Positions 1 through 64,000 of a stretch of DNA of 64,000 nt are shown here, piece by piece. The stretch comes from Thiorhodovibrio winogradskyi (GTDB lineage Bacteria; Pseudomonadota; Gammaproteobacteria; Chromatiales; Chromatiaceae). The stretch lies in the NCBI RefSeq assembly GCF_036208045.1, contig NZ_CP121472.1, positions 1,065,531-1,129,530 of the forward strand, written 5' to 3'. The notes beneath the pieces are model-generated. The model made no database searches and was not told where the DNA came from. It saw only the letters and a list, made by a program, of their open reading frames with translations. The position numbers were made by a program, and so were the translations under genes. How positions within the stretch are numbered: position 1 is the stretch's first letter; every line of letters begins with the position of its first letter.

Positions 1-5
1 TGACC

Positions 6-1862
6 ATGACCCATGATGGCGCAACCAGAACCCGCCATGCCAAATTGCTCGCCTGGGTGGATGAAATGGCGGCATTGACCACGCCGGACCGCATCTGTTG
101 GTGCGATGGCTCGGAGGAAGAATACAAACGTATTTGCGATCAGGCCGTGGAGGGCGGGACCTTCATTCGTCTCAATCCCGAGAAGCGTCCGAACAGCTTT
201 CTTGCCCGCTCGCACCCGAGCGATGTCGCGCGGGTGGAAAATCGCACTTTTATTTGCTCCGAGCGCGAGGAAGACGCTGGTCCAACTAACAATTGGATGG
301 ACCCCAAGGCGATGCGCGTCGAACTCAAGGAACGCTTTCGCGGCTGCATGCGCGGGCGCACCATGTATATCATCCCATTCAGCATGGGACCCCTTGGCTC
401 TCCCATCGCGCATATCGGCATTGAGATTACAGACTCAGCTTACGTGGTCGCCAACCAGCGCATCATGACCCGCATGGGGCAGTCGGTGCTGGATGTGCTG
501 GGCGAGGAGGGAGACTTCGTCCCGTGCATGCACAGTGTTGGTGCGCCGCTGGAACCCAACCAGGACGACGTGCCCTGGCCCTGCGCGACTAATATCGAGG
601 ACAAGTACATTGTCCATTTCCCGGAGACCCGTGAAATCTGGTCCTTCGGCAGCGGCTATGGTGGCAATGCCCTGCTTGGCAAGAAATGCTTCGCGTTGCG
701 CATTGCCTCGGTCATGGCGCGCGACGAGGGCTGGCTGGCCGAGCACATGCTGATTCTTGGCGTGGAGTCGCCCGAGGGCAAGAAGCACTATGTCGCCGCC
801 GCCTTCCCGAGCGCCTGTGGCAAGACCAACTTCGCCATGCTGATTCCACCCAAAGCCTTCGACGGCTGGAAGGTCACCACGGTCGGCGATGATATTGCCT
901 GGATCAAGCCCAATCCCGAGGATGGGCGCTTCTATGGTATCAACCCTGAGTACGGCTATTTCGGTGTCGCACCCGGCACCAACGAGAGCTCCAATCCCAA
1001 TGCGCTGGCCTCGCTGAAGGAAAATGCCATCTTCACCAACACCGCCCTGACCGACGATGGCGATGTGTGGTGGGAGGGGTTGACCAAGGAGCCGCCGGCG
1101 CACCTGATTGACTGGCAGGGCAAGGACTGGACGCCGAACAGCGACCGCCCGGCCGCGCATCCGAACTCTCGCTTCACCGCGCCGGCTGGCCAGTGTCCGT
1201 CGGTCGACCCTGCTTGGGAGGATCCGGCCGGTGTGCCCATTAGCGCTTTTCTCTTTGGTGGGCGTGTCAGCAAAAACTTTCCGCTGGTGTTTCAAAGCTT
1301 CAACTGGGAGCACGGCGTTTATCTGGCCGCCACCATGGGCTCGGAGGCCACGGCCGCGGCCGTCAGCCAGCAGTCGATGCGGCGCGATCCCATGGCCATG
1401 CTGCCCTTCTGCGGTTACAACATGGCCGAGTACTGGAAGCACTGGCTGCGTATCGGGCGGCAGAAGGTGGCCACGCCGCCGCCAATTTTCCGCGTGAATT
1501 GGTTTCGCAAGGATGACCATGGCCACTTCATCTGGCCTGGCTTTGGTGACAACATGCGGGTGTTGGAATGGATAGTCGCACGCTGCGAGGGCCGCGCGCC
1601 CGCGGTGGAGAGTCCATTTGGTTTGTTGCCACCCTATGCTGCCCTGAACTGGAAGGGAATCGACTTCAGCAAGGCCGATTTCGACTCCATCATGAATATC
1701 GACAAGGAGATTGCCCGCCGTGAAGCGCTCGACCAGGAAGAACTTCTAGCGCGCTTTGGCGACCACCTGCCGCGCGAACTGGAGCAGCAGCGCGAATTGC
1801 TGCTCACACGCCTGTACCATTCTCCAGAGGTTTGGAAGTTGCCCGAGGCCGATCAAGGCTGA
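6..1862 (+). CDS. pckG: Phosphoenolpyruvate carboxykinase (GTP)
   Basis: Converts oxaloacetate plus GTP to phosphoenolpyruvate, CO2 and GDP, linking the TCA cycle to gluconeogenesis in the cytoplasm. The 618 aa product has the usual length of the GTP-dependent family. It carries the P-loop-like motif FPSACGKTN near residues 267-275, followed by the metal/nucleotide region [10 protein letters not shown], and an early NNWMDP motif. The family differs from the shorter ATP-dependent PckA. The start codon lies six bases from the window edge, so the promoter is not visible. It stands alone; glnS follows after about 230 bp. Confidence 0.95.
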
Positions 1863-2089
1863 GGCAGGCCAAGGCAGTGGGAGACCGGCGGCCATTGTGC
1901 GCCGCCGATATTCCGATTTCCATTGCTGCAGTCTCTTCGCGAACAAGCTATCCTTGCGCTCAAGCTGCATCGGCAGGCGTTCTGAGATGCTGGTCCGTAG
2001 GGGCTGTTTCATTCGCTAGAATTGCCATCTTTTTCACCCAGCTTACTTTCACCTAGCTTAATTCCCTGGCCAAACAGAAGCCCCGTTCG
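1863..2089. other. pckG-glnS intergenic region
   Basis: About 230 bp separating pckG from glnS. It should hold the glnS promoter, but I see no convincing -35/-10 pair and no rho-independent terminator for pckG. Confidence 0.4.
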
Positions 2090-3778
2090 ATGTCCGACAC
2101 ACCCGCCGCGCCCGCAACCCATTTCATTCGCCAGATCGTCGCGGCGGACCTTGCCGCGGGCAAGCACGCGCGCGTTGTCACGCGCTTTCCGCCCGAGCCC
2201 AATGGCTATTTGCACATCGGTCATGCCAAGTCGATTGTGCTTAACTTTGGCCTGGCGCAAGACCTCGGTGGTCAGTGCAATCTGCGCTTTGACGATACCA
2301 ATCCGCTCAAGGAAAGCCCCGAGTTCGTCGCATCCATCCAGGCCGATGTGCGCTGGCTTGGCTTTGACTGGGGCGAACGTGTGTTTTTTGCCTCCGATTA
2401 TTTCGAGCAGCTTTATGGCTTCGCGCTCGAGTTGATCGATCAGGGATTGGCCTATGTCTGCGATCTCAGCGCCGAGGATACCCGCACCCATCGCGGCACC
2501 CTGACCGAGCCCGGACGCGACAGCCCCTATCGCGAGCGCTCGGTGGCGGAGAACCGGGCGCTGTTTGAACGCATGCGCGCCGGGGACTTTGATGATGGCA
2601 GCCGCACACTGCGCGCGCGCATCGACATGGCCTCGCCCAACATCAACCTGCGCGATCCGGTGCTCTACCGCATCAAGCGAGGCGTGATCCATCATCAAAC
2701 TGGCAATGCCTGGTGTCTTTATCCCACCTACGACTTCACCCATCCGCTCTCCGATGCGCTCGAAGGCGTGACCCATTCGCTGTGCACGCTTGAATTCGAG
2801 GATCATCGCCCGCTCTATGACTGGTGCATCGAGCATGTCTCGGTGCCGACGCGGCCGCGCCAAATTGAGTTCAGCCGGCTGAATCTCGAATATGCCGTGA
2901 TGAGCAAGCGCATCCTCACCCGCCTGGTCGAGGAGGGCCTGGTCGCCGGTTGGGATGATCCACGCATGCCGACCATCGCCGGGCTGCGTCGACGCGGCTA
3001 CACGCCGGAATCCATTCGCGATTTCTGTACCCGCATCGGTGTGACCAAGGCGGACAATCTGGTCGAAATGGGCATGCTCGAGAGCGCCATCCGCGACCAT
3101 CTCGACGCCAGCGCGCCGCGCGCCATGGTGGTGCTGCGCCCGCTCAAAGTGGTGCTGGACAATTGGCCGGCGGAACGCCTTGATGAGCTCCAGGCGGCAC
3201 GTCACCCCAAGGATGACAGCATGGGGCTCCGCACACTGCCCTTTGGCCGCGAGCTGTGGATTGACCGCGAGGATTTCTCCGAGGATCCGCCCAAAGGCTT
3301 CAAGCGCCTGGTGCCGGGTGGCGAGGTACGCCTGCGTAACGCCTATGTCATTCGCTGCGAAGAGGTGATCCGCGACGCGGATGGCACCCCGGTCGAGCTG
3401 CGAGCCTCGGTTGACTTCGATACCCTGGGCTGCAATCCGCGGGGTCGCAAGGTGAAGGGCGTGATTCACTGGGTGGCGGCCCAGGGCGCGGTGAGCGCCG
3501 AGGTCAGACTCTATGATCGGCTGTTCAACAGGCCCAATCCTGGTGCGGGAGGGCGCGACATGGTCGCCGATCTCAACCCCGGATCCTTGAGCGTCTTGAC
3601 TGGCTGCCAGGCCGAGGCCAGTCTGGGCGATGCGCTGCCTGGCGAGCGCTTTCAGTTTGAGCGCGAGGGCTATTTCGCCGTCGATGATGACAGCCGGGCG
3701 GACTGCCTGGTCTTCAATCGCACAGTGACCCTGCGCGATACCTGGGGCAAGCAGCAGGCCGCGCGCGGGGCCGCCTGA
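2090..3778 (+). CDS. glnS: Glutaminyl-tRNA synthetase
   Basis: Class I aminoacyl-tRNA synthetase charging tRNA-Gln with glutamine. The Rossmann domain begins with [15 protein letters not shown] (about residues 33-47, containing the HIGH signature). The KMSKS-equivalent is VMSKR near residues 270-274, the usual GlnRS variant. The anticodon-binding beta-barrels occupy the C-terminal third. At 562 aa it matches the bacterial family. A true GlnRS means this organism charges tRNA-Gln directly, at least in part, rather than relying only on GatCAB transamidation. Start chosen at [12 protein letters not shown], which aligns with the family N-terminus. Confidence 0.96.
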
Positions 3779-3827
3779 TGTTGGCGGCCGCAACGGGAAT
3801 CGAAATGACGTTCGAGACGAGGCCAGC

Positions 3828-4403
3828 ATGACGGAGACATCCAAGCCGCCCAAGGTTCAGAGCCAAGGTATCCCCGCCCTGGAGCGCGCTTTTCTGGCTG
3901 CCAGCATCCGGCTGACGGCGCGTTTCTACAGCAAGGATCGCATCACCGCCATGTTCCGTGAGGAGGCGCATTTGGCACTGGAGCTGGCGTCACGCCTGTC
4001 GCTTGAGGAGGGCCAACGACGGGTGAGGATCCCGCGCTTCTTCGGCGTCGAGGCCGAGAGCTGTGACTGGTCGGTCTTCATGACACTGGAACATCTGGTT
4101 ATCGCCAATACCGCGATTACGGCTCAGCTGCCGCGCCTATACTCAGGACGTGATCCCTGTATCGACTTTCCACTCGAGGATCTGAAACCCGTCCCCAGCG
4201 CCGGGCCCGAGCAGATCGAAAGTCTCGCCACTCTGCGCGAGCGCTATACCGAGGTGGTCGACAAGCTCGGCAACCTCCACGCCGGCTCCCGCTGTCCCCA
4301 CCCCTGGTTCGGTAATTTCTCCGCCGCGCAATGGCATGCGCTGGCTGCCTTTCATACCAGTACCCACCGTCGCCAGATCGAACGCATCCTGAAAGTGCGC
4401 TAG
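3828..4403 (+). CDS. DinB-like four-helix protein
   Basis: A 191 aa protein of the DinB/YfiT-like four-helix-bundle superfamily. The evidence is a helix around WSVFMTLEHLVIAN, where the His would be a metal ligand, and the C-terminal block HALAAFHTSTHRRQIERI, with the paired His pattern typical of DinB-fold metal sites. Family members include damage-induced proteins and thiol-dependent transferases; the substrate here is unknown. It starts 49 bp after glnS and may be co-transcribed with it. It ends about 470 bp before the dcw cluster and shows no link to cell division. Confidence 0.7.
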   Translation: MTETSKPPKVQSQGIPALERAFLAASIRLTARFYSKDRITAMFREEAHLALELASRLSLEEGQRRVRIPRFFGVEAESCDWSVFMTLEHLVIANTAITAQLPRLYSGRDPCIDFPLEDLKPVPSAGPEQIESLATLRERYTEVVDKLGNLHAGSRCPHPWFGNFSAAQWHALAAFHTSTHRRQIERILKVR

Positions 4404-4693
4404 GCGCGGGCGCCCCACTTCTCCCCACAGCCGGTTCTTGAGGTTCTTTCCCGAGCTCCCGCCGGGCTTATTTTGAGCTCTAGGCGGACTCGCTCCAAGT
4501 TTCCGACGAACGGTCGTTGTGCCCGATGTTCAGCGCCAGTGATCCGGCGTTAGCAGTTTCAAATTTCGCGTGAAATCGGGCTTTCCAGTGTCTCGCGCTG
4601 CCCGACTTGCGGACCTTTCCCCAGGGCCAAACACCTGCCCCAAAGACCTCAAAAAAACCTCGAATAGATCTTAGCAATTTCGTGCAATTATAT

Positions 4694-4718
4694 GAAAATT
4701 GGTTATTTTCCAATTTTC
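4694..4718. promoter_or_regulatory. Perfect AT-rich inverted repeat upstream of mraZ
   Basis: Nine-base arms GAAAATTGG (4694-4702) and CCAATTTTC (4710-4718) with a 7-nt AT spacer. It lies about 65 bp upstream of the mraZ -35 box. The stem is too AT-rich and lacks a U-tract, so a protein-binding operator or a weak hairpin is likelier than a terminator. The rest of 4404-4780 holds no gene I can recognise. Confidence 0.45.
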
Positions 4719-4782
4719 TCGGTTGAGGTTTAAGCAAGTTGCGTAAGTTGCTGGCAACCCGTTAAAAATGGCTGCTACTTCC

Positions 4783-4811
4783 TTGACCGATGGATCAGGC
4801 TCTCCTAATAT
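4783..4811 (+). promoter_or_regulatory. Sigma70-type promoter of the dcw cluster
   Basis: TTGACC (4783-4788) and TAATAT (4806-4811) are separated by exactly 17 bp, close to consensus. Transcription would start near 4818, immediately upstream of or within the MraZ boxes. This arrangement lets MraZ repress by blocking RNA polymerase, as is known for the Pmra promoter. Confidence 0.75.
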
Positions 4812-4820
4812 CAAGCTCGC

Positions 4821-4850
4821 GTGGGGGATTGTGGGGAATTAGGGGGTAAG
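4821..4850 (+). promoter_or_regulatory. MraZ operator, three 10-bp-phased boxes
   Basis: Three consecutive 10-bp units: GTGGGGGATT, GTGGGGAATT and AGGGGGTAAG. MraZ proteins are known to bind TGGG-type direct repeats at 10-bp periodicity between promoter and mraZ. Position just downstream of the -10 box and immediately before mraZ makes autoregulation of the dcw operon very likely. The third box deviates from GTGGG. Confidence 0.85.
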
Positions 4851-4869
4851 TCGCTCAGCGACAGCAGCT

Positions 4870-5325
4870 GTGTTTCGCGGGGTCAGCTATTTGAATCTTG
4901 ACGCCAAGGGGCGTCTGGCGATACCCGCGCGGCAGCGCGAGCGTCTGGCGCGCATGTGCGACTCGCGTTTGGTAATTACCGCTGACCCGCAACATTGTCT
5001 ACTGGTTTATCCAGAAACGACTTGGGCGGAAATCGAGCACAAGCTGATGAAGCTGCCGTCTTTCGATCCGACAAGTCGGTCCATGCAGCGGTTACTGATC
5101 GGCTACGCCAACGATGTCGAAATCGACACCCAGGGACGCGTGATGGTTACCAGCGAGCAGCGGGAGTATGCAAACCTCGATAAACGTGTCGCCCTGGTTG
5201 GCGTTGGAAATAAGTTTGAGTTGTGGGATGAGGCGATCTGGCGTCAAACCCTGAAAGACGCCGAAGCCTCTTTCGACATGGCGAACCTGGCGGCGAGTCC
5301 GGAACTCGGTTCGCTATCCATTTAA
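4870..5325 (+). CDS. mraZ: MraZ transcriptional regulator
   Basis: First gene of the dcw cluster; a DNA-binding protein with two AbrB-like MraZ domains that represses its own operon through the boxes just upstream. The GTG start gives MFRGVSYLNLDAKGRLAIP, matching the family N-terminus closely. The second domain has the DTQGRVMVTSEQREYANLDK block near residues 81-100. At 151 aa the length is normal. No strong Shine-Dalgarno precedes the GTG, consistent with modest expression of a regulator. Confidence 0.95.
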   Translation: MFRGVSYLNLDAKGRLAIPARQRERLARMCDSRLVITADPQHCLLVYPETTWAEIEHKLMKLPSFDPTSRSMQRLLIGYANDVEIDTQGRVMVTSEQREYANLDKRVALVGVGNKFELWDEAIWRQTLKDAEASFDMANLAASPELGSLSI

Positions 5326-5376
5326 CCCGGCCAGCCGCTTAAACCGGCCAGCCGGGGCAACCATACGGAGAACAGG

Positions 5377-6351
5377 ATGGGCCCGATTGGCTGTGACCAC
5401 CCCGGAGGCGGCACGGCTCTCGGGAACGCACAACATTGCCCGGTCCTTGTGGAAGAAACCATGCATGCATTGGCGATCAATCCGGCCGCGACCTATGTCG
5501 ATGCGACCTTCGGGCGCGGCGGGCATGCGCGCGCGCTGCTCCAACGTCTGGGCCCGCATGGCCGGCTGCTGGGTTTTGATCGCGACCCCGAGGCGATTGG
5601 TGCTGGTGAGACTCTGCGGCAGAGCGATGACCGTTTGCAGATCATTCACAGCCGGCTGGCCGAGACGCCGGCGCGGCTCAAGGCCCTGGGTCTGCAGGGA
5701 CGCATAGCTGGATTTCTGCTCGATCTTGGCGTGTCCTCGCCGCAGCTCGATACGCCCGAGCGTGGTTTCAGTTTCAACCAGGATGGCCCCCTTGACATGC
5801 GCATGGACCCAAACCACGGCGAGCCTCTGTCGGCCTGGCTGGCGCGCGCACCTGTAGCTGAGATCACCCGGGTGCTGAAAGACTATGGCGAAGAGCGCTA
5901 TGCCGCGCGCATCGCTCGTGCCATTGAGCGCGAGCGCGCGCAGCGGGCTCTGACGACCACGGGCGTTCTGGCCGGCTTGATTGAGCGCAGTGTGCCGACC
6001 CGCGAGCCCGGCAAGCATCCGGCCACTCGAAGCTTTCAAGCACTGCGTATTGTCATTAATCAAGAGCTGGATGAACTGCGCGCCTGCCTGGCGGGTGTGA
6101 CCGATCTGCTCGCCGCTGGCGGTCGGCTGGTGGTGATCAGCTTTCATTCACTTGAGGATCGGATCGTCAAACGCTTTATTCGCGATCAGGCGCGCGGGCC
6201 GGTGTTGCCCAAATCGGTGCCGGTGCGCGCTGCCGCCAGCAGTGGCCCGCTGCGGTCGGTTGGTAGCGCGCTGCGCCCAGGCGAGGCTGAACTCGCGCTC
6301 AATCCGCGTGCGCGCAGTGCCATCCTGCGGGTGGCGGAGCGGCGTTCATGA
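5377..6351 (+). CDS. rsmH: 16S rRNA (cytosine(1402)-N4)-methyltransferase
   Basis: SAM-dependent methyltransferase (MraW) acting on C1402 in the decoding centre of 16S rRNA. The 324 aa product has the SAM motif [14 protein letters not shown] near residues 40-53, [10 protein letters not shown], and the C-terminal [13 protein letters not shown] block, all diagnostic. An AGGAGAA-like Shine-Dalgarno sits just before the ATG. The stop overlaps the ftsL start (ATGA), indicating translational coupling. Confidence 0.95.
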
Positions 6352-6635
6352 CTCGCTCGAGCCAAGTTAGCCTGGCGTTGCTCATGGTCGCAGTGCTTGT
6401 TAGTGCCGTGTCCGTTTCTTACGTAAAGTATCTTACGCGCGCTGAGTTTGTGCGCTTGCAGGAGGCCCGTGCCGAACGCGATGCCCTGGATGTGGAGTGG
6501 GGGCGTCTGCGCCTTGAGGAAGCATCGCTGACCGCGCACTCGCGGCTCGAGGAACGCGCGCGCCAGGCACTCGGCATGCATCTGCCCCAGGCGGCGGATG
6601 TGCGGGTGCTGGAGGTGGTGACCCATGGCCACTAG
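6348..6635 (+). CDS. ftsL: Cell division protein FtsL
   Basis: Small bitopic divisome protein (95 aa). It has a short cytoplasmic tail, one membrane segment (about residues 7-26, [19 protein letters not shown]) and a periplasmic leucine-rich coiled coil. In the family it forms a complex with FtsB and FtsQ and helps activate FtsWI. Sequence is poorly conserved; identification rests on size, topology and location between rsmH and ftsI. It overlaps rsmH by 4 bp and ftsI by 11 bp. Confidence 0.9.
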
Positions 6636-8418
6636 GCTCGAGCGCGAAAAACGCGCCGAACGCTGGCAGAAGGCCTTGACGCAAAAGCCAAATTACTCGG
6701 CACGCCGGACGGTCCTCGTGCTTTGCCTGGGGGTCGCCTTCAGTGCCGTGCTGGCCAGCGCTTTCTATCGTCAGGTGTTGGAGACGGATTTTCTCAAGCA
6801 TGAGGGCGATCTGCGCTCGGTGCGCGAGCGTGAGATTCCAGCCCGTCGCGGCATGGTCATGGATCGCCACGGAGAGCCGCTGGCAATCAGCACCGCCGTG
6901 GCTACCCTGAGTATCGATCCGCGCTCCCTGCTTGAACGGCCCCAGGCCATCGCGCCCCTGGCGCGGAGTCTGGAACTCGACCCAAAGGAACTCGGGCAGC
7001 GGCTTGATCGTTTTCATGCCAAAGCCTTCATGTACCTACGTCGTCGTGTCGAGCCGCGTCTGGCCGAGGCGGCCGAGGATGTCGTGCACCGCTATGACGT
7101 GCAGGGTTTTGGTGTCGAGACCGAGTATCGTCGTTTTTATCCCGGTGGTGAGGTCTTTGCCCATGTGCTGGGTTTCACCAATATCGACGATCAGGGTCAG
7201 GAGGGCATTGAATTGGCCTATGACCCGCGACTGCGTGCGATTCCCGGCAAGCGCCGGGTGATTCAGGACGGTCGCGGCCGGGTGGTGGAGGAGATCGAGC
7301 AGATTCGCCCGCCGCGCCATGGTGATGATTTGTTGCTGAGCCTGGATAGGCGGTTGCAGTTTTTGACCTACCGCGAACTCAAGCGCGCGGTCAGTGAGCA
7401 TCAGGCCGTCGCCGGTACGGCTGTTCTGCTGGATGTTGATTCCGGCGAAGTGCTGGCGGCGGCCAGCCAGCCATCCTTCAATCCCAATGCGCCACGCTCT
7501 GAGTTGGCCGCGCAACGCCGCAATCGCGTCTTTACCGATCTGTTCGAGCCCGGTTCGACGGTCAAGCCCTTGGTCATTGCCATGGCTTTGGAAAATGGCG
7601 TCTTGAATCCAAACAGCATCGTGGATACCGGTCCAGGCTTTATGCAGGTCGGGCGCAATCGGGTGCGTGATGTGCGCAATTTTGGCCTGCTTAACACCAC
7701 CAGCGTGCTGACCAAATCGAGCAATGTTGGCATTGTGAAAATCGCCCGGCAGATGGATCCCGCGCTGCTATGGCAACTCTATGATCGGATCGGCTTCGGG
7801 CAGCCGCTGCGCTGGGTTGGCGATGAGCAACCCTTCCCCGGCACTGGGTCTGGGTTCTTGCCGAATTTTGAGGGTTGGTCGGAATTCGAACATGCCACCC
7901 TGGCGTTCGGCTATGGACTTAATGTCACCACCATGCAACTGGCCAGTGCCTATGCGGTGCTGGCCGGCGATGGCGTCTTGCGACCCGCGACCCTGCTGCG
8001 GCGGGATCGCGGTAGCGAGGCGCGACGGGTGTTCTCCGCTCGCACCACGCGCGAGGTTCGCGCCATGATGGAAACCGTGGTCTCGGCCGAGGGCACGGCT
8101 CGAAGAGCCGCCGTGACAGGCTATCGCGTCGCGGGTAAGACGGGGACTGCCAAGAAAGCCGGCCCCCGCGGCTATGTCGATGGGCAGTACCAGGCGGTCT
8201 TTGCCGGCATGGCGCCCGCGAGCGATCCACGTTTCGTCATGGTGGTGATGATCGATGAGCCGGGTGGCAAGGACTACTACGGTGGTCTGGTCGCGGCACC
8301 GGTTTTTGCCAAGGTCATGGAAATGGCGTTGCGCCTCTACAACGTGCCTCCGGATGATCCAGCGGCCAGCCTCTTGCTGACAGCCGGCGCGGACGGCCGC
8401 GCGGGAGTGCCCAGATGA
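6625..8418 (+). CDS. ftsI: Septal peptidoglycan transpeptidase FtsI (PBP3)
   Basis: Class B penicillin-binding protein cross-linking septal peptidoglycan with FtsW. The 597 aa product has an N-terminal membrane anchor (about residues 28-48), a pedestal domain and a transpeptidase domain. Catalytic motifs are intact: SxxK in EPGSTVKPL, SxN in KSSNVG, and KTG in VAGKTGTAKK. The stop overlaps the murE start. Target of beta-lactams by family knowledge. Confidence 0.96.
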   Translation: MATRLEREKRAERWQKALTQKPNYSARRTVLVLCLGVAFSAVLASAFYRQVLETDFLKHEGDLRSVREREIPARRGMVMDRHGEPLAISTAVATLSIDPRSLLERPQAIAPLARSLELDPKELGQRLDRFHAKAFMYLRRRVEPRLAEAAEDVVHRYDVQGFGVETEYRRFYPGGEVFAHVLGFTNIDDQGQEGIELAYDPRLRAIPGKRRVIQDGRGRVVEEIEQIRPPRHGDDLLLSLDRRLQFLTYRELKRAVSEHQAVAGTAVLLDVDSGEVLAAASQPSFNPNAPRSELAAQRRNRVFTDLFEPGSTVKPLVIAMALENGVLNPNSIVDTGPGFMQVGRNRVRDVRNFGLLNTTSVLTKSSNVGIVKIARQMDPALLWQLYDRIGFGQPLRWVGDEQPFPGTGSGFLPNFEGWSEFEHATLAFGYGLNVTTMQLASAYAVLAGDGVLRPATLLRRDRGSEARRVFSARTTREVRAMMETVVSAEGTARRAAVTGYRVAGKTGTAKKAGPRGYVDGQYQAVFAGMAPASDPRFVMVVMIDEPGGKDYYGGLVAAPVFAKVMEMALRLYNVPPDDPAASLLLTAGADGRAGVPR

Positions 8419-10043
8419 TGGCGGCCCCCGCGCTTTCCGCCGGTGTCTGGCGGCTTGATGACTTGCTCGCGGGCTTCATCGCGCCTGGTATCGAGGTGCC
8501 GTCGGTACCGCTCGCGGGGCTTGCGCTCGACAGTCGCAAGGCCGGTCCGGGCGCCTTGTTTCTGGCCTGCCAGGGCGGGCAGGCGCATGGGCTCGATTTT
8601 GCCCGCGAACTGGCCGGTCGCGGACTTGGCGCCATTGCGGCTGAGCCCAGTGGCACTTGGCCTGCGGCAGCCATCAGCGCATTGGCCACTGAGCTTGATC
8701 TGCCAGTCATTCCGGTTGAGCAACTTGGCACCCGCGCGGGAGCCATAGCGGCGCGTTTCCATCATGACCCTAGCGTTGCGCTCGAGGTGATCGGCATCAC
8801 CGGCACCAATGGTAAGACCAGTGTCAGCCATTTTGTCGCCCAGAGCCTGACGCCCGAGACGCGTTGTGCCGTTATTGGCACTCTTGGGCAAGGATTTCCC
8901 GGTGCCCTGTCTGGCACCGGCATGACCACGCCGGATGCGCTGAGTCTTCAGGCCATGCTGGCTGATCTGCGCCAGCAGGGCGCCGAGGCGGTGGCGATGG
9001 AGGTCTCCTCGCATGCGCTGGCGCAGCGGCGTGCCGATGCGGTGCATTTTGATTTCGCGCTGTTGACCAACCTGACCCGGGATCACCTCGACTATCACGA
9101 CAGCATGGATGCCTATGCGGCGGCCAAGGCGCGACTCTTTGCCTTTCCGGACCTGCGCTGGGCCATCCTCAATGCCGATGATGACTTCACTAGCCGAGTG
9201 CTTGGGAGCCTGGCGCAAGAGGTTCGACTGGCGCTTTACAGCCTGAAGCCCGTGCTCAGTCTCCCGGCCGGGGTGCGAGGACGCTGTGACCTGTTGCTAT
9301 GTACCCAGGAACTGGCTCTGCATCAGCGCGGACTGAGCCTGAGCGTCCAGGCATGGCGACCGGCGGCCGGAGGTGACTTGCAAGAGGGCGTCATTCAGGC
9401 CGACTTGGTCGGACGCTTCAATGCCGCCAATCTCCTTGCCACCCTAACCCTGCTGCTGGCGCGTGGAGCGCGTTTCGAGACCGCCTTGCGTCAACTCGGT
9501 CAAGTCAGGGGCGTGCCAGGGCGGATGGAATGCTTCGGCGCGCCGGGTGAGCCTCTGTGTGTGGTCGACTACGCCCACACTCCGGATGCACTCGAGCAGG
9601 CCTTGCGTGAGCTACGCTCTCACTGCGCCGGCAAGCTGATTGTGGTCTTTGGCTGCGGTGGCGAGCGTGACCGTGGCAAGCGTCCGCTGATGGGGCGTGC
9701 TGCCGCACGCTTGGCTGACCACATCATTTTGACCGACGATAATCCGCGCCATGAGGACGGCGACACCATTATTGCTGAGATTCTGGCTGGCATGCATGGG
9801 ATCGGAACACATAAATTAGATGCCAGCGGACGACAGGTCGATGGCGGGATATCCACTTCAGAGATTGAACGCCAGCGTGCCGTGGCGATTCGTCGCGCCT
9901 TGTTGCTGGCCGGTCCGGAGGATGCGGTGCTGATCGCCGGCAAGGGCCATGAGAGCGAACAGGACATGGGCGAGCTCAAGGTGCGCTTCAGTGATCGCGC
10001 CCAAGTCGTGCAGGCGCTGCGCGAGTGGCGAGGGAGGATCTGA
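8415..10043 (+). CDS. murE: UDP-MurNAc-tripeptide ligase MurE
   Basis: Cytoplasmic Mur ligase adding the third residue, expected to be meso-diaminopimelate in a Gram-negative, to UDP-MurNAc-L-Ala-D-Glu. The 542 aa product shows the ATP loop GITGTNGKTSVSHF and, near the C-terminus, DDNPRHEDG, which fits the DNPR motif of DAP-adding MurE enzymes. It is somewhat longer than the E. coli enzyme (495 aa). It starts within the ftsI stop (ATGATG). Confidence 0.95.
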   Translation: MMAAPALSAGVWRLDDLLAGFIAPGIEVPSVPLAGLALDSRKAGPGALFLACQGGQAHGLDFARELAGRGLGAIAAEPSGTWPAAAISALATELDLPVIPVEQLGTRAGAIAARFHHDPSVALEVIGITGTNGKTSVSHFVAQSLTPETRCAVIGTLGQGFPGALSGTGMTTPDALSLQAMLADLRQQGAEAVAMEVSSHALAQRRADAVHFDFALLTNLTRDHLDYHDSMDAYAAAKARLFAFPDLRWAILNADDDFTSRVLGSLAQEVRLALYSLKPVLSLPAGVRGRCDLLLCTQELALHQRGLSLSVQAWRPAAGGDLQEGVIQADLVGRFNAANLLATLTLLLARGARFETALRQLGQVRGVPGRMECFGAPGEPLCVVDYAHTPDALEQALRELRSHCAGKLIVVFGCGGERDRGKRPLMGRAAARLADHIILTDDNPRHEDGDTIIAEILAGMHGIGTHKLDASGRQVDGGISTSEIERQRAVAIRRALLLAGPEDAVLIAGKGHESEQDMGELKVRFSDRAQVVQALREWRGRI

Positions 10044-10044
10044 T

Positions 10045-11511
10045 ATGTGGACTCTTGGGCAGGCAGTGGCAAGTGCGGGAGGGCGTCTCGAGGGCGCCGA
10101 TGTGGCTTTCGACGGCGTGACCACCGACAGCCGTCAGGACTGTGAGGGGAAGCTCTTTGTTGCCCTGAGCGGCGAGCGCTTCGATGGTCACGACTATGTC
10201 GCCAAGGCGCTGGAGCGCGGCGCGGTGGCGGCCATGGTTTCCCGCCCGGTCGCGGCCGCGCTGCCGCAATGGATGGTGGATGATCCCCTGCTGGGGCTGG
10301 GCCGCCTGGGGGCCGCCTGGCGCGCAGGCTTCACAGGGCGGGTGATCGCCATCACGGGCAGTAATGGCAAGACCACTTGCAAGGAAATGACCGCGGCCAT
10401 TTGTCGTCAGGTCGGTTCCACACGCGCGACCGCCGGCAATCTGAACAACGCCATCGGCATGCCGCTGACTCTGCTCGCGGCGCGCGACGAGGACTTCCTG
10501 ATTCTTGAGATGGGTGCCAATCACCACGGTGAGATCGGCTATCTGAGCGGCATCGCCGCCCCCGACGTGGCGGTTATCACTAATGCCGGGCGTGCCCACC
10601 TCGAAGGCTTCGGCAGTCTGGAGGGTGTCGCGCACGCCAAAGGGGAAATTGCCTCGGGTGTGCGCGCCGACGGGACCTTCGCCTTCATGGCCGATGTGCC
10701 CTGGACGCCACTGTGGCGGGAACTGGCCGGTGGGCGTCGGCACATCGCCTTTGGCACCGGTCCGGGGGCCGAGTTGCGGGCTAATCCGGATTCCATTCGC
10801 ACGCGTTGGGACGAGGCGGGTTTTCGCACCCTGTTCGAGGCCTGTCTGCCGGGGTGGGAGGAGCCCTGCGAGATCGGCCTGGGACTCGCCGGGCGGCACA
10901 ATGTCAACAATGCGCTGGCAGCGATGGCCTTGGCGCTGGCCTTGGATGTGCCAGTGGATGCCATCGCCCACGGGCTCGCCTTGATGCAACCGGTGGCGCG
11001 GCGCCTGCAACCGCGCCTCACCGCCGAGGGCGTGCGCCTGATCGACGACAGCTACAACGCCAATCCCGACTCACTCGCGGCCGCGGTTGATGTGTTGGTG
11101 GATCTGCCGGGTCGCCATCTACTGGTGCTCGGGGATTTTGGTGAGCTTGGCCCCGATAGTGCCGCACTGCATGCCGACATGGGGCGGCGGGCGCGTGCGG
11201 CTGGAGTGGATCTATTGTTCGCGGTTGGTGACCTTGCTGGCCGGGCAGCCGCTGCCTTTGGTGAGGGCCTCGTGGCCGAAGCCGCTCCCACCGGCGCGGC
11301 GTTCGCATCGCAGGCCGAGTTGTTGCAAGCGCTGCGGGCGCGGCTGCGACCCGATGATGTGGTGTTGGTGAAAGGCTCGCGTCTCGCCGGCATGGATCGC
11401 ATTGCCGATGCCCTGTGCGCCGGTCCAAAGATGGATGGCCCAAGAATGGATGATGCGGCAATGGATGACTCGGAAACGGATGGACCCGCGATGGACCTGG
11501 AGGCGAACTAA
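10045..11511 (+). CDS. murF: UDP-MurNAc-pentapeptide synthetase MurF
   Basis: Adds D-Ala-D-Ala to complete UDP-MurNAc-pentapeptide. I chose the ATG at 10045 ([13 protein letters not shown]) rather than upstream in-frame codons, because it follows a GGGAGGA Shine-Dalgarno and matches the family N-terminus. It also begins just after the murE stop. Motifs: ATP loop [11 protein letters not shown] and [11 protein letters not shown]. 488 aa. The last ~25 residues are an odd Met-Asp-rich tail ([17 protein letters not shown]), absent from typical MurF and encoded by imperfect repeats. Confidence 0.94.
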
Positions 11512-11513
11512 AG

Positions 11514-12596
11514 ATGCTGTTGCTCTTGACCGACTGGCTAACGCAGTTTCACACCGGCTTTAATGTGTTCCGTTACCTGACGCTGCGCGGCATTCTGGGC
11601 GTGCTCACGGCCTTGGCCATCGCGCTGTTGGTCGGCCGACCACTGATCCGCTGGCTTGGCAGCTACAAAGTCGGACAGGTGGTGCGCGATGATGGGCCAA
11701 GCAGTCATCTCTCCAAGGCCGGCACCCCAACCATGGGTGGCACCTTGATTCTGGTTGCCATCGCCATTAGCACCCTGTTGTGGGCGGATCTCTCCAATCG
11801 CTTTGTCTGGGTGGTGCTGCTGACCACCCTGGCCTTCGGCGCCATCGGCTTCATCGACGACTATCGCAAGCTGGTGCTGCGCGACGCGCGCGGACTGCCG
11901 GCGCGCTACAAATACCTGCTGCAGACCCTCTTTGGACTGGCGGCGGCCTGTTATCTCTACTACTCGGCCATCAGTCCGCAGGAGACCGAGCTGCTGGTGC
12001 CCTATCTGAAGAATGTCGCCATTCAGCTGGGCCCTCTGTTCATTGTCTTTGCCTATCTGGTCATCGTCGGGGCGAGCAACGCGGTCAATCTCACCGACGG
12101 GCTTGATGGCCTGGCGGTGCTGCCAGCGGTGCTGGTGGCCGGCGGACTTGGCATCATGGTCTATGCGGCTGGTCATGCTGAAATCGCCAATTATCTGAAA
12201 ATCCCCCACATTCCCCAGGTCGGCGAGGTCGTGATCTTTTGTGGCGCCCTGGTGGGCTCGGGACTCGGTTTTCTGTGGTTCAACACTTACCCGGCGCAGG
12301 TGTTCATGGGCGACGTCGGTGCCTTGGCCCTGGGAGCCGCGCTCGGTGCCATTGCCGTGGTGGCCAAGCAGGAATTGGTGCTCTTCATCATGGGTGGCAT
12401 CTTCGTGCTCGAGACCCTGTCGGTGATGCTGCAGGTGGCCAGTTTCAAGCTGACCGGCAAGCGCATTTTCCGCATGGCGCCCCTGCATCACCACTACGAG
12501 CTCAAGGGCTGGCCCGAGCCGCGCGTGATTGTGCGCTTTTGGATTGTCACCGTGATTCTGGTCCTGATTGGCCTGGCGAGCCTGAAGATTCGATGA
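11514..12596 (+). CDS. mraY: Phospho-MurNAc-pentapeptide translocase MraY
   Basis: Integral membrane enzyme (360 aa, about ten membrane segments) transferring phospho-MurNAc-pentapeptide to undecaprenyl phosphate to form lipid I. Diagnostic motifs: FIDDYRKLV with the metal-binding aspartates, [13 protein letters not shown], and HHHYELKGW in the last cytoplasmic loop. Its stop codon overlaps the murD start. Confidence 0.97.
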
Positions 12597-14035
12597 ACGC
12601 CAAGACTCCCAACAATGGGCCCAACAATGGGCCAAATAGTGGACCTAGCATCGGTGTTTTACCGCAACTGCCTGGCGCCCGGGTGCTGGTGGTTGGCCTG
12701 GGAGTCACCGGGCTCTCCTGCGTGCGCTATCTGACCAGCATTGGTTGTCAGGTCGCGATCACCGACAGCCGCGCTCATCCGCCGGGTGTTGATGCGCTGC
12801 GCGAGGGCTTGTCACAGTCCGGGCCAGATGTCGCCATGATGCTCGGCGGCTGGGATGCGGGCGCCTTTGCCGTCGCCGATCAGATCGTGATCAGCCCAGG
12901 GGTTTCCCTAAGCGACCTGCTGCCGTACTTTGGCGGAAGGGATATCCCGGTGTGCGGCGATATCGAGCTGTTTGCCCGCTCAGTGCCGGCGCCCGTGCTG
13001 GCCATCACTGGCTCCAATGGCAAAAGTACAGTGACCGAACTACTTGGCCAGATGGCGCGTGATGCTGGCATCAAGGTGGCGGTTGGCGGCAATCTTGGCA
13101 CTCCAGCGCTCGATTTGCTCGCGCCCAATGTTGAACTCTATGTGCTAGAACTCTCCAGCTTCCAACTTGAGACCACGGTTTCACTGCAACCGCGAGCGGC
13201 GGCTTTACTGAATCTCTCGGCCGATCATCTTGATCGCTATCCGGACTTGGCAACCTATGCCCAGGCCAAGCAGCGCATTTTTGCCGGTGCCGAGGCAGCC
13301 GTGGTCAACCGCGACGATGTCGCCTCGCGCGATCTGGCGATTGGCGTGCCCAGGGTGGTCAGTTTCGGCCTTGGGCCACCCGAAGGTGAACAAGACTGGG
13401 GCCTGCTGCCGGGCGAGGGCGATCAGGCGGCGGAACTCTGGATCAGTCGCGGGCCTCGGGCGCTCTTCCCTGCGCGCGAAGTGCGCATGGCCGGGGCGCA
13501 CAATCTCGCCAATGCGTTGGCCGCATTGACCTTGGGTGATCTTTGTGGGTTGCCACTGGCGCCCATGCGCGCGGCCGTGGCGGAATTTCCTGGCTTGCCC
13601 CATCGCTGCGTTCTGGTCGCTGAAGCCAGGGGCGTGCGCTGGATCGATGATTCCAAGGGCACCAATCCAGGCGCGACCATCGCGGCGCTCGAGGGTGTCG
13701 CGCGCGAACTGACGGGCGCGGGCAAGGTGGTTTTGATCGCTGGTGGTGACGGCAAGGGTGCTGATTTTTCTCTCCTGACGCAAACGCTGGCGCAAAGCGC
13801 GCGCGCGCTGGTGCTGATCGGCCGGGACGCACCGCTGCTAGAAGCCATCGCGCCGCCCGGCTTGCCAGTTGAGACAGCCGTGGATATGAAGGCAGCCGTC
13901 GCCAGTGCCGCCGAGCTGGCGCGGCCTGGTGACGCGGTGTTGCTCTCTCCAGCCTGCGCAAGTTTCGATATGTTTACTGATTATCGCCATCGCGGCCGAA
14001 TGTTCGCCGAGGCGGTGTTGAGGGTGGCGAAGTGA
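12593..14035 (+). CDS. murD: UDP-MurNAc-L-alanine--D-glutamate ligase MurD
   Basis: Adds D-glutamate to UDP-MurNAc-L-Ala. The reading frame is open far upstream inside mraY; I chose the ATG overlapping the mraY stop (ATGA). The product is 480 aa. It has an unusual Asn-Gly-Pro-rich N-terminal extension ([13 protein letters not shown]) before the Rossmann motif [15 protein letters not shown]. The ATP loop [11 protein letters not shown] and [17 protein letters not shown] are intact. The extension comes from a short DNA repeat. Confidence 0.95.
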
Positions 14036-15306
14036 CGGCGCACGAGAGTATCGCAACGCCAGCCACGGGCGTGGGCACGGCTCCAGGCAAAGCGATGGTC
14101 GCGCTCGAGCGTATGCCGCGCATGCCGCGCAGTTGGCACACGCGTGTGGGTGCGACCCTCGCGCCAGTGGACTATCCGCTGCTGCTGGCCGTGGTCTTTT
14201 TGCTTGGCATGGGTTTTGTGATGGTTGCCTCGGCCTCCATGCCCATTGGTGCCCAGCCGCCGCATAACGAGCCGCTCCATTACCTGTATCGGCATCTCAT
14301 GGCGTTGGGTTTGGGCGCGGTGGCGGGCTTTGTTTGCTGGTGTCTGCCCGTGGTCTTCTGGCAGCGTGCCGGCCTTTGGCTGTTGCTCGGCGGGATGGGT
14401 CTGCTGGTCCTGGTGCTGATTCCTGGGGTGGGTTATAGCGTCAACGGGGCCACGCGCTGGATTCGCCTGGCCGGCTTCAATTTACAGCCCTCCGAATTGG
14501 TCAAGCTCTTTGCCGTGGTCTATCTGGCTGGCTATTTGGTGCGCTGTCCCCTGGCCGCTGGGCTGGAGGTGCGTCATGTGCTGCGCCCCTTGCTGCTGCT
14601 TGGCGCCGCGGGCGCCCTGGTCATGGCGCAGCCGGATTTCGGTACCGCCGCCGTGCTGCTGGCGACCGTGCTTGGGCTGCTGTTTCTGGGCGGTGCGCCG
14701 CTGAAGCATTTCGTGGTGCTGATCGCGCTGGTGTCCCTGGCGCTGGTCGCCCTCATTCTGTTCGAGCCCTATCGGCTCGAGCGGGTGACCTCCTTCATGA
14801 ATCCTTTCGCCGATCCCTTCAACAGTGGCTATCAGCTGAGTCAGGCGCTGATCGCCTTGGGGCGTGGCGAGTGGATTGGCGTCGGGCTCGGCAATGGCAT
14901 TCAGAAACAATACTTCCTGCCCGAGGCTCATACCGATTTTCTGCTCGCGGTCATTGGCGAGGAACTGGGCTTTGTCGGCTTCGCGGTCGTGATTGCCGCC
15001 TTGGGTTTTGTCACTTGGCGTGCCTTGGCCATAGGCGCGCGCGCGCACGAGATGGGCGAGGATTTTTCCTCCTATCTGGCCCATGGCATCGGCCTGCTGA
15101 TTGGCCTTCAGGCCTTTGTCAATGCCGGTGTCAATACCGGATTGCTGCCGACCAAGGGGTTGACCCTACCCTTCATGAGCTATGGCAGTAACTCCATCAT
15201 CGTCGCCATGATGAGTGCGGTCTTGCTGTTACGCCTCGATGCCGAGTTGCGGCGCAAGGCGCAGGAACCCAAACCCACGGGAGCAAACCAATGGCGCCGC
15301 GCATAG
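14032..15306 (+). CDS. ftsW: Septal peptidoglycan polymerase FtsW
   Basis: SEDS-family glycosyltransferase polymerising septal glycan strands from lipid II, working with FtsI. GTG start overlapping the murD stop. The 424 aa product has a cytoplasmic N-tail of about 45 residues, then ten membrane segments. SEDS signatures are present: NGATRWIRLAGFNLQPSEL and GIQKQYFLPEAHTDFLLAVI; the last membrane region holds the GLLPTKGLTLPFMSYG block. It ends 16 bp inside murG. Confidence 0.95.
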   Translation: MTAHESIATPATGVGTAPGKAMVALERMPRMPRSWHTRVGATLAPVDYPLLLAVVFLLGMGFVMVASASMPIGAQPPHNEPLHYLYRHLMALGLGAVAGFVCWCLPVVFWQRAGLWLLLGGMGLLVLVLIPGVGYSVNGATRWIRLAGFNLQPSELVKLFAVVYLAGYLVRCPLAAGLEVRHVLRPLLLLGAAGALVMAQPDFGTAAVLLATVLGLLFLGGAPLKHFVVLIALVSLALVALILFEPYRLERVTSFMNPFADPFNSGYQLSQALIALGRGEWIGVGLGNGIQKQYFLPEAHTDFLLAVIGEELGFVGFAVVIAALGFVTWRALAIGARAHEMGEDFSSYLAHGIGLLIGLQAFVNAGVNTGLLPTKGLTLPFMSYGSNSIIVAMMSAVLLLRLDAELRRKAQEPKPTGANQWRRA

Positions 15307-16397
15307 CCGTGATGGCCGGTGGCACCGGCGGTCATGTCTTTCCTGCGCTGGCGGTCGCGCACGAACTGCGCGCGCGTGGCGCCGAGCCTTTCTGGATGGG
15401 CACCCGTGCCGGGTTGGAAGCCCGCCTGGTGCCCGAGCATGGCTTTGAGATCGAATGGTTGCGGGTGCAAGGGCTGCGCGGCAAGGGCATGAAGACACTG
15501 GCGATGGCGCCCTGGCGGCTGATGGTCGCGCTGCGCGAGGCTGGGCAGGTGTTGCGCCGGCGGACGCCCGATCTGGTGCTCGGCATGGGCGGTTTCGTTT
15601 CTGGCCCCGGTGGACTCATGGCCTGGCGGCAGGGACGGCGGCTGGTGATTCAAGAACAAAACAGCGTGCCAGGCATGACCAATCAATGGCTCGCGCGCCT
15701 AGCTGATCGGGTGTTCGAGGGCTTTCCCGGCAGCTTCCACGTGGCACGCGCGGCCATTACCAGCGGCAATCCGCTGCGCGCCGAGATTGCCGCCCTGCCG
15801 CCGCCGGCCGAGCGTTGGGCCGGCCGCCTGGCGGAAGCCGGGAGCCAGAAACTCGGGACGCGCGCGCGGCTTTTTGTGCTCGGTGGCTCCTTGGGAGCGC
15901 GCGCTTTGAATCAAATGGTGCCCCAGGCACTGGCCCGGTTGCCGGAGGCCTTGCGCCCCGAGGTGCGCCACCAGGCGGGCGAGCGAACCCTGGGCCTGGC
16001 CCAACAGGCCTATCGCGAGGCGGGTGTGCGGGCCGATATCCAGCCCTTTGTCACCGACATGGCCGAGGCCTATGCCTGGGCGGATCTGATGATTTGCCGC
16101 GCCGGCGCGCTGACAGTGGCGGAAATCGCCGCTGTTGGCGTGCCAGCCATCTTTGTGCCTTTTCCCTATGCGGTCGACAATCATCAGGTCGGCAATGCCG
16201 AGTATCTGGTCAGGGCGGGTGCGGCCAATCTGCTTTTGGAATCGGACCTGAGTGCCGAGACCCTGGCTGGGCCGCTCAAGGTGCTGCTGGCCGACCCCGC
16301 CCGGCGCCTGAAGATGGCCGAGGCGGCGCGTGCCAAGGCCAGGCCTGATGCCGCCGCGCGCATTGCCGATGCTTGCATGGAGCTGGTCGCGTCATGA
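15291..16397 (+). CDS. murG: UDP-GlcNAc transferase MurG
   Basis: Peripheral inner-membrane GT28 enzyme converting lipid I to lipid II. 368 aa. The N-terminal glycine-rich loop [17 protein letters not shown] and the C-terminal nucleotide-binding block [20 protein letters not shown] are diagnostic. The second half of the fold also shows [14 protein letters not shown]. Overlaps ftsW at its start and murC at its end. Confidence 0.96.
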
Positions 16398-17919
16398 TCT
16401 GGCCGAATCCCATCACACTGGAACCGGCGGCGGGCATCAAGCAGGGGGCCATTGATCCGTCCCCCCTTGATCCGTCCCCCATCGATCAGTCCCATACCGC
16501 CGCCAGCATGGGGCGCATCCGGCGGCTGCATTTCGTCGGCATCGGCGGAGCCGGCATGAGCGGAATTGCCGAGCTGATGCTGACCTTGGGCTATCAGGTG
16601 CAGGGCTCCGATCGCCGACGCGGTGCCGTGACCGAGCGGCTGGAGCGCCTGGGTGCGGCAGTGTTCGTCGGGCATCGCGCCGAGCAGGTCCGTGGCGTGG
16701 ATGCCGTGGTGGTGTCATCCGCCATCGATACCGAGAACCCCGAGCTGGAAGCCGCGCGTGCCGCGCGCGTGCCCATTGTGCGGCGCGCCGAGATGCTGGC
16801 CGAGCTGATGCGTTTTTATTATGGCGTGGCCGTGGCCGGAACCCATGGCAAGACCACCACCACTAGCCTAATTGCCAGTATTTTCGGCGAGGCCGGGCTG
16901 GATCCGACCTTTGTCATTGGCGGTCTGCTCAACAGCGCCGGCAGTCACGCGCGCCTTGGCAGCAGCAAATTCCTGATTGCCGAGGCCGACGAGAGCGATG
17001 CCTCCTTCCTGCTGCTGCAGCCGATGATGGCCGTGGTGACCAATATCGATGCCGATCACATGATCACCTATGGCAACGATTTTTCCCGCCTGCGAGCGAC
17101 CTTCGTCGAGTTTCTGCACCATCTGCCTTTCTATGGTCTGGCGGTCTTGTGCGCCGATGATCCCCAGGTCGCCGCCGTGCAGTCGGAGTTGGCGCGCCCG
17201 GTGCGTACCTATGGCACGGGCGCCGGCGCTGATCTGCGGGCACTGGACATCCGCCCCCAGCAAGGCGCGCGCATGGATTTTCGTGTACAGGATCGGGATT
17301 CTGGGCTCGACTTACCGGTCGAGCTGAATCTGCCCGGTCAGCACAATGTGCTCAATGCGCTGGCGGCCATTGCCGTGGCCCTGGAGCATCAGGTCGCGCC
17401 CGAGGCGATTCAGACCGCGCTGGCGCGCTTTCAGGGAATCGGTCGTCGCTTTGTCGTCAGCGAGGTCACCACATCCGACGGCCATCGGATCACCCTGGTG
17501 GATGACTATGGCCATCATCCGCGCGAGCTGGCGGCAACCCTGACGGCCATTCGTCAGGGCTGGCCCGGCCGGCGCCTGCTGTTGGTGTTCCAGCCGCATC
17601 GCTATTCGCGCACCCTTGAGCAGTTCGACGACTTCGTCCAGGTTCTTTCAAGCGTGGATGTGCTTGTTCTGTGCGAGGTCTATCCAGCCGGCGAACAACC
17701 GCTGCCAGGAGCTGACGGGCGCGGTCTGAGCCGTTCCATTCGCGCTCGTGGTCAGGTGGATCCGGTGTTTGTGCCCGATCTTGACGAAGTGCCCGACGTG
17801 CTTGCGCATCTGCTCGAAGAGGGCGACATGGTGCTGGTCAGTGGCGCCGGCGACATTGGCGCGTTGGCCGCGCGCCTGCCGCGGGTGTTGGCGGGCGAGC
17901 CAGCGCGGGGAGAGGGGAC

Positions 17920-17923
<4 letters not shown>
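16394..17923 (+). CDS. murC: UDP-MurNAc--L-alanine ligase MurC
   Basis: First amino-acid ligase of the peptidoglycan precursor pathway. Start placed at the ATG overlapping the murG stop (509 aa). The conserved domain begins at [17 protein letters not shown], so an alternative start is the ATG at 16508 (471 aa), which would remove a repetitive extension, [13 protein letters not shown]. Motifs: [22 protein letters not shown] and [11 protein letters not shown]. The extension resembles the low-complexity ends of murF and murD. Confidence 0.94.
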
Positions 17924-19751
<1,828 letters not shown>

Positions 19752-19762
19752 CCAAAATACTC

Positions 19763-20632
19763 ATGGTCAATCCCGCGGACCCCAAGCACTACAGCCTGAT
19801 CGCGGCCACTCTCAGGCGCGATGCTCCCAGCCGCCAAATGCGTCTGGGCGTGACCACCGAGACGCTGCTGCTGCGCCTGTTCGTGGCACTGTCGCTGATG
19901 ATCTCGCTGGCCGCGATCCTGTGGCTGGCGGCGGAGTGGGAGCCGCGCATCTTGCCCATTCGGGTCATCACCGTGGATGGCGAGATGCGCAGCCTTTCGC
20001 GTCAGGCACTGCAGGAGCGAGTGGCCAGTCACCTGACCGGCGGCATTCTGTCGCAGGATCTCGGGGCCCTGCGCGAGCGGGTCGAGGCCTTGCCCTGGGT
20101 CAAGGGGGCGAGCCTGCGGCGGGTGTGGCCGGATCGGTTGATTCTCGAAGTAAGCGAACATGAGGCGGTGGCCCGCTGGGGTGAAGATGGTTTGGTGACG
20201 CGAGAGGGGGTGATTTTCCATCCCCAGGACCGTCGGGTTCCGGCCGGATTGCCGCGTCTGTCGGGTGCGGATGAGCGAGCCGTGGAGGTGGTCGACCGAC
20301 TGCTGCTGTGGCAGCCGCGCCTCGCCGACCTCGGCCTGTTGATTGACGCGCTTGAGTGCGACCGCCGCGGCGACTGGACACTGGAGCTGCTCGGCGGGCC
20401 GGTGCTGCATTTTGGCACCGAGCAACTCGAGCGGCGCCTGACCCGGCTGCTGGCGACTTTTCCGCGCATCGAGGCAGTGGCGGTGCCGGAGCGTATCGAT
20501 CTGCGCTACAGCAATGGTCTCGCGGTGCTTTGGCAAAGGGGCAGTGGACATAGCGACAGAGAGCCCACCGACAGGGAAAGCGATTTCCATGCCCGGGGAA
20601 AGCGCATGGCGGCACTCAACGAACAGCGATAG
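19763..20632 (+). CDS. ftsQ: Cell division protein FtsQ
   Basis: Bitopic divisome protein with a cytoplasmic tail, one membrane segment (about residues 38-57), a POTRA domain (starting about RVITVDGEMRSLSRQALQ) and a beta domain. The POTRA domain leads into the conserved LPWVKGASLRRVWPDRL block, where the Trp-Pro is typical. 289 aa. Binds FtsL/FtsB in the family. A run of charged, poorly conserved residues forms the C-terminus. Confidence 0.93.
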   Translation: MVNPADPKHYSLIAATLRRDAPSRQMRLGVTTETLLLRLFVALSLMISLAAILWLAAEWEPRILPIRVITVDGEMRSLSRQALQERVASHLTGGILSQDLGALRERVEALPWVKGASLRRVWPDRLILEVSEHEAVARWGEDGLVTREGVIFHPQDRRVPAGLPRLSGADERAVEVVDRLLLWQPRLADLGLLIDALECDRRGDWTLELLGGPVLHFGTEQLERRLTRLLATFPRIEAVAVPERIDLRYSNGLAVLWQRGSGHSDREPTDRESDFHARGKRMAALNEQR

Positions 20633-20642
20633 AGCACAGGTT

Positions 20643-21872
20643 ATGGCAAGACGCAGAGAAAATTTAGTGGTGGGGCTCGACATTGGCACCTCGAAGGTGG
20701 CGGCCCTGGTTGGGGAGATCAAAGCCGATGACAGCATCGAGATCGTGGGCCTTGGCTTGCATCCCTCGCGCGGGCTCAAAAAAGGTGTGGTGGTGGACAT
20801 CGAGTCAACGGTCCAGTCCATTCAGCGCGCGATTGAGGAAGCTGAGTTGATGGCTGGATGCGAGATTCATTCCGTGCATGCGGGCATCTCCGGCAGCCAT
20901 ATTGGCAGCCGCAATTCCGATGGGGTCACCGCGATCAAGGAACATGAAGTCAACCAGGGCGATATTGATCGGGTCATAGACGCCGCGCGCGCGGTGCCCA
21001 TACCGGCGGATCAGAAAATTCTCCACATCCTGCCGCAGGAGTTCATCATCGACAATCAGGAAGGCATCCGCGAGCCCGTGGGTATGTGTGGTGTACGCTT
21101 GGAAGCAAGGGTGCACATCATCACAGGTGCGGTCAGTGCCGCCCAAAATATTGTCAAGTGCATTCGTCGCTGCGGCTTGGAAGTCGATGACCTGGTGCTC
21201 GATCAGCTCAGTTCGAGCTATTCAGTGCTGACCGAGGACGAAAAGGAACTCGGTGTCTGCCTTATCGACATGGGTGGCGGCACCACTGACATGGCTGTCT
21301 TTACCGATGGCGCCATTCGCCACACAGCCGTGGTGCCCATCGCCGGCGATCAAGTGACCAACGACATCGCGGTGGCGCTGCGCACGCCCATTCATCACGC
21401 CGAATCCATCAAGATCAGCCACGGCTGTGCTCAATGCGATGCCGCTAGCAAGGAGAGTATCGAGGTGCCAAGTATCGGTGACCGGCCCGCGCGCCAGCTT
21501 TCCCATCACACTCTGGCCAATGTGGTTGAGCCGCGCTACGAAGAATTGCTCGGCCTGCTTCAGGGAGAGCTGCGCCGCAGCGGCTTCGAGGACATGGTCC
21601 CGGGCGGCGTGGTGCTGACCGGCGGCAGCGCCAAGATGCAGGGGCTGGTGGAATTGGCCGAGGATGTGTTTCGCATGCCGGTGCGCATTGGTGTCCCCCA
21701 GTATTTCACCGGGCTTGAGGACCGCATGCGCGACCCTGTCTACGCCAGTGGCGTTGGGCTGCTCATCTACGCCAAGCAGCACAGATTCGAGGCCCATCCC
21801 GAGTATCGCGAGACGCGGGGGATCGGTGCTGCCTGGCATAAATTCCGCTCATGGCTGAGCGGCGATCTCTAG
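20643..21872 (+). CDS. ftsA: Cell division protein FtsA
   Basis: Actin-like ATPase tethering FtsZ to the membrane. Start chosen at MARRRENLVVGLDIGTSKV, because the frame's upstream extension overlaps ftsQ and does not match the family. 409 aa. The phosphate-1 loop VVGLDIGTSKVAALVGE, phosphate-2 IDMGGGTTDMAVF and adenosine loop GGVVLTGGSAKMQGL are intact. The C-terminal amphipathic tip (AAWHKFRSWLSGDL) is the membrane-targeting sequence. Confidence 0.96.
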   Translation: MARRRENLVVGLDIGTSKVAALVGEIKADDSIEIVGLGLHPSRGLKKGVVVDIESTVQSIQRAIEEAELMAGCEIHSVHAGISGSHIGSRNSDGVTAIKEHEVNQGDIDRVIDAARAVPIPADQKILHILPQEFIIDNQEGIREPVGMCGVRLEARVHIITGAVSAAQNIVKCIRRCGLEVDDLVLDQLSSSYSVLTEDEKELGVCLIDMGGGTTDMAVFTDGAIRHTAVVPIAGDQVTNDIAVALRTPIHHAESIKISHGCAQCDAASKESIEVPSIGDRPARQLSHHTLANVVEPRYEELLGLLQGELRRSGFEDMVPGGVVLTGGSAKMQGLVELAEDVFRMPVRIGVPQYFTGLEDRMRDPVYASGVGLLIYAKQHRFEAHPEYRETRGIGAAWHKFRSWLSGDL

Positions 21873-21953
21873 TATTGATCGCTATCACGGCGGTCGTTTC
21901 AGGACATGACAGCTTCCATCCCTATTACATGACCAGAAATCAGGAGAACTGCA

Positions 21954-23123
21954 ATGACTTTTGAACTGATAGATGCCCAGACCCAAACTGCCGTGATTCG
22001 CGTGATCGGTATTGGCGGCGGAGGCGGGAATGCCGTCAATCACATGGTGGCTTCGGATATCGAAGGAGTGGAGTTTATCTGCGCCAACACCGATGCGCAG
22101 GCACTCGAAAGCTCCAATGTCAAAACCATTTTGCAGCTTGGCAACGACATCACCAAGGGCCTGGGCGCTGGTGCCGATCCACAGGTCGGGCGCACCGCGG
22201 CAGAGGAAGACCGTGAACGCATTAAGGACGCTCTCGAAGGGGCCGACATGGTGTTTATCACCGCGGGCATGGGTGGAGGCACAGGCACTGGAGCTGCTCC
22301 CGTGGTCGCACAGATCGCGCGCGAGCTTGGAATACTCACCGTTGCCGTGGTCACCAAACCTTTTCCTTTCGAAGGTGGTAAAAGGCGCAAGGTGGCGGAC
22401 GCGGGTATCGAGGAGCTGGCCAAATCAGTCGATTCCCTGATCACCATACCCAACGAGAAACTACTGGCTGTGCTCGGTAAGGACATGAGCCTGCTTGACG
22501 CCTTCAGTGCCGCGAATGATGTGTTGCGCAACGCCACTCAGGGCATCGCCGAGCTAATCACGCGCCCTGGTCTGATTAACGTCGACTTTGCCGATGTCAA
22601 GACGGTGATGTCGGAAATGGGCGTGGCCATGATGGGCACGGGGGCGGCAAGTGGTGACGAGCGTGCGCGCGAAGCCGCGGAAGCCGCCATCAACAGCCCC
22701 CTGCTCGAGGATATCGATCTGTCCGGCGCGCGCGGCATTCTGGTCAATATTACAGCCGGCAGCTCTTTGACCATCGGTGAATTCACCGAGGTTGGCGATA
22801 CCGTGCGGGATTTCGCGGACGATGACGCCACTGTCGTGGTTGGCACCGTCATTGACACCAGTATGGACAAGGAAATGCGCGTCACCGTGGTCGCCACCGG
22901 GCTTGGTGCTCGCGCCGCCGCGCAGGCTGAACAGCCAAAGATGCGTCTGGTGTCCAACGAACCTGACCGCGGCATGGCACCGGATTACCGGGACATGGAC
23001 CAACCGGCTTACATTCGCAACAAGCGTGCGGCGGCCAACGCTGCCGCTGCCGAAGGAGGGTCGGCGGCGGCCGATCTGGATTATCTCGACATCCCGGCCT
23101 TCCTGCGCCGACAGGCGGATTGA
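21954..23123 (+). CDS. ftsZ: Cell division protein FtsZ
   Basis: Tubulin-like GTPase forming the Z ring. 389 aa with an AGGAGAA Shine-Dalgarno. The GTP signature GGGTGTGAAPVVA, the T7 loop NVDFADVK and the C-terminal conserved peptide LDYLDIPAFLRRQAD, which binds FtsA/ZipA in the family, are all present. An 81-bp gap after ftsA allows a separate promoter. Last gene of the dcw cluster proper. Confidence 0.97.
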   Translation: MTFELIDAQTQTAVIRVIGIGGGGGNAVNHMVASDIEGVEFICANTDAQALESSNVKTILQLGNDITKGLGAGADPQVGRTAAEEDRERIKDALEGADMVFITAGMGGGTGTGAAPVVAQIARELGILTVAVVTKPFPFEGGKRRKVADAGIEELAKSVDSLITIPNEKLLAVLGKDMSLLDAFSAANDVLRNATQGIAELITRPGLINVDFADVKTVMSEMGVAMMGTGAASGDERAREAAEAAINSPLLEDIDLSGARGILVNITAGSSLTIGEFTEVGDTVRDFADDDATVVVGTVIDTSMDKEMRVTVVATGLGARAAAQAEQPKMRLVSNEPDRGMAPDYRDMDQPAYIRNKRAAANAAAAEGGSAAADLDYLDIPAFLRRQAD

Positions 23124-23266
23124 ATCCCATGCATCGGATTGAGCAAAGGGAGGCATTGCCGACGCGGCATCGTCAATGATGTCGCGCCGCACCCTTTGAC
23201 CGAGGCGCCGAGTCCAAAGGATCCTGGACGCTCAAACTACCGTTATGCTTGAGGGTAAGGGCCTAG

Positions 23267-23298
23267 AACGCCTGAAAAACTAGTAAGGCGTTGTTTTT
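23267..23298 (+). terminator. Possible terminator after ftsZ
   Basis: Stem AACGCCT (23267-23273) / AGGCGTT (23286-23292) with a 12-nt loop, followed by GTTTTTG. Seven pairs and a five-T run make a moderate rho-independent terminator about 145 bp after ftsZ. Confidence 0.45.
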
Positions 23299-23550
23299 GC
23301 ATTGGTGTAGAGAGCGGCTCGAATCCGCGAAACTTGGTCGTTGGCGACAAGGTTCGGTTTTTTCATAAAAGGTTGGATTCGGGTGCTTGATTCTAATTCG
23401 GGAAAACCCTAATATGGCGACCAAAGGCAGATAACGCTGGCGCGGATTCTGACCACTGACTTCCAAGGTGCCGTGCCATTTCAAGCATCCGCCGGCCGCA
23501 CAGGCGCGAATGAGTCGATGATGTTGCCTTGATGAGTTAACAGACGCTGG

Positions 23551-23573
23551 CCGGAGGAGTCGAAATCCTCCGG
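23551..23573 (+). other. Strong hairpin in the lpxC leader
   Basis: Perfect eight-base GC-rich stem CCGGAGGA / TCCTCCGG around GTCGAAA, with outer CTGG/CCAG arms (23547-23550, 23577-23580). No T-run follows. It lies about 125 bp before lpxC and could form an mRNA leader structure hiding a GGAGGA anti-Shine-Dalgarno-complementary sequence. The remaining ftsZ-lpxC interval (573 bp) shows no gene. Confidence 0.4.
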
Positions 23574-23696
23574 TCCCCAGGACGAGACTGACGCCGATGG
23601 CCGCGATATGAGCGCCCAGATCGAACGCAGCTCGAGTTAAGAGCAAGCAAGTGGCGACGCCGCAGGGACCGCCGCGGTGAACGGAGAGCTTTATCA

Positions 23697-24608
23697 ATGA
23701 TCCGGCAGCGAACACTCAAGAATGTCATCAGAGCAACTGGTGTCGGATTGCACACCGGCGAAAAAGTGTACCTCACTCTGTCGCCTGCTGCACCTGATAC
23801 AGGTATCGTTTTTATCCGGGACGATCTCAACGAGCCTTTCGAAATCAAGGCGTGTCCGGCGAATGTTGGAGATACGCGGTTGTCTACAACATTGATGCGC
23901 GACGGTGTACGCATTTCGACTGTCGAGCATTTACTCTCTGCCTTTGCTGGACTTGGAATCGATAACGCCTATGTCCGGGTCAGTGCCCCTGAGGTGCCCA
24001 TCATGGACGGCAGCGCAGCCCCCTTTGTCTTCTTGATTCAATCCGCTGGCATTGAGGAGCAATCACGGCCGAAGCGTTTTATTCGAATTAAGCGTCGTAT
24101 TCGGGTCGAGGACGGCGATAAGTTTGCCCAGTTCGACCCCTTTGACGGTTTCAAGGTATCTTTCGTGATTGACTTTGATCATCCCGCTTTTTCGTCTCGC
24201 GAACAGTCGGCTTGTATCAATTTCTCAACCACCTCCTTTGTCAAAGAGATCAGCCGTGCACGCACTTTTGGTTTCTTGCGCGATATCGAAGCTTTGCGTC
24301 AACAGAATCTGGCTCTTGGTGGCACCATGGATAACGCTGTCGTGGTCGATGATTACCGGGTACTGAACGAAGAAGGTCTGAGGTATGGCAATGAATTCGT
24401 CAAACACAAAATCCTTGATGCCATAGGTGATCTCTATCTGCTAGGCTACTCACTGATTGGCGCCTTTCATGGTTATAAGTCAGGTCATGCCATCAACAAT
24501 CAGTTGCTGCGTGCCTTGTTAGCCAATGAAGAAGCCTGGGAAGAAGTGACCTTTGGCGACCCGAAAAAAGCGCCGATTAGCTACGCTCATCCGGTTCCCG
24601 TGGCATAA
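23697..24608 (+). CDS. lpxC: UDP-3-O-acyl-N-acetylglucosamine deacetylase LpxC
   Basis: Zinc hydrolase catalysing the committed step of lipid A synthesis. 303 aa. Zinc-ligand motifs are visible: VEHLLSA (His near residue 79) and [17 protein letters not shown] (His and Asp). The catalytic C-terminal His is in [31 protein letters not shown] is also conserved. Its coding sequence is noticeably lower in GC than the mur genes. Convergent with dciA. Confidence 0.96.
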
Positions 24609-24632
24609 TTTCTAGTTAATTCTGGATTTGGT

Positions 24633-25169
24633 TTATTCTAGCGCGTGTTGGCCGTGATGGTGTGCTATACGCTCAAAGCAGGCTGCAATGCGCTCATCTG
24701 ATATCGCACTTGCCGCCTGCTTTAAGTGTGATGCAGCGATCGCCGAGAGGCGCCCTTTGGGGTTGCCTGTCACGCCGTGCTTCTGGTCATGATCTCCAGA
24801 ACCATCAAGATCAAGGGTGGTGTGGGAGTCGGCATGCCTGTGTCCTTGCGGTCCATTGCCAACAAATAGGGGGGGGGACACGCGGACCTGGCATTGTTTC
24901 AGGGTGAGTCCCTGCTCTGATAACACATTAAGTATCTGATGTGTAAACAGCCTGAGCTTTGCCGCCCAGACGGGCGAGTCTGCAAACAACTGCAGGCAAT
25001 CACCATCAGTGCTCGCCTGGGAGCAATGTCGGCGGACACCCTCGGGCAGCAGGGGTTTGATGGTGCGAAGCAACTGCTCACGCTGCTTGAGTTCGCGCAG
25101 AACCGAGGCAAGGGCTGTTTCGCGATCAGGACCCGCTAGCTTTGCGGTGGGGCGGAGTTTTTTTAACAT
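24633..25169 (-). CDS. dciA: DUF721 protein, DciA-like helicase loader
   Basis: Conserved block LLRTIKPLLPEGVRRH, then LQLFADSPVWAAKLR, typical of the DUF721 family, whose members load the replicative helicase DnaB in bacteria lacking DnaC. Location between lpxC and an M23 peptidase/secA matches the arrangement in pseudomonads. I chose the ATG at 25169 (MLKKLRPTAKL, 178 aa). The frame stays open to 25301, but that extension looks unlike the family. A long low-complexity His/Asp/Gly stretch follows the core domain. Confidence 0.75.
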   Translation of the reverse strand: MLKKLRPTAKLAGPDRETALASVLRELKQREQLLRTIKPLLPEGVRRHCSQASTDGDCLQLFADSPVWAAKLRLFTHQILNVLSEQGLTLKQCQVRVSPPLFVGNGPQGHRHADSHTTLDLDGSGDHDQKHGVTGNPKGRLSAIAASHLKQAASAISDERIAACFERIAHHHGQHALE

Positions 25170-25447
25170 GCTGAATTTATTGATGCCGGGATTAGCTGAT
25201 ACCGGAAATGCTTGATTACGGCTTGGCGATGGAGATGACAGACGGCGCTCGAGACCTTTAACCCGATTGACCGATGGCCGGGATACCAGTGTCGCGCGCA
25301 AAGCGCGTGGCCTCCCTCCGAGAGTAATGGTGCGACGGCCTTCTTGTTAGGTATTCCTGTCAATGTAGTGACCGTCGCTGCTCGATGCAATCAGCCAAGC
25401 CCCCCATTCGAAAATTCGCCCAACAAGAACTGTATTTAGGAGTCATT
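25170..25447. other. Divergent intergenic region dciA / M23 peptidase
   Basis: About 280 bp between divergent genes. It must hold both promoters, but no clear consensus pair stands out. The upstream parts of both reading frames extend into it without family support. Confidence 0.4.
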
Positions 25448-26368
25448 ATGCATCGACGTCAGGTGTTTGCCGCCGAGCAAGGGTTCAGCTCCGTAATTTT
25501 GCTGATCATTATGATGGTTGGCCTGATGGCCGGTGGCTTCGGCTATTGGCTGGGGAAATATCGCCTCAACGATGCTTCCCCGATCAGCGGTCAGCTTGCG
25601 CTAACCCGCGATCTTGAAGACGCCAAGCTTGAGCTTGAGCAGAAACGACGCCAGATCCAGGCGCATATTGACACTATCGCGGTCCGCGTTGCCGAGATGC
25701 AGGCAGAGGTTCTCCGTATGAACGCGCTGGGGCAGCGATTGGTGAAGATGGCTGGCTTGAACAGCGACGAGTTCGACTTCGAGAATCCAGCCGGCGCCGG
25801 CGGTCCGGATCGCTACAAGGATCAGTCCAACAGAATCAACGAAGTCGCGCAGGATCTTGCGAAAGTGCTGGCCGCGCTCGATGATCGAAAGCGCAAGCTT
25901 GGACTCCTTGAGACGTTCATCATGGAACGTGACCTGACCAAGCACACCAAGCCAGAAGGTTGGCCTCTGCGTTCTGGCGGGATAGTGACCTCGGAATTTG
26001 GCTACCGTCGCCACCCGATTACCGGCCGCCGCAGCATGCATCAGGGTATTGATATATCAGGCAAAACTGGTACCGCAATTCTGGCCATGGCAGACGGCTT
26101 GGTGGTCTTCGCTGGGCGCAAGAACGGTTACGGTAACATTGTTGAGGTTCGCCACGGCAACGGGCTTGAAACCTGGTATGCCCACAATCAAACCAACTTG
26201 GTCAGGGAAGGAGATCTGGTTCGGCGGGGGCAGGAAATCGCCACTCTGGGCTCCACCGGTCGCTCCACTGGGCCCCATGTTCACTTCGAAGTGCGCAAGA
26301 ATGGCACGCCCATCAATCCGAGAACCTACTTGAGTCCACGTGGCACAGCCCGTATCGCGCGTCTTTGA
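25448..26368 (+). CDS. M23 family (LytM-type) murein endopeptidase
   Basis: 306 aa membrane-anchored peptidase. The start MHRRQVFAAEQG follows a TAGGAGT Shine-Dalgarno, preferred over an upstream in-frame ATG at 25385. One membrane segment (about residues 16-36) is followed by a coiled coil (about 65-145) and a LytM domain from about residue 195. The Zn ligands look intact: HQGIDISG (HxxxD) and HVHFEVR (HxH). It resembles the M23 protein found next to secA in pseudomonads. Likely periplasmic role in cell-wall cleavage or amidase activation. Confidence 0.88.
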   Translation: MHRRQVFAAEQGFSSVILLIIMMVGLMAGGFGYWLGKYRLNDASPISGQLALTRDLEDAKLELEQKRRQIQAHIDTIAVRVAEMQAEVLRMNALGQRLVKMAGLNSDEFDFENPAGAGGPDRYKDQSNRINEVAQDLAKVLAALDDRKRKLGLLETFIMERDLTKHTKPEGWPLRSGGIVTSEFGYRRHPITGRRSMHQGIDISGKTGTAILAMADGLVVFAGRKNGYGNIVEVRHGNGLETWYAHNQTNLVREGDLVRRGQEIATLGSTGRSTGPHVHFEVRKNGTPINPRTYLSPRGTARIARL

Positions 26369-26457
26369 CACTCGCCTAGAATGCGCGGTTCTGGAGCGCG
26401 GGTGCGACCTAAGCGCTATACTGGCGCCCTTTTTCGCGCTTCCGTTGAGAGCCACTC

Positions 26458-29331
26458 ATGGGGATGAACCTTTTCAAGAAACTGTTCGGTAGTCGTAATG
26501 ACCGCTTGGTCAAACGACTGCTGAAAACGGCCGAGCAGGTCACCGCGCTCGAGCCACAACTAGCCGCCTTGCCGGATGATGCCCTGCGCGGCAAAACCGC
26601 GGAGTTCCGCGAACGACTGGAGCAGGGCGCCAAGCTAGATGACCTGCTGGCCGAGACCTTCGCCCTGGTGCGCGAGGCCGGTAAGCGGGTGCTTGGCATG
26701 CGCCACTTCGACGTTCAGTTGGTGGGTGGCATGGTGCTGCACTCAGGCAAGATCGCCGAGATGCGCACCGGCGAGGGCAAGACCCTGGTCGCCACCCTGG
26801 CGGCTTATCTCAATGCCTTGCCTGGCAAGGGCGTGCATGTGGTGACGGTGAATGATTATCTCGCCCGCCGCGACGCGGCCTGGATGGGGCAGGTTTATCA
26901 CTTCCTCGGGCTCTCGGTGGGGGTGGTGAATTCTTCCGGTGGTCTTGGCCCGGATTCCGCTTCCTATCTCTACGATCCAGAGTTCGAACCGGCTGCTGGT
27001 GGCAGCGGCTATCGCCATTTGCGCCCCGTCACCCGGCGCGAGACCTACCATGCCGACATTACCTACGGCACCAATAACGAGTTCGGTTTCGACTACCTGC
27101 GCGACAACATGGCCTTCACCCCGGAGCAGCGGGTGCAGCGCGATCCTTTCTATGCCATTGTCGACGAGGTTGACTCCATCCTGATCGACGAGGCGCGCAC
27201 GCCGCTCATTATCTCAGGTCCATCGGAGGGCAATAGCGATCTATATTTGCAGATCGACCAGATCGTACCCAAGCTCGAGCGCCAGGAACCCATCACCAAC
27301 GAGGAAGGCCAGCCGGACTTTGGTCCTGGTGATTACTCAGTCGATGAGAAGGCGCGTCAAGTCTATTTGAGCGAGGACGGTCACGAGAAGGTCGAGGACA
27401 TGCTGACCGAGCTTGGCCTGCTCGGCGAGGGCGAGAGCCTCTATGATGCCTCCAATATCGTTCTGATGCATCATGTGTATGCTGCTCTGCGTGCGCATGC
27501 GCTGTTCCAGAAAAATGTCGACTACATCGTCCGCGATGGGCAGATCATCATAGTCGATGAGTTTACCGGTCGCACCATGCCAGGGCGGCGTTGGTCCGAG
27601 GGGCTGCACCAGGCAGTCGAGGCCAAGGAACGGGTGGCCATCCAGCAGGAAAACCAGACGCTCGCCTCCATTACCTTTCAGAATCTATTCCGTCTCTATC
27701 CCAAGCTTGCGGGCATGACCGGCACGGCGGACACCGAGGCTTTCGAGTTCCAGCAGATCTATGGGCTCGAGGTCGTCGTGATTCCAACCAATGTGCCCAT
27801 GATCCGCGCCGATCACGGCGATCTGGTCTATCTATCCCAGGATGAGAAGTACAAGGCCATCATCGAGGACATCAAGGACTGTGTCGCGCGCGGTCAGCCG
27901 GTGCTGGTCGGCACCGCGTCCATCGAGACCTCCGAACTGGTCGATAAACTGCTGAGCGCCGAGAAGATTCCGCACGAGGTGCTGAATGCCAAGCAGCACG
28001 AGCGCGAGGCGGGCATAGTGGCGCGCGCCGGCGAGCCGGGCGCGGTCACCATCGCCACCAATATGGCTGGTCGCGGCACCGACATCGTGCTGGGCGGCAA
28101 TCTCGAGGCCGAGCTGGAAAATGCCGAGGATCCCGTCGAGCGAGAGCGCATCAAGACTGACTGGAAAGCCCGTCACCAGCAGGTCATCGACGCCGGCGGA
28201 CTGCATGTGATTGGCACCGAGCGGCACGAGTCGCGCCGCATCGACAATCAGTTGCGCGGGCGCTCCGGCCGCCAGGGTGATCCCGGCTCCAGCCGCTTTT
28301 ATCTGTCCTTGCGCGATAACTTGATGCGCATTTTCGCCTCCGACCGAGTCGCGAACATGATGCAGAAGCTCGGTATGCAGGAAGGCGAGGCAATCGAGCA
28401 TCCCTGGGTGAGCAAAGCGATTGAAAACGCCCAGCGCAAGGTCGAGGGACGCAACTTCGATATCCGCAAGCAGTTGCTCGACTACGACGACGTCGCCAAC
28501 GATCAGCGTAAGGTCATTTATCGGCAGCGCCGCGAGCTGATGGACGCGACCGAGGTCTCCGAGACCATTGAGGCGATGCGCCAGGACGTCCTCGGTCGCT
28601 TGATCGATCAGCATATTCCTAGACACAGTCTGGAAGAGCAATGGGACGTGCCGGGTCTGACCCAGGCGTTGGTCGATGAATTTGGCGGCGACTGGCCCAT
28701 TCAACAATGGTTGGATCGAGACGATGAGCTGCATGAGGAGAGCCTGCGCCAGCGTATCGATGATGAACTCGCGCGCCGGTATCGCGACAAGAAAGACCAG
28801 GTAGGGGAAGAGAATTTCCGTCAGGTTGAAAAGGCTGTCATGCTGCAGACACTGGACACCCAGTGGAAGGAACATTTGGCGCAGATGGACTACCTGCGCC
28901 AGGGTATCCATCTGCGTGGCTATGCGCAGAAGAATCCCAAGCAGGAGTACAAGCGCGAGGCCTTCCAGATGTTCTCGGCGCTGCTTGATAGCATCAAGCA
29001 GGACGTGATTCGCACCCTCGCGCGCATGCAGGTGCAAATGCCGCCCGAGCTGTCCAGTCTGGCCGAGCGTCAGTTCGACCGAGAACGCGCTTTCGAGTTC
29101 AAGCACGAAAGTTTTGGTGGTTTGGGATCGGGCCCAGTATCCGGAGCAGAATCTGAAACAGCGTCTGGGGCAGCGGGCGAACCCGAGCTAGCACGGGAGA
29201 CTGGTGGCGGGACAGAATCCGCCAGCGATCAGCAGCCCTTCGTGCGCGCCGGGCGCAAAATCGGCCGCAACGAGCCCTGTCCATGCGGTTCGGGCAAAAA
29301 GTACAAGCAATGCCACGGCAAGCTCGGCTGA
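26458..29331 (+). CDS. secA: Preprotein translocase ATPase SecA
   Basis: Motor of Sec-dependent export. 957 aa, longer than the E. coli protein (901). Walker [10 protein letters not shown], Walker [15 protein letters not shown], helicase motif [10 protein letters not shown], and the C-terminal zinc-binding SEC-C motif [14 protein letters not shown] are present. An insertion of roughly 30 residues (about [18 protein letters not shown] onward, near residues 160-190) interrupts NBD1 before [18 protein letters not shown]. ATGs at 26458 and 26464 are both possible starts. No secM-like gene precedes it. Confidence 0.97.
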
Positions 29332-29376
29332 GCGGCTGTGATCTTGGATTTCGGACCTGGCCGTCAGTCACAGTCG

Positions 29377-30588
29377 ATGAGCGCTGAATCTTCCACCGCC
29401 TTTCGCGTCGCGGGTGTACGGCTTGCCACCGCCGCCGCCGGCATCCGCTACAGCGGGCGCGAGGATTTAGTGCTGATGGAGCTTGCCCCTGGCACCCAAA
29501 CGGCCGCGGTCTTTACTCAAAACGCCTTTTGTGCCGCGCCTGTGACCCTGGCCCGCCAGCATCTGAACGTGACCTCGCCGCGTTATCTGTTGATCAATTC
29601 AGGCAACGCCAATGCCGGTACTGGCGCCCGCGGGCTTGCTGATGCCCGCGCGTGTTGCGCTCTGGTCGCTGACCAGGCAGGTTGCGCGGCCAATCAGGTG
29701 TTGCCCTTTTCCACCGGGGTGATAGGTGAGTATCTGCCGGTCGCGCGCATCGGCACCGCCCTGCCACCATTGTTCCAAGGGCTGCGGGCGGATGCCTGGG
29801 AAGCCGCTGCCCGCGCCATCATGACCACTGACACCCAGCCCAAGCTGGTCCGGCGTCAGTTCGAACTCAATGGACATCGCGCAACCCTGGTTGGCATAGC
29901 CAAGGGCGCTGGCATGATTTGTCCCAACATGGCCACCATGCTGGCCTTTGTCGCCACGGATCTGGCCATCGCCGAAGGGCCACTGCGCTCTAGTCTGAAC
30001 ACGGCCGTGGCCAGTACTTTCAATGCTATCAGCATTGATGGTGACACCTCCACCAACGACGCCTGCCTGCTGGCGGCAACCGGTGCACTGGGCAATCCGC
30101 TTCTGGAGGATGGGGATCCGAAGGGATTGGCGATCTGGCAACAGGTGCTTGATGATCTCTGCCTGGAACTCGCCACCGCCATTGTGCGCGATGGCGAGGG
30201 CGCGACCAAACTGGTGCGGGTCGCGGTGCGTGAGGCGAGTACCTGTGACGAGGCGCGCCTGGTGGCTGAAACCATTGCCCATTCGCCCCTGGTCAAGACC
30301 GCGCTGTTTGCTGGTGACCCCAACTGGGGCCGCATTCTGGCCGCGGTGGGTCGTGCCGGGGTCGTCGGGCTTGATATTGATCGGGTGACTATTTGGCTTG
30401 ATGACGTCCGCATCGTCGCTGGTGGTGGGCGTGACCCGGACTATCGGGAAGAGCATGGTGCGCGGGTCATGGCACAGGATAGCTTCAAGATCGAGGTCCA
30501 TCTCGGTCGAGGCAGCGCTGAACTCCGCATGCTCACCTGCGACCTCTCTTACGACTATGTGCGCATCAACGCCGAATACCGCAGCTGA
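29377..30588 (+). CDS. argJ: Bifunctional ornithine acetyltransferase/N-acetylglutamate synthase
   Basis: Recycles the acetyl group from N-acetylornithine to glutamate in arginine synthesis. The precursor self-cleaves before the Thr in SIDGDTSTNDACLL (about residue 220-233), giving alpha and beta chains; the motif is intact. The oxyanion residues in STGVIGEYLP are also present. I use the ATG at 29377 (403 aa, MSAESSTAFRVAG); a GTG at 29338 would add 13 residues. Conserved neighbour of secA in gammaproteobacteria. Confidence 0.95.
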   Translation: MSAESSTAFRVAGVRLATAAAGIRYSGREDLVLMELAPGTQTAAVFTQNAFCAAPVTLARQHLNVTSPRYLLINSGNANAGTGARGLADARACCALVADQAGCAANQVLPFSTGVIGEYLPVARIGTALPPLFQGLRADAWEAAARAIMTTDTQPKLVRRQFELNGHRATLVGIAKGAGMICPNMATMLAFVATDLAIAEGPLRSSLNTAVASTFNAISIDGDTSTNDACLLAATGALGNPLLEDGDPKGLAIWQQVLDDLCLELATAIVRDGEGATKLVRVAVREASTCDEARLVAETIAHSPLVKTALFAGDPNWGRILAAVGRAGVVGLDIDRVTIWLDDVRIVAGGGRDPDYREEHGARVMAQDSFKIEVHLGRGSAELRMLTCDLSYDYVRINAEYRS

Positions 30589-30612
30589 GACCGAGCGGCG
30601 CGGGTTCTGTTA

Positions 30613-31602
30613 GTGCGAGCGCCGATTCAGGTCGTCGCCGGGGTGCTGCGTGATACGGCTGGCCAGGTGCTGGTCGCGCAACGTCCAGCCCAATCCCACC
30701 AGGGAGGTCTGTGGGAGTTCCCGGGAGGCAAGCTCGAGCCGGGAGAGACGCCCGAGCAAGGGCTTGCGCGTGAATTGCACGAAGAATTGGGTGTTGAGCT
30801 CCTTGCCAGCCGCCCTCTGATACAGGTTGAGCATGATTACGGCGACCGCTGGGTGCTCCTTGATGTGCATCTGGTGTCGAGTTATCGGGGCGAGCCCCGA
30901 GGATGCGAGGGCCAGCCCTTGGCCTGGTGGCCGATTGATGCCTTGAATCAGGATAGGTTTCCGCCCGCGGATCGCCCTGTTATCCAGGCCCTGGGGCTGC
31001 CGTCCTTATGTCTGATTACCCCCCAGGACGCCCCCGATCCCACGGATCAGGGGCAAAAACAACGCATGGAGCAGTTTCTTGCCTGTCTCGAGCGTGCCAC
31101 CGACGCTGGTGACATGCTTGTGCTCTTGCGCGCCCATGCCCTCGGCGACGCTGCCTTTGCCGCGCTGGCGCGCGCCCTGGTTCCCGTCTGCCAGGCGCGC
31201 GGAATGCGCATGGTGTTAAACCGTGCACCCGGTGCTTTGAGTGGGCTATCGGCTCAGGGAGTTCACTTAACGGCCAGATATCTGCATGAATTGCCGGAGC
31301 CGCTCACCAAACGCACTGGCTTGCTGGGAGCTTCCTGTCATACGGCGGAAGATCTGGCGCGGGCGAGTGATCTGGAGCTCGATTACGCCATGTTGTCACC
31401 CGTGCAGGCGACCCGCAGTCATCCGGACGCGCAACCTCTGGGTTGGGATGAATTCGCGCGGCTGGTTCGACCCGCGCGCTTGCCGGTCTATGCACTGGGT
31501 GGTTTAACGCCCGCCGAGCTCTCGCAGGCCTGGGCGCATGGCGCTCAGGGCGTCGCGGCCATGCGTGGCCTTTTTCCCGCGGAGTGGGACTCTACGAGCT
31601 GA
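30613..31602 (+). CDS. mutT: Nudix (MutT-type) hydrolase fused to thiamine-phosphate-synthase-like domain
   Basis: 329 aa, GTG start. Residues 1-130 form a Nudix domain with an intact box, GGKLEPGETPEQGLARELHE followed by ELG, and MutT-like features suggesting removal of 8-oxo-dGTP. Residues 165-329 resemble ThiE/TenI (RMVLNRAPG, GVHLTARYL, LDYAMLSPVQATRSHP, PVYALGGL). The same fusion occurs after argJ in other gammaproteobacteria; the role of the C-terminal domain is not established. Confidence 0.88.
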   Translation: MRAPIQVVAGVLRDTAGQVLVAQRPAQSHQGGLWEFPGGKLEPGETPEQGLARELHEELGVELLASRPLIQVEHDYGDRWVLLDVHLVSSYRGEPRGCEGQPLAWWPIDALNQDRFPPADRPVIQALGLPSLCLITPQDAPDPTDQGQKQRMEQFLACLERATDAGDMLVLLRAHALGDAAFAALARALVPVCQARGMRMVLNRAPGALSGLSAQGVHLTARYLHELPEPLTKRTGLLGASCHTAEDLARASDLELDYAMLSPVQATRSHPDAQPLGWDEFARLVRPARLPVYALGGLTPAELSQAWAHGAQGVAAMRGLFPAEWDSTS

Positions 31603-32000
31603 TTGACACCGCTATTCGATCAGGGTCGCTAGTGCGGGGGGGCACCCGATTGGCCGAACTGGCCGATGTGCATGGATACGTCAATGCAGGTGCTATTGTT
31701 GCTATCCGAAGTGGCCATGCAAATGTCAAAGCCCCTGGTGGTGGCCATCAGCTTGGCGGAATAGGTATCGAGATCGGTGCCACCTTTTTTGCCGTGGGTG
31801 CGGCATTTCCCAAAAAAGTGCGAATGGATCGCTGGGGGGCCACATGTTAGCTCTCACTTTATTTGTGCATTTGCAACATTGGCTGTCCTTAGCCTGGCGG
31901 CTATGTCCTTCCACCTATCCTTGTGTCCGTATCATATTGATATTTTTTAATAAAAAGCGCTAGCCTGACGGCTATGCCGCAGCTGGTCGAAGAGCTGGTA
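31603..32000. other. Unassigned region, end of core genome
   Basis: About 400 bp without a recognisable gene. Base composition falls to AT-rich near 31930-31960. A short near-repeat, CCTGGCGGCTATG / CCTGACGGCTATG, occurs at about 31893 and 31964. Open frames here match nothing I know. Confidence 0.35.
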
Positions 32001-32184
32001 TTAGACCGCATCCGAGATCGCCGGCTCCGCCTTCACGTAGTACAGATAATCGTGATGGCGGATGCCCTCGCGCAGCGCCTCGATCTCTTCCGCCGCATGG
32101 TCTCGACTCAGCGCCTCGAGCGGGCGAAAGTCGGTGCTGGGGTGATGCTTGAAGTCCACCGGCGCATCCTGTCTCTCGCTAAGC
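32001..32184 (-). pseudogene. N-terminal fragment of NAD-dependent DNA ligase
   Basis: On the minus strand about 60 codons read ...LEALSRDHAAEEIEALREG then IRHHDYLYYVKAEPAISDA before a stop. HDYLYYV...ISDA is the hallmark of the LigA adenylation domain N-terminus (the 'Ia' domain that binds NMN). The fragment ends exactly where the catalytic domain should begin. Assignment is from motif memory. Confidence 0.6.
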
Positions 32185-32199
32185 CCCGAACTTTTTCAT

Positions 32200-32575
32200 G
32201 CGTCCGGCGTGGCCGAGGGCGAGGCCTTTGACATGGAGGAAATAGAAATCATGCCGATCGGCATCATCAGGCCGGTGGAGAAGACCGCCGCGAACAGATA
32301 CCAGAAGCGGGACTCGCGGCTGTCGCCATCGGACTCCTCGACCGGCCGGGCGGTGTCGTGGCTCTCCGGAAAGGCGATGGATGGCGCCAGATCGCGGAAG
32401 CTCTGATACTGATCAAGCAGCCAATCGGCGCGGCCTCGCGGGCGCGCTTGATGAGCACCTGCCAGACCTTGCCGGGCAGCTGATAGGCGGCGTCGCGGCA
32501 AAAGCCGCGGAAACCAAGCGCGGTGGAGTGACCGATGACCTCGGAAAAGAAGTCGAACATCTCGTCGCGGCGGGC
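32200..32575 (-). pseudogene. Alpha-amylase-family (GH13/GlgE-like) hydrolase remnant
   Basis: Two minus-strand frames give FFSEVIGHSTALGFRGF then DAAYQLPGKVWQVLI, and, after a frameshift near 32430, LAPSIAFPESHDTAR and FWYLFAAVFSTGLMMPIG. These match the catalytic-core order of GH13 and GlgE-type enzymes (GFRxDAA...; PExHDT...; ALFSTGVMMPIG). N-terminus, C-terminus and internal parts are missing. A non-functional remnant, next to other carbohydrate genes. Confidence 0.6.
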
Positions 32576-32955
32576 GGCGATGGGACCCTGAGCGCGGTCG
32601 CCAAGAGCCTCGCCGGCAGCGAGAAGACGCTTGGCCTGTTGCCGCTCGGAACCCTGAAGCACTTCGCCATCGAACTGGGCATGCCCTTGGATCTGCGCGG
32701 CGGCCGCCTGTCGGTCTACCTTTAGGAACGCAGCGGGCGGCTGGCGCTGCCCGGGCTGATCATCCACGCGCTGACCGGTCGCTTGCCAGCGGCCCCGGCT
32801 TTCCGCGCACTTACCACCACCAGACTGGCGGTGGAGACCCTTCGCGACCGGCTGCGCGTGGCGCACGACGGCGAGATCGAGGCGATGCGTCCGCCACTCC
32901 AATACCGGATTCGCGAGCAGGCCTTGCGGGTGCGGGTACCGAGCGCGCGCGAGGT
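32568..32955 (+). pseudogene. Diacylglycerol/lipid kinase (DagK/YegS-type) remnant
   Basis: In one plus frame, GGDGTLSAVAKSL and LGLLPLGTLKHFAIELGMPL are the catalytic-loop signatures of the diacylglycerol kinase family. About 60 residues later the same frame carries HDGEIEAMRPPLQYRIR and LRVRVP, typical of the C-terminal beta-sandwich. Between them an in-frame TAG (32723-32725) and an apparent internal deletion remove roughly a quarter of the protein; the N-terminus is absent. Confidence 0.65.
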
Positions 32956-32968
32956 CCGCCTCGGCGGA

Positions 32969-33871
32969 CTAGTCGACGAGCTGGCCGCGCACCTTCTCCT
33001 TGAGCGCATCGAAACGCTCGCCGAGCTTGCGCAGCGACTCCTGCTGGAGGGCGGTGGTCTGCCGCAACTCCCGCGACAGGCGCTCGAGGGTGTCGGTATA
33101 GTCCCGATTCCAATCGGCGAGGCCCTGGCGTAGCCGGGTCAGGACGGGATCCTGCTGGCCGTGCTGCTGCTGCGAGTCGTACCCGAACCGATAGTCGACG
33201 ACCGCCTCGGTGACCTCGCCGTGGAAGAGACGGTACAGCTCGACGCGTAGACACTTGCCGGCATAGTTAAAGCGACCATCCTTGACCAAGCGGCGCACGT
33301 TTATGCGGATGCGCGTCGAGCGCAGCAAATGAAGCGGCGCCTGGGTCGCTGCGCGCTTGACCAGTTCGTGATCCTCGGCCAGCTTGAGGCGCTCATCGAA
33401 GCCGCCGATCCGCTCGAACAGGGCACGCGCGATGAAGATCGCGAAGCCGCCGGCGTGGGGATCGGTGCGCAGGCTGAACTTGACATAGAGATTGGCCAAG
33501 TCGAACAGCAGCGCGTCGAGCGGATGATCCGAGTCGGGCTCGAACCAGCAGGTGGCCAGACGGATCCTCTCTGCCTCCATCTCCGCGATCGCCTTCTCCA
33601 AAAAATCCGGCGGCGGCAAGACATCAGCGTCGAAGAAGAAGAGCAGGTCGCCGCGGGCGATTTCCGCGCCACGGTTGCGCCCGACGCCGGGCAGTCCGCC
33701 GTCCGTGAGGACCAGACCGCGTTCGCGCACCAGCTCGCGGGTGCCGTCGCTGGAACCCGCATCGGCGACGATCACCTCGAAGTCGCGGAAGCTCTGGGCG
33801 GCCAAGCGATCAAGCAGCCCCGGCAGCAGCTCGGCCTCGTTGAGGGTCGGGATGACAATGCTGGCCTTCAT
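32969..33871 (-). CDS. GT2 family glycosyltransferase
   Basis: 300 aa. The N-terminal GT-A fold starts MKASIVIPTLNEAELLPGLL, with nucleotide-sugar motif VIVADAGSSDGT and a DxD-like FFDADVLPP. GGFDERLKLAEDHELVKR is the acceptor-side ED motif. The last 60 residues form a predicted coiled coil (RLSRELRQTTALQQESLRK). It follows the GH1 gene by 31 bp and is probably co-transcribed. Acceptor unknown; polysaccharide or glycolipid synthesis is likely. Confidence 0.85.
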   Translation of the reverse strand: MKASIVIPTLNEAELLPGLLDRLAAQSFRDFEVIVADAGSSDGTRELVRERGLVLTDGGLPGVGRNRGAEIARGDLLFFFDADVLPPPDFLEKAIAEMEAERIRLATCWFEPDSDHPLDALLFDLANLYVKFSLRTDPHAGGFAIFIARALFERIGGFDERLKLAEDHELVKRAATQAPLHLLRSTRIRINVRRLVKDGRFNYAGKCLRVELYRLFHGEVTEAVVDYRFGYDSQQQHGQQDPVLTRLRQGLADWNRDYTDTLERLSRELRQTTALQQESLRKLGERFDALKEKVRGQLVD

Positions 33872-33902
33872 GCGGCGTTCTCCCGTGGTTTTTCAGGCTC
33901 AA

Positions 33903-35306
33903 TCAGGGCTCAATCAGATCATGGACGGCATCCTCGGTCCCGTCCAACACCTCTTGCAGCCAGCGCTCGTCGACGTCGAAGCCGCCGGTGCGGCAGATCT
34001 CGGTATACCAGCGGGCACTGGCCTTTGGGGTACGGCGCTGGGTCGCATAGTCGACGTGGACCAATCCGAAGCGCTTCGACAACCCGAATGCCCACTCGAA
34101 ATTGTCGAGCAGGCTCCAGACGAAATAGCCGCGGATATCGCTTCCCTCGTCCAAGGCCTTGCGCAACATGACCAGGTAGGCGGCCAGATAGCGGCGCCGC
34201 GCCGGGTCCCGAACCTCGCCGTCGACGTCGACCCGATCATCGAAGGCGGCGCCGTTTTCGGTCACATAGACCGGCGGATTGCCATAGCGTTCGCGCAGCC
34301 AGGTCAGGGTGGCCAGGAAGCTCTGCGGATAGATCTCCCAGTCCATGTCGGTGTAGCGGACCTTGGGGTCCTCGCTCGCGCCGACACGAAACCCCAGCAC
34401 GGGCGGCCAACCGCGCCTAACGACGATATGCGAGTAATGGTTGACGCCAATGAAATCCACCGGCCGTGAGATCAGCGCCAAGTCCTCTGGTCTCATGCCG
34501 CAGTTGAAAAGCCGCATCAGGCGCCGGATGGTGCGCGGGTAGTGACCACGCAGGATGGGGTCGGCGAAGACCCGGTTGGCCAAGCGATCAAGACGCTCGG
34601 CGATCCAGATATCCTGCCGGCGCTGCGGCAGCACCGGAAACAGGTTCAGCGCCGGGCCGACGCGCGCCTCGGGAGCCTGGGCGCGCAGCGGTTCGAGGGC
34701 GGCGCCATGGGCGAGCAGCAGGTGATGCGCCGCCCGCAGCGCGCGCACCAGGTTACGCCGTCCGGGTGCATGCTGGCCGGCGAGGTAGCCGGCGGCGGTA
34801 ATTGTCATAGGTTCGTTGATGGTTACCCAGTCCTGGACGCGGTCGCCGAGGCGGCGCGCGACCACCTCGGCATACTCAGCAAAGCGCCAGGCCGTCTCCC
34901 GCTGCTCCCAGCCGCCACGCTTATCCTCGAACCAGGGCAGATCCCAATGATAGAGGGTCGCGAAAGGGCGAATCCCGCGCGCGAGCAGGCCGTCGACCAT
35001 GCGCTCGTAGAAATCAAGGCCGCGGTCATTGACCTGCCCTGACGGATCGGTCATCACGCGCGGCCAGGCGATCGAGAAACGATACGCCTGCAGACCGAGA
35101 TCGGCCATCAGGTCGATGTCCTCGCGGTAGTGGCGGTAGTGCTCGCAGGCGACGGCGCCGTCGGTTCCGTCGGAGATCCGCTCCGGTCGCGCGGTGAAGC
35201 GATCCCAAATCGACTCGACCTTGCCATCCGCCGTCGGCGCCCCTTCGATCTGATAGGCCGAAGTCGCCGCCCCCCACAGCAACCTTTTGGGAAATTGAAC
35301 ACGCAT
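33903..35306 (-). CDS. GH1 family beta-glucosidase
   Basis: 467 aa retaining glycoside hydrolase. Start at MRVQFPKRLLWGAATSAYQI, chosen because a CTGGAGGAT Shine-Dalgarno precedes it; an in-frame upstream extension lacks support. The acid/base motif TINEP and the nucleophile motif YVTENGAAF are intact, as is the N-terminal WGAATSAYQIEGA signature. No signal peptide, so cytoplasmic. Likely hydrolyses beta-glucosides or disaccharides; substrate not predictable. Confidence 0.92.
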   Translation of the reverse strand: MRVQFPKRLLWGAATSAYQIEGAPTADGKVESIWDRFTARPERISDGTDGAVACEHYRHYREDIDLMADLGLQAYRFSIAWPRVMTDPSGQVNDRGLDFYERMVDGLLARGIRPFATLYHWDLPWFEDKRGGWEQRETAWRFAEYAEVVARRLGDRVQDWVTINEPMTITAAGYLAGQHAPGRRNLVRALRAAHHLLLAHGAALEPLRAQAPEARVGPALNLFPVLPQRRQDIWIAERLDRLANRVFADPILRGHYPRTIRRLMRLFNCGMRPEDLALISRPVDFIGVNHYSHIVVRRGWPPVLGFRVGASEDPKVRYTDMDWEIYPQSFLATLTWLRERYGNPPVYVTENGAAFDDRVDVDGEVRDPARRRYLAAYLVMLRKALDEGSDIRGYFVWSLLDNFEWAFGLSKRFGLVHVDYATQRRTPKASARWYTEICRTGGFDVDERWLQEVLDGTEDAVHDLIEP

Positions 35307-35327
35307 CTTAATCCTCCAGAGTGTTTG

Positions 35328-35356
35328 ATTATAAGCAAAAATCATTCCAGAAAGCA
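35328..35356 (-). promoter_or_regulatory. Possible promoter of the GH1-GT2 operon
   Basis: On the minus strand a perfect TATAAT (35328-35333) lies about 20 bp upstream of the GH1 start. The best -35 at 17-bp spacing is TGCTTT (35351-35356), a weak match. Confidence 0.4.
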
Positions 35357-35425
35357 GGGCGCGGATCGGTTCGCGCGCGGACCGCGTAATCACTTTATTG
35401 GATGCCGCGGGCGCGAACCTGCTCA

Positions 35426-35490
35426 GCCGAGATGCTCGGCAGGGATGCGCGCGGCGATCAATGGCTTTGCGCTACGGGTGAAATCACCCG
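35426..35490. other. Two small perfect hairpins upstream of the encapsulin operon
   Basis: GCCGAG-ATG-CTCGGC (35426-35440) and CGGGTG-AAAT-CACCCG (35475-35490). Neither is followed by a T-run. They lie in the ~380-bp gap between the divergent GH1 and ferritin genes. The operon promoter must be in this gap, but no clear -35/-10 pair or Fur box is visible. Confidence 0.35.
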
Positions 35491-35690
35491 CTTAATGGTT
35501 GTAATGCCCCAGCCTCATCCGGCCTGAGGCCCTGATCCCCGCCGTATCGGCACTGACCGGCGCTCACCAGAAAATCGGCACCGACTTTGCTGCATGGGTG
35601 GCGCGCCATCATGCCGCATCAGCCCCCTCGCGCCGCGCCATGAAGCGCCAATCTCGCAATGTGACCCATCAACCAAGGAGCCGAATCCCG

Positions 35691-36140
35691 ATGGCAGATT
35701 CCGCCCAAGGCCTCCATGAAGAGGCGTCCGAGTTGAGCGCGCTCACCCGTGATGTGCACCGTGCGCTGATATCACTCCAAGAGGAGCTCGAAGCCGTGGA
35801 CTGGTATCGCCAGCGCGCCGAGGCCTGTCGCGACGACGAGCTGCGCGAGGTGCTCTTGCACAACATGCGCGAAGAAATCGAGCACGGCTCAATGCTGCTG
35901 GAATGGCTGCGGCGTTGCGATGCCACCTTCAACCAGCACCTGCGCACCTACCTTTTCACTGACTTACCCATCACCGAAGCCGAGGAGGCCGCGACGAGCG
36001 GCGTCGGAGACGCGGGCGCCAACAGCCCAGAAAGCGCGAAGCCCGCGGCCGCTTCGGCTGTCACGCCGGCTGCCGCCCCGCCTGCCTTCCCTCCGGCTCT
36101 TACCCTTGGCAGCCTCAAACAAGATCGGGAGGTGACATGA
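35691..36140 (+). CDS. Encapsulated ferritin-like protein (EncFtn)
   Basis: 149 aa cargo protein of an encapsulin nanocompartment. Start at MADSAQGLHEEASELS, preceded by AAGGAG. Two helices carry the ferroxidase pattern: EEELEAVDWYRQRAEA-like helix 1 (LQEELEAVDWYRQ) and helix 2 LHNMREEIEHGSMLLEW with the ExxH ligands. After RTYLFTDLPI comes an Ala/Pro-rich linker and the C-terminal encapsulation peptide LTLGSLKQ. In the family, EncFtn forms annular decamers and oxidises Fe(II) for storage inside the shell. Coupled to the shell gene by overlap. Confidence 0.9.
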   Translation: MADSAQGLHEEASELSALTRDVHRALISLQEELEAVDWYRQRAEACRDDELREVLLHNMREEIEHGSMLLEWLRRCDATFNQHLRTYLFTDLPITEAEEAATSGVGDAGANSPESAKPAAASAVTPAAAPPAFPPALTLGSLKQDREVT

Positions 36141-36946
36141 TGATCTATCTGAACCGTGCGGCCGCAGGCCTGCCGGAAACCGTCTGGGAGCGCATTGATG
36201 AGAGCGCGCTCAAGGCCGCGAGCGAGGTGCTCACCGGCCGCCGCTTCCTGGATCTCGACGGTCCCTATGGGCTTGGGCTCACGAGCATTGAGGCTGGCCC
36301 GGAAACCATTGCCGCGGACGGCGGCGACGAGCTGGCCACCACCATCGGCAGCCGGGCCTTGCCGGTGCCACTGCTGCAGCATTCATTCAGCCTCAGCCGG
36401 CGGCGGGTCGAGGGCCACCTCGGGCTTGCGCTCCCACTCGACCTGCGCGCGGCGGAGGATGCGGCCGAGGCCGTTGCCCGACGGGAAGAGCAGGTCATTT
36501 ACAACGGCGTGCCAGAGCTTGGCCTGGAAGGCCTACTGACCGCGAACGGCCGCGCTACCTCGGCCGGTGGCGATTGGAGCCAGGTGGAGCAGGCGCTCGA
36601 TGATGTGCTGAACGCGGTCAACAAGCTGGATGCGAACGGCTTCAGCGGCCCTTACGCATTGGCCCTGTCACCGCCACGCTACAACGCCCTGTTCCGTCGC
36701 TACCAATGCGGCGACATGCTGCAGGTCGACCATCTGAGGCGACTCTGCGAGGCTGGCGTCTACAAGGCTGCCATCGACGGCGCTGTTCTGGTCGACCCCC
36801 GCGTCGGCGAGATCAAGATCGGACAGGATCTGCGCGTCGGCTTTGCCGCGAGCGATGGCATCCACCTCAAGCTGTTCATCTCCGAAAGCCTGGTCTTTCT
36901 GCTCGATGATCCAGCGGCGATCTGCACCCTGGAAGAGAGCCGCTGA
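36137..36946 (+). CDS. Family 1 encapsulin shell protein
   Basis: 269 aa HK97-fold protein that self-assembles into an icosahedral shell. Family marks include RAAAGLPETVWERIDE at the N-terminus, the DLDGPYGLG loop, the E-loop region with SFSLSRRRVE, and the C-terminal LFISESLVFLL. Starts inside the EncFtn stop (ATGATG, either Met possible), so shell and cargo are translationally coupled. Predicted function: iron sequestration and protection from oxidative stress. Confidence 0.92.
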   Translation: MMIYLNRAAAGLPETVWERIDESALKAASEVLTGRRFLDLDGPYGLGLTSIEAGPETIAADGGDELATTIGSRALPVPLLQHSFSLSRRRVEGHLGLALPLDLRAAEDAAEAVARREEQVIYNGVPELGLEGLLTANGRATSAGGDWSQVEQALDDVLNAVNKLDANGFSGPYALALSPPRYNALFRRYQCGDMLQVDHLRRLCEAGVYKAAIDGAVLVDPRVGEIKIGQDLRVGFAASDGIHLKLFISESLVFLLDDPAAICTLEESR

Positions 36947-36957
36947 GGGGACATCCA

Positions 36958-38985
36958 ATGCGAGAGCAAGAACAAGCACAAGAGCAGGAGCCCGAAGGTC
37001 AGGATCAGCACGCGCACCACGACCATGGCGCCATGATCGCCGACTTCCGCCGGCGCTTCTGGATCTCGGTGCTGTTGACGGTGCCGATCCTGCTGCTGTC
37101 GCCTTTGATTCAGTCTTTTCTCGGACTGACCGATGCGCTCGCCTTTCCCGGCGATCAGTCTGCCCTGCTCGCCCTCTCCACCGCGGTGTTCCTCTATGGA
37201 GGCTGGCCGTTCCTGACCGGCCTCCTGTCTGAGCTGCGCGCCGGCGCGCCCGGCATGATGACCCTGATCGCCCTGGCGATCACCGTCGCCTATGGCTATT
37301 CAGCGGCCGTTGTGCTCGGACTCGAAGGCAAGGTGTTCTTCTGGGAGCTCGCCACCCTGGTCGATGTGATGCTGCTCGGCCACTGGATCGAGATGAAGTC
37401 GGTGATGGGGGCCTCGAGCGCGCTGGAGAGCCTGGTGCAGATGATGCCAGACCGGGCGCTGCGCCTCGACGACAGCGGCAAGGTCAAGGAGGTGCCGATC
37501 AGCGAGCTGCACAAGGGCGACCGCGTGCGGGTCCACCCCGGCGAGAAGGTACCGGTCGACGGCACCATCGTCGAGGGCAAGACCAGCCTGAACGAGTCCA
37601 TGCTCACCGGTGAGTCCCGCCCGGTCGAGAAGGGTGAAGGCGACGAGGCCGTCGGCGGTGCCATCAACGGCGAGGGCAGCATCACGCTGGAGGTGCGGAA
37701 GACCGGCGCCGACACCTACCTGTCACAGGTGGTCGAGACGGTGCGCCAGGCGCAGGCGTCGCGCTCAGGCGCACAGAATTTGGCCGATCGCGCCGCGGCC
37801 TGGCTGACCTATATCGCCCTCTCGGCTGGCGTGATCACACTGGGTACCTGGCTCTTCGTTGGCTACGCCTTCGACTTTGCGCTCGAGCGCATGGTCACCG
37901 TGATGGTCATCACCTGCCCGCATGCCCTCGGCCTCGCGGTGCCGCTGGTCGTGGCCGTCAGTACCAGCCTGGCCGCCGGCCGTGGTCTGCTGATTCGCGA
38001 GCGCGCCGGCTTTGAGCGCGCGCGCAAGCTTGACGCGGTCGTCTTTGATAAGACCGGCACCCTGACCGCGGGGCGCTTCGGCGTTCAGGGGGTCACCCGC
38101 TTCGGCGACCTGGATGAGAACGAAATGCTGCGCTTGGCCGCAGGCCTGGAGGCTCGCTCCGAGCACCCCATCGCCCAGGGTATCGTCGAGGCGGCGCGGG
38201 ACAAGGGGCTGCAGATCCCAGAGGCCAGCGAGTTCGAGAATCTTTCCGGCCGTGGTGCCAAGGCCCAAGTCGAGGGCCGCCTGATCCGTGTAGTCAGCCC
38301 CGGTTATCTGCGCGAGCAGGCGATATCGGTCGATGAGGACGCGGTGGCCCCGCTGCGCGAGGGCGGCAAGACGCTGGTCTACCTGCTGGAGGATGAGCGA
38401 CCGCTCGGCGCCATCGCGCTCGCGGACCTGATCCGCGATGAGTCGCGCGAGGCCATCAGCCGTCTCCAGGCGATGGGCATCGACTGCCTGATGCTCACCG
38501 GCGATGCCGATGCCGTGGCCAAGTCGGTCGCTGACGAGCTGGGCCTGAGCGAATACTTCGCCGAGGTGCTACCGGACGAGAAGGCCAAGCGCATCGAAGC
38601 GGTTCAGCGTGGCGGGCGCATCGTCGCCATGGTCGGCGACGGCGTCAACGATGCCCCGGCACTGGTGCAGGCCGACCTCGGCATCGCCATTGGCGCTGGC
38701 ACCGATGTGGCGGTCGAGTCGGCCGATATCGTCCTGGTCGAATCCGACCCTAAGCGCGTCGCCGATGTGATCGAGCTCTCGCGGGCCACCTTCGGCAAGA
38801 TGATCCAGAACCTGTTCTGGGCGACTGGCTATAACGCTGCGGCTATCCCGCTCGCAGCCGGGGTTGGCTATGGTTCCGGCATCCTGCTGAGCCCCGCCGT
38901 CGGCGCTGCATTGATGTCGCTGTCGACCGTCATCGTCGCCATCAATGCCAAGCTGCTCGGGCGCTTCAAGCCCTCGGGTGCCTGA
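36958..38985 (+). CDS. CPH-type (P1B-3-like) heavy-metal ATPase, CopB family
   Basis: 675 aa P-type ATPase. His-rich cytoplasmic N-tail (QHAHHDHG) instead of a CxxC domain. The transmembrane metal motif is CPH (residues 320-322, TCPHALG), as in CopB-type pumps. Phosphorylation motif DKTGTLT starts at Asp364; TGES and [10 protein letters not shown] are intact. CopB-like proteins export copper by family precedent; the metal here is unproven. It begins 11 bp after the encapsulin gene with a GAGGGG Shine-Dalgarno, so an iron/metal homeostasis operon is likely. Confidence 0.9.
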
Positions 38986-39006
38986 AACAAGGTACGCCGT
39001 TCAGGC
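38980..39006. terminator. Hairpin spanning both convergent stop codons
   Basis: GCCTGAA (38980-38986) pairs perfectly with TTCAGGC (39000-39006). The stem contains the ATPase stop and the stop of the facing PRC-barrel gene. Short, without a long T-run; possibly a bidirectional 3'-end structure. Confidence 0.4.
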
Positions 39007-39783
39007 CGGCTCGTAGAGGTACACCTGAGCACGCTCGTCGAATGCCACGGGACTCGGCATCGCCGGGGATGCGCGCAGCTCCCGCGCACCAACCGTCAGA
39101 TGCAAGGTCTCTCCAGCAGGGTCAAGCCAATTGATCGATTGTCGTGACACCAAGCACGGCTGTTCGCTGCCGTGAGGGTCCGCGGCAGAAGGGCCACCAG
39201 CGGTGGTGCTGGGCCCACTCATGCTCAGATCCAGGTAGGCCAGCGCCCAGTCACGATCATCGAAGACCAAGTCATTGAGGGTCACGGCCACTCCGTCCGC
39301 CGTCTCGACGCTCCACCCGAGGAGGGTTTCAGCCCGTAGCACATCGTCCGCCGACAGATCCGTCTCCGCACCCAGATCTGCCGCGACCTCGGATTCAACC
39401 TCATCGGCCGGCGCCGGTGGCGGTTCGACGACGACGTCGGGGTCGATCTCGGCACGCCAATGTGCGGCCCAGTCGGGCGGCAAGGCGTCTTCATCACCGA
39501 AACCGGCGAGCCCATCCTCGGTCGCCATCGTGGGGCTTGAGAGGAGCGTCTCGGCATCGGCGTCCAGGTCAAGCTCAGCCCGCGCCTCATCATAGCCGAC
39601 CACCATGCGTGGGGCGATCAGCAACTCGCGCGCCGGCGCCCAGCCTTCCGCCTCGGCCGCGAGCAGCCGAATGGTCCATTGATCGGTATCGAGCAGGGCG
39701 TCGCGCAGCCCGGCCGTCATGCCGTCAGTGGTGCGCAAACGCCAGCCGAAGAGATTGGTTAGTGACAGATAACTCTGATTCAT
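39001..39783 (-). CDS. PRC-barrel domain protein (two domains)
   Basis: 260 aa soluble protein with two PRC-barrel modules: residues ~4-60 (LTNLFGWRLRTTDGMTAGL) and ~148-240 (AETLLGWSVETADGVAVTL). An acidic, low-complexity linker (DEVESEVAADLGAETD) separates them. PRC barrels occur in photosynthetic reaction-centre subunit H and RimM, and in stress-related proteins of phototrophs. No partner can be named. A GGAG precedes the ATG. It is probably in the same minus-strand group as the genes up to 41431. Confidence 0.8.
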   Translation of the reverse strand: MNQSYLSLTNLFGWRLRTTDGMTAGLRDALLDTDQWTIRLLAAEAEGWAPARELLIAPRMVVGYDEARAELDLDADAETLLSSPTMATEDGLAGFGDEDALPPDWAAHWRAEIDPDVVVEPPPAPADEVESEVAADLGAETDLSADDVLRAETLLGWSVETADGVAVTLNDLVFDDRDWALAYLDLSMSGPSTTAGGPSAADPHGSEQPCLVSRQSINWLDPAGETLHLTVGARELRASPAMPSPVAFDERAQVYLYEPA

Positions 39784-39809
39784 CGAGTGCTCCGTGAGTG
39801 CTTTTTTCG

Positions 39810-40027
39810 CTAGTTCCGACCACTGCGCTGACGGTGTTGCGAGATCAACGGCTCGGCCTGCTCATCGCGCCAGAGCGCGTGGCAGGTCGGCGAGCAAAAG
39901 GCTAGGGGTAGTCTTGCCCCTCGGGATGCAGCGCCTCATCAGGCGGTATCTCCTGCTGACACTGCTCGCAGTGGAGTGGTTTTGGCCAGCCGCTTTGCCG
40001 ACCTGCGTTGTCATCGTTGGCTGTCAT
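39810..40027 (-). pseudogene. Small CxxC zinc protein, frameshifted
   Basis: Starts MTANDDNAGRQSGW after a GAGG Shine-Dalgarno, reaches LHCEQCQQEIPPDEA and stops at codon 42 (39902-39904). In the neighbouring frame the sequence continues FCSPTCHALWRDEQ to a stop at 39810. Two CxxC/CxxxC pairs would make a treble-clef-like zinc site of about 70 aa. One missing base in a C-run around 39905 explains the break. It could be a sequencing error or a recent mutation. Confidence 0.65.
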
Positions 40028-40039
40028 CGCGGTCCTCGC

Positions 40040-41431
40040 TTAGGTTGCTGTGTGCAAGCCCTCGGCCTCCCAACCGGTCATGCCGCCAAGGACGTTGTAG
40101 ACCTCGCGATAACCGCGGGTCTTGAGCAGGCTGGCGGCGACCGATGAGCGGTAACCGCTGCCGCAGATCGCGGCGATAGGCCTGTCCTTGGGCAGCTCGT
40201 CGGCGCGCTTGACAAGCTCGGCGCCGGTGATGTGCCGCGCTTGCGGGATGTGACCAGCGCTCCACTCGGCCGGCTGGCGCACATCGAGCACGAGCAGATC
40301 GCGGTCCTGATCGAGCGCTCGGCGAAGCTGGTGCACCGTCCACTGCGGCAAGACGTCGATCGGCTGGCCGGCGGTGCGCCAGGCGAACATGCCGCCGCCC
40401 AGCCAGCCGCGCGGCAGCGGATAGCCGATCCGCAACAGCTGCCAGCAGACCTCCCAGAGATCGCCGGCGCGGTCGAGTACTAAGATCAGATCAGTATCCG
40501 ACGGCAGCACACTGCCAGCCCAGGTTGCAAAGCTGTTGCCGATACCAACGTTAATCGCGCCCGGAATGTGGGCCGAAAAGGCCTCCGGGCTGCGGCAGTC
40601 GAGGATCAGTGCGCCCTCGTCCCGCGCCTTCTCAAACTCCTCGATGCCGAGCGGCGGCGGATCGGCCAGCACGCCGAGCAGTGGCGGACCCTCGGTATTG
40701 AGCTTACGCATCCGTGGCCAATACGGGGGTACCGCGGGTAGATCGGTCAGGTCCATGCACTGACGGACGAATTCGGCACTCGACGACAGGCTGCTCAGCA
40801 CCTGATTCAGGCGCCTTTCATAGCCGATCGTGGTCGATAGCCGGCTGCCGATATTGCCGCCGCAAAGCGAACCGGAGACATGGGTCGGGAAGACCTCGAC
40901 GAAATCCGGCAGTGGCAGGATCTTGTGCTGCAGCGTCTCGCAGAAGGCTTCAGCGCCCTTGCGTGTCTCCTCTTCACCGCCCAGCAGGTCTGGCCGCGCC
41001 AGATCGCCGACCAAGAGCGCCCCGCCCGAGAACAGGATCGCTGGCTCGTCGCCGCGCGAGCGGTCGGTGACCAGCAGACTGATGTGCTCTGGCGTGTGTC
41101 CCGGGGTGTGCATCAGCTCGAAGCGCACCTCGCCCATCTCGAGCGTCTCGCCGTCGTCCATCGCCCGCACCGGATAGCCGACCTCGGCCCGTGCGCCGGC
41201 GAGGAGTTGGACCTCGCCCCGCGCGGGCAGCTCGCAGATGCCGCTCAGGTAGTCATTGTGCTGATGGGTATCGCAGGCGTAGCGAATGCGCATACCTTGC
41301 TCGCGCGCCTCGGCGAAATAGGTCTCGACATCGCGGCGCACATCGAGCACAAGGGCTTCTCCAGAGTCTTCAGAACCGACCAGATAGGAAGCATGGCCGA
41401 GACTCGGCAGGTAAAACTGTTTGAAGAACAT
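40040..41431 (-). CDS. MBL-fold hydrolase with two rhodanese domains
   Basis: 463 aa. Residues 1-250 form a metallo-beta-lactamase fold related to persulfide dioxygenases/glyoxalase II, with THQHNDYLSG and HTPGHTPEHISLLV as metal ligands. Rhodanese domain 1 (~265-355) lacks the catalytic Cys: its loop reads LVLDRAGDL. Rhodanese domain 2 (~370-463) keeps it in AAICGSGYRSS. Fits sulfane-sulfur handling, apt for a sulfur oxidiser, but the substrate is inferred from family only. Confidence 0.87.
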   Translation of the reverse strand: MFFKQFYLPSLGHASYLVGSEDSGEALVLDVRRDVETYFAEAREQGMRIRYACDTHQHNDYLSGICELPARGEVQLLAGARAEVGYPVRAMDDGETLEMGEVRFELMHTPGHTPEHISLLVTDRSRGDEPAILFSGGALLVGDLARPDLLGGEEETRKGAEAFCETLQHKILPLPDFVEVFPTHVSGSLCGGNIGSRLSTTIGYERRLNQVLSSLSSSAEFVRQCMDLTDLPAVPPYWPRMRKLNTEGPPLLGVLADPPPLGIEEFEKARDEGALILDCRSPEAFSAHIPGAINVGIGNSFATWAGSVLPSDTDLILVLDRAGDLWEVCWQLLRIGYPLPRGWLGGGMFAWRTAGQPIDVLPQWTVHQLRRALDQDRDLLVLDVRQPAEWSAGHIPQARHITGAELVKRADELPKDRPIAAICGSGYRSSVAASLLKTRGYREVYNVLGGMTGWEAEGLHTAT

Positions 41432-42111
41432 CGAGGCGCTCCTTCAGCAAGGGAATTGTTCAGCTTCCGTATTGAAAGCAAAGGTTGCGCCAGTTCTTAC
41501 ACCAGCCAGCCCATTGGCCCGTCAGACGCTTCACGCAGCGCTACCCGAGTGCTCGGTCAATCCAACCAGCGATGGTCGCTATCAACCAGCGAACAGTTCA
41601 AATCCCCCGCTCTGTCTAACTGAAACCAGTTGAGACACGACCAAGACACCCTGGCACTGCTATTACAGGTGGTATTGATCACCGAGCGATTGCTCATTCA
41701 GCTGGATCATGTCTTCACTATCCCGGAAAAACGAGATTTGCACATTCTCGGAGACGAAATCCGCCTCAAGCCGATCTCAACGCTGAGAGGATTGCCGGAC
41801 GTGATCACGATCTTTCTGCGCTCACTGAACGAGCATTGGAATGGCAGGCTGATCGGTCATCGTCTCTGGCTACGATGGCGATGGTTCGGCGGCCCTCTGT
41901 GGGATACGCTCATAGGTCCATCGCGGAGCGCGAGGTTTTGCGCAAGGCAAACGAAGATTGCGAGCGCCGAATCACAGCACTCAAAGCCGGTACGCCAGGC
42001 AAAACGGCTTTCGCTGCGTAGCCTTTATATACCCTTTATGGCAGCGATTTACACGATTGCTTGCTGGTGCGGGAGATTGTGGTGGGCAAATGAGGCTGTC
42101 TCCCTGGGCCC
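41432..42111. other. Unassigned region with decayed open frames
   Basis: About 680 bp. A plus-strand frame from 41630 includes ITERLLIQLDHVFTIPEKRD; another, around 41840-42020, includes SIAEREVLRKANEDCERRI. Neither matches a family I recognise and they overlap in different frames, suggesting degenerated sequence. Confidence 0.35.
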
Positions 42112-43273
42112 TTAGTGGAAGATGGTCTCTGGGGTCTCGGCGCTGAGGATGCGACCCAGCCAAGTGTCGAGTTGCTCAAGCTCCGCCTGCTCGATACGCT
42201 CGCGGTGAGTTTGCACGGTCTCGAGACCGAATTTTTGATCAAGCTGACGCAGCAATGTCCTGGCCTCGCCCTGCAGCACTCCCTTCTCAATCCCCACTCG
42301 CTCAACAGTCGTCACGAATGGCGTTTGGTATTGCTCCTCGTAGGCATAAAGTTCTTGGCGAAACTCCGCTTCTAGCTCTTTGGGTAGGCGGATCATCCAA
42401 TCGATCAGCCGGAAGAGTTCGACAATCAGCGCCCGTTCGTAACCGCGCTCTTACATCAAGCGCATCAGGCGGAATTTCCAGCGTTTCAGGGTCTCGGCAT
42501 CGTCGGTGACCTTGGCCCGAATTTGGGCCATGTCCACCAAGGCAAAGACATTGTCGCTCGCTTCCAGCTCGGCTCAGCGCTCGGGGGTGGTGTAGCCAAG
42601 TAGTTTGACCATCGGGAAGTCGAATTGCACCCGACAGTCCCACAGCGCCGTGCTGTAGCGGTGCGGGCGGAAATTGCGATTCGTATCGTCCAACACCGCC
42701 AGGCTCGCGACCGGTACTTGGTAGTTCTGCTTTGTTAAATTCTAGTTCTCGGATACTATTGATTTAGAAGCCCGTATTAGAATCGTGTCCAGTCGGTTGA
42801 GGGTTGGAAAAGCCATGACGGCATCCAGGGCCGGCAAAAGACTGGGTCACATCGTGTAAACATCGATAAATCAAGAAGATAAAGTTAACAAAGTAGAAGT
42901 AGGCATCTCGGATTTTGTAATTGTAGGTAAACATCCGCTCGGCAAAGGCGCTTTGCTGATCGCCTTGCACTTCAACATGGGCTAGCACCCACACCGTCGT
43001 GTCATCGCGGCGGGTGAGGCCGACGAACTTGTTGGCATAGCGCCGGGTGGTCTTGGCCTCGCGCACAACCTTTTAGGTGGGATTGGGCTGGAATTCCTTG
43101 TCGAGAAACTGCACGCCCTTTGGCCAGTCGATCTCGGCATGGATGGCTGGGAATAGCAGCGCGGGGAACTCCGGGAAGAACCGCTCCAAGGCTTCTTTCA
43201 GACCTCCCAGGTCCAGATTTTTCCTCCCACGTAAGCGCTTGAATCTCCGTCTTACCCGACGTTTTTTGGACAT
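42112..43273 (-). pseudogene. Rpn-type nuclease gene with DUF4351-like C-terminus, decayed
   Basis: Degenerate relative of the gene at 60079-61044. The N-terminus KEALERFFPEFPALLFPAIH, the middle WVLAHVEVQGDQQSAFAERM and the C-terminus RTLLRQLDQKFGLETVQTH all align with that gene, but in different frames with extra stops. AT-rich DNA at about 42724-42920 interrupts it after the segment IRDAYFY. In this PD-(D/E)XK family, HVEVQGD is part of the nuclease core. Not functional. Confidence 0.8.
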
Positions 43274-43443
43274 TTCCGTCCGACGTCAAGAAGTCGTTTT
43301 TTGGACAAACACTGACACAGTTATTCGTTTTATATAAAAATAATTCTGGCAAAATAAAAGAAAGCTTGGCATGATCGGGTGAAGTGGTTTTATCCTCATC
43401 AAGGAGCTTCCCTGGTGACCCAAATCGAGTTGCTGATTAGACC

Positions 43444-43839
43444 GGGGCCGCCGCCGGACTTCGCGACCGGCGCGGGCAGGTGTTGTTCATCGACGCGCGC
43501 AAGCTCGGCGCGCTGGTGGATCGCACCCGGCGCGAGTTCTCCGACGAAGACGTGGCGCGCATCGCCCGCACCTACCACGCCTGGCGCGGCGAGCCGGACG
43601 CCGGCGACTACGCCGACGAGCCGGGATTCTGCAAGTCCGCCACCCTGGAGGAGATTCGCGGCCATGGGCATGTGCTGACACCGGGGCGCTATGTCGGCGC
43701 GGCGGTGGTGGAGGATGACGGGGTGCCTTTTGCCGAGAAGTTCGCCGAGTTGCGGGCGAAGCTGGAGGCGCAGTTGGCGGAGGGGGAGAAGCTGGGGGCG
43801 GTGATTCGGGAGAAGTTTGATGGGGTGGTCGCGCCTTGA
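43444..43839 (+). pseudogene. hsdM: C-terminal fragment of type I methyltransferase HsdM
   Basis: About 130 codons matching the end of Hsd[39 protein letters not shown], then [20 protein letters not shown]. The catalytic and SAM-binding domains are missing; homology begins abruptly near 43441. The last 57 bp are repeated at 44354-44411. The stop overlaps the TTG start of the next gene. Confidence 0.85.
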
Positions 43840-44123
43840 ACTGTGCGACTTTGCGCTTTTCCCGTCACGCCTTTGAGCGGATGTTCGAGCGGGGGTTGTC
43901 ACCAGCGGTGGTCGAACAGTCTATCGCGACCGCTGAGCCGATAAAGGAATATCCGGATGAACGTCCCTTTCCCAGCGTCTTGTTGCTTGCCTTCCATCAG
44001 CAAACACCCGTGCATCTGGTTGTTGCGAAAAATCCGTTGACCGAGGATTGCGTCGTGGTCACAGTCTATATTCCAGATGCCAAGCTTTGGCGCGACGACT
44101 TCAAGACCCGGAGAAATCGATGA
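43836..44123 (+). CDS. DUF4258 family protein, probable toxin
   Basis: 95 aa with the DUF4258 pattern [18 protein letters not shown], then [15 protein letters not shown]. The family is found beside YgiT-type zinc-finger genes and is thought to act as the toxin of a type II-like pair. TTG start inferred from overlap with the hsdM remnant stop; its own stop overlaps the partner's ATG. The gene looks intact. Confidence 0.75.
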
Positions 44124-44344
44124 ATTGCACGCTCTGCAAGCACGGAGAAACCACGCCAGGCATGGTCACCGTGACCCTTACTCGGGGCGACACGGTCGTG
44201 GTTCTAAAGGAGGTTCCCGCCGAGGTGTGCGAAAACTGCGGCGAATACTACCTGGACAGTGCCACGGCGGAGCGGCTATACCAGCAAGCCGACGCGGCGG
44301 TGGCGCGGCGGGTTGAAGTGGAGGTTTTGCGTTATGCGGCGTGA
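44120..44344 (+). CDS. YgiT-type zinc-finger protein, probable antitoxin
   Basis: 74 aa. [20 protein letters not shown] and EVCENCGEYYLD supply two CxxC pairs, the zinc finger of YgiT/MqsA-type antitoxins. The helix-turn-helix domain of full MqsA is absent. Coupled to the DUF4258 gene by an ATGA overlap, which supports a toxin-antitoxin pair. Confidence 0.78.
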   Translation: MNCTLCKHGETTPGMVTVTLTRGDTVVVLKEVPAEVCENCGEYYLDSATAERLYQQADAAVARRVEVEVLRYAA

Positions 44345-44353
44345 TTGGGCGCG

Positions 44354-44411
44354 GTTGGCGGAGGGGGATGTAGTTGGGGGCGGTGATTCGGGAGAAGTTG
44401 GATGGGGTGGT
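44354..44411 (+). repeat. Second copy of the hsdM 3' end
   Basis: 58 bp nearly identical to 43773-43829 (one base longer, few mismatches), including the GTGATTCGGGAGAAGTT core. In this copy the frame would end VVVDG before hsdS begins, as in an original hsdM-hsdS junction. The duplicates flank the DUF4258/YgiT module. Confidence 0.85.
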
Positions 44412-44416
44412 TGTTG

Positions 44417-45298
44417 ATGGATGAGTGGCCCGAATTAACTCTGGCTGAAGCTGGTGTGGAACTGATCGACTGCCTTCACAAGACTCCAGGCAAACAATAC
44501 ATCGGCATGCCTTACATTTCAATTCCCGAGATGCGAGGCGGTGAACTTGACCTTACAAATGCGCGAAAGATCAGTCATCAAGACTACGAAGAATGGACCA
44601 AGAAAGCAAAGCCAGAAGCTTGTGATGTCGTGCTTTCTCGACGCTGGAAGCCCTGGCGCGGGCGCTGTTCAAGGATTGGTTCGTGGACTTCGGCCCCACC
44701 CGCACCAAGGCCGAAGGCGGCGCGCCCTATCTCGCCCCGGAGCTGTGGGATCTCTTCCCCGATGCGCTGGATGATGAGGATAAGCCGGTGGGGTGGGAGA
44801 ACTCCGAAATCGGCAAAGAAGTTGATGCTGTTGGCGGCGGCACACCCAGCACAAAAATTGAGGAATACTGGGCAGGTGGTGCCTACAACTGGGCAACGCC
44901 CAAAGATATGTCCCGCCTGCAAGGCCCTGTGCTGTTCAATACAGAATGACAAATTACCAAGGCTTTATTGCGATGGTCTGCAACAAACGCCTTTCAAACC
45001 TCTTCGTTTTCTTTTGGTGTGAGCAGAACCTTGATTACATCAAGGATATTGCAGGTGGTTCGACGTTTGCTGAGATCAGTAAAAAGGTATGGTATTTCGA
45101 CCCATCCCAATTTTTGTTCCAAAGGAGCAGTGCCTGAGTGCCTTCAATGACCTCACGCAAACACTATAAAGACAGATTGTAAACAACAAGATTGAGAACG
45201 AAACCCTCGCCCAAACCCGCGACTTCCTCCTCCCCAAGCTAATGTCCGGCGAAATCCGCCTGCGCGACGCCGAGCGGGCGGTGGAGGCGGTGTTGTGA
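44417..45298 (+). pseudogene. hsdS: Type I restriction specificity subunit HsdS, decayed
   Basis: Starts MDEWPELTLAEAGVELIDC and keeps the first target-recognition part (MPYISIPEMRGGELDL) before a deletion after CDVVLSRR. A shifted frame continues with LARALFKDWFVDFGPTRTK, the conserved central helix, then TRD2 with VDAVGGGTPSTKIEEYW. Further shifts give CNKRLSNLFVFFWCEQNLD and finally RDFLLPKLMSGEIRLRDAER to the stop. Several frameshifts and stops make it non-functional. Confidence 0.85.
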
Positions 45299-45323
45299 AC
45301 CCACGCATGAGGCAACAGCAACC

Positions 45324-45473
45324 ATGACCATCCTGCAAAGCCAAATTAACGATGCTCCCAGACAACTCTGCATCGACCTGCCGCCGGAATCCGAATTGAT
45401 CGACCGCTATGGCCTTGACGACCCACACATCAACCGATACAGAGGCGCTTCTTATGCCCCAGACGTTATTTGA
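45324..45473 (+). CDS. Possible small protein, unrecognised
   Basis: 49 aa beginning MTILQSQINDAPRQL, located between hsdS and the antitoxin gene, overlapping the latter by 20 bp. No family recognised. It may be a spurious frame. Confidence 0.3.
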   Translation: MTILQSQINDAPRQLCIDLPPESELIDRYGLDDPHINRYRGASYAPDVI

Positions 45474-45663
45474 AATCCCACAATTGAAACAGCTTCTGAA
45501 ACAAGCCCTGACCGAAACCTTGACGGAACAACGCGACCTGTTGCGCGAGGTCTTTGCCGATGCCTTGGAAGATGTCGCTTTGCTTGATGCCATCCGTGAA
45601 GGTGAAGCGACCGAAACTGTTGAACGTGATGCGGTCTTTGCAGTGTTAGAAGAAACATCTTGA
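45454..45663 (+). CDS. Probable antitoxin of a RelE/ParE-type pair
   Basis: 69 aa, acidic and helical (MPQTLFEIPQLKQLLKQAL...). No clear DNA-binding motif is visible. Called antitoxin because its stop overlaps the start of a RelE/ParE-type toxin by 4 bp and because size and charge fit. The frame is open upstream; this ATG has AGAGG in front. Confidence 0.6.
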   Translation: MPQTLFEIPQLKQLLKQALTETLTEQRDLLREVFADALEDVALLDAIREGEATETVERDAVFAVLEETS

Positions 45664-45926
45664 ATACGCTTTTTCGTAGCAGCTTTGTGCGCGATCTGAA
45701 AAAAATTCAGGATCCTGACGTGCTAACAGCCATTCGCGCCGGAATTCTGCACATTGAACAAGCCGAGTCCCTCACCGACCTGAGGAATCTGAGAAAACTC
45801 ACCGGCAGTGGATCCTATTTCAGACTGCGCGTTGGGGATTATCGTTTGGGTCTAAAAATCGACGACAATCAGGTTGAGTGTGTGCGATGTTTGCATCGCC
45901 GCGACATCTATCGCTATTTCCCTTAG
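45660..45926 (+). CDS. RelE/ParE family toxin
   Basis: 88 aa. N-terminal RSSFVRDLKKIQDPDVL, central LRKLTGSGSYFRLRVGDYRL and C-terminal CLHRRDIYRYFP are the classical RelE/ParE fold signatures, with RxGDYRL strongly conserved. Family members cleave ribosome-bound mRNA or poison gyrase; which applies cannot be told. TTG start overlaps the antitoxin stop. Confidence 0.85.
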   Translation: MNTLFRSSFVRDLKKIQDPDVLTAIRAGILHIEQAESLTDLRNLRKLTGSGSYFRLRVGDYRLGLKIDDNQVECVRCLHRRDIYRYFP

Positions 45927-45947
45927 CTCGCCTCGTCTGGATTGAAC

Positions 45948-46085
45948 ATGGCGTTTCTCACTGAAGCCGACATCGAAGCCGCCCTGCTCGCCGAGCTATC
46001 CGCCCTCGGCGACCAGACTACCACCGAAGCCGAGATCGGCCCCGATGGCGACGCCGCCGAACGAACGGTGGAGACGGTGTTGTGA
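45948..46085 (+). pseudogene. Chimeric hsdR 5' end fused to hsdS 3' end
   Basis: 45 codons. The first ~36 (MAFLTEADIEAALLAELSAL...) copy the start of hsdR at 47317. The last ~9 (AERTVETVL) copy the end of hsdS (AERAVEAVL at 45272-45298). The joint falls in a short sequence common to both, GCGACGCCG-like. Its stop overlaps the GTG start of the Fic gene, as the true hsdS stop would have. Confidence 0.85.
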
Positions 46086-47200
46086 CGGCGGTTCTCTACC
46101 ACGAGGGCGGCTTCCCACCGGTCGAACTCGACTGGCCCCGATTGATTCCGCTCATTGGGCCGGCAAACGCGGCGATCGCTCGCTACGAGGGCGTTCTGCA
46201 CGGCGTGCCCAACCCGCAAGTCCTGCTCTCGCCGCTGACGACAAACGAGGCTGTTCTCTCCAGTCGCATCGAGGGTACCCAGGCGACGCTGGGCGAGGTG
46301 CTGGAATTGGAGGCCGAGGGTGGTCCGCTCGACGAAACCACCCCGAAGCAGGCCGACATTCGCGAGATCCTGAATTATCGCGCCGCGCTCGCGGAGGCCA
46401 CGCGACTGCTCACTGAATTGCCCCTGTCGCAACGCTTGATCCGCCAGACGCACGAGGTGCTGATGCAAGGGGTGCGCGGGCGGAACAAATCGCCGGGCGA
46501 ATACCGGCGGGTGCCGAACTGGATCGGGCCGCCCGGATGCGGAATCGAGGATGCGCGCTTCGTTCCCTGTGGCGCGGATCGGGTGTCCGCCGCGATGGAC
46601 GCCTGGGAGGCTTATATTCATGCCGCGACGCCCGATCTGCTTGTCCAGCTTGCGGTGCTGCACGCGGAATTCGAGGCGATTCATCCCTTCCTCGATGGCA
46701 ATGGCCGCCTGGGACGGCTGTTGATTCCGCTCTATCTGTACGCGAAACAACTGCTGGTGCGCCCGAGCTTCTATCTGAGCGAGTTTCTCGAGTCGCGGCG
46801 CGATCAGTATTACGACCGCCTGCTAGCGGTGTCGCGTGAAGGCGACTGGACCGGCTGGTGCGTGTTTTTTCTGGAGGCGCTGATCGCCCAAGCCGCCGAG
46901 AACGAGCGCAAGGCGCGGGCGATCATGGACCTTTACAACAGCCGCAAGGACTGGATTGCCACGGTGACGCGATCCCAGTACGGGGTGCGTGCGCTGGATT
47001 GGTTTTTCCTGCGACCGATTTTCAAGGCCTCGGATTTCGCCGCATCGGTTGATATCCCCGCGCCAACCGCCGGGCGCATCCTACGCACGGCACGCGAACA
47101 AGGTTTGCTCACCGAGCTGCGACCGGCCAGCGGCCGCCGAGCGGCGGTGCTGATCTTCCCGGAACTGCTCAACCTGGCCGAGGGCAGCGAGGCCTTTTGA
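46082..47200 (+). CDS. Fic family protein, class II
   Basis: 372 aa. The active-site motif HPFLDGNGRLGR (HxFxDGNGRxxR) is intact, predicting nucleotidyl transfer (AMPylation) from ATP. The N-terminal helix SSRIEGT is the (S/T)xxxE(G/N) inhibitory motif placed before the Fic core, which defines class II. A winged-helix-like C-terminus (DIPAPTAGRILRTAREQGLL) may bind DNA or contribute to autoregulation. GTG start overlapping the chimera stop. Sits inside the decayed restriction operon. Confidence 0.9.
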   Translation: MTAVLYHEGGFPPVELDWPRLIPLIGPANAAIARYEGVLHGVPNPQVLLSPLTTNEAVLSSRIEGTQATLGEVLELEAEGGPLDETTPKQADIREILNYRAALAEATRLLTELPLSQRLIRQTHEVLMQGVRGRNKSPGEYRRVPNWIGPPGCGIEDARFVPCGADRVSAAMDAWEAYIHAATPDLLVQLAVLHAEFEAIHPFLDGNGRLGRLLIPLYLYAKQLLVRPSFYLSEFLESRRDQYYDRLLAVSREGDWTGWCVFFLEALIAQAAENERKARAIMDLYNSRKDWIATVTRSQYGVRALDWFFLRPIFKASDFAASVDIPAPTAGRILRTAREQGLLTELRPASGRRAAVLIFPELLNLAEGSEAF

Positions 47201-47316
47201 TGATCATCCATGCACGACAAACGTCGTTGTCAATCAAAAATCGTCAAAAATGATCGACAACATCATTTGGGCATCACCGATGAGCAACAACGCAGGCTCA
47301 ACCGCGAGACAAAGCG

Positions 47317-50300
47317 ATGGCTTTCTTGACTGAAGCCGACATTGAAGCCGCCCTGCTCACCGAGCTAGCCGCCCTCGGCTACCAGACCACCACCGAAGCC
47401 GAGATCGGCCCCGACGGCAGCGCCGCCGAGCGCGAGGCCTTCTCCGATGTCCTGCTACTGGGACGCCTGCAAGCCGCCATTGATCGGCTCAACCCCGATC
47501 TCCCACCCGACGCCCGCGCCGAGGCCCAGCGCCAGGTCATCGCCACCGTCGCCCCGTCGCTGATCGAGGAAAACCGCCGCCTGCATGGCCTGATCACCGA
47601 AGGCGTCAAGATCGAGTATTACGACAGCGACGGCACCCTGCGCGGCGGGCGCGTGTGGCTGATCGACTTCGACCACCCGGAGCGCAACGATTGGCTCGCG
47701 GTGCAGCAATTCACCGTCATCGAGGCTGGCCATAACCGCCGCGCCGATGTGGTGCTCTTCGTCAATGGCCTGCCGCTGGTGGTGTTCGAGCTGAAAAGCC
47801 CCAGCAGCGAGCAGGCCAGCATCCACAGTGCCTACCAACAGTTCCAGACCTACAAGGCCGAGATCCCCAGCCTGTTTCGCACCAATGCCGCGCTGATCCT
47901 CTCCGACGGCCAGATGGCGCGCATCGGCTCCCTGACCGCCAATGCCGAGCGCTTCATGCGTTGGCGCACCACCGACGGTGAGACCATCGCCCCTGATGGC
48001 ACGCCGGAGCAACCGGTGCTGGTCCAGGGCGCGCTGGAGCGTCCGCGTCTGCTCGCCCTGCTGCGCGACTTCACCGTCTTCGGGCGCACCGATGCCGGGC
48101 CGATCAAGATCCTCGCGGGCTACCATCAGTTCCATGCCGTGCTGCGCGCGATCGCTTCCACCCTGCGCGCGCTGGCGCTGGCCGATCCTGATGCCCGCCC
48201 GAATCTTGGCGAAGACCCGGAAGCCTATGGCCTGCCCGGCGTGAAAGGCTACCGCCGTGGCGACCGCCGCATCGGCGTGATCTGGCACACCCAAGGCTCC
48301 GGCAAAAGCCTGCTGATGGCCTTCTACGTCGGCCAGTTGGTGCGCCACCCGGCCATGGCCAATCCAACCATCGTGGTCATCACCGACCGCAATGATCTGG
48401 ATGATCAGCTGTTCGCCACTTTCGTGATGTGCCGCGACCTGCTGCGCCAAACTCCGCAACAGGCCGACAGCCGCGCCGATCTGCGCGCCGCCCCGATTAC
48501 ACACATGCCAACGCGCCTCTGGCGGGGTGATCTTCACCACCATTCAGAAGTTCGCCCCTTCAATGAGCCCCGATGGAAGCCAGCCCCAGCTCGGCCAACT
48601 CAGCGACCGCCGCAACATCGTCGTCATCGCCGACGAGGCCCACCGCAGCCAATACGGGCTCAAGGCCAAGGTGGACAGCAAGACGGGCGCGGTCGGCTAC
48701 GGCTTCGCCAAACACCTGCGCGATGCCCTGCCCAATGCGTCCTTCATCGGCTTCACCGGCACCCCGATCGAAGCCGAGGACGTGAATACCCCGGCGCTGT
48801 TCGGCCACTACATCGACATCTACGACATCAGCCGCGCGGTCGAAGACGGCGCCACGGTGCCGATCTACTACGAAAGCCGCCTGGCGCGCATCGCGCTGCC
48901 CGAGGACAAGAAACCCGCGCTGGATGAGGAACTGGATGATCTGACTGATGAGGCCGACGATGATCGCGTCGAGGAACAGCTCAAGCGCAAATGGTCGCGC
49001 ATCGAGGCCCTGGTCGGCGCCGAGGACCGCATCAACCGCATCGCCGCCGATCTCGTCGAGCACTTCGAGCGCCGCCTCGAAGCCCTCGACGGCAAGGCCA
49101 TGATCGTCTGCATGAGCCGGCGCATCTGTGTCGCCATGTATGAAGCCATCGTCGCCCTGCGCCCCGACTGGCACAGCGACGCCGAAGACCAGGGCGCGAT
49201 CAAGATCGTGATGACCGGCTCCGCCGCCGACCCCGCGCACTGGCAAGCCTACATTGGCAACAAAGCCCAGCGCGAACGCCTCACCGCCCGCGCCAAGAAT
49301 CCCAGCGATCCGCTCAAGCTGGTGATCGTGCGGGATATGTGGCTGACCGGCTTCGACGCTCCCGCGCTGCACACCCTCTATGTCGACATGCCCATGCGTG
49401 GCCATGGACTGATGCAGGCCATCGCCCGGGTCAACCGCGTCTTCCGCGACAAACCCGCCGGGCTGGTGTTCGATTACATCGGCATCGCCCAGCGCCTGAA
49501 AGAAGCCCTCGGCCAATACTCGCCCTCGGATCGCGAGCGCACCGGCGTGGATACCGCCGAGGCCGTGGCGGTGATGCTGGAGAAGTTCGAGATCGTGCAG
49601 GCCCAATTTCATGGTTTCAATTTTTATGGCTCCGACGATCAGGCCGCGCTGACCGGCACCCCAAACAACGCCTGGCGCTCATGGGTCAGGCCATCGAGTG
49701 GATACTGAGCAAACAGCAGCAAGCCGCCGCCCGGGAAATCGACGCCACCGCCAAGAAGCGCATCCACCGCCGCTTTCAGGATGCCGTGCTGCAACTGTCC
49801 AAAGCCTATGCGCTCGCCTCCGCCAGCGAGGAGGCCAAGGCCATCCGCGACGAGGTCGGCTTCTTCCAGGCCATCCGCGCCTCCCTGGTCAAATCCACCA
49901 CCGGCCCGGGGCCGGGCAGCGCCGAGCGCGACGCGGCGATTGCCCAACTGATCGACCGCTCGGTGGTCTCCACCGAGATCGTCGACATCCTCGGTGCCGC
50001 TGGCATCAGTTCGCCTGACATCTCCATCCTGTCCGATGAGTTCCTCGCCGAGATCGCCCAGACCGAACAGAAGAACCTGGCGCTGGAGGCCCTGCGCAAA
50101 CTGCTGAATGATCAGGTGCGCTCACGCAGCAAAAGCAACGTCACCGAAAGCCGCAAGTTCTCCGAGCGCCTGGAAGACGCCATCGCCCGCTATCACACCA
50201 ACGCCATCAGCACCGTCGAGGTGCTGCAAGCACTCATCGACCTGGCCAAGGATGTCCGCGCGGCACAAGCGCGTGGCGAGGAGGAAGGGCTCAGCCAGGA

Positions 50301-50373
50301 TGAACTGGCCTTCTACGGGCGTCCTGGTAACAATGGTCGTGAGTTTCCCAAAAACCAAAGGAGCAGGCCGTAA
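47317..50373 (+). pseudogene. hsdR: Type I restriction endonuclease HsdR, frameshifted and truncated
   Basis: Begins MAFLTEADIEAALLTELAAL. The nuclease core (NRRADVVLFVNGLPLVVFEL with KSP) and Walker A (HTQGSGKSLLM) lie in the first frame. A frameshift around 48430-48530 moves to a frame with [21 protein letters not shown] and [11 protein letters not shown] second, near 49690, moves to [15 protein letters not shown] onward. The end, after DELAFYG, is replaced by unrelated residues, so the C-terminal ~80 aa are lost. ATP translocation and cleavage cannot occur. Confidence 0.9.
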
Positions 50374-50810
50374 CGCAAGTGGACCTTGATGAAGGCTCGT
50401 GAACAAAGGTTGGATACGCCAACCCTTTGTTCAGACAGCGAAAGTCGTTGGGTGGCCACTGGACGAACGGAGGTGGTGGTCATCGTCTCTCGCGGTAGCA
50501 TGGGCGGCCAACGGATAAGCCGAGACTAACGTGCTGGCAGCCTGCTCTCTACTCTAAAAAAAAGAGTATCGTCTGCTGGACCCTGCACTGCGAAACCTGA
50601 TCTCTCCCGCTCTTTCCCATCAGTGCCACTCACTCTTAGCCATATACTCTTCGGTCGCTGACCTGCGGATTATGGACTATACTCAAAAAGGTTCAACGTC
50701 ACGTCGTCGCTGTCGTAACACTCCTTATCAGTGTCACCCCAGCAAGCACAGGCGTTACGAATATTTGGTTCTGTTCCTTGCCAGCCGGCAACAGTCGTAG
50801 TGAGTCCGAC
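50374..50810. other. Intergenic region after hsdR with hairpins
   Basis: No gene seen. Contains a 13-bp near-perfect inverted repeat GAACAAAGGTTGG / CCAACCCTTTGTTC (50401-50432, one bulged C) right after the hsdR break, and TACTCT-A7-AGAGTA (50550-50568). Lower GC than flanks. Confidence 0.45.
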
Positions 50811-51056
50811 ATGGTCGATGTTCCTCCGGCACCCCTCTCCACCGTTGCCGATGCAACCCTTCTTGAGCAGACCGTCATCCGTGTCCTGCTCACCCACACC
50901 TACCCGATTGTATTGCATGGTCTTCAGGCGCTGCTACAAGCCCAGCAGCAGTTTCAGGTTGTTGACCGTCGGATGACGGCTCAAGGTCTGATGGAGGCCG
51001 TGCGCCGGCATCGCCCGGATATTCTACTGATGGACTGGCAACTCAAGGACGGCTGA
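50811..51056 (+). pseudogene. Truncated response-regulator receiver domain
   Basis: 81 codons: IRVLLTHTYPIVLHGLQALL, then RRHRPDILLMDWQLKDG with the phosphoacceptor Asp in LLMDW. This is the first half of a NarL/LuxR-type receiver domain. It stops exactly where an IS110-family remnant begins, so the element or a later deletion removed the rest, including the output domain. Confidence 0.65.
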
Positions 51057-51069
51057 GGGCCCGCGCCAG

Positions 51070-51831
51070 TTGTTCGTCCCCATTAAAAGCGTTGAACAGC
51101 AAGATGTCCAGGGCGTCCACCGCATCCGCTCAATGGTCATTGATCAGCGCACGGCGCTGGTCAATCAGATCCGGGGATTGTTGGCCGAATTTGGGATTGT
51201 GATTGCGCAGGGACGCGCTGAACTCATGCGCCGTCTGCCCGAAATCCTTGAAGACGCAGGGAATGGATTCAGTGAGCGGTTTCGCGCTGAATTGAACGGT
51301 CTCCTTGAGGAATTGCGCCACATGGATACGCGGATCGCTCACTACGATGCACAGATCAAAACGGAGGCCGAGACAAATGCTTCAGCACAGCTGTTGATGT
51401 CGATCCCCGGCATCGGGCCGCTGGTGGCCACCGCCTTAATCGCCACCTTGGGCGACAATTGGGGGCTGTTCAACAATGGCCGCGCGCTGGCCGCCTGGCT
51501 GGGGCTGGTGCCGCGACAGCACTCCACCGGTGGGAAACCACGTCTGTTAGGGATCAGCAAGCGCGGTGATGTGTACATGCGCAAACTGCTGATCAACGGG
51601 GCGCGTGCCCCTGATCTGAACAATGGGCGCTGGGTTGAGAACAAAGACGACGCCCTCAGTCATAGGGCGCGCGGTCTCAAGCAACGCCGTCATGCCAATG
51701 TCGCCGTGGTTGCGATGGCCGCTTGTTCTCATCGGGGGCTCGTGCGCATCGCCTGGGCGGTGATGACCACCGGGAAAGCATTCGATGCCGAACGCGGCGC
51801 ATTAGCGAAGCCTGCAGCTGTTACTGCGTAA
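51070..51831 (+). mobile_element. IS110-family transposase, 5'-truncated
   Basis: 253 codons matching the C-terminal two-thirds of IS110/IS1111-type recombinases: VPIKSVEQQDVQGVHRIRS, a coiled-coil region, LLMSIPGIGPLVATALIATL and WLGLVPRQHSTGGKPRLLGI. The N-terminal RuvC-like DEDD domain is missing, so transposition is impossible. The block with the catalytic Ser region (GISKRGDVYMRKLLINGARA) is present. Confidence 0.9.
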
Positions 51832-51833
51832 CG

Positions 51834-51873
51834 CCTATCGGCCACGAACCATTCCGATTAACCCGCCGATAGG
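51834..51873 (+). ncRNA. Stem-loop just after the IS110 transposase, bridge-RNA-like position
   Basis: CCTATCGG (51834-51841) pairs perfectly with CCGATAGG (51866-51873), two bases after the transposase stop. In the IS1111 subgroup the noncoding RNA (bridge RNA) lies downstream of the transposase. This may be part of such an RNA or of the element end. Only the stem is visible; target- and donor-binding loops are not identified. The rest of 51874-52172 has no gene. Confidence 0.35.
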
Positions 51874-52104
51874 GCATCAACCGAGTTCCACACCACGAGT
51901 TGCGAAGAGAGAAAGTCACTGTAATGGCATGAAAGGTACGACCGCCGCGCTGAAAACCTGAAGGGGACAGCAGCCAGCTTAAGCTGAGACTGATAGTCTG
52001 ATTGAGGACGGCGAGGTACGCGAATTCCATTAGGGCACGGGGACCGCAATGCGTCCCGACATCGATGCCGGATAGTTGGCCGCAACGTTTCCTTCTGCTA
52101 ATGG

Positions 52105-52141
52105 CGATTTTCCTCTTGCATCGCGGGGCGGACCATATATG
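52105..52141 (+). repeat. 37-bp dispersed repeat, copy 1
   Basis: Identical over 37 bp to 62374-62410, starting CGATTTTCCTCTTGCATCG and ending in CCATATATG. Found in intergenic accessory DNA both times. Confidence 0.8.
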
Positions 52142-52172
52142 TCCCCGGAACTCGTCCCGGTTTTTCCCTGGG

Positions 52173-52427
52173 TTACGGGATTAACTCCAAGCGGCGTTCA
52201 ATTTGTTGAATCCGCTCAATCACCTGATCAATGCGTATCTGTTGGAGGGCAGTATCGGCCATTGTTTCCGCTTAATCACGTTTTACAGCAGCCATGGCGA
52301 CTTCGAGCGTACTCAGACGATATTTGACATCTTTGAATTCAGTGTGCATCTCAATACGTAAGGTTTGGATTTCGGAGCGTAATGCCCGCAAGTGCTCTAG
52401 CACCAAATTGTCGACATTCTCGGTCAT
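52173..52427 (-). pseudogene. Small coiled-coil protein with an in-frame stop
   Basis: 84 codons: MTENVDNLVLEHLRALRSEI, then heptad-rich sequence to AAVKRD, a TAA stop (52272-52274), and in the same frame AETMADTALQQIRIDQVIER to RRLELIP. Restoring one base (TAA from CAA) would give a continuous coiled coil. I recall similar small proteins in purple sulfur bacteria, without known function. Confidence 0.6.
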
Positions 52428-52479
52428 CGGCGGTCACTCCCAAACAGGTTACGTATCAGCCAAGCATAACACAGCCCCC

Positions 52480-52506
52480 AAAAAAACCCGAGGCGCGAAC
52501 CTCGGG
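52480..52506 (-). terminator. Hairpin with T-run on the minus strand
   Basis: CCCGAGG (52487-52493) pairs with CCTCGGG (52500-52506) around CGCGAA, with seven T on the minus strand. It belongs to the REP-like family that also occurs at 58598-58628. Confidence 0.55.
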
Positions 52507-52715
52507 GACTGGGTGTAAAACATCCGGTCAGGCAGAATCTGTCAGGGGCTAGGCGTCCTTGCCTGGGTGGCAAAAAATAAATCGCGCCTTTGATTTTGGA
52601 TAGTGGGAGTCTGTAGTCAGGCGGGATCAGTCAGGGGAATTAAGTACACTATTGTCCCCAAAACTGCCGTCCGTGCCCTTCAGGTCAGGGGTGCTCAAAA
52701 ATTAATTCGAGCCTG
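52507..52715. repeat. REP-like composite repeat
   Basis: Contains GTCAGGCGGGATCAGTCAGG, GGAATTAAGTACACT, TTGTCCCCAAAACTG and AAAATTAATTCGAGCCTGG in order. The same series recurs at about 57400, 57590, 58630, 59760 and 62310. No gene seen from 52428 to 52797. Confidence 0.7.
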
Positions 52716-52797
52716 GCCGTTCGCAGTAACCCCTTGGTCGAGGGAAGGGACCCTACTTTGTTCACGCAACCAACGAGTGGAGGATCAGGGGATTGCC

Positions 52798-54149
52798 ATG
52801 TCGCTAACAACCCCGGAGAAGATCAGGACACTACAGAGGAAGCTATCCGCCTTGTGCCAAGCAAGAACCTGGCTACCGCTTCCATGCGCTCTATTGCCTT
52901 GATGTACCGGGAGGACATCCTCCGTCACGCCTGGAATCTTGTCCGGTCAAATGGAGGCAGCCCTGGCATTGACGGGGTAAGCTTCGAGATGATCGAGCAA
53001 GGCGAAGGGGTAGAAGGGTTCCTGAAGGGCATCGCAGAGGAACTGCAAGAGAAACGCTACTGTGCCCAACCGGTACGGCGGGTGATGATTCCCAAAGGAG
53101 ATGGCCGCGAGCGGCCGCTGGGGATACCCACCATCCGCGACCGTGTTGTGCAAATGGCGGTTAAGCTGGTCATCGAGCCGATCTTCGAGGCGGACTTTAC
53201 GCCGCACTCCTACGGGTTTCGACCCAAACGCTCGGCGCACGATACCATCGACGACATTGCCAACGCACTCTGGGCCGGTCACACCCAAGTGATTGACGCT
53301 GATCTGTCGAGCGACTTCGACACCATTCCCCACGCCAACCTCATGGCGGTGGTCGCTGAACGCATGGTCGATGGAGCCATCCTGGCGCTCCTGAAACAGT
53401 GGCTGAAGGCCCCCGTCATTGGCGTGAATGATCAAGGAAAACGCATGACCGTCGGTGGAGGGAAAGGCAACCGGGTTGGAACACCAAAAGGTGGTGTAAT
53501 ATCCCCTCTGTTGTCGAATCTCTACCTGCACTTGCTGGATCGTATTTGGGATCGACATCGGCTGAAACAGAAGCTGGGCGCGCACATTGTCCGTTATGCG
53601 GATGATTTTGTCGTGCTCTGCAAGCAGGGTGTGGAAGAGCCGCTGAAGGTCGTCCGCCACGTCGTGGATCGACTGGGTTTGACGCTCAATGAGACGCCCG
53701 ATTGAGATCAGGCCCATGTGGTGGATGCCAAGGAATCGGGCTTCAACTTTCTGGGCTTTACGCTCCAGATGAGCCGAGGCGCCAAGACCGGCAAATGGTA
53801 CCTGAACGTGCGCCCGTCGGACAAAGCTGTGGGAAAAATCATGGCAAAAGTGACGGACTTAACACGACGAGAACTGACCTGTATCCCGCTGGACGATGTG
53901 GTGGGGAGTGTCAACCGCAGCCTGAGAGGCTGGGCGGGCTACTTCCATTTCCGCAATTCCAGTCTGGCGATGAGTAAGGTCAGAAACCACGCCGAACAGC
54001 GGCTGCGAATCCACTTGCGAAAGCGACATAAGGTCAAGAACTGGAAGGCAGGCCATGCCAAATTCCCGTCTCGCGACCTCTATGACCGCCATGGACTGCA
54101 CAAGCTCCCTAAGGTGCCCGGCTGGAAGACGGTGCATGCCTTGGTGTGA
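52798..54149 (+). pseudogene. ltrA: Group II intron reverse transcriptase/maturase, decayed
   Basis: Begins MSLTTPEKIRTLQRKL, shifts frame to QEPGYRFHALYC, then shifts again to YREDILRHAWNLVRSNGG and the RT domain. RT motifs: PKGDGRERPLGIPTIRDRVV, YGFRPKRSAHD, and the active site VRYADDFVVLC. An in-frame TGA (53703-53705) interrupts it before FNFLGFTLQ. The maturase thumb follows. Two frameshifts plus one stop make it inactive. Confidence 0.88.
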
Positions 54150-54161
54150 AGAGCATCGGAA

Positions 54162-54191
54162 AGCCGTGTGCGGGAAAATCGCATGCACGGT
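54162..54191 (+). ncRNA. Group II intron domain V
   Basis: Stem CCGTG-TGCG / CGCA-TG-CACGG with a two-base bulge and a GGAAAAT loop, 12 bp after the maturase stop. This is the catalytic hairpin expected at this position. It appears structurally intact. Confidence 0.75.
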
Positions 54192-54450
54192 ATGATGAGG
54201 GAGGGCTGGGAGTCATCGCTACGCCTCGGCTATAAGGCACCGCCAAAGCGGCGGAAAACAGATGAGCTAAAGCGAGTGATGACAACATGCTCTCTACTCT
54301 ACCCTTTAACCGACCCCTTTAACCATTCGGAGAGTAAGCCGGGAACTTGTCCGCGTTTAGGTCAAGGTTTGTTTTCTCTGTTTCCGCCTGGTTTCCCGGC
54401 GGTGCCACAATATTATGACCATGCGCAGCTTTGTTACCCGGCTCCTCGCA

Positions 54451-54483
54451 GAACCGGACTTGGAGTGTTACAGCATCCGGCTC
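54451..54483 (-). ncRNA. Domain V of the minus-strand intron
   Basis: On the minus strand GAGCCGGATGCTG is followed by a loop and AAGTCCGGTTC, giving the lower stem GCCGGA/TCCGGT. The upper stem appears mismatched (GCTG versus CTCC), suggesting loss of catalytic fitness. It overlaps the maturase stop codon. Confidence 0.6.
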
Positions 54484-55832
54484 CCAGTCTGAGTCATCCA
54501 CCAAGGGACGGGGTAAAGGTTGTGGCGAATTTCTGCCTTGGGCAGGAGGCGGCGTATGTAGGCCGAGAATTGCTTCCAGTTAAGCGAGCGCTTCTGGCTT
54601 CGCCTGTTTAGCCACGTAAACAGCAGCCGTTGGGCAAAGTAGATGTAGCTCGACAGCCCGCGACTGTTACCGCTGACACCATAGTACTGAATGTGTCCTT
54701 GCAGATGCCTCGCAAGAAACGCCACCATGGCGTTCCCTCCCTCAGTACGCATCTCCCGCAGGCGGTCGTTGAGGGCCTTGAGCTTCTTGCGCAGGCGCTT
54801 GCCGTCGGTTTTGCGACCAACAACGAAGCGCCCCGTCCGACTCCGACCCACATAATGGGTGAAGCCGAGGAAGCTGAAGGTGCGTGGTCCTTGGTATTGC
54901 ACCCGCGAGCGTCCAAGCCCTCTTGATGTCAACAGGGCACTGCCAACTTGCAGCAGCGCCGTCTTGCTCGGCTCGATCTCCAGATCGAACTCGGCCAAGC
55001 GCTTTTGCATTTCGGTGAGAAAGGCGCGGGCGTCGACCTCGTGCGTGAAGCAGGCCACATAGTCATCGGCGTAGCGAATCAGGTAGGCCTTGCCCGCGCA
55101 CTGCTTTGCAAAACGCTTCTCGAACCAAAGGTCGAGCACGTAGTGCAGGTAGATATTACTCAGTACGGGCGAGACCAATCCGCCTTGCGGCGTCCCTTCG
55201 ACGCTGGCTGCAAATACGCCATCTTCCATGATGCCGGCTTTCAGAAACCGCTCGATGATCCGTGGAAGGTTCGGATCGCCGATGCGATGTTCTAGAAAGC
55301 GCAGCAGGTGGGCATGGGAGACGTGGTCGAAGAAGCCTTTGATGTCAGCTTCAACCACCCCGCAACGTCCGTTCGTTGGTGATGACCTCCGCGACCCGAC
55401 GTAGCGCATCATGCGCACTGCGCCCAGGGCGAAAGCCATAGGAGCAGTCCAGAAACTCCGGCTCCCAGATGGCCTGCAAGATTTGGCTGAGGCGATCCTG
55501 CACCAGACGGTCTTCAAAACTCGGAACACCCAGCGGACGCATGCGTCCGTCCCCTTTCGGGATGTAGGTTCGCCGCACCGGTTGCGGCCGATAGCCCAGT
55601 CGGCGTATCCGTGCCGACAAGTCCTCCAAGCGAGCCAATAGGCCCTTGGCATAGTCCTCCTTTCTTACCCCATCAACTCCGGGCGCCCTGTGCCCAATCG
55701 GGGCGTCCGTCTTGGCGTCCGAAGCTCATCAAGCAACCCCTCGGGATCAAACAACAACCCCATCAGGGAGGTGAACCGCGTGCGCAGTTCCTCGCGCGCC
55801 TTCAGTGTGAAACGTTTCAGTTTGGTTGTCAC
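54468..55832 (-). pseudogene. ltrA: Reverse transcriptase/maturase of the minus-strand intron, frameshifted
   Basis: GTG start TTKLKRFTLKAREELRTRF, then LFDPEGLLDELR. A frameshift near 55700 leads to APGVDGVRKEDYAKGLLARL and RRTYIPKGDGRMRPLGVPS. A second, near 55370, leads to VVEADIKGFFDHVSHAHLL and the active site LIRYADDYVACF. It then runs on to HNLYPVPWWMTQTGS at the stop inside domain V. Two shifts; the RT is not made. Confidence 0.88.
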
Positions 55833-56363
55833 GCTCTTAGTCCTCTCAGCGTAGGGACGTGTGTCACTGTCACGTTATCTCAGACCGCCACCCCTTATGC
55901 TCGACCCGCATTACCGGGCGTCATCGCTCTTACGAGTGGCTCCGACTTCCGTGCACCACCGCCGGCGTCCTCGCTTTTTACACTTGTTCGCCGGTGCCCG
56001 CCTCCAGCGGACCGATGCACGGATCTCCCTGGTTACCACGTGCTCTCAATATAAGGCTCGACACGGCCTCGGACCCCGGGGAGTATCCATGCCACTGACC
56101 AGTGACGCGACATGCATTGTTGCCTGCCGGGGGGCCAAACCCGTCGGCACTCTCCAACGTAATTTTCGGGGCTCTACACCTTCAGGGTCGGCTTCACCCG
56201 TTACCTTTGCACCTCGCCTGTTTTCACGCCTACGCATCGTCGCGTCAGTTACCCTTCGCGCCGCAAGACTTGATACTGGGCTCGCGGCTCACGATGACCC
56301 AGGCGGGACTCTAACCCGCTAGAACACGCGGCCTTGCCAGGCCGCACTGACCCCTTTAACCAT

Positions 56364-56618
56364 TTAGTGATCCCGGCGCTGCTTGGCCAACCAGGCTTCG
56401 ATGGTGGCAGGATCAAGCCCTTTGAGACGATCCTCGGGATCAAGCCCTTTGAGACGATCCTCAGGATCAAGCCCTTTGAGACGATCTTCGGGATCAAGCC
56501 CCTTGAGACGATCCTCGGGAGCGTAACATTGGAGGACTTCTTCAGGATCGAGTTCGCTTAGCGCGCCCCTGAGCCATTCGCGGGCATCGCGGTGCATGTC
56601 TTCTTGTGTGTAGGCCAT
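56364..56618 (-). CDS. Possible intragenic C-terminal protein of copy A
   Basis: In frame inside the long gene. GGAGAAGGA (minus strand, 56622-56630) lies 3 nt before ATG at 56618, giving MAYTQEDMHRDAREWLRGAL, an acidic stretch and four PEDRLKGLD repeats (84 aa). Rpn genes of E. coli are known to make such internal small proteins that neutralise the long nuclease. Applied here by inference. Confidence 0.5.
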   Translation of the reverse strand: MAYTQEDMHRDAREWLRGALSELDPEEVLQCYAPEDRLKGLDPEDRLKGLDPEDRLKGLDPEDRLKGLDPATIEAWLAKQRRDH

Positions 56619-57311
56619 GTATCCTTCTCCCAGGCGAAAATACCCAATGAGATTGTGCAGGTGAATCCCGATGTCGCTGTGCGAGCGATAACTGGCAAAG
56701 GCCGCGCGCCACTGTGCTTCATCCGTGGCGAACAGGCCCCAGGGGGCGTTGCGCGGGTGGGGTTCGAGTTGGTTAATCACCACCAGGCGCATGTCGCGGG
56801 TGCCAAAGCGCAGGTGATAGATTCCCGCTTTCTCGGTCTTTTGACAACTGCCGGATCGCAATTGTTTGACCAGTTGGCGCGGAAAGCGGGTGGCGATGGC
56901 GTAGCAGCGGAAGTCCTCAGCCGGTAATAGCCGGTAGGCTTCCTTGGGCTCCTCCAGCGGTTGGTCTTTGCCTGACTGGCGCTTGCGCAGGGCGCGCAGG
57001 GAGGCGACTTTGCGGTAGGTGACGGAATGACTCAGCAGTTCTTCGGCAAACCAGGCGCTGAAGGGCTCGTCGGCGGCTTTGAAGCTCAGCAGGTTGTGCT
57101 TGGTCAGGTCTTCCAGTCCATCCGGGCAGTCGTCGGCGGGTCTGCTTGTTGCCTGCGGGGATTGCCCCTGTTCGATGATAAGCACATCCAGGCGCTGGCT
57201 ACGCAGGGCGAGTTCTTCTTCAGTGCTGACCTGATAGGGCAAACCGATCAGGGCATCGGCTAGGGCTTGGCCGAGAAGTTTGTGCCAGGGGATGCGTTGG
57301 TCGCGGCGCAT
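56364..57311 (-). CDS. Rpn-like repeat protein, copy A
   Basis: 315 aa, intact. Starts MRRDQRIPWHKLLGQALADA. Conserved blocks are LRSQRLDVLIIEQ, LEDLTKHNLLSFKAADEPF, FRCYAIATRFPRQLVKQL and IYHLRFGTRDMRLVVINQL. I relate them to PD-(D/E)XK-type Rpn-like proteins common in purple bacteria and cyanobacteria; the catalytic residues are not certain. The C-terminus has four 9-residue repeats (PEDRLKGLD), then PATIEAWLAKQ. An internal ATG with a strong Shine-Dalgarno (56618) can start an 84 aa C-terminal protein. Confidence 0.75.
   Translation of the reverse strand: MRRDQRIPWHKLLGQALADALIGLPYQVSTEEELALRSQRLDVLIIEQGQSPQATSRPADDCPDGLEDLTKHNLLSFKAADEPFSAWFAEELLSHSVTYRKVASLRALRKRQSGKDQPLEEPKEAYRLLPAEDFRCYAIATRFPRQLVKQLRSGSCQKTEKAGIYHLRFGTRDMRLVVINQLEPHPRNAPWGLFATDEAQWRAAFASYRSHSDIGIHLHNLIGYFRLGEGYMAYTQEDMHRDAREWLRGALSELDPEEVLQCYAPEDRLKGLDPEDRLKGLDPEDRLKGLDPEDRLKGLDPATIEAWLAKQRRDH
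56410..56517. repeat. 27-bp tandem repeat, 4 units (copy A)
   Basis: Units GGATCAAGCCCTTTGAGACG plus ATCCTCG, 4 copies, encoding PEDRLKGLD on the minus strand. Unit differences are mostly synonymous. Confidence 0.9.
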
Positions 57312-57527
57312 GGTAGCAGTTTAGTCGATCTGCCGGGGGGTGGGGGAGGCGATGGCGTGGTGATGGTTGGCTGCCACAGGAAAAACTCGCGAGGCGCGAA
57401 CCCAGGGGCTGGATGGTGGGGCCAGCGGTCAGGAGGGATCAGTGTGAGGAATTGAGTCTATGTCCCCGGGATTGCGAAAATTAATTCGATCCTGCCCCCT
57501 TTGCTTCTGATTCAGTAAACTGTCACC
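57312..57527. repeat. Flank of module A with REP-like elements
   Basis: Non-coding flank that recurs after copies B and C: G-tract region, AAAAACTCGCGAGGCGCGAA, GGGCTGGATGGTGGGG, GAGGGATCAGTGTGAGGAAT and AAATTAATTCGATCCTGCCC. No promoter is obvious for copy A. Confidence 0.7.
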
Positions 57528-57575
57528 AGAACTCAGAACTCAGAACTCAGAACTCAGAACTCAGAACTCAGAACT
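57528..57575. repeat. Heptanucleotide microsatellite (AGAACTC)n
   Basis: 6.9 perfect copies of AGAACTC. At the equivalent place after copy B (about 59893) only separated single units exist, so the array expanded locally. Confidence 0.9.
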
Positions 57576-57765
57576 TATTCCGGGGGCTGGATGGTGGGAG
57601 CCGTGGTCAGGCGGGATCAGTCAGGGGTATTGAGTATGTCCCCGGAACTCCCCGACGCAGTTGGGCCCAGAACTGCAGGCAGAATGAACGGGAGCAAAGT
57701 TGGAAGTGGGTGCGGGCGTCCTTGCCCTTCAGGTCAGGAGTTCTGGGCTTGGCCGGAGCCGCGCT
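57576..57765. repeat. REP-like composite repeat before vapBC
   Basis: GGGGGCTGGATGGTGGGAG, GTCAGGCGGGATCAGTCAGG, TATGTCCCCGGAACTCC and TGCCCTTCAGGTCAGGAG. Same family as 52507-52715. No gene seen. Confidence 0.65.
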
Positions 57766-57769
57766 TAAT

Positions 57770-57786
57770 GTATATACTGAATATAC
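57770..57786. promoter_or_regulatory. Palindromic operator of vapBC
   Basis: GTATAT-ACTGA-ATATAC, a perfect inverted repeat 23 bp before vapB. AT-rich palindromes at this site are bound by VapB/VapC complexes for autorepression in characterised systems. TATACT/TAATGT segments within could serve as the -10. Confidence 0.6.
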
Positions 57787-57809
57787 TCCGACACCATGGA
57801 ATCAGACCG

Positions 57810-58073
57810 ATGCAAACCCGTATTTTCAAAAGTGGCAATTCCCTAGCCGTGCGTATTCCCAAAGAACTTGCATTTGCAGACAACGTCCAGGAAGTGATGA
57901 TTGAACGCATTGGAACCGCGCTCGTCCTCAGACCGACGGAAGCTCAGTCCCTTGCAGACATCATGGATATTTGTACCATGTTTACGCCAGACTTCATGTC
58001 TGATGGGCGCGCGCCCTCGCCAGAAACGGACAGAGATTGGGGTACTTTTGGAAAAGCAGCAGAGCAGCCATGA
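57810..58073 (+). CDS. vapB: VapB-type (AbrB-fold) antitoxin
   Basis: 87 aa. MQTRIFKSGNSLAVRIPKEL is the swapped-hairpin AbrB/MazE DNA-binding motif. The acidic C-terminus (DFMSDGRAPSPETDRDW) is where VapC would be wrapped. The frame is open upstream but runs through REP-like DNA; this ATG is at the family position. Overlaps vapC by 4 bp. Confidence 0.88.
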   Translation: MQTRIFKSGNSLAVRIPKELAFADNVQEVMIERIGTALVLRPTEAQSLADIMDICTMFTPDFMSDGRAPSPETDRDWGTFGKAAEQP

Positions 58074-58471
58074 GGTATTTACTCGATACCAATATCTGTA
58101 TCTACATTATGCAACATCAGTCGGCATCGGTGGCCGCTCGCTTCGAGACATTAAAACGGGGCGATGTTGGCATGTCGATTATCACCTATGCCGAGCTTCG
58201 AGCCGGCATCGAGAAAAACGCTGATACCAAGGCTCACAATGAAAAAGCATTAGAGCTTTTCGAGCAGCGTGTTCCATACTTGCCTTTTAGTCAAGCCGCT
58301 GCCAACGCATACGGCGTACTGCGCGCCGCCGTTCCTGATCGAAGGCGCAATGCCATGGATCGCTTAATTGCTGCACACGCATTGAGCATTCAAGCCATAT
58401 TGGTAACCAATAACGAGTTGGACTTTGAAGATTACCCAGGCCTCGTTGTTGAAAACTGGGTAACCGATTAA
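58070..58471 (+). CDS. vapC: VapC PIN-domain ribonuclease toxin
   Basis: 133 aa. Starts MRYLLDTNICIYIMQ with the first catalytic Asp. The other acidic residues lie in SIITYAELRAGIEK (Glu), RNAMDRLIAAHAL (Asp) and LVTNNELDFEDYPGL (Asp). Closest to the VapC group that cleaves initiator tRNA. Complete and probably active with VapB. Confidence 0.9.
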   Translation: MRYLLDTNICIYIMQHQSASVAARFETLKRGDVGMSIITYAELRAGIEKNADTKAHNEKALELFEQRVPYLPFSQAAANAYGVLRAAVPDRRRNAMDRLIAAHALSIQAILVTNNELDFEDYPGLVVENWVTD

Positions 58472-58597
58472 GCCGCCAGCGCACCGCGATAACTTTATGA
58501 TCGAGGCATTTAGGCTGCTTAGCAGGCGCCGCGACTGGTGGGTGTCTCGAAAATTAAATCGAACCCGACCCCATTAATTCGCACAATATGAGCACAC

Positions 58598-58628
58598 AAA
58601 AAAGCCCCGAGGTGCGAACCCCGGGGCT
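58598..58628 (-). terminator. Terminator downstream of Rpn-like copy B
   Basis: AGCCCCG (58603-58609) pairs with CGGGGCT (58622-58628), with six T on the minus strand. It lies 33 bp beyond the end of copy B in its direction of transcription. Part of the REP-like family. Confidence 0.65.
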
Positions 58629-58661
58629 GGATAGTGGGAGTCAGTAGTCAAGCGGGATCAG

Positions 58662-58967
58662 TCAGGGGGAATTAAGAACACTGTCCCCGGAACTCCTGCC
58701 CTGCTTGGCCAACCAGGCTTCGATGGTGGCAGGATCAAGCCCTTTGAGACGATCCTCGGGATCAAGCCCCTTGAGACGATCCTCGGGATCAAGCCCCCTG
58801 AGACGATCCTCGGGATCAAGCCCTTTGAGACGATCCTCGGGATCAAGCCCCTTGAGACGATCCTCGGGAGCGTAACATTGGAGGACTTCTTCAGGGTCGA
58901 GTTCGCTCAGTGCGCCCTTGAGCCATTCGCGGGCATCGCGGTGCATGTCTTCTTGTGTGTAGGCCAT
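58662..58967 (-). CDS. Possible intragenic C-terminal protein of copy B
   Basis: ATG at 58967 preceded by GGAGAAGGA (58971-58979, minus). 101 aa: MAYTQEDMHRDAREWLKGAL, five repeats, then a different tail ending SVLNSP where the frame runs into REP DNA. Confidence 0.45.
   Translation of the reverse strand: MAYTQEDMHRDAREWLKGALSELDPEEVLQCYAPEDRLKGLDPEDRLKGLDPEDRLRGLDPEDRLKGLDPEDRLKGLDPATIEAWLAKQGRSSGDSVLNSP
58732..58866. repeat. 27-bp tandem repeat, 5 units (copy B)
   Basis: Five 27-bp units, the third encoding PEDRLRGLD. Same register as in copies A and C. Confidence 0.9.
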
Positions 58968-59734
58968 GTATCCTTCTCCCAGGCGAAAATACCCAATGAG
59001 ATTGTGCAGGTGAATGCCGATGTCGCTGTGCGAGCGATAGTTGGCATAGGCCGCGCGCCACTGTGTTTCATCCGTGGCGAACAGGCCCCAGGGCGCGTTG
59101 CGCGGGTGGCGTTCGAGTTGGTTGATCACTACCAGGCGCAGGTCGCGGGTGCCAAAGCGCAGGTGATAGATTCCCGCTTTCTCGGTCTTTTGACAACTGC
59201 CCGGTCGCGGTTGTTTGACCAGTTGGCGCGGAAAGCGGGTGGCGATGGCGTAGCAGCGGAAGTCCTCGGCCGGTAACAGCCGGTAGCCTTCCTTGGGCTC
59301 CTCCAGCGGTTGGTCTTTGCCTGACTGGCGTTTGCCCAGGGCGCGCAGGGAGGCGACTTTGCGATAGGTGACGGAGTGACTGAGCAATTCTTCGGCAAAC
59401 CAGGCGCTGAAGGGCGCATCGGCGGCTTTGAAGCTCAGCAGGTTGTGCTTGGTCAGGTCTTCCAGTCCATCCGGGCTGTCGTCGGCGGGTCTGCTGGTTG
59501 TCTCCGGGGATTGCCCCTGTTCGATGATGAGCACATCGAGGCGCTGACTGCGCAGGGCAAGTTCTTCTTCGGTGCTGACCTGATAGCGCAAACCGATCAG
59601 GGCATCGGCCTGGGCAAGGCCTAAGGAGTTTGTGCCAGGGGATGCGTTGGTCGCGGCGGCGCATGGTAGCAGTTTAGTCGATCTGCCGGGGGGGGTGGGG
59701 GAGGCGATGGCGTGGTGATGGTTGGCTGCCACAG

Positions 59735-59934
59735 GAAAAACTCGCGAGGCGCGAACCCAGGGGCTGGATGGTGGGGTCAGCGGTCAGGAGGGATCAGTGT
59801 GAGGAATTGAGTCTATGTCCCGGGGATGGCGAAAATTAATTCTACCCTGCCCCCTTTGCTTCTGCTTTGCTTCTGATTCAGTAAACTGTCACCAGAACTC
59901 GGTCACCAGAACTCGCATTTTGCGCCGCCGCGCG
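59735..59934. repeat. Flank of module B with REP-like elements
   Basis: Same order of elements as after copy A, ending with two separated CACCAGAACTCG units instead of a microsatellite. No gene. Confidence 0.65.
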
Positions 59935-60070
59935 TCAGTGCCGGTCCTCGCCCCCAAGTAAATCCTCCGCGCTGGTGGCATCGAAAATGCCGTCCAGCCA
60001 GGTCTCGACCTGTGCCTCGGAATCGTCGGAGATGATGCGTTGCGCCGCCCAGGCGTTGACTGACGCGCGC
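59935..60070 (-). pseudogene. C-terminal fragment of a DUF2887-type gene
   Basis: About 40 codons: DSEAQVETWLDGIFDATSAE followed by DLLGGEDRH and a stop. They match the end of the intact gene at 62539 (SEAQLETWLDGIFDVTSVED). Only the last tenth of the gene remains, immediately downstream of the DUF4351-type gene. Confidence 0.8.
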
Positions 60071-60078
60071 CATAGGCC

Positions 60079-61044
60079 TCAGTGGAAGATGGTCTCGGGG
60101 GTCTCGGCGCTGAGGATGCGACCCAGCCAAGTGTCGAGTTGCTCAAGCTCGGCCTGCTCGATGCGCTCGCGGTGCGTTTGCACGGCCTCGGGGCCGAATT
60201 TTAAATCAAGCTGACGCAGCAATGTCCTGGCCTCGCCCTGCTGCACTCCCAGCTCCATCCCCTTCTCAATTCCGGCTTGCTCAAACGTGGTGACATAAGG
60301 CATTTGGCGTTGCTCCTCGTAGGCATAGAGTTCTTGGCGAAATTCCGCCTCCAGCGCCGCGGGCAGGCGGATCATCCAGTCGATAAGGCGTAACACCTCT
60401 TCAATGAGCGCGCGCTCGTGGCCGCGCTCGTACATCAGGCGCATCAAACGGAATTTCCAGCGTTTCAGTGTCTCGGCATCGTCGGTGACCTTGGCCTGAA
60501 TTTGCGCCATGACCACCAAGGCAAAAACATTGTCGCTGGCTTCCATCTCGGCCCAGCGCTCGGGGCTGGTGTAGTCGAGCAGTTTGACCATGGGGAAGCG
60601 AAAGACGATCCCGCAGCCCCAGCGGGCGTGGCGAAATGACTTCGGGCGAAAGCGGGGGCTGGTGTCGGTCAGGACCGCGAGGCTGACGACATCTGTGTTG
60701 TAACGATCCCGCAGGCGGGTCTGGTAGAGAAACATCCGTGCGCCAAAGTCGCCCTCGGGGTCGCCTTGGACTTCGACATGGATCAGCACATAAAGATCGC
60801 TGCCGTCTTTGGCGCGCACCCGAACCAGTTTATCGGCATGGCGGCGGCCGCGCGGGCTGTTGCCGCCGATCTGTTGGAGTTCTTTGTCAAGAAACTCTGG
60901 CGCCACGCGCCAGTCGATCTGGTCATGGATGGCCGGGAACAGCAGCGCGAGAAACTCTGGAAAGAACCGCTCCAGCGCTTCTTTCCAGGGGCTGTCGTAG
61001 TCGGCTTTGTCGCTGGTGTCGCTGGCTTGGGTGTCGGCTCTCAT
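60079..61044 (-). CDS. Rpn-type nuclease with DUF4351-like C-terminus
   Basis: 321 aa from MRADTQASDTSDKADYDSPW; the in-frame extension to 61173 crosses a terminator and is excluded. KEALERFFPEFLALLFPAIH, then LYVLIHVEVQGDPEGDFGAR (putative PD-(D/E)XK core, with Glu in HVEVQ) and RDRYNTDVVSLAVLTD are typical of the Rpn/transposase-like family. The C-terminal helix-rich region GEARTLLRQLDLKFGPEAVQ resembles DUF4351. Intact relative of the pseudogene at 42112. Confidence 0.82.
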   Translation of the reverse strand: MRADTQASDTSDKADYDSPWKEALERFFPEFLALLFPAIHDQIDWRVAPEFLDKELQQIGGNSPRGRRHADKLVRVRAKDGSDLYVLIHVEVQGDPEGDFGARMFLYQTRLRDRYNTDVVSLAVLTDTSPRFRPKSFRHARWGCGIVFRFPMVKLLDYTSPERWAEMEASDNVFALVVMAQIQAKVTDDAETLKRWKFRLMRLMYERGHERALIEEVLRLIDWMIRLPAALEAEFRQELYAYEEQRQMPYVTTFEQAGIEKGMELGVQQGEARTLLRQLDLKFGPEAVQTHRERIEQAELEQLDTWLGRILSAETPETIFH

Positions 61045-61116
61045 GGGGGGCGAGTGTAGCCGATTTGGTGGCCGAGAGGGGAGCAGCCGAGCCACGAGCC
61101 CCGCCAATCCAAACGC

Positions 61117-61149
61117 AAAAAACCCCGCCCCGATGGTTCGGGAGCGGGG
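61117..61149 (-). terminator. Terminator downstream of Rpn-like copy C
   Basis: CCCCG...CGGGG stem (61123-61149), with TCGGGG/TCCCGA-like inner pairing and six T on the minus strand. It separates copy C from the DUF4351-type gene. Confidence 0.7.
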
Positions 61150-61289
61150 TTGGAAAGGGGTTTTGGGCGTCATTGCCTATCTGATCCGGAGTGCCGGGCT
61201 TGGCTTGCGCTTCGCCGGGCAATGCCTCGAGAATAAATCGATCCCTTTAACCCTTTAACCGAGCAGTCAGAGGGATGGGCAATCCGCGC

Positions 61290-61517
61290 TTAGTGATCCC
61301 AGCGCTGCTTGGCCAACCAGGCTTCGATGGTGGCAGGATCAAGCCCCCTGAGACGATCCTCGGGATCAAGCCCTTTGAGACGATCCTCGGGATCAAGCCC
61401 CTTGAGACGATCCTCGGGAGCGTAACATTGGAGGACTTCTTCAGGGTCGAGTTCGCTCAGTGCGCCCTTGAGCCATTCGCGGGCATCGCGGTGCATGTCT
61501 TCTTGCGTGTAGGCCAT
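61290..61517 (-). CDS. Possible intragenic C-terminal protein of copy C
   Basis: ATG at 61517 preceded by GGAGAAGGA (61521-61529, minus). 75 aa: MAYTQEDMHRDAREWLKGAL, three repeats, and the ending ATIEAWLAKQRWDH like copy A. Confidence 0.45.
   Translation of the reverse strand: MAYTQEDMHRDAREWLKGALSELDPEEVLQCYAPEDRLKGLDPEDRLKGLDPEDRLRGLDPATIEAWLAKQRWDH
61336..61416. repeat. 27-bp tandem repeat, 3 units (copy C)
   Basis: Three 27-bp units. The two-unit (54 bp) difference explains why copies B and C are offset by 2604 bp on one side of the array and 2550 bp on the other. Confidence 0.9.
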
Positions 61518-62373
61518 GTGTCCTTCTCCCAGGCGAAAATACCCAATGAGATTGTGCAGGTGAATGCCGATGTCGCTGTGCGAGCGATAGTTGGCATAGG
61601 CCGCGCGCCACTGTGTTTCATCCGTGGCGAACAGGCCCCAGGGCGCGTTGCGCGGGTGGCGTTCGAGTTGGTTGATCACTACCAGGCGCAGGTCGCGGGT
61701 GCCAAAGCGCAGGTGATAGATTCCCGCTTTCTCGGTCTTTTGACAACTGCCCGGTCGCGGTTGTTTGACCAGTTGGCGCGGAAAGCGGGTGGCGATGGCG
61801 TAGCAGCGGAAGTCCTCGGCCGGTAACAGCCGGTAGCCTTCCTTGGGCTCCTCCAGCGGTTGGTCTTTGCCTGACTGGCGTTTGCCCAGGGCGCGCAGGG
61901 AGGCGACTTTGCGATAGGTGACGGAGTGACTGAGCAATTCTTCGGCAAACCAGGCGCTGAAGGGCGCATCGGCGGCTTTGAAGCTCAGCAGGTTGTGCTT
62001 GGTCAGGTCTTCCAGTCCATCCGGGCTGTCGTCGGCGGGTCTGCTGGTTGTCTCCGGGGATTGCCCCTGTTCGATGATGAGCACATCGAGGCGCTGACTG
62101 CGCAGGGCAAGTTCTTCTTCGGTGCTGACCTGATAGCGCAAACCGATCAGGGCATCGGCCTGGGCAAGGCCTAAGGAGTTTGTGCCAGGGGATGCGTTGG
62201 TCGCGGCGGCGCATGGTAGCAGTTTAGTCGATCTGCCGGGGGGGGTGGGGGAGGCGATGGCGTGGTGATGGTTGGCTGCCACAGGAAAAACTCGCGAGGC
62301 GCGAACCCAGGGGCTAGATGGTGGGGCCAGCGGTCTGGAGGGATCAGTGTGAGGAATTGAGCCCCCATAATTC

Positions 62374-62410
62374 CGATTTTCCTCTTGCATCGCGGGGCGG
62401 ACCATATATG
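62374..62410 (+). repeat. 37-bp dispersed repeat, copy 2
   Basis: Identical to 52105-52141. Here it ends in the palindrome CCATATATGG and directly follows the REP-like flank of module C. Confidence 0.8.
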
Positions 62411-62460
62411 GCCACATTAATTGCCATTCGATCCTGCCCCCTTTTGCTCCTCTGACCCCT

Positions 62461-62520
62461 TTTGCTCCTTTTGCTCGCCTTTTGCTCCTTTTGCTCGCCT
62501 TTTGCTCCTTTTGCTCGCCT
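62461..62520. repeat. 20-bp tandem repeat, 3 perfect units
   Basis: TTTGCTCCTTTTGCTCGCCT three times, with partial units on both sides (about 62440-62530). Strongly strand-asymmetric pyrimidine-rich DNA just after the DUF2887-type gene. Confidence 0.9.
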
Positions 62521-62538
62521 TTTGCTCGCTTCCGCGCG

Positions 62539-63414
62539 TCAGTGCCGGTCCTCGCCTCCGAGCAAATCCTCAACGCTGGTGACATCAAAAATGCCATCGA
62601 GCCAGGTTTCAAGCTGCGCCTCGGAGGCGGCGGCGATCCGCCGCTCGACCCAGGGTTGCAGCGAGCCGAAGCGCCGGGTCAGTTGCCGATGCAATGTTGT
62701 GGCTTTGCCCTCCGCTTTGCCCTCCGCTTTGCCCTTCTCCTCGCCATCCGCCAATCCCTCGGCATAAATCGATTGATACGCCTTGGTTTCTTGGATCGGG
62801 GTGATCAGGTTCAACATGGCCCAAATCTCCTTTGCTGACTTGTCTTTGTAGCGCTCAAAAAACCAAAACTCCATGACGTCCGACAGCGTCGCGCGGATCT
62901 CGTCTCCCAGCGGCGCTTGTTGGATGCTCTGCCAGAGCGCCGGGGCGCGCTCGGCCAGTTCGGCGTCACGCTCGATCACCAGCGGGGCGAATACCGCCAC
63001 AAAGGGGTTGTGCGGTTCGCGATCAAGCAACGCGCGCAGGAAGCTGTCGAGGGCAACACAGTGAATGGGCGAGCCTGGCGCATGGACCCAGCGTGGGTGT
63101 TTCGGGATGTCGGCGGCATGGAGAAACACGGCGATGCCGACCACTTCCCGCTCTGGATGCTCCTCGCCGTAGAGGCCGACTTTGCTGCTCAGATTGTACA
63201 GCGCCTTGGCCGACGGCTGGGCTTGGAATTCGACCACATAGGTCGGCCCCGGGTGATGAATGGGTTCAAGCAGACCATCGATCCGACGCTCGATGGTTTT
63301 GAGCGTCAGCGAGCAGGCGGTATAGGGGCCTTGGAGCTCCAGGCCGCCGGTGAGGACCCGGAAGGCTTCGGGACCGCTGCGCAGAAAAAGATAAATCGGG
63401 TGGTCGGTCTTCAT
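62539..63414 (-). CDS. DUF2887 family protein (Rpn-type putative nuclease)
   Basis: 291 aa from MKTDHPIYLFLRSGPEAFRV; in-frame sequence up to 63528 is not family-like. YTACSLTLKTIERRIDGLLE, then PTYVVEFQAQPSAKALYNL (Glu-x-Gln of the nuclease core) and REVVGIAVFLHA are typical of DUF2887. The C-terminal GKAEGKAEGKA repeat precedes a helical tail, RFGSLQPWVERRIAAASEA. The family is related to recombination-promoting nucleases; function not shown. Confidence 0.85.
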   Translation of the reverse strand: MKTDHPIYLFLRSGPEAFRVLTGGLELQGPYTACSLTLKTIERRIDGLLEPIHHPGPTYVVEFQAQPSAKALYNLSSKVGLYGEEHPEREVVGIAVFLHAADIPKHPRWVHAPGSPIHCVALDSFLRALLDREPHNPFVAVFAPLVIERDAELAERAPALWQSIQQAPLGDEIRATLSDVMEFWFFERYKDKSAKEIWAMLNLITPIQETKAYQSIYAEGLADGEEKGKAEGKAEGKATTLHRQLTRRFGSLQPWVERRIAAASEAQLETWLDGIFDVTSVEDLLGGEDRH

Positions 63415-63533
63415 CGCGGGCCGGGCGGGGTATATCGGTGTCGGCTGTGATGGGCGGAGTTTAGCCGATTGGGTGGCGAGATTGGGAAGGGCTTTAGGTC
63501 GCGAACAGTGCCTCATGCGCTGACCCACGCGCC

Positions 63534-63565
63534 AAAAACCCCGCCCCGAGGGATCGAGAGTGGGG
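63534..63565 (-). terminator. Terminator downstream of hicB
   Basis: CCCCGCCCCGAG-type hairpin closed by GGGG (63562-63565), with five T on the minus strand. It resembles the one at 61117. It ends transcription from the HicB gene before the DUF2887-type gene. Confidence 0.6.
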
Positions 63566-63673
63566 TTGGATGAGGGTCTCGGGCATCCGTGCCCGTTCAG
63601 TCAAGCCGGGTTCGGGCTGCGCTTCACTCGGTCGGTGGCTCGACATGAATTCAAGCCTCGCACCATTTGCTCC

Positions 63674-63883
63674 TCATGCGGCAAAGGTCACCTGAATCGG
63701 CTCGATTGGTGGCTCGCCCTGTTCGATACGCTCGGCCATTACCCGCAAGGCCAGCGCCTCGGCGCGCGCCACAGCCTCTTCGCGCGTCTGGCCATATTGC
63801 ATCGCGCCCGGAATGTCGATGACCTCAGCCAACCAACGACCATCGCTTTCTCGTTCAGTTTGCACGGTCATTTGCATTGCCAT
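63674..63883 (-). CDS. HicB family antitoxin-like protein, orphan
   Basis: 69 aa. MTVQTERESDGRWLAEVIDI, then PGAMQYGQTREEAVARAEAL is the HicB partial-RNase-H fold. No DNA-binding tail. A GGAG precedes the ATG. Neither the 117 bp upstream (to the window edge) nor the downstream DNA holds a recognisable hicA, so it is an orphan within this window. Confidence 0.82.
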   Translation of the reverse strand: MAMQMTVQTERESDGRWLAEVIDIPGAMQYGQTREEAVARAEALALRVMAERIEQGEPPIEPIQVTFAA

Positions 63884-64000
63884 TAACTCCTATTCAAGCC
63901 TCTCGAGTGTGTTTGTTCTCTTGGTTGAAGTTTGGCCGATTCTAGGGTTCAGCGTTCGGGTGTGACCGTCTTTAGCCGCGAACAGCGCGCCCTGCCTTGC

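Follow-up and report, generated by a model that had tools for sequence, protein, structure and literature searches.

Copies A, B, and C, three genes on the minus strand of the window (the whole 64,000-nucleotide stretch of the Thiorhodovibrio winogradskyi genome analyzed here), belong to a family in which each gene probably contains a second gene. The long form would consist of a PD-(D/E)XK-like nuclease followed by a C-terminal oligomerization or inhibitory module, and the short form would be this module alone, translated from a Shine-Dalgarno sequence and ATG of its own where the two domains meet. Most likely, the short form keeps the nuclease silent by binding the C-terminal module of the long form encoded by the same gene. 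Changes in the number of 9-residue repeats would alter both products together and could thereby set pairing partners, as for RpnS and RpnL in E. coli. Our reading is that of a divergent gene-within-gene toxin-antitoxin system of the Rpn type whose C-terminal module is different, being built on 9-residue repeats. From sequence comparison we infer use of the internal start, DNA cutting by the long form and its inhibition by the short form, and a leaderless long-form message. Such a system would extend intragenic antitoxins to a nuclease clade named by none of the libraries searched.

Gene copies in the window and the wider family

An earlier note on this DNA had described a Shine-Dalgarno sequence at the same codon of all three copies, followed by an in-frame ATG, and this can be read directly. 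The in-frame string GGA-GAA-GGA-(TAC/CAC)-ATG occurs in A, B, and C, with the ATGs at 56618, 58967, and 61517 on the minus strand. It places GGAGAAGGA at -12..-4 of each internal ATG (GGAGAAGGA-NNN-ATG) and opens C-terminal proteins of 84, 101, and 75 aa, each containing an array of 27-bp (9-aa) repeats (Table 1).

Table 1. Positions of the three gene copies, their internal features, and two neighboring genes in the window
Feature	Position	Strand	Description
Copy A, long form	56364..57311	-	315 aa; PD-(D/E)XK-like nuclease domain (predicted, ~1-225) and C-terminal repeat module
Copy A, internal ORF	56364..56618	-	84 aa, from M232; predicted antitoxin
Copy A, internal Shine-Dalgarno	56622..56630	-	GGAGAAGGA
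Copy A, TAAACT box	57318..57323	-	-10-like, 6 nt 5' of the long-form ATG; leaderless transcript predicted
Copy A, 27-bp repeat array	56410..56520	-	Codes for (EDRLKGLDP)n
Copy B, long gene	58662..59664	-	Frame changed near start; remaining long frame open
Copy B, internal ORF	58662..58967	-	101 aa; final residues unlike other copies
Copy B, internal Shine-Dalgarno	58971..58979	-	
Copy B, TAAACT box	59671..59676	-	
Copy C, long gene	61290..62214	-	Frame change identical to that of copy B
Copy C, internal ORF	61290..61517	-	75 aa
Copy C, internal Shine-Dalgarno	61521..61529	-	
Copy C, TAAACT box	62221..62226	-	
Other Rpn-type family gene	60079..61044	-	321 aa; TIGR01784 and DUF4351 matches, both below cut-off
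DUF2887 and DUF4351 gene	62539..63414	-	Both matches above cut-off

The frame changes in B and C had been read as what would be expected if the antitoxin part is kept after loss of the toxin, a suggestion that these two copies do not support. B and C are 99.5% identical over 1,026 bp and have the same frame change, so they represent one case and not two independent ones. Relics within the genus show no bias toward the C-terminal part (5 N-terminal only and 4 C-terminal only, in a hand count that leaves out relics missing only the middle), and a retention bias in the genus was therefore rejected. The frame change of B and C is also found in a third copy, L008, whose nuclease part is nearest to that of A and whose C-terminal module is nearest to that of L007 among the copies compared; it therefore seems that copies exchange pieces by recombination, also near the module junction. 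In one relative, two tandem copies follow a full gene; both lack the initial ~83 residues, and with them D42 and K78, and each keeps the internal start and has its own repeat number.

Five genes that appear similar in design lie in the window, beside a VapBC-like pair. The gene at 60079 has a TACACT box 8 nt before its ATG and an internal GAGGAG..ATG at 60303 (74 aa). Among this gene and its relatives in the fetched loci, all 11 distinct genes have GAGGAG..ATG at the corresponding position, opening 66 to 86 aa. The gene at 62539 has an internal AAAGGAG..ATG at 62817 (92 aa, by eye) and a TAAACT element upstream, but ATC stands where ATG is expected.

Copies A, B, and C match no Rpn model (TIGR01784/COG5464) at E values up to 10, and no model in Pfam or PADLOC. 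For copy A, one PDB chain appeared at an E value of 1.2, and the sole NCBIfam hit was weak and lay in the repeat region. None of the matches to solved structures was considered credible: PPR matches reached an E value of 2e-8 with no stretch passing alone, and both PPR and Pin1 were judged spurious. Matches to the family were found in 29 stretches of the genome that contains the window (5.48 Mb, one contig) and in 7 of 54 other related genomes searched (8 of 55 counting this one). The named relatives are purple sulfur bacteria (Halochromatium, Lamprobacter, Allochromatium palmeri, and a Thiohalocapsa metagenome-assembled genome [MAG]); together with MAGs named only as Gammaproteobacteria or Chromatiaceae they contribute 29 loci. 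Members fall into two subfamilies, group I with G-[E/D]-G-x-M at the junction and group II with E at the same place and ~37 to 45% identity to A. The C-terminal lengths range from 57 to 103 aa, leaving out two broken rows of 19 and 37 aa, mainly in 9-residue steps, so that repeat number differs between copies. Carriage on plasmids or phages is unsupported, with no relative in the plasmid collection searched or in a pattern-based search of viral contigs.

With so many relics and frame-broken copies, among them B and C, which are broken near the start, it could be asked whether these genes are decaying selfish repeats that spread and erode, the internal site being a relic. We regard this as highly improbable, given that the nuclease part of intact copies has dN/dS values of 0.09 to 0.33 (8 pairs), which is evidence of purifying selection as judged from these comparisons, and that conservation extends to the codon level across genera.

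Codon choice at the internal start

The internal site had also been claimed to be a better ribosome-binding site than the full-length start, and this was borne out. In copy A the duplex energy is -7.3 at the internal site versus +0.4 at the long-form start, which is without a Shine-Dalgarno sequence, and the internal site is the stronger in all 34 family ORFs with a placeable long-form ATG (49 were examined, 15 of them without one). Energies at the internal site are -5.9 or better in 48 of 49 ORFs, the exception being L057 at -3.0. For comparison, 34 ORFs called mechanically in positions 1-54000 of the window contain 230 in-frame internal ATGs, of which one reaches -7.3 and 11.7% reach -5.9. 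The internal site is the best among all ATGs of its own gene in only 25 of 49 cases (hand count). Alignment of 52 long ORFs shows ATG at the Met column in 50, that is, in all but two, which are gapped there.

An alternative hypothesis is that only the protein is conserved, so that the Met and the residues around it (G-E-G, R-E, or W-R) are structural, the Shine-Dalgarno-like string is a by-product, and no short form is made. The Met does lie just before a predicted helix (residues 236 to 251, pLDDT < 50). In addition, the G-[E/D]-G residues of group I themselves spell a Shine-Dalgarno-like string, and energy tests against synonymous shuffles are therefore not significant in this group, where 33 to 76% of shuffles equal the observed energy; the corresponding fraction in group II is 0.09 to 0.65. 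Energy was consequently dropped as the test statistic, and for group I the evidence lies in codon choice. Here the structural hypothesis, which we consider unlikely, fares poorly, since the codons are invariant and partly rare. The first Gly codon of group I (-12..-10) is GGA in 26 of 26 ORFs, whose Gly codons are GGA in 17 to 19% of cases. In dereplicated sets of 20 and 12 ORFs, with 117 and 106 conserved degenerate columns, respectively, this GGA is the least probable of the invariant codons, and in the full set it ties with AGT of an S-C-Q element. Within the string, group I conserves GGAGA at -12..-8 and not the AGGA closest to the ATG. At the matching place in group II, Glu is encoded by GAG in 23 of 23 ORFs (GAG accounts for ~50% of Glu codons), ranking 2 to 3 among 67 to 96 columns. 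The groups were set by amino acid and not by codon, with 3 of 52 ORFs belonging to neither, and the codon counts are only partly corrected for shared ancestry. The earlier note had proposed comparing synonymous rates around the site, and on this point the outcome is mixed: codon choice is invariant and the group II site ranks high in a 5-codon sliding window of synonymous conservation (rank 3 of 180), but the group I site is unremarkable there (best rank 46 of 207).

The same junction is marked in distant relatives. When 398 genomes across the phylum were searched with a profile, 20 besides the window's own genome had matches, all from another class. These relatives have the N-terminal domain of A (hhalign probability 99.2%, E value of 1e-19, A residues 2 to 209). 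At their junction, Met is invariant in 26 of 26 dereplicated ORFs, mostly after TGG-AGG or AGG-AGN. The aligned Arg before this Met is AGG or AGA in 18 of 18 cases, whereas AGR codons account for 10 of 223 at the 11 other conserved Arg columns. Of the 29 ORFs with the Met located, 26 have a Shine-Dalgarno 4-mer (32 ORFs were examined, 3 without the Met pattern, and some are near-identical); in the remaining three (L090, L093, and L111), GGAGG precedes a different Met a few codons downstream. Conservation of the internal signal in homologues, whose absence had been named as grounds for abandoning the idea, is thus found in both subfamilies and beyond them. A purine-rich signal is kept at a similar distance from the Met across three lineages in which the amino acids spelling it differ (group I, group II, and the other-class relatives), which is difficult to reconcile with a purely structural constraint and is the strongest evidence, drawn from these alignments, that initiation at the module junction is selected. 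It also suggests that the internal start persists when the protein around it changes and even when the C-terminal module is exchanged: the relatives from the other class end in DUF4351 (PF14261; 8 of 8 scanned, from the 32 ORFs, all above cut-off), and some have 4-residue repeats like those described for Rpn (by eye), while the C-terminal module of copy A has no DUF4351 match and carries a 9-residue array, not 4-residue repeats.

C-terminal modules also occur as separate ORFs. Among 61 genomes around the other-class genome G137, 43 have matches, and many ORFs among the matches listed match the C-terminal part alone. From 16 stretches fetched from this group, a chosen, nonrandom sample with short flanks, we kept ten C-terminal-only ORFs that no contig end cuts, that are unfused to an N-terminal piece, and that have no N-terminal remnant in the stretch; others were dropped for a contig end (L195 [second], L197, L200, L205, and L208) or for an N-terminal remnant (L199, L203, and L204). 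The Met is kept in all ten and is the first ATG of the ORF in seven, and six have a Shine-Dalgarno energy of -5.7 or better. Homology begins within 3 residues of the Met in five of the ten, of which only L194 has a Shine-Dalgarno sequence; this short ORF lies directly downstream of a full gene. Separate short ORFs are also found without a full gene in the (short) stretch fetched. This last observation sits poorly with a second hypothesis, namely that internal initiation is real and supplies the long-form complex with a subunit, not with an antitoxin. Repeat modules would fit oligomerization, and internally translated subunits are known, such as Cas11d of type I-D Cascade (as cited in PMC10327210). 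The kinship with DUF4351-tailed proteins nevertheless points toward inhibition: according to PMC10327210, separate RpnS-type proteins of some species are annotated as DUF4351, and in E. coli RpnS acts as an inhibitor. We therefore judge a subunit role to be improbable and retain the short form as a putative antitoxin.

The long-form start and its upstream box

The long form appears to start by a different route. The box TANA[C/G]T lies exactly 6 nt 5' of the long-form ATG in 36 of 43 distinct starts, 7 nt in one, and is absent from that position in six; these starts include relics and close copies, and where several ATGs were possible the script favored one with the box. The 6 nt between box and ATG are variable, and none of 1,709 ATGs in positions 1-54000 of the window has the box at that spacing. 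With the A of the ATG as +1, the box occupies -12..-7, the position of a -10 element, and a leaderless message is therefore predicted for the long form. A longer version, TCGRCTARACT-N6-ATG, has 34, 21, and 10 occurrences in three genomes of the genus; reversed controls gave 0. It precedes genes of both subfamilies and of the TIGR01784-like family, as well as ORFs that are short or relics and at least one unplaced ORF (L156, 96 aa). A canonical -35 element was not found, with at least 4 matches at a spacer of 16 to 18 in 4 of 42 dereplicated contexts and in 1 to 3 of 42 at other spacers. Conservation at some columns reaches as far as 25 nt upstream of the box, which makes the element longer than a -10 box. 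It is likely a promoter, judging by its position, but a sigma-70 reading is uncertain and the element could have another role.

PMC10327210 leaves open how a toxin is freed from an antitoxin encoded by the same gene. In mycobacteria, PMC8485053 describes leaderless messages of toxin-antitoxin genes and a ratio of leaderless to Shine-Dalgarno translation that rises in growth arrest. We tentatively propose a dual-mode toxin-antitoxin system, in which the toxin may be translated leaderless from a transcript that begins at its ATG, driven by the -10-like element, and the antitoxin from a Shine-Dalgarno sequence within the same message. The toxin-antitoxin ratio would then follow the balance between leaderless and Shine-Dalgarno initiation, shifting, for instance, on ribosome damage or phage takeover. 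At least two nuclease families (this one, in both subfamilies, and the TIGR01784-like family) might share the element as a regulon. That this balance sets toxin release here is something we infer, and the pairing of a long start lacking a Shine-Dalgarno sequence with a fixed -10-like box makes it a directly testable answer. No literature on this family or on the TANACT arrangement was found among the matches listed in the one library searched; for Rpn systems, the matches listed there were PMC10327210 and an earlier E. coli paper, PMC5350276, by title and abstract.

The predicted nuclease domain and comparison with known systems

In 11 aligned relatives from the other class, E38, P46, D49, E83, and K85 are invariant (E..P..D..ExK). 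E31 and D42 of copy A align with E38 and D49, and K78 falls one column off K85 (hhalign). By eye, S76-F77-K78 of copy A stands for E83-x-K85, so that the Glu of ExK is a Ser and nuclease activity is uncertain. An AlphaFold2 model (19 sequences) has a mean pLDDT of 62, best at ~131 to 210, with the C-terminal module poorly predicted. Cfr10I/NgoMIV-type PD-(D/E)XK enzymes have SxK and a conserved Glu ~13 residues on. S76-x-K78 and the E90-E91 pair of copy A resemble this pattern in sequence, and the pair, 12 to 13 residues on, could replace the missing Glu, which we offer as a lead.

The closest known design is that of RpnL/RpnS of E. coli and C. difficile (Zhong et al. 2023, PMC10327210). The copies had been called Rpn-like in the earlier note, a name that stands for their design and distant kinship and fails for A, B, and C at the level of Rpn, Pfam, and PADLOC models. 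They differ from RpnL/RpnS in lacking any such match, in having SxK where their relatives have ExK (by eye), and in carrying 9-residue instead of 4-residue repeats and no DUF4351. The long start differs as well, having no Shine-Dalgarno sequence and a TANA[C/G]T box 6 nt upstream, whereas E. coli rpnA has a Shine-Dalgarno sequence at both starts (by eye). DUF4351 (PF14261) proteins provide the bridge, as the other-class relatives share the N-terminal domain of A and end in this domain, which the C-terminal module of A does not match. The suggestion of a divergent Rpn-like design with an internal start is well supported by codon choice in three lineages, by the DUF4351-ending homologues, and by the separate C-terminal ORFs. 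Like RpnL/RpnS, the family combines a (here predicted) nuclease with a variable C-terminal module whose repeat number varies, exists in several to many copies per genome, and has its C-terminal part also as a separate ORF (here in the other-class relatives). A further trait of Rpn, an internal ribosome-binding site and in-frame ATG at the junction with the C-terminal module, is, judged by sequence comparison, present in this family.

A second constrained codon element in group I

Within copy A, the three codons AGT-TGT-CAA, coding S-C-Q, form a second synonymous-constrained element. Codon comparison of the group I ORFs (the subfamily of copy A) found AGT-TGT-CAA invariant in 25 of 26, while the codons on either side vary. 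The element is not a Shine-Dalgarno sequence.

Features around the three copies

A putative group II intron may end directly past the stop codon of copy A. Other features of the window are listed below.

Positions of features in the window
Feature	Position	Remarks
Reverse transcriptase ORF	54468-55652	
S-C-Q codon element	56841-56849	minus strand; copy A residues 155-157
VapBC-like pair (MazE-type antitoxin, PIN toxin)	57813-58471	copies A and B on either side
CCTTTTGCT repeats, short period	62440-62527	flanked by copy C and the DUF2887 + DUF4351 gene at 62539
HicB-like small ORF	63674-63883	match below cut-off

Tandem copies and the common frame change

In the relative G001, positions 3229292-3231745 (L035/L038/L041) hold a tandem array of one full gene and two N-truncated copies, which are without the first ~83 residues; the number of 9-residue repeats differs among the copies. 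The frame change common to B, C and a third copy, L008, lies at a sequence similar to a known +1 recoding site.
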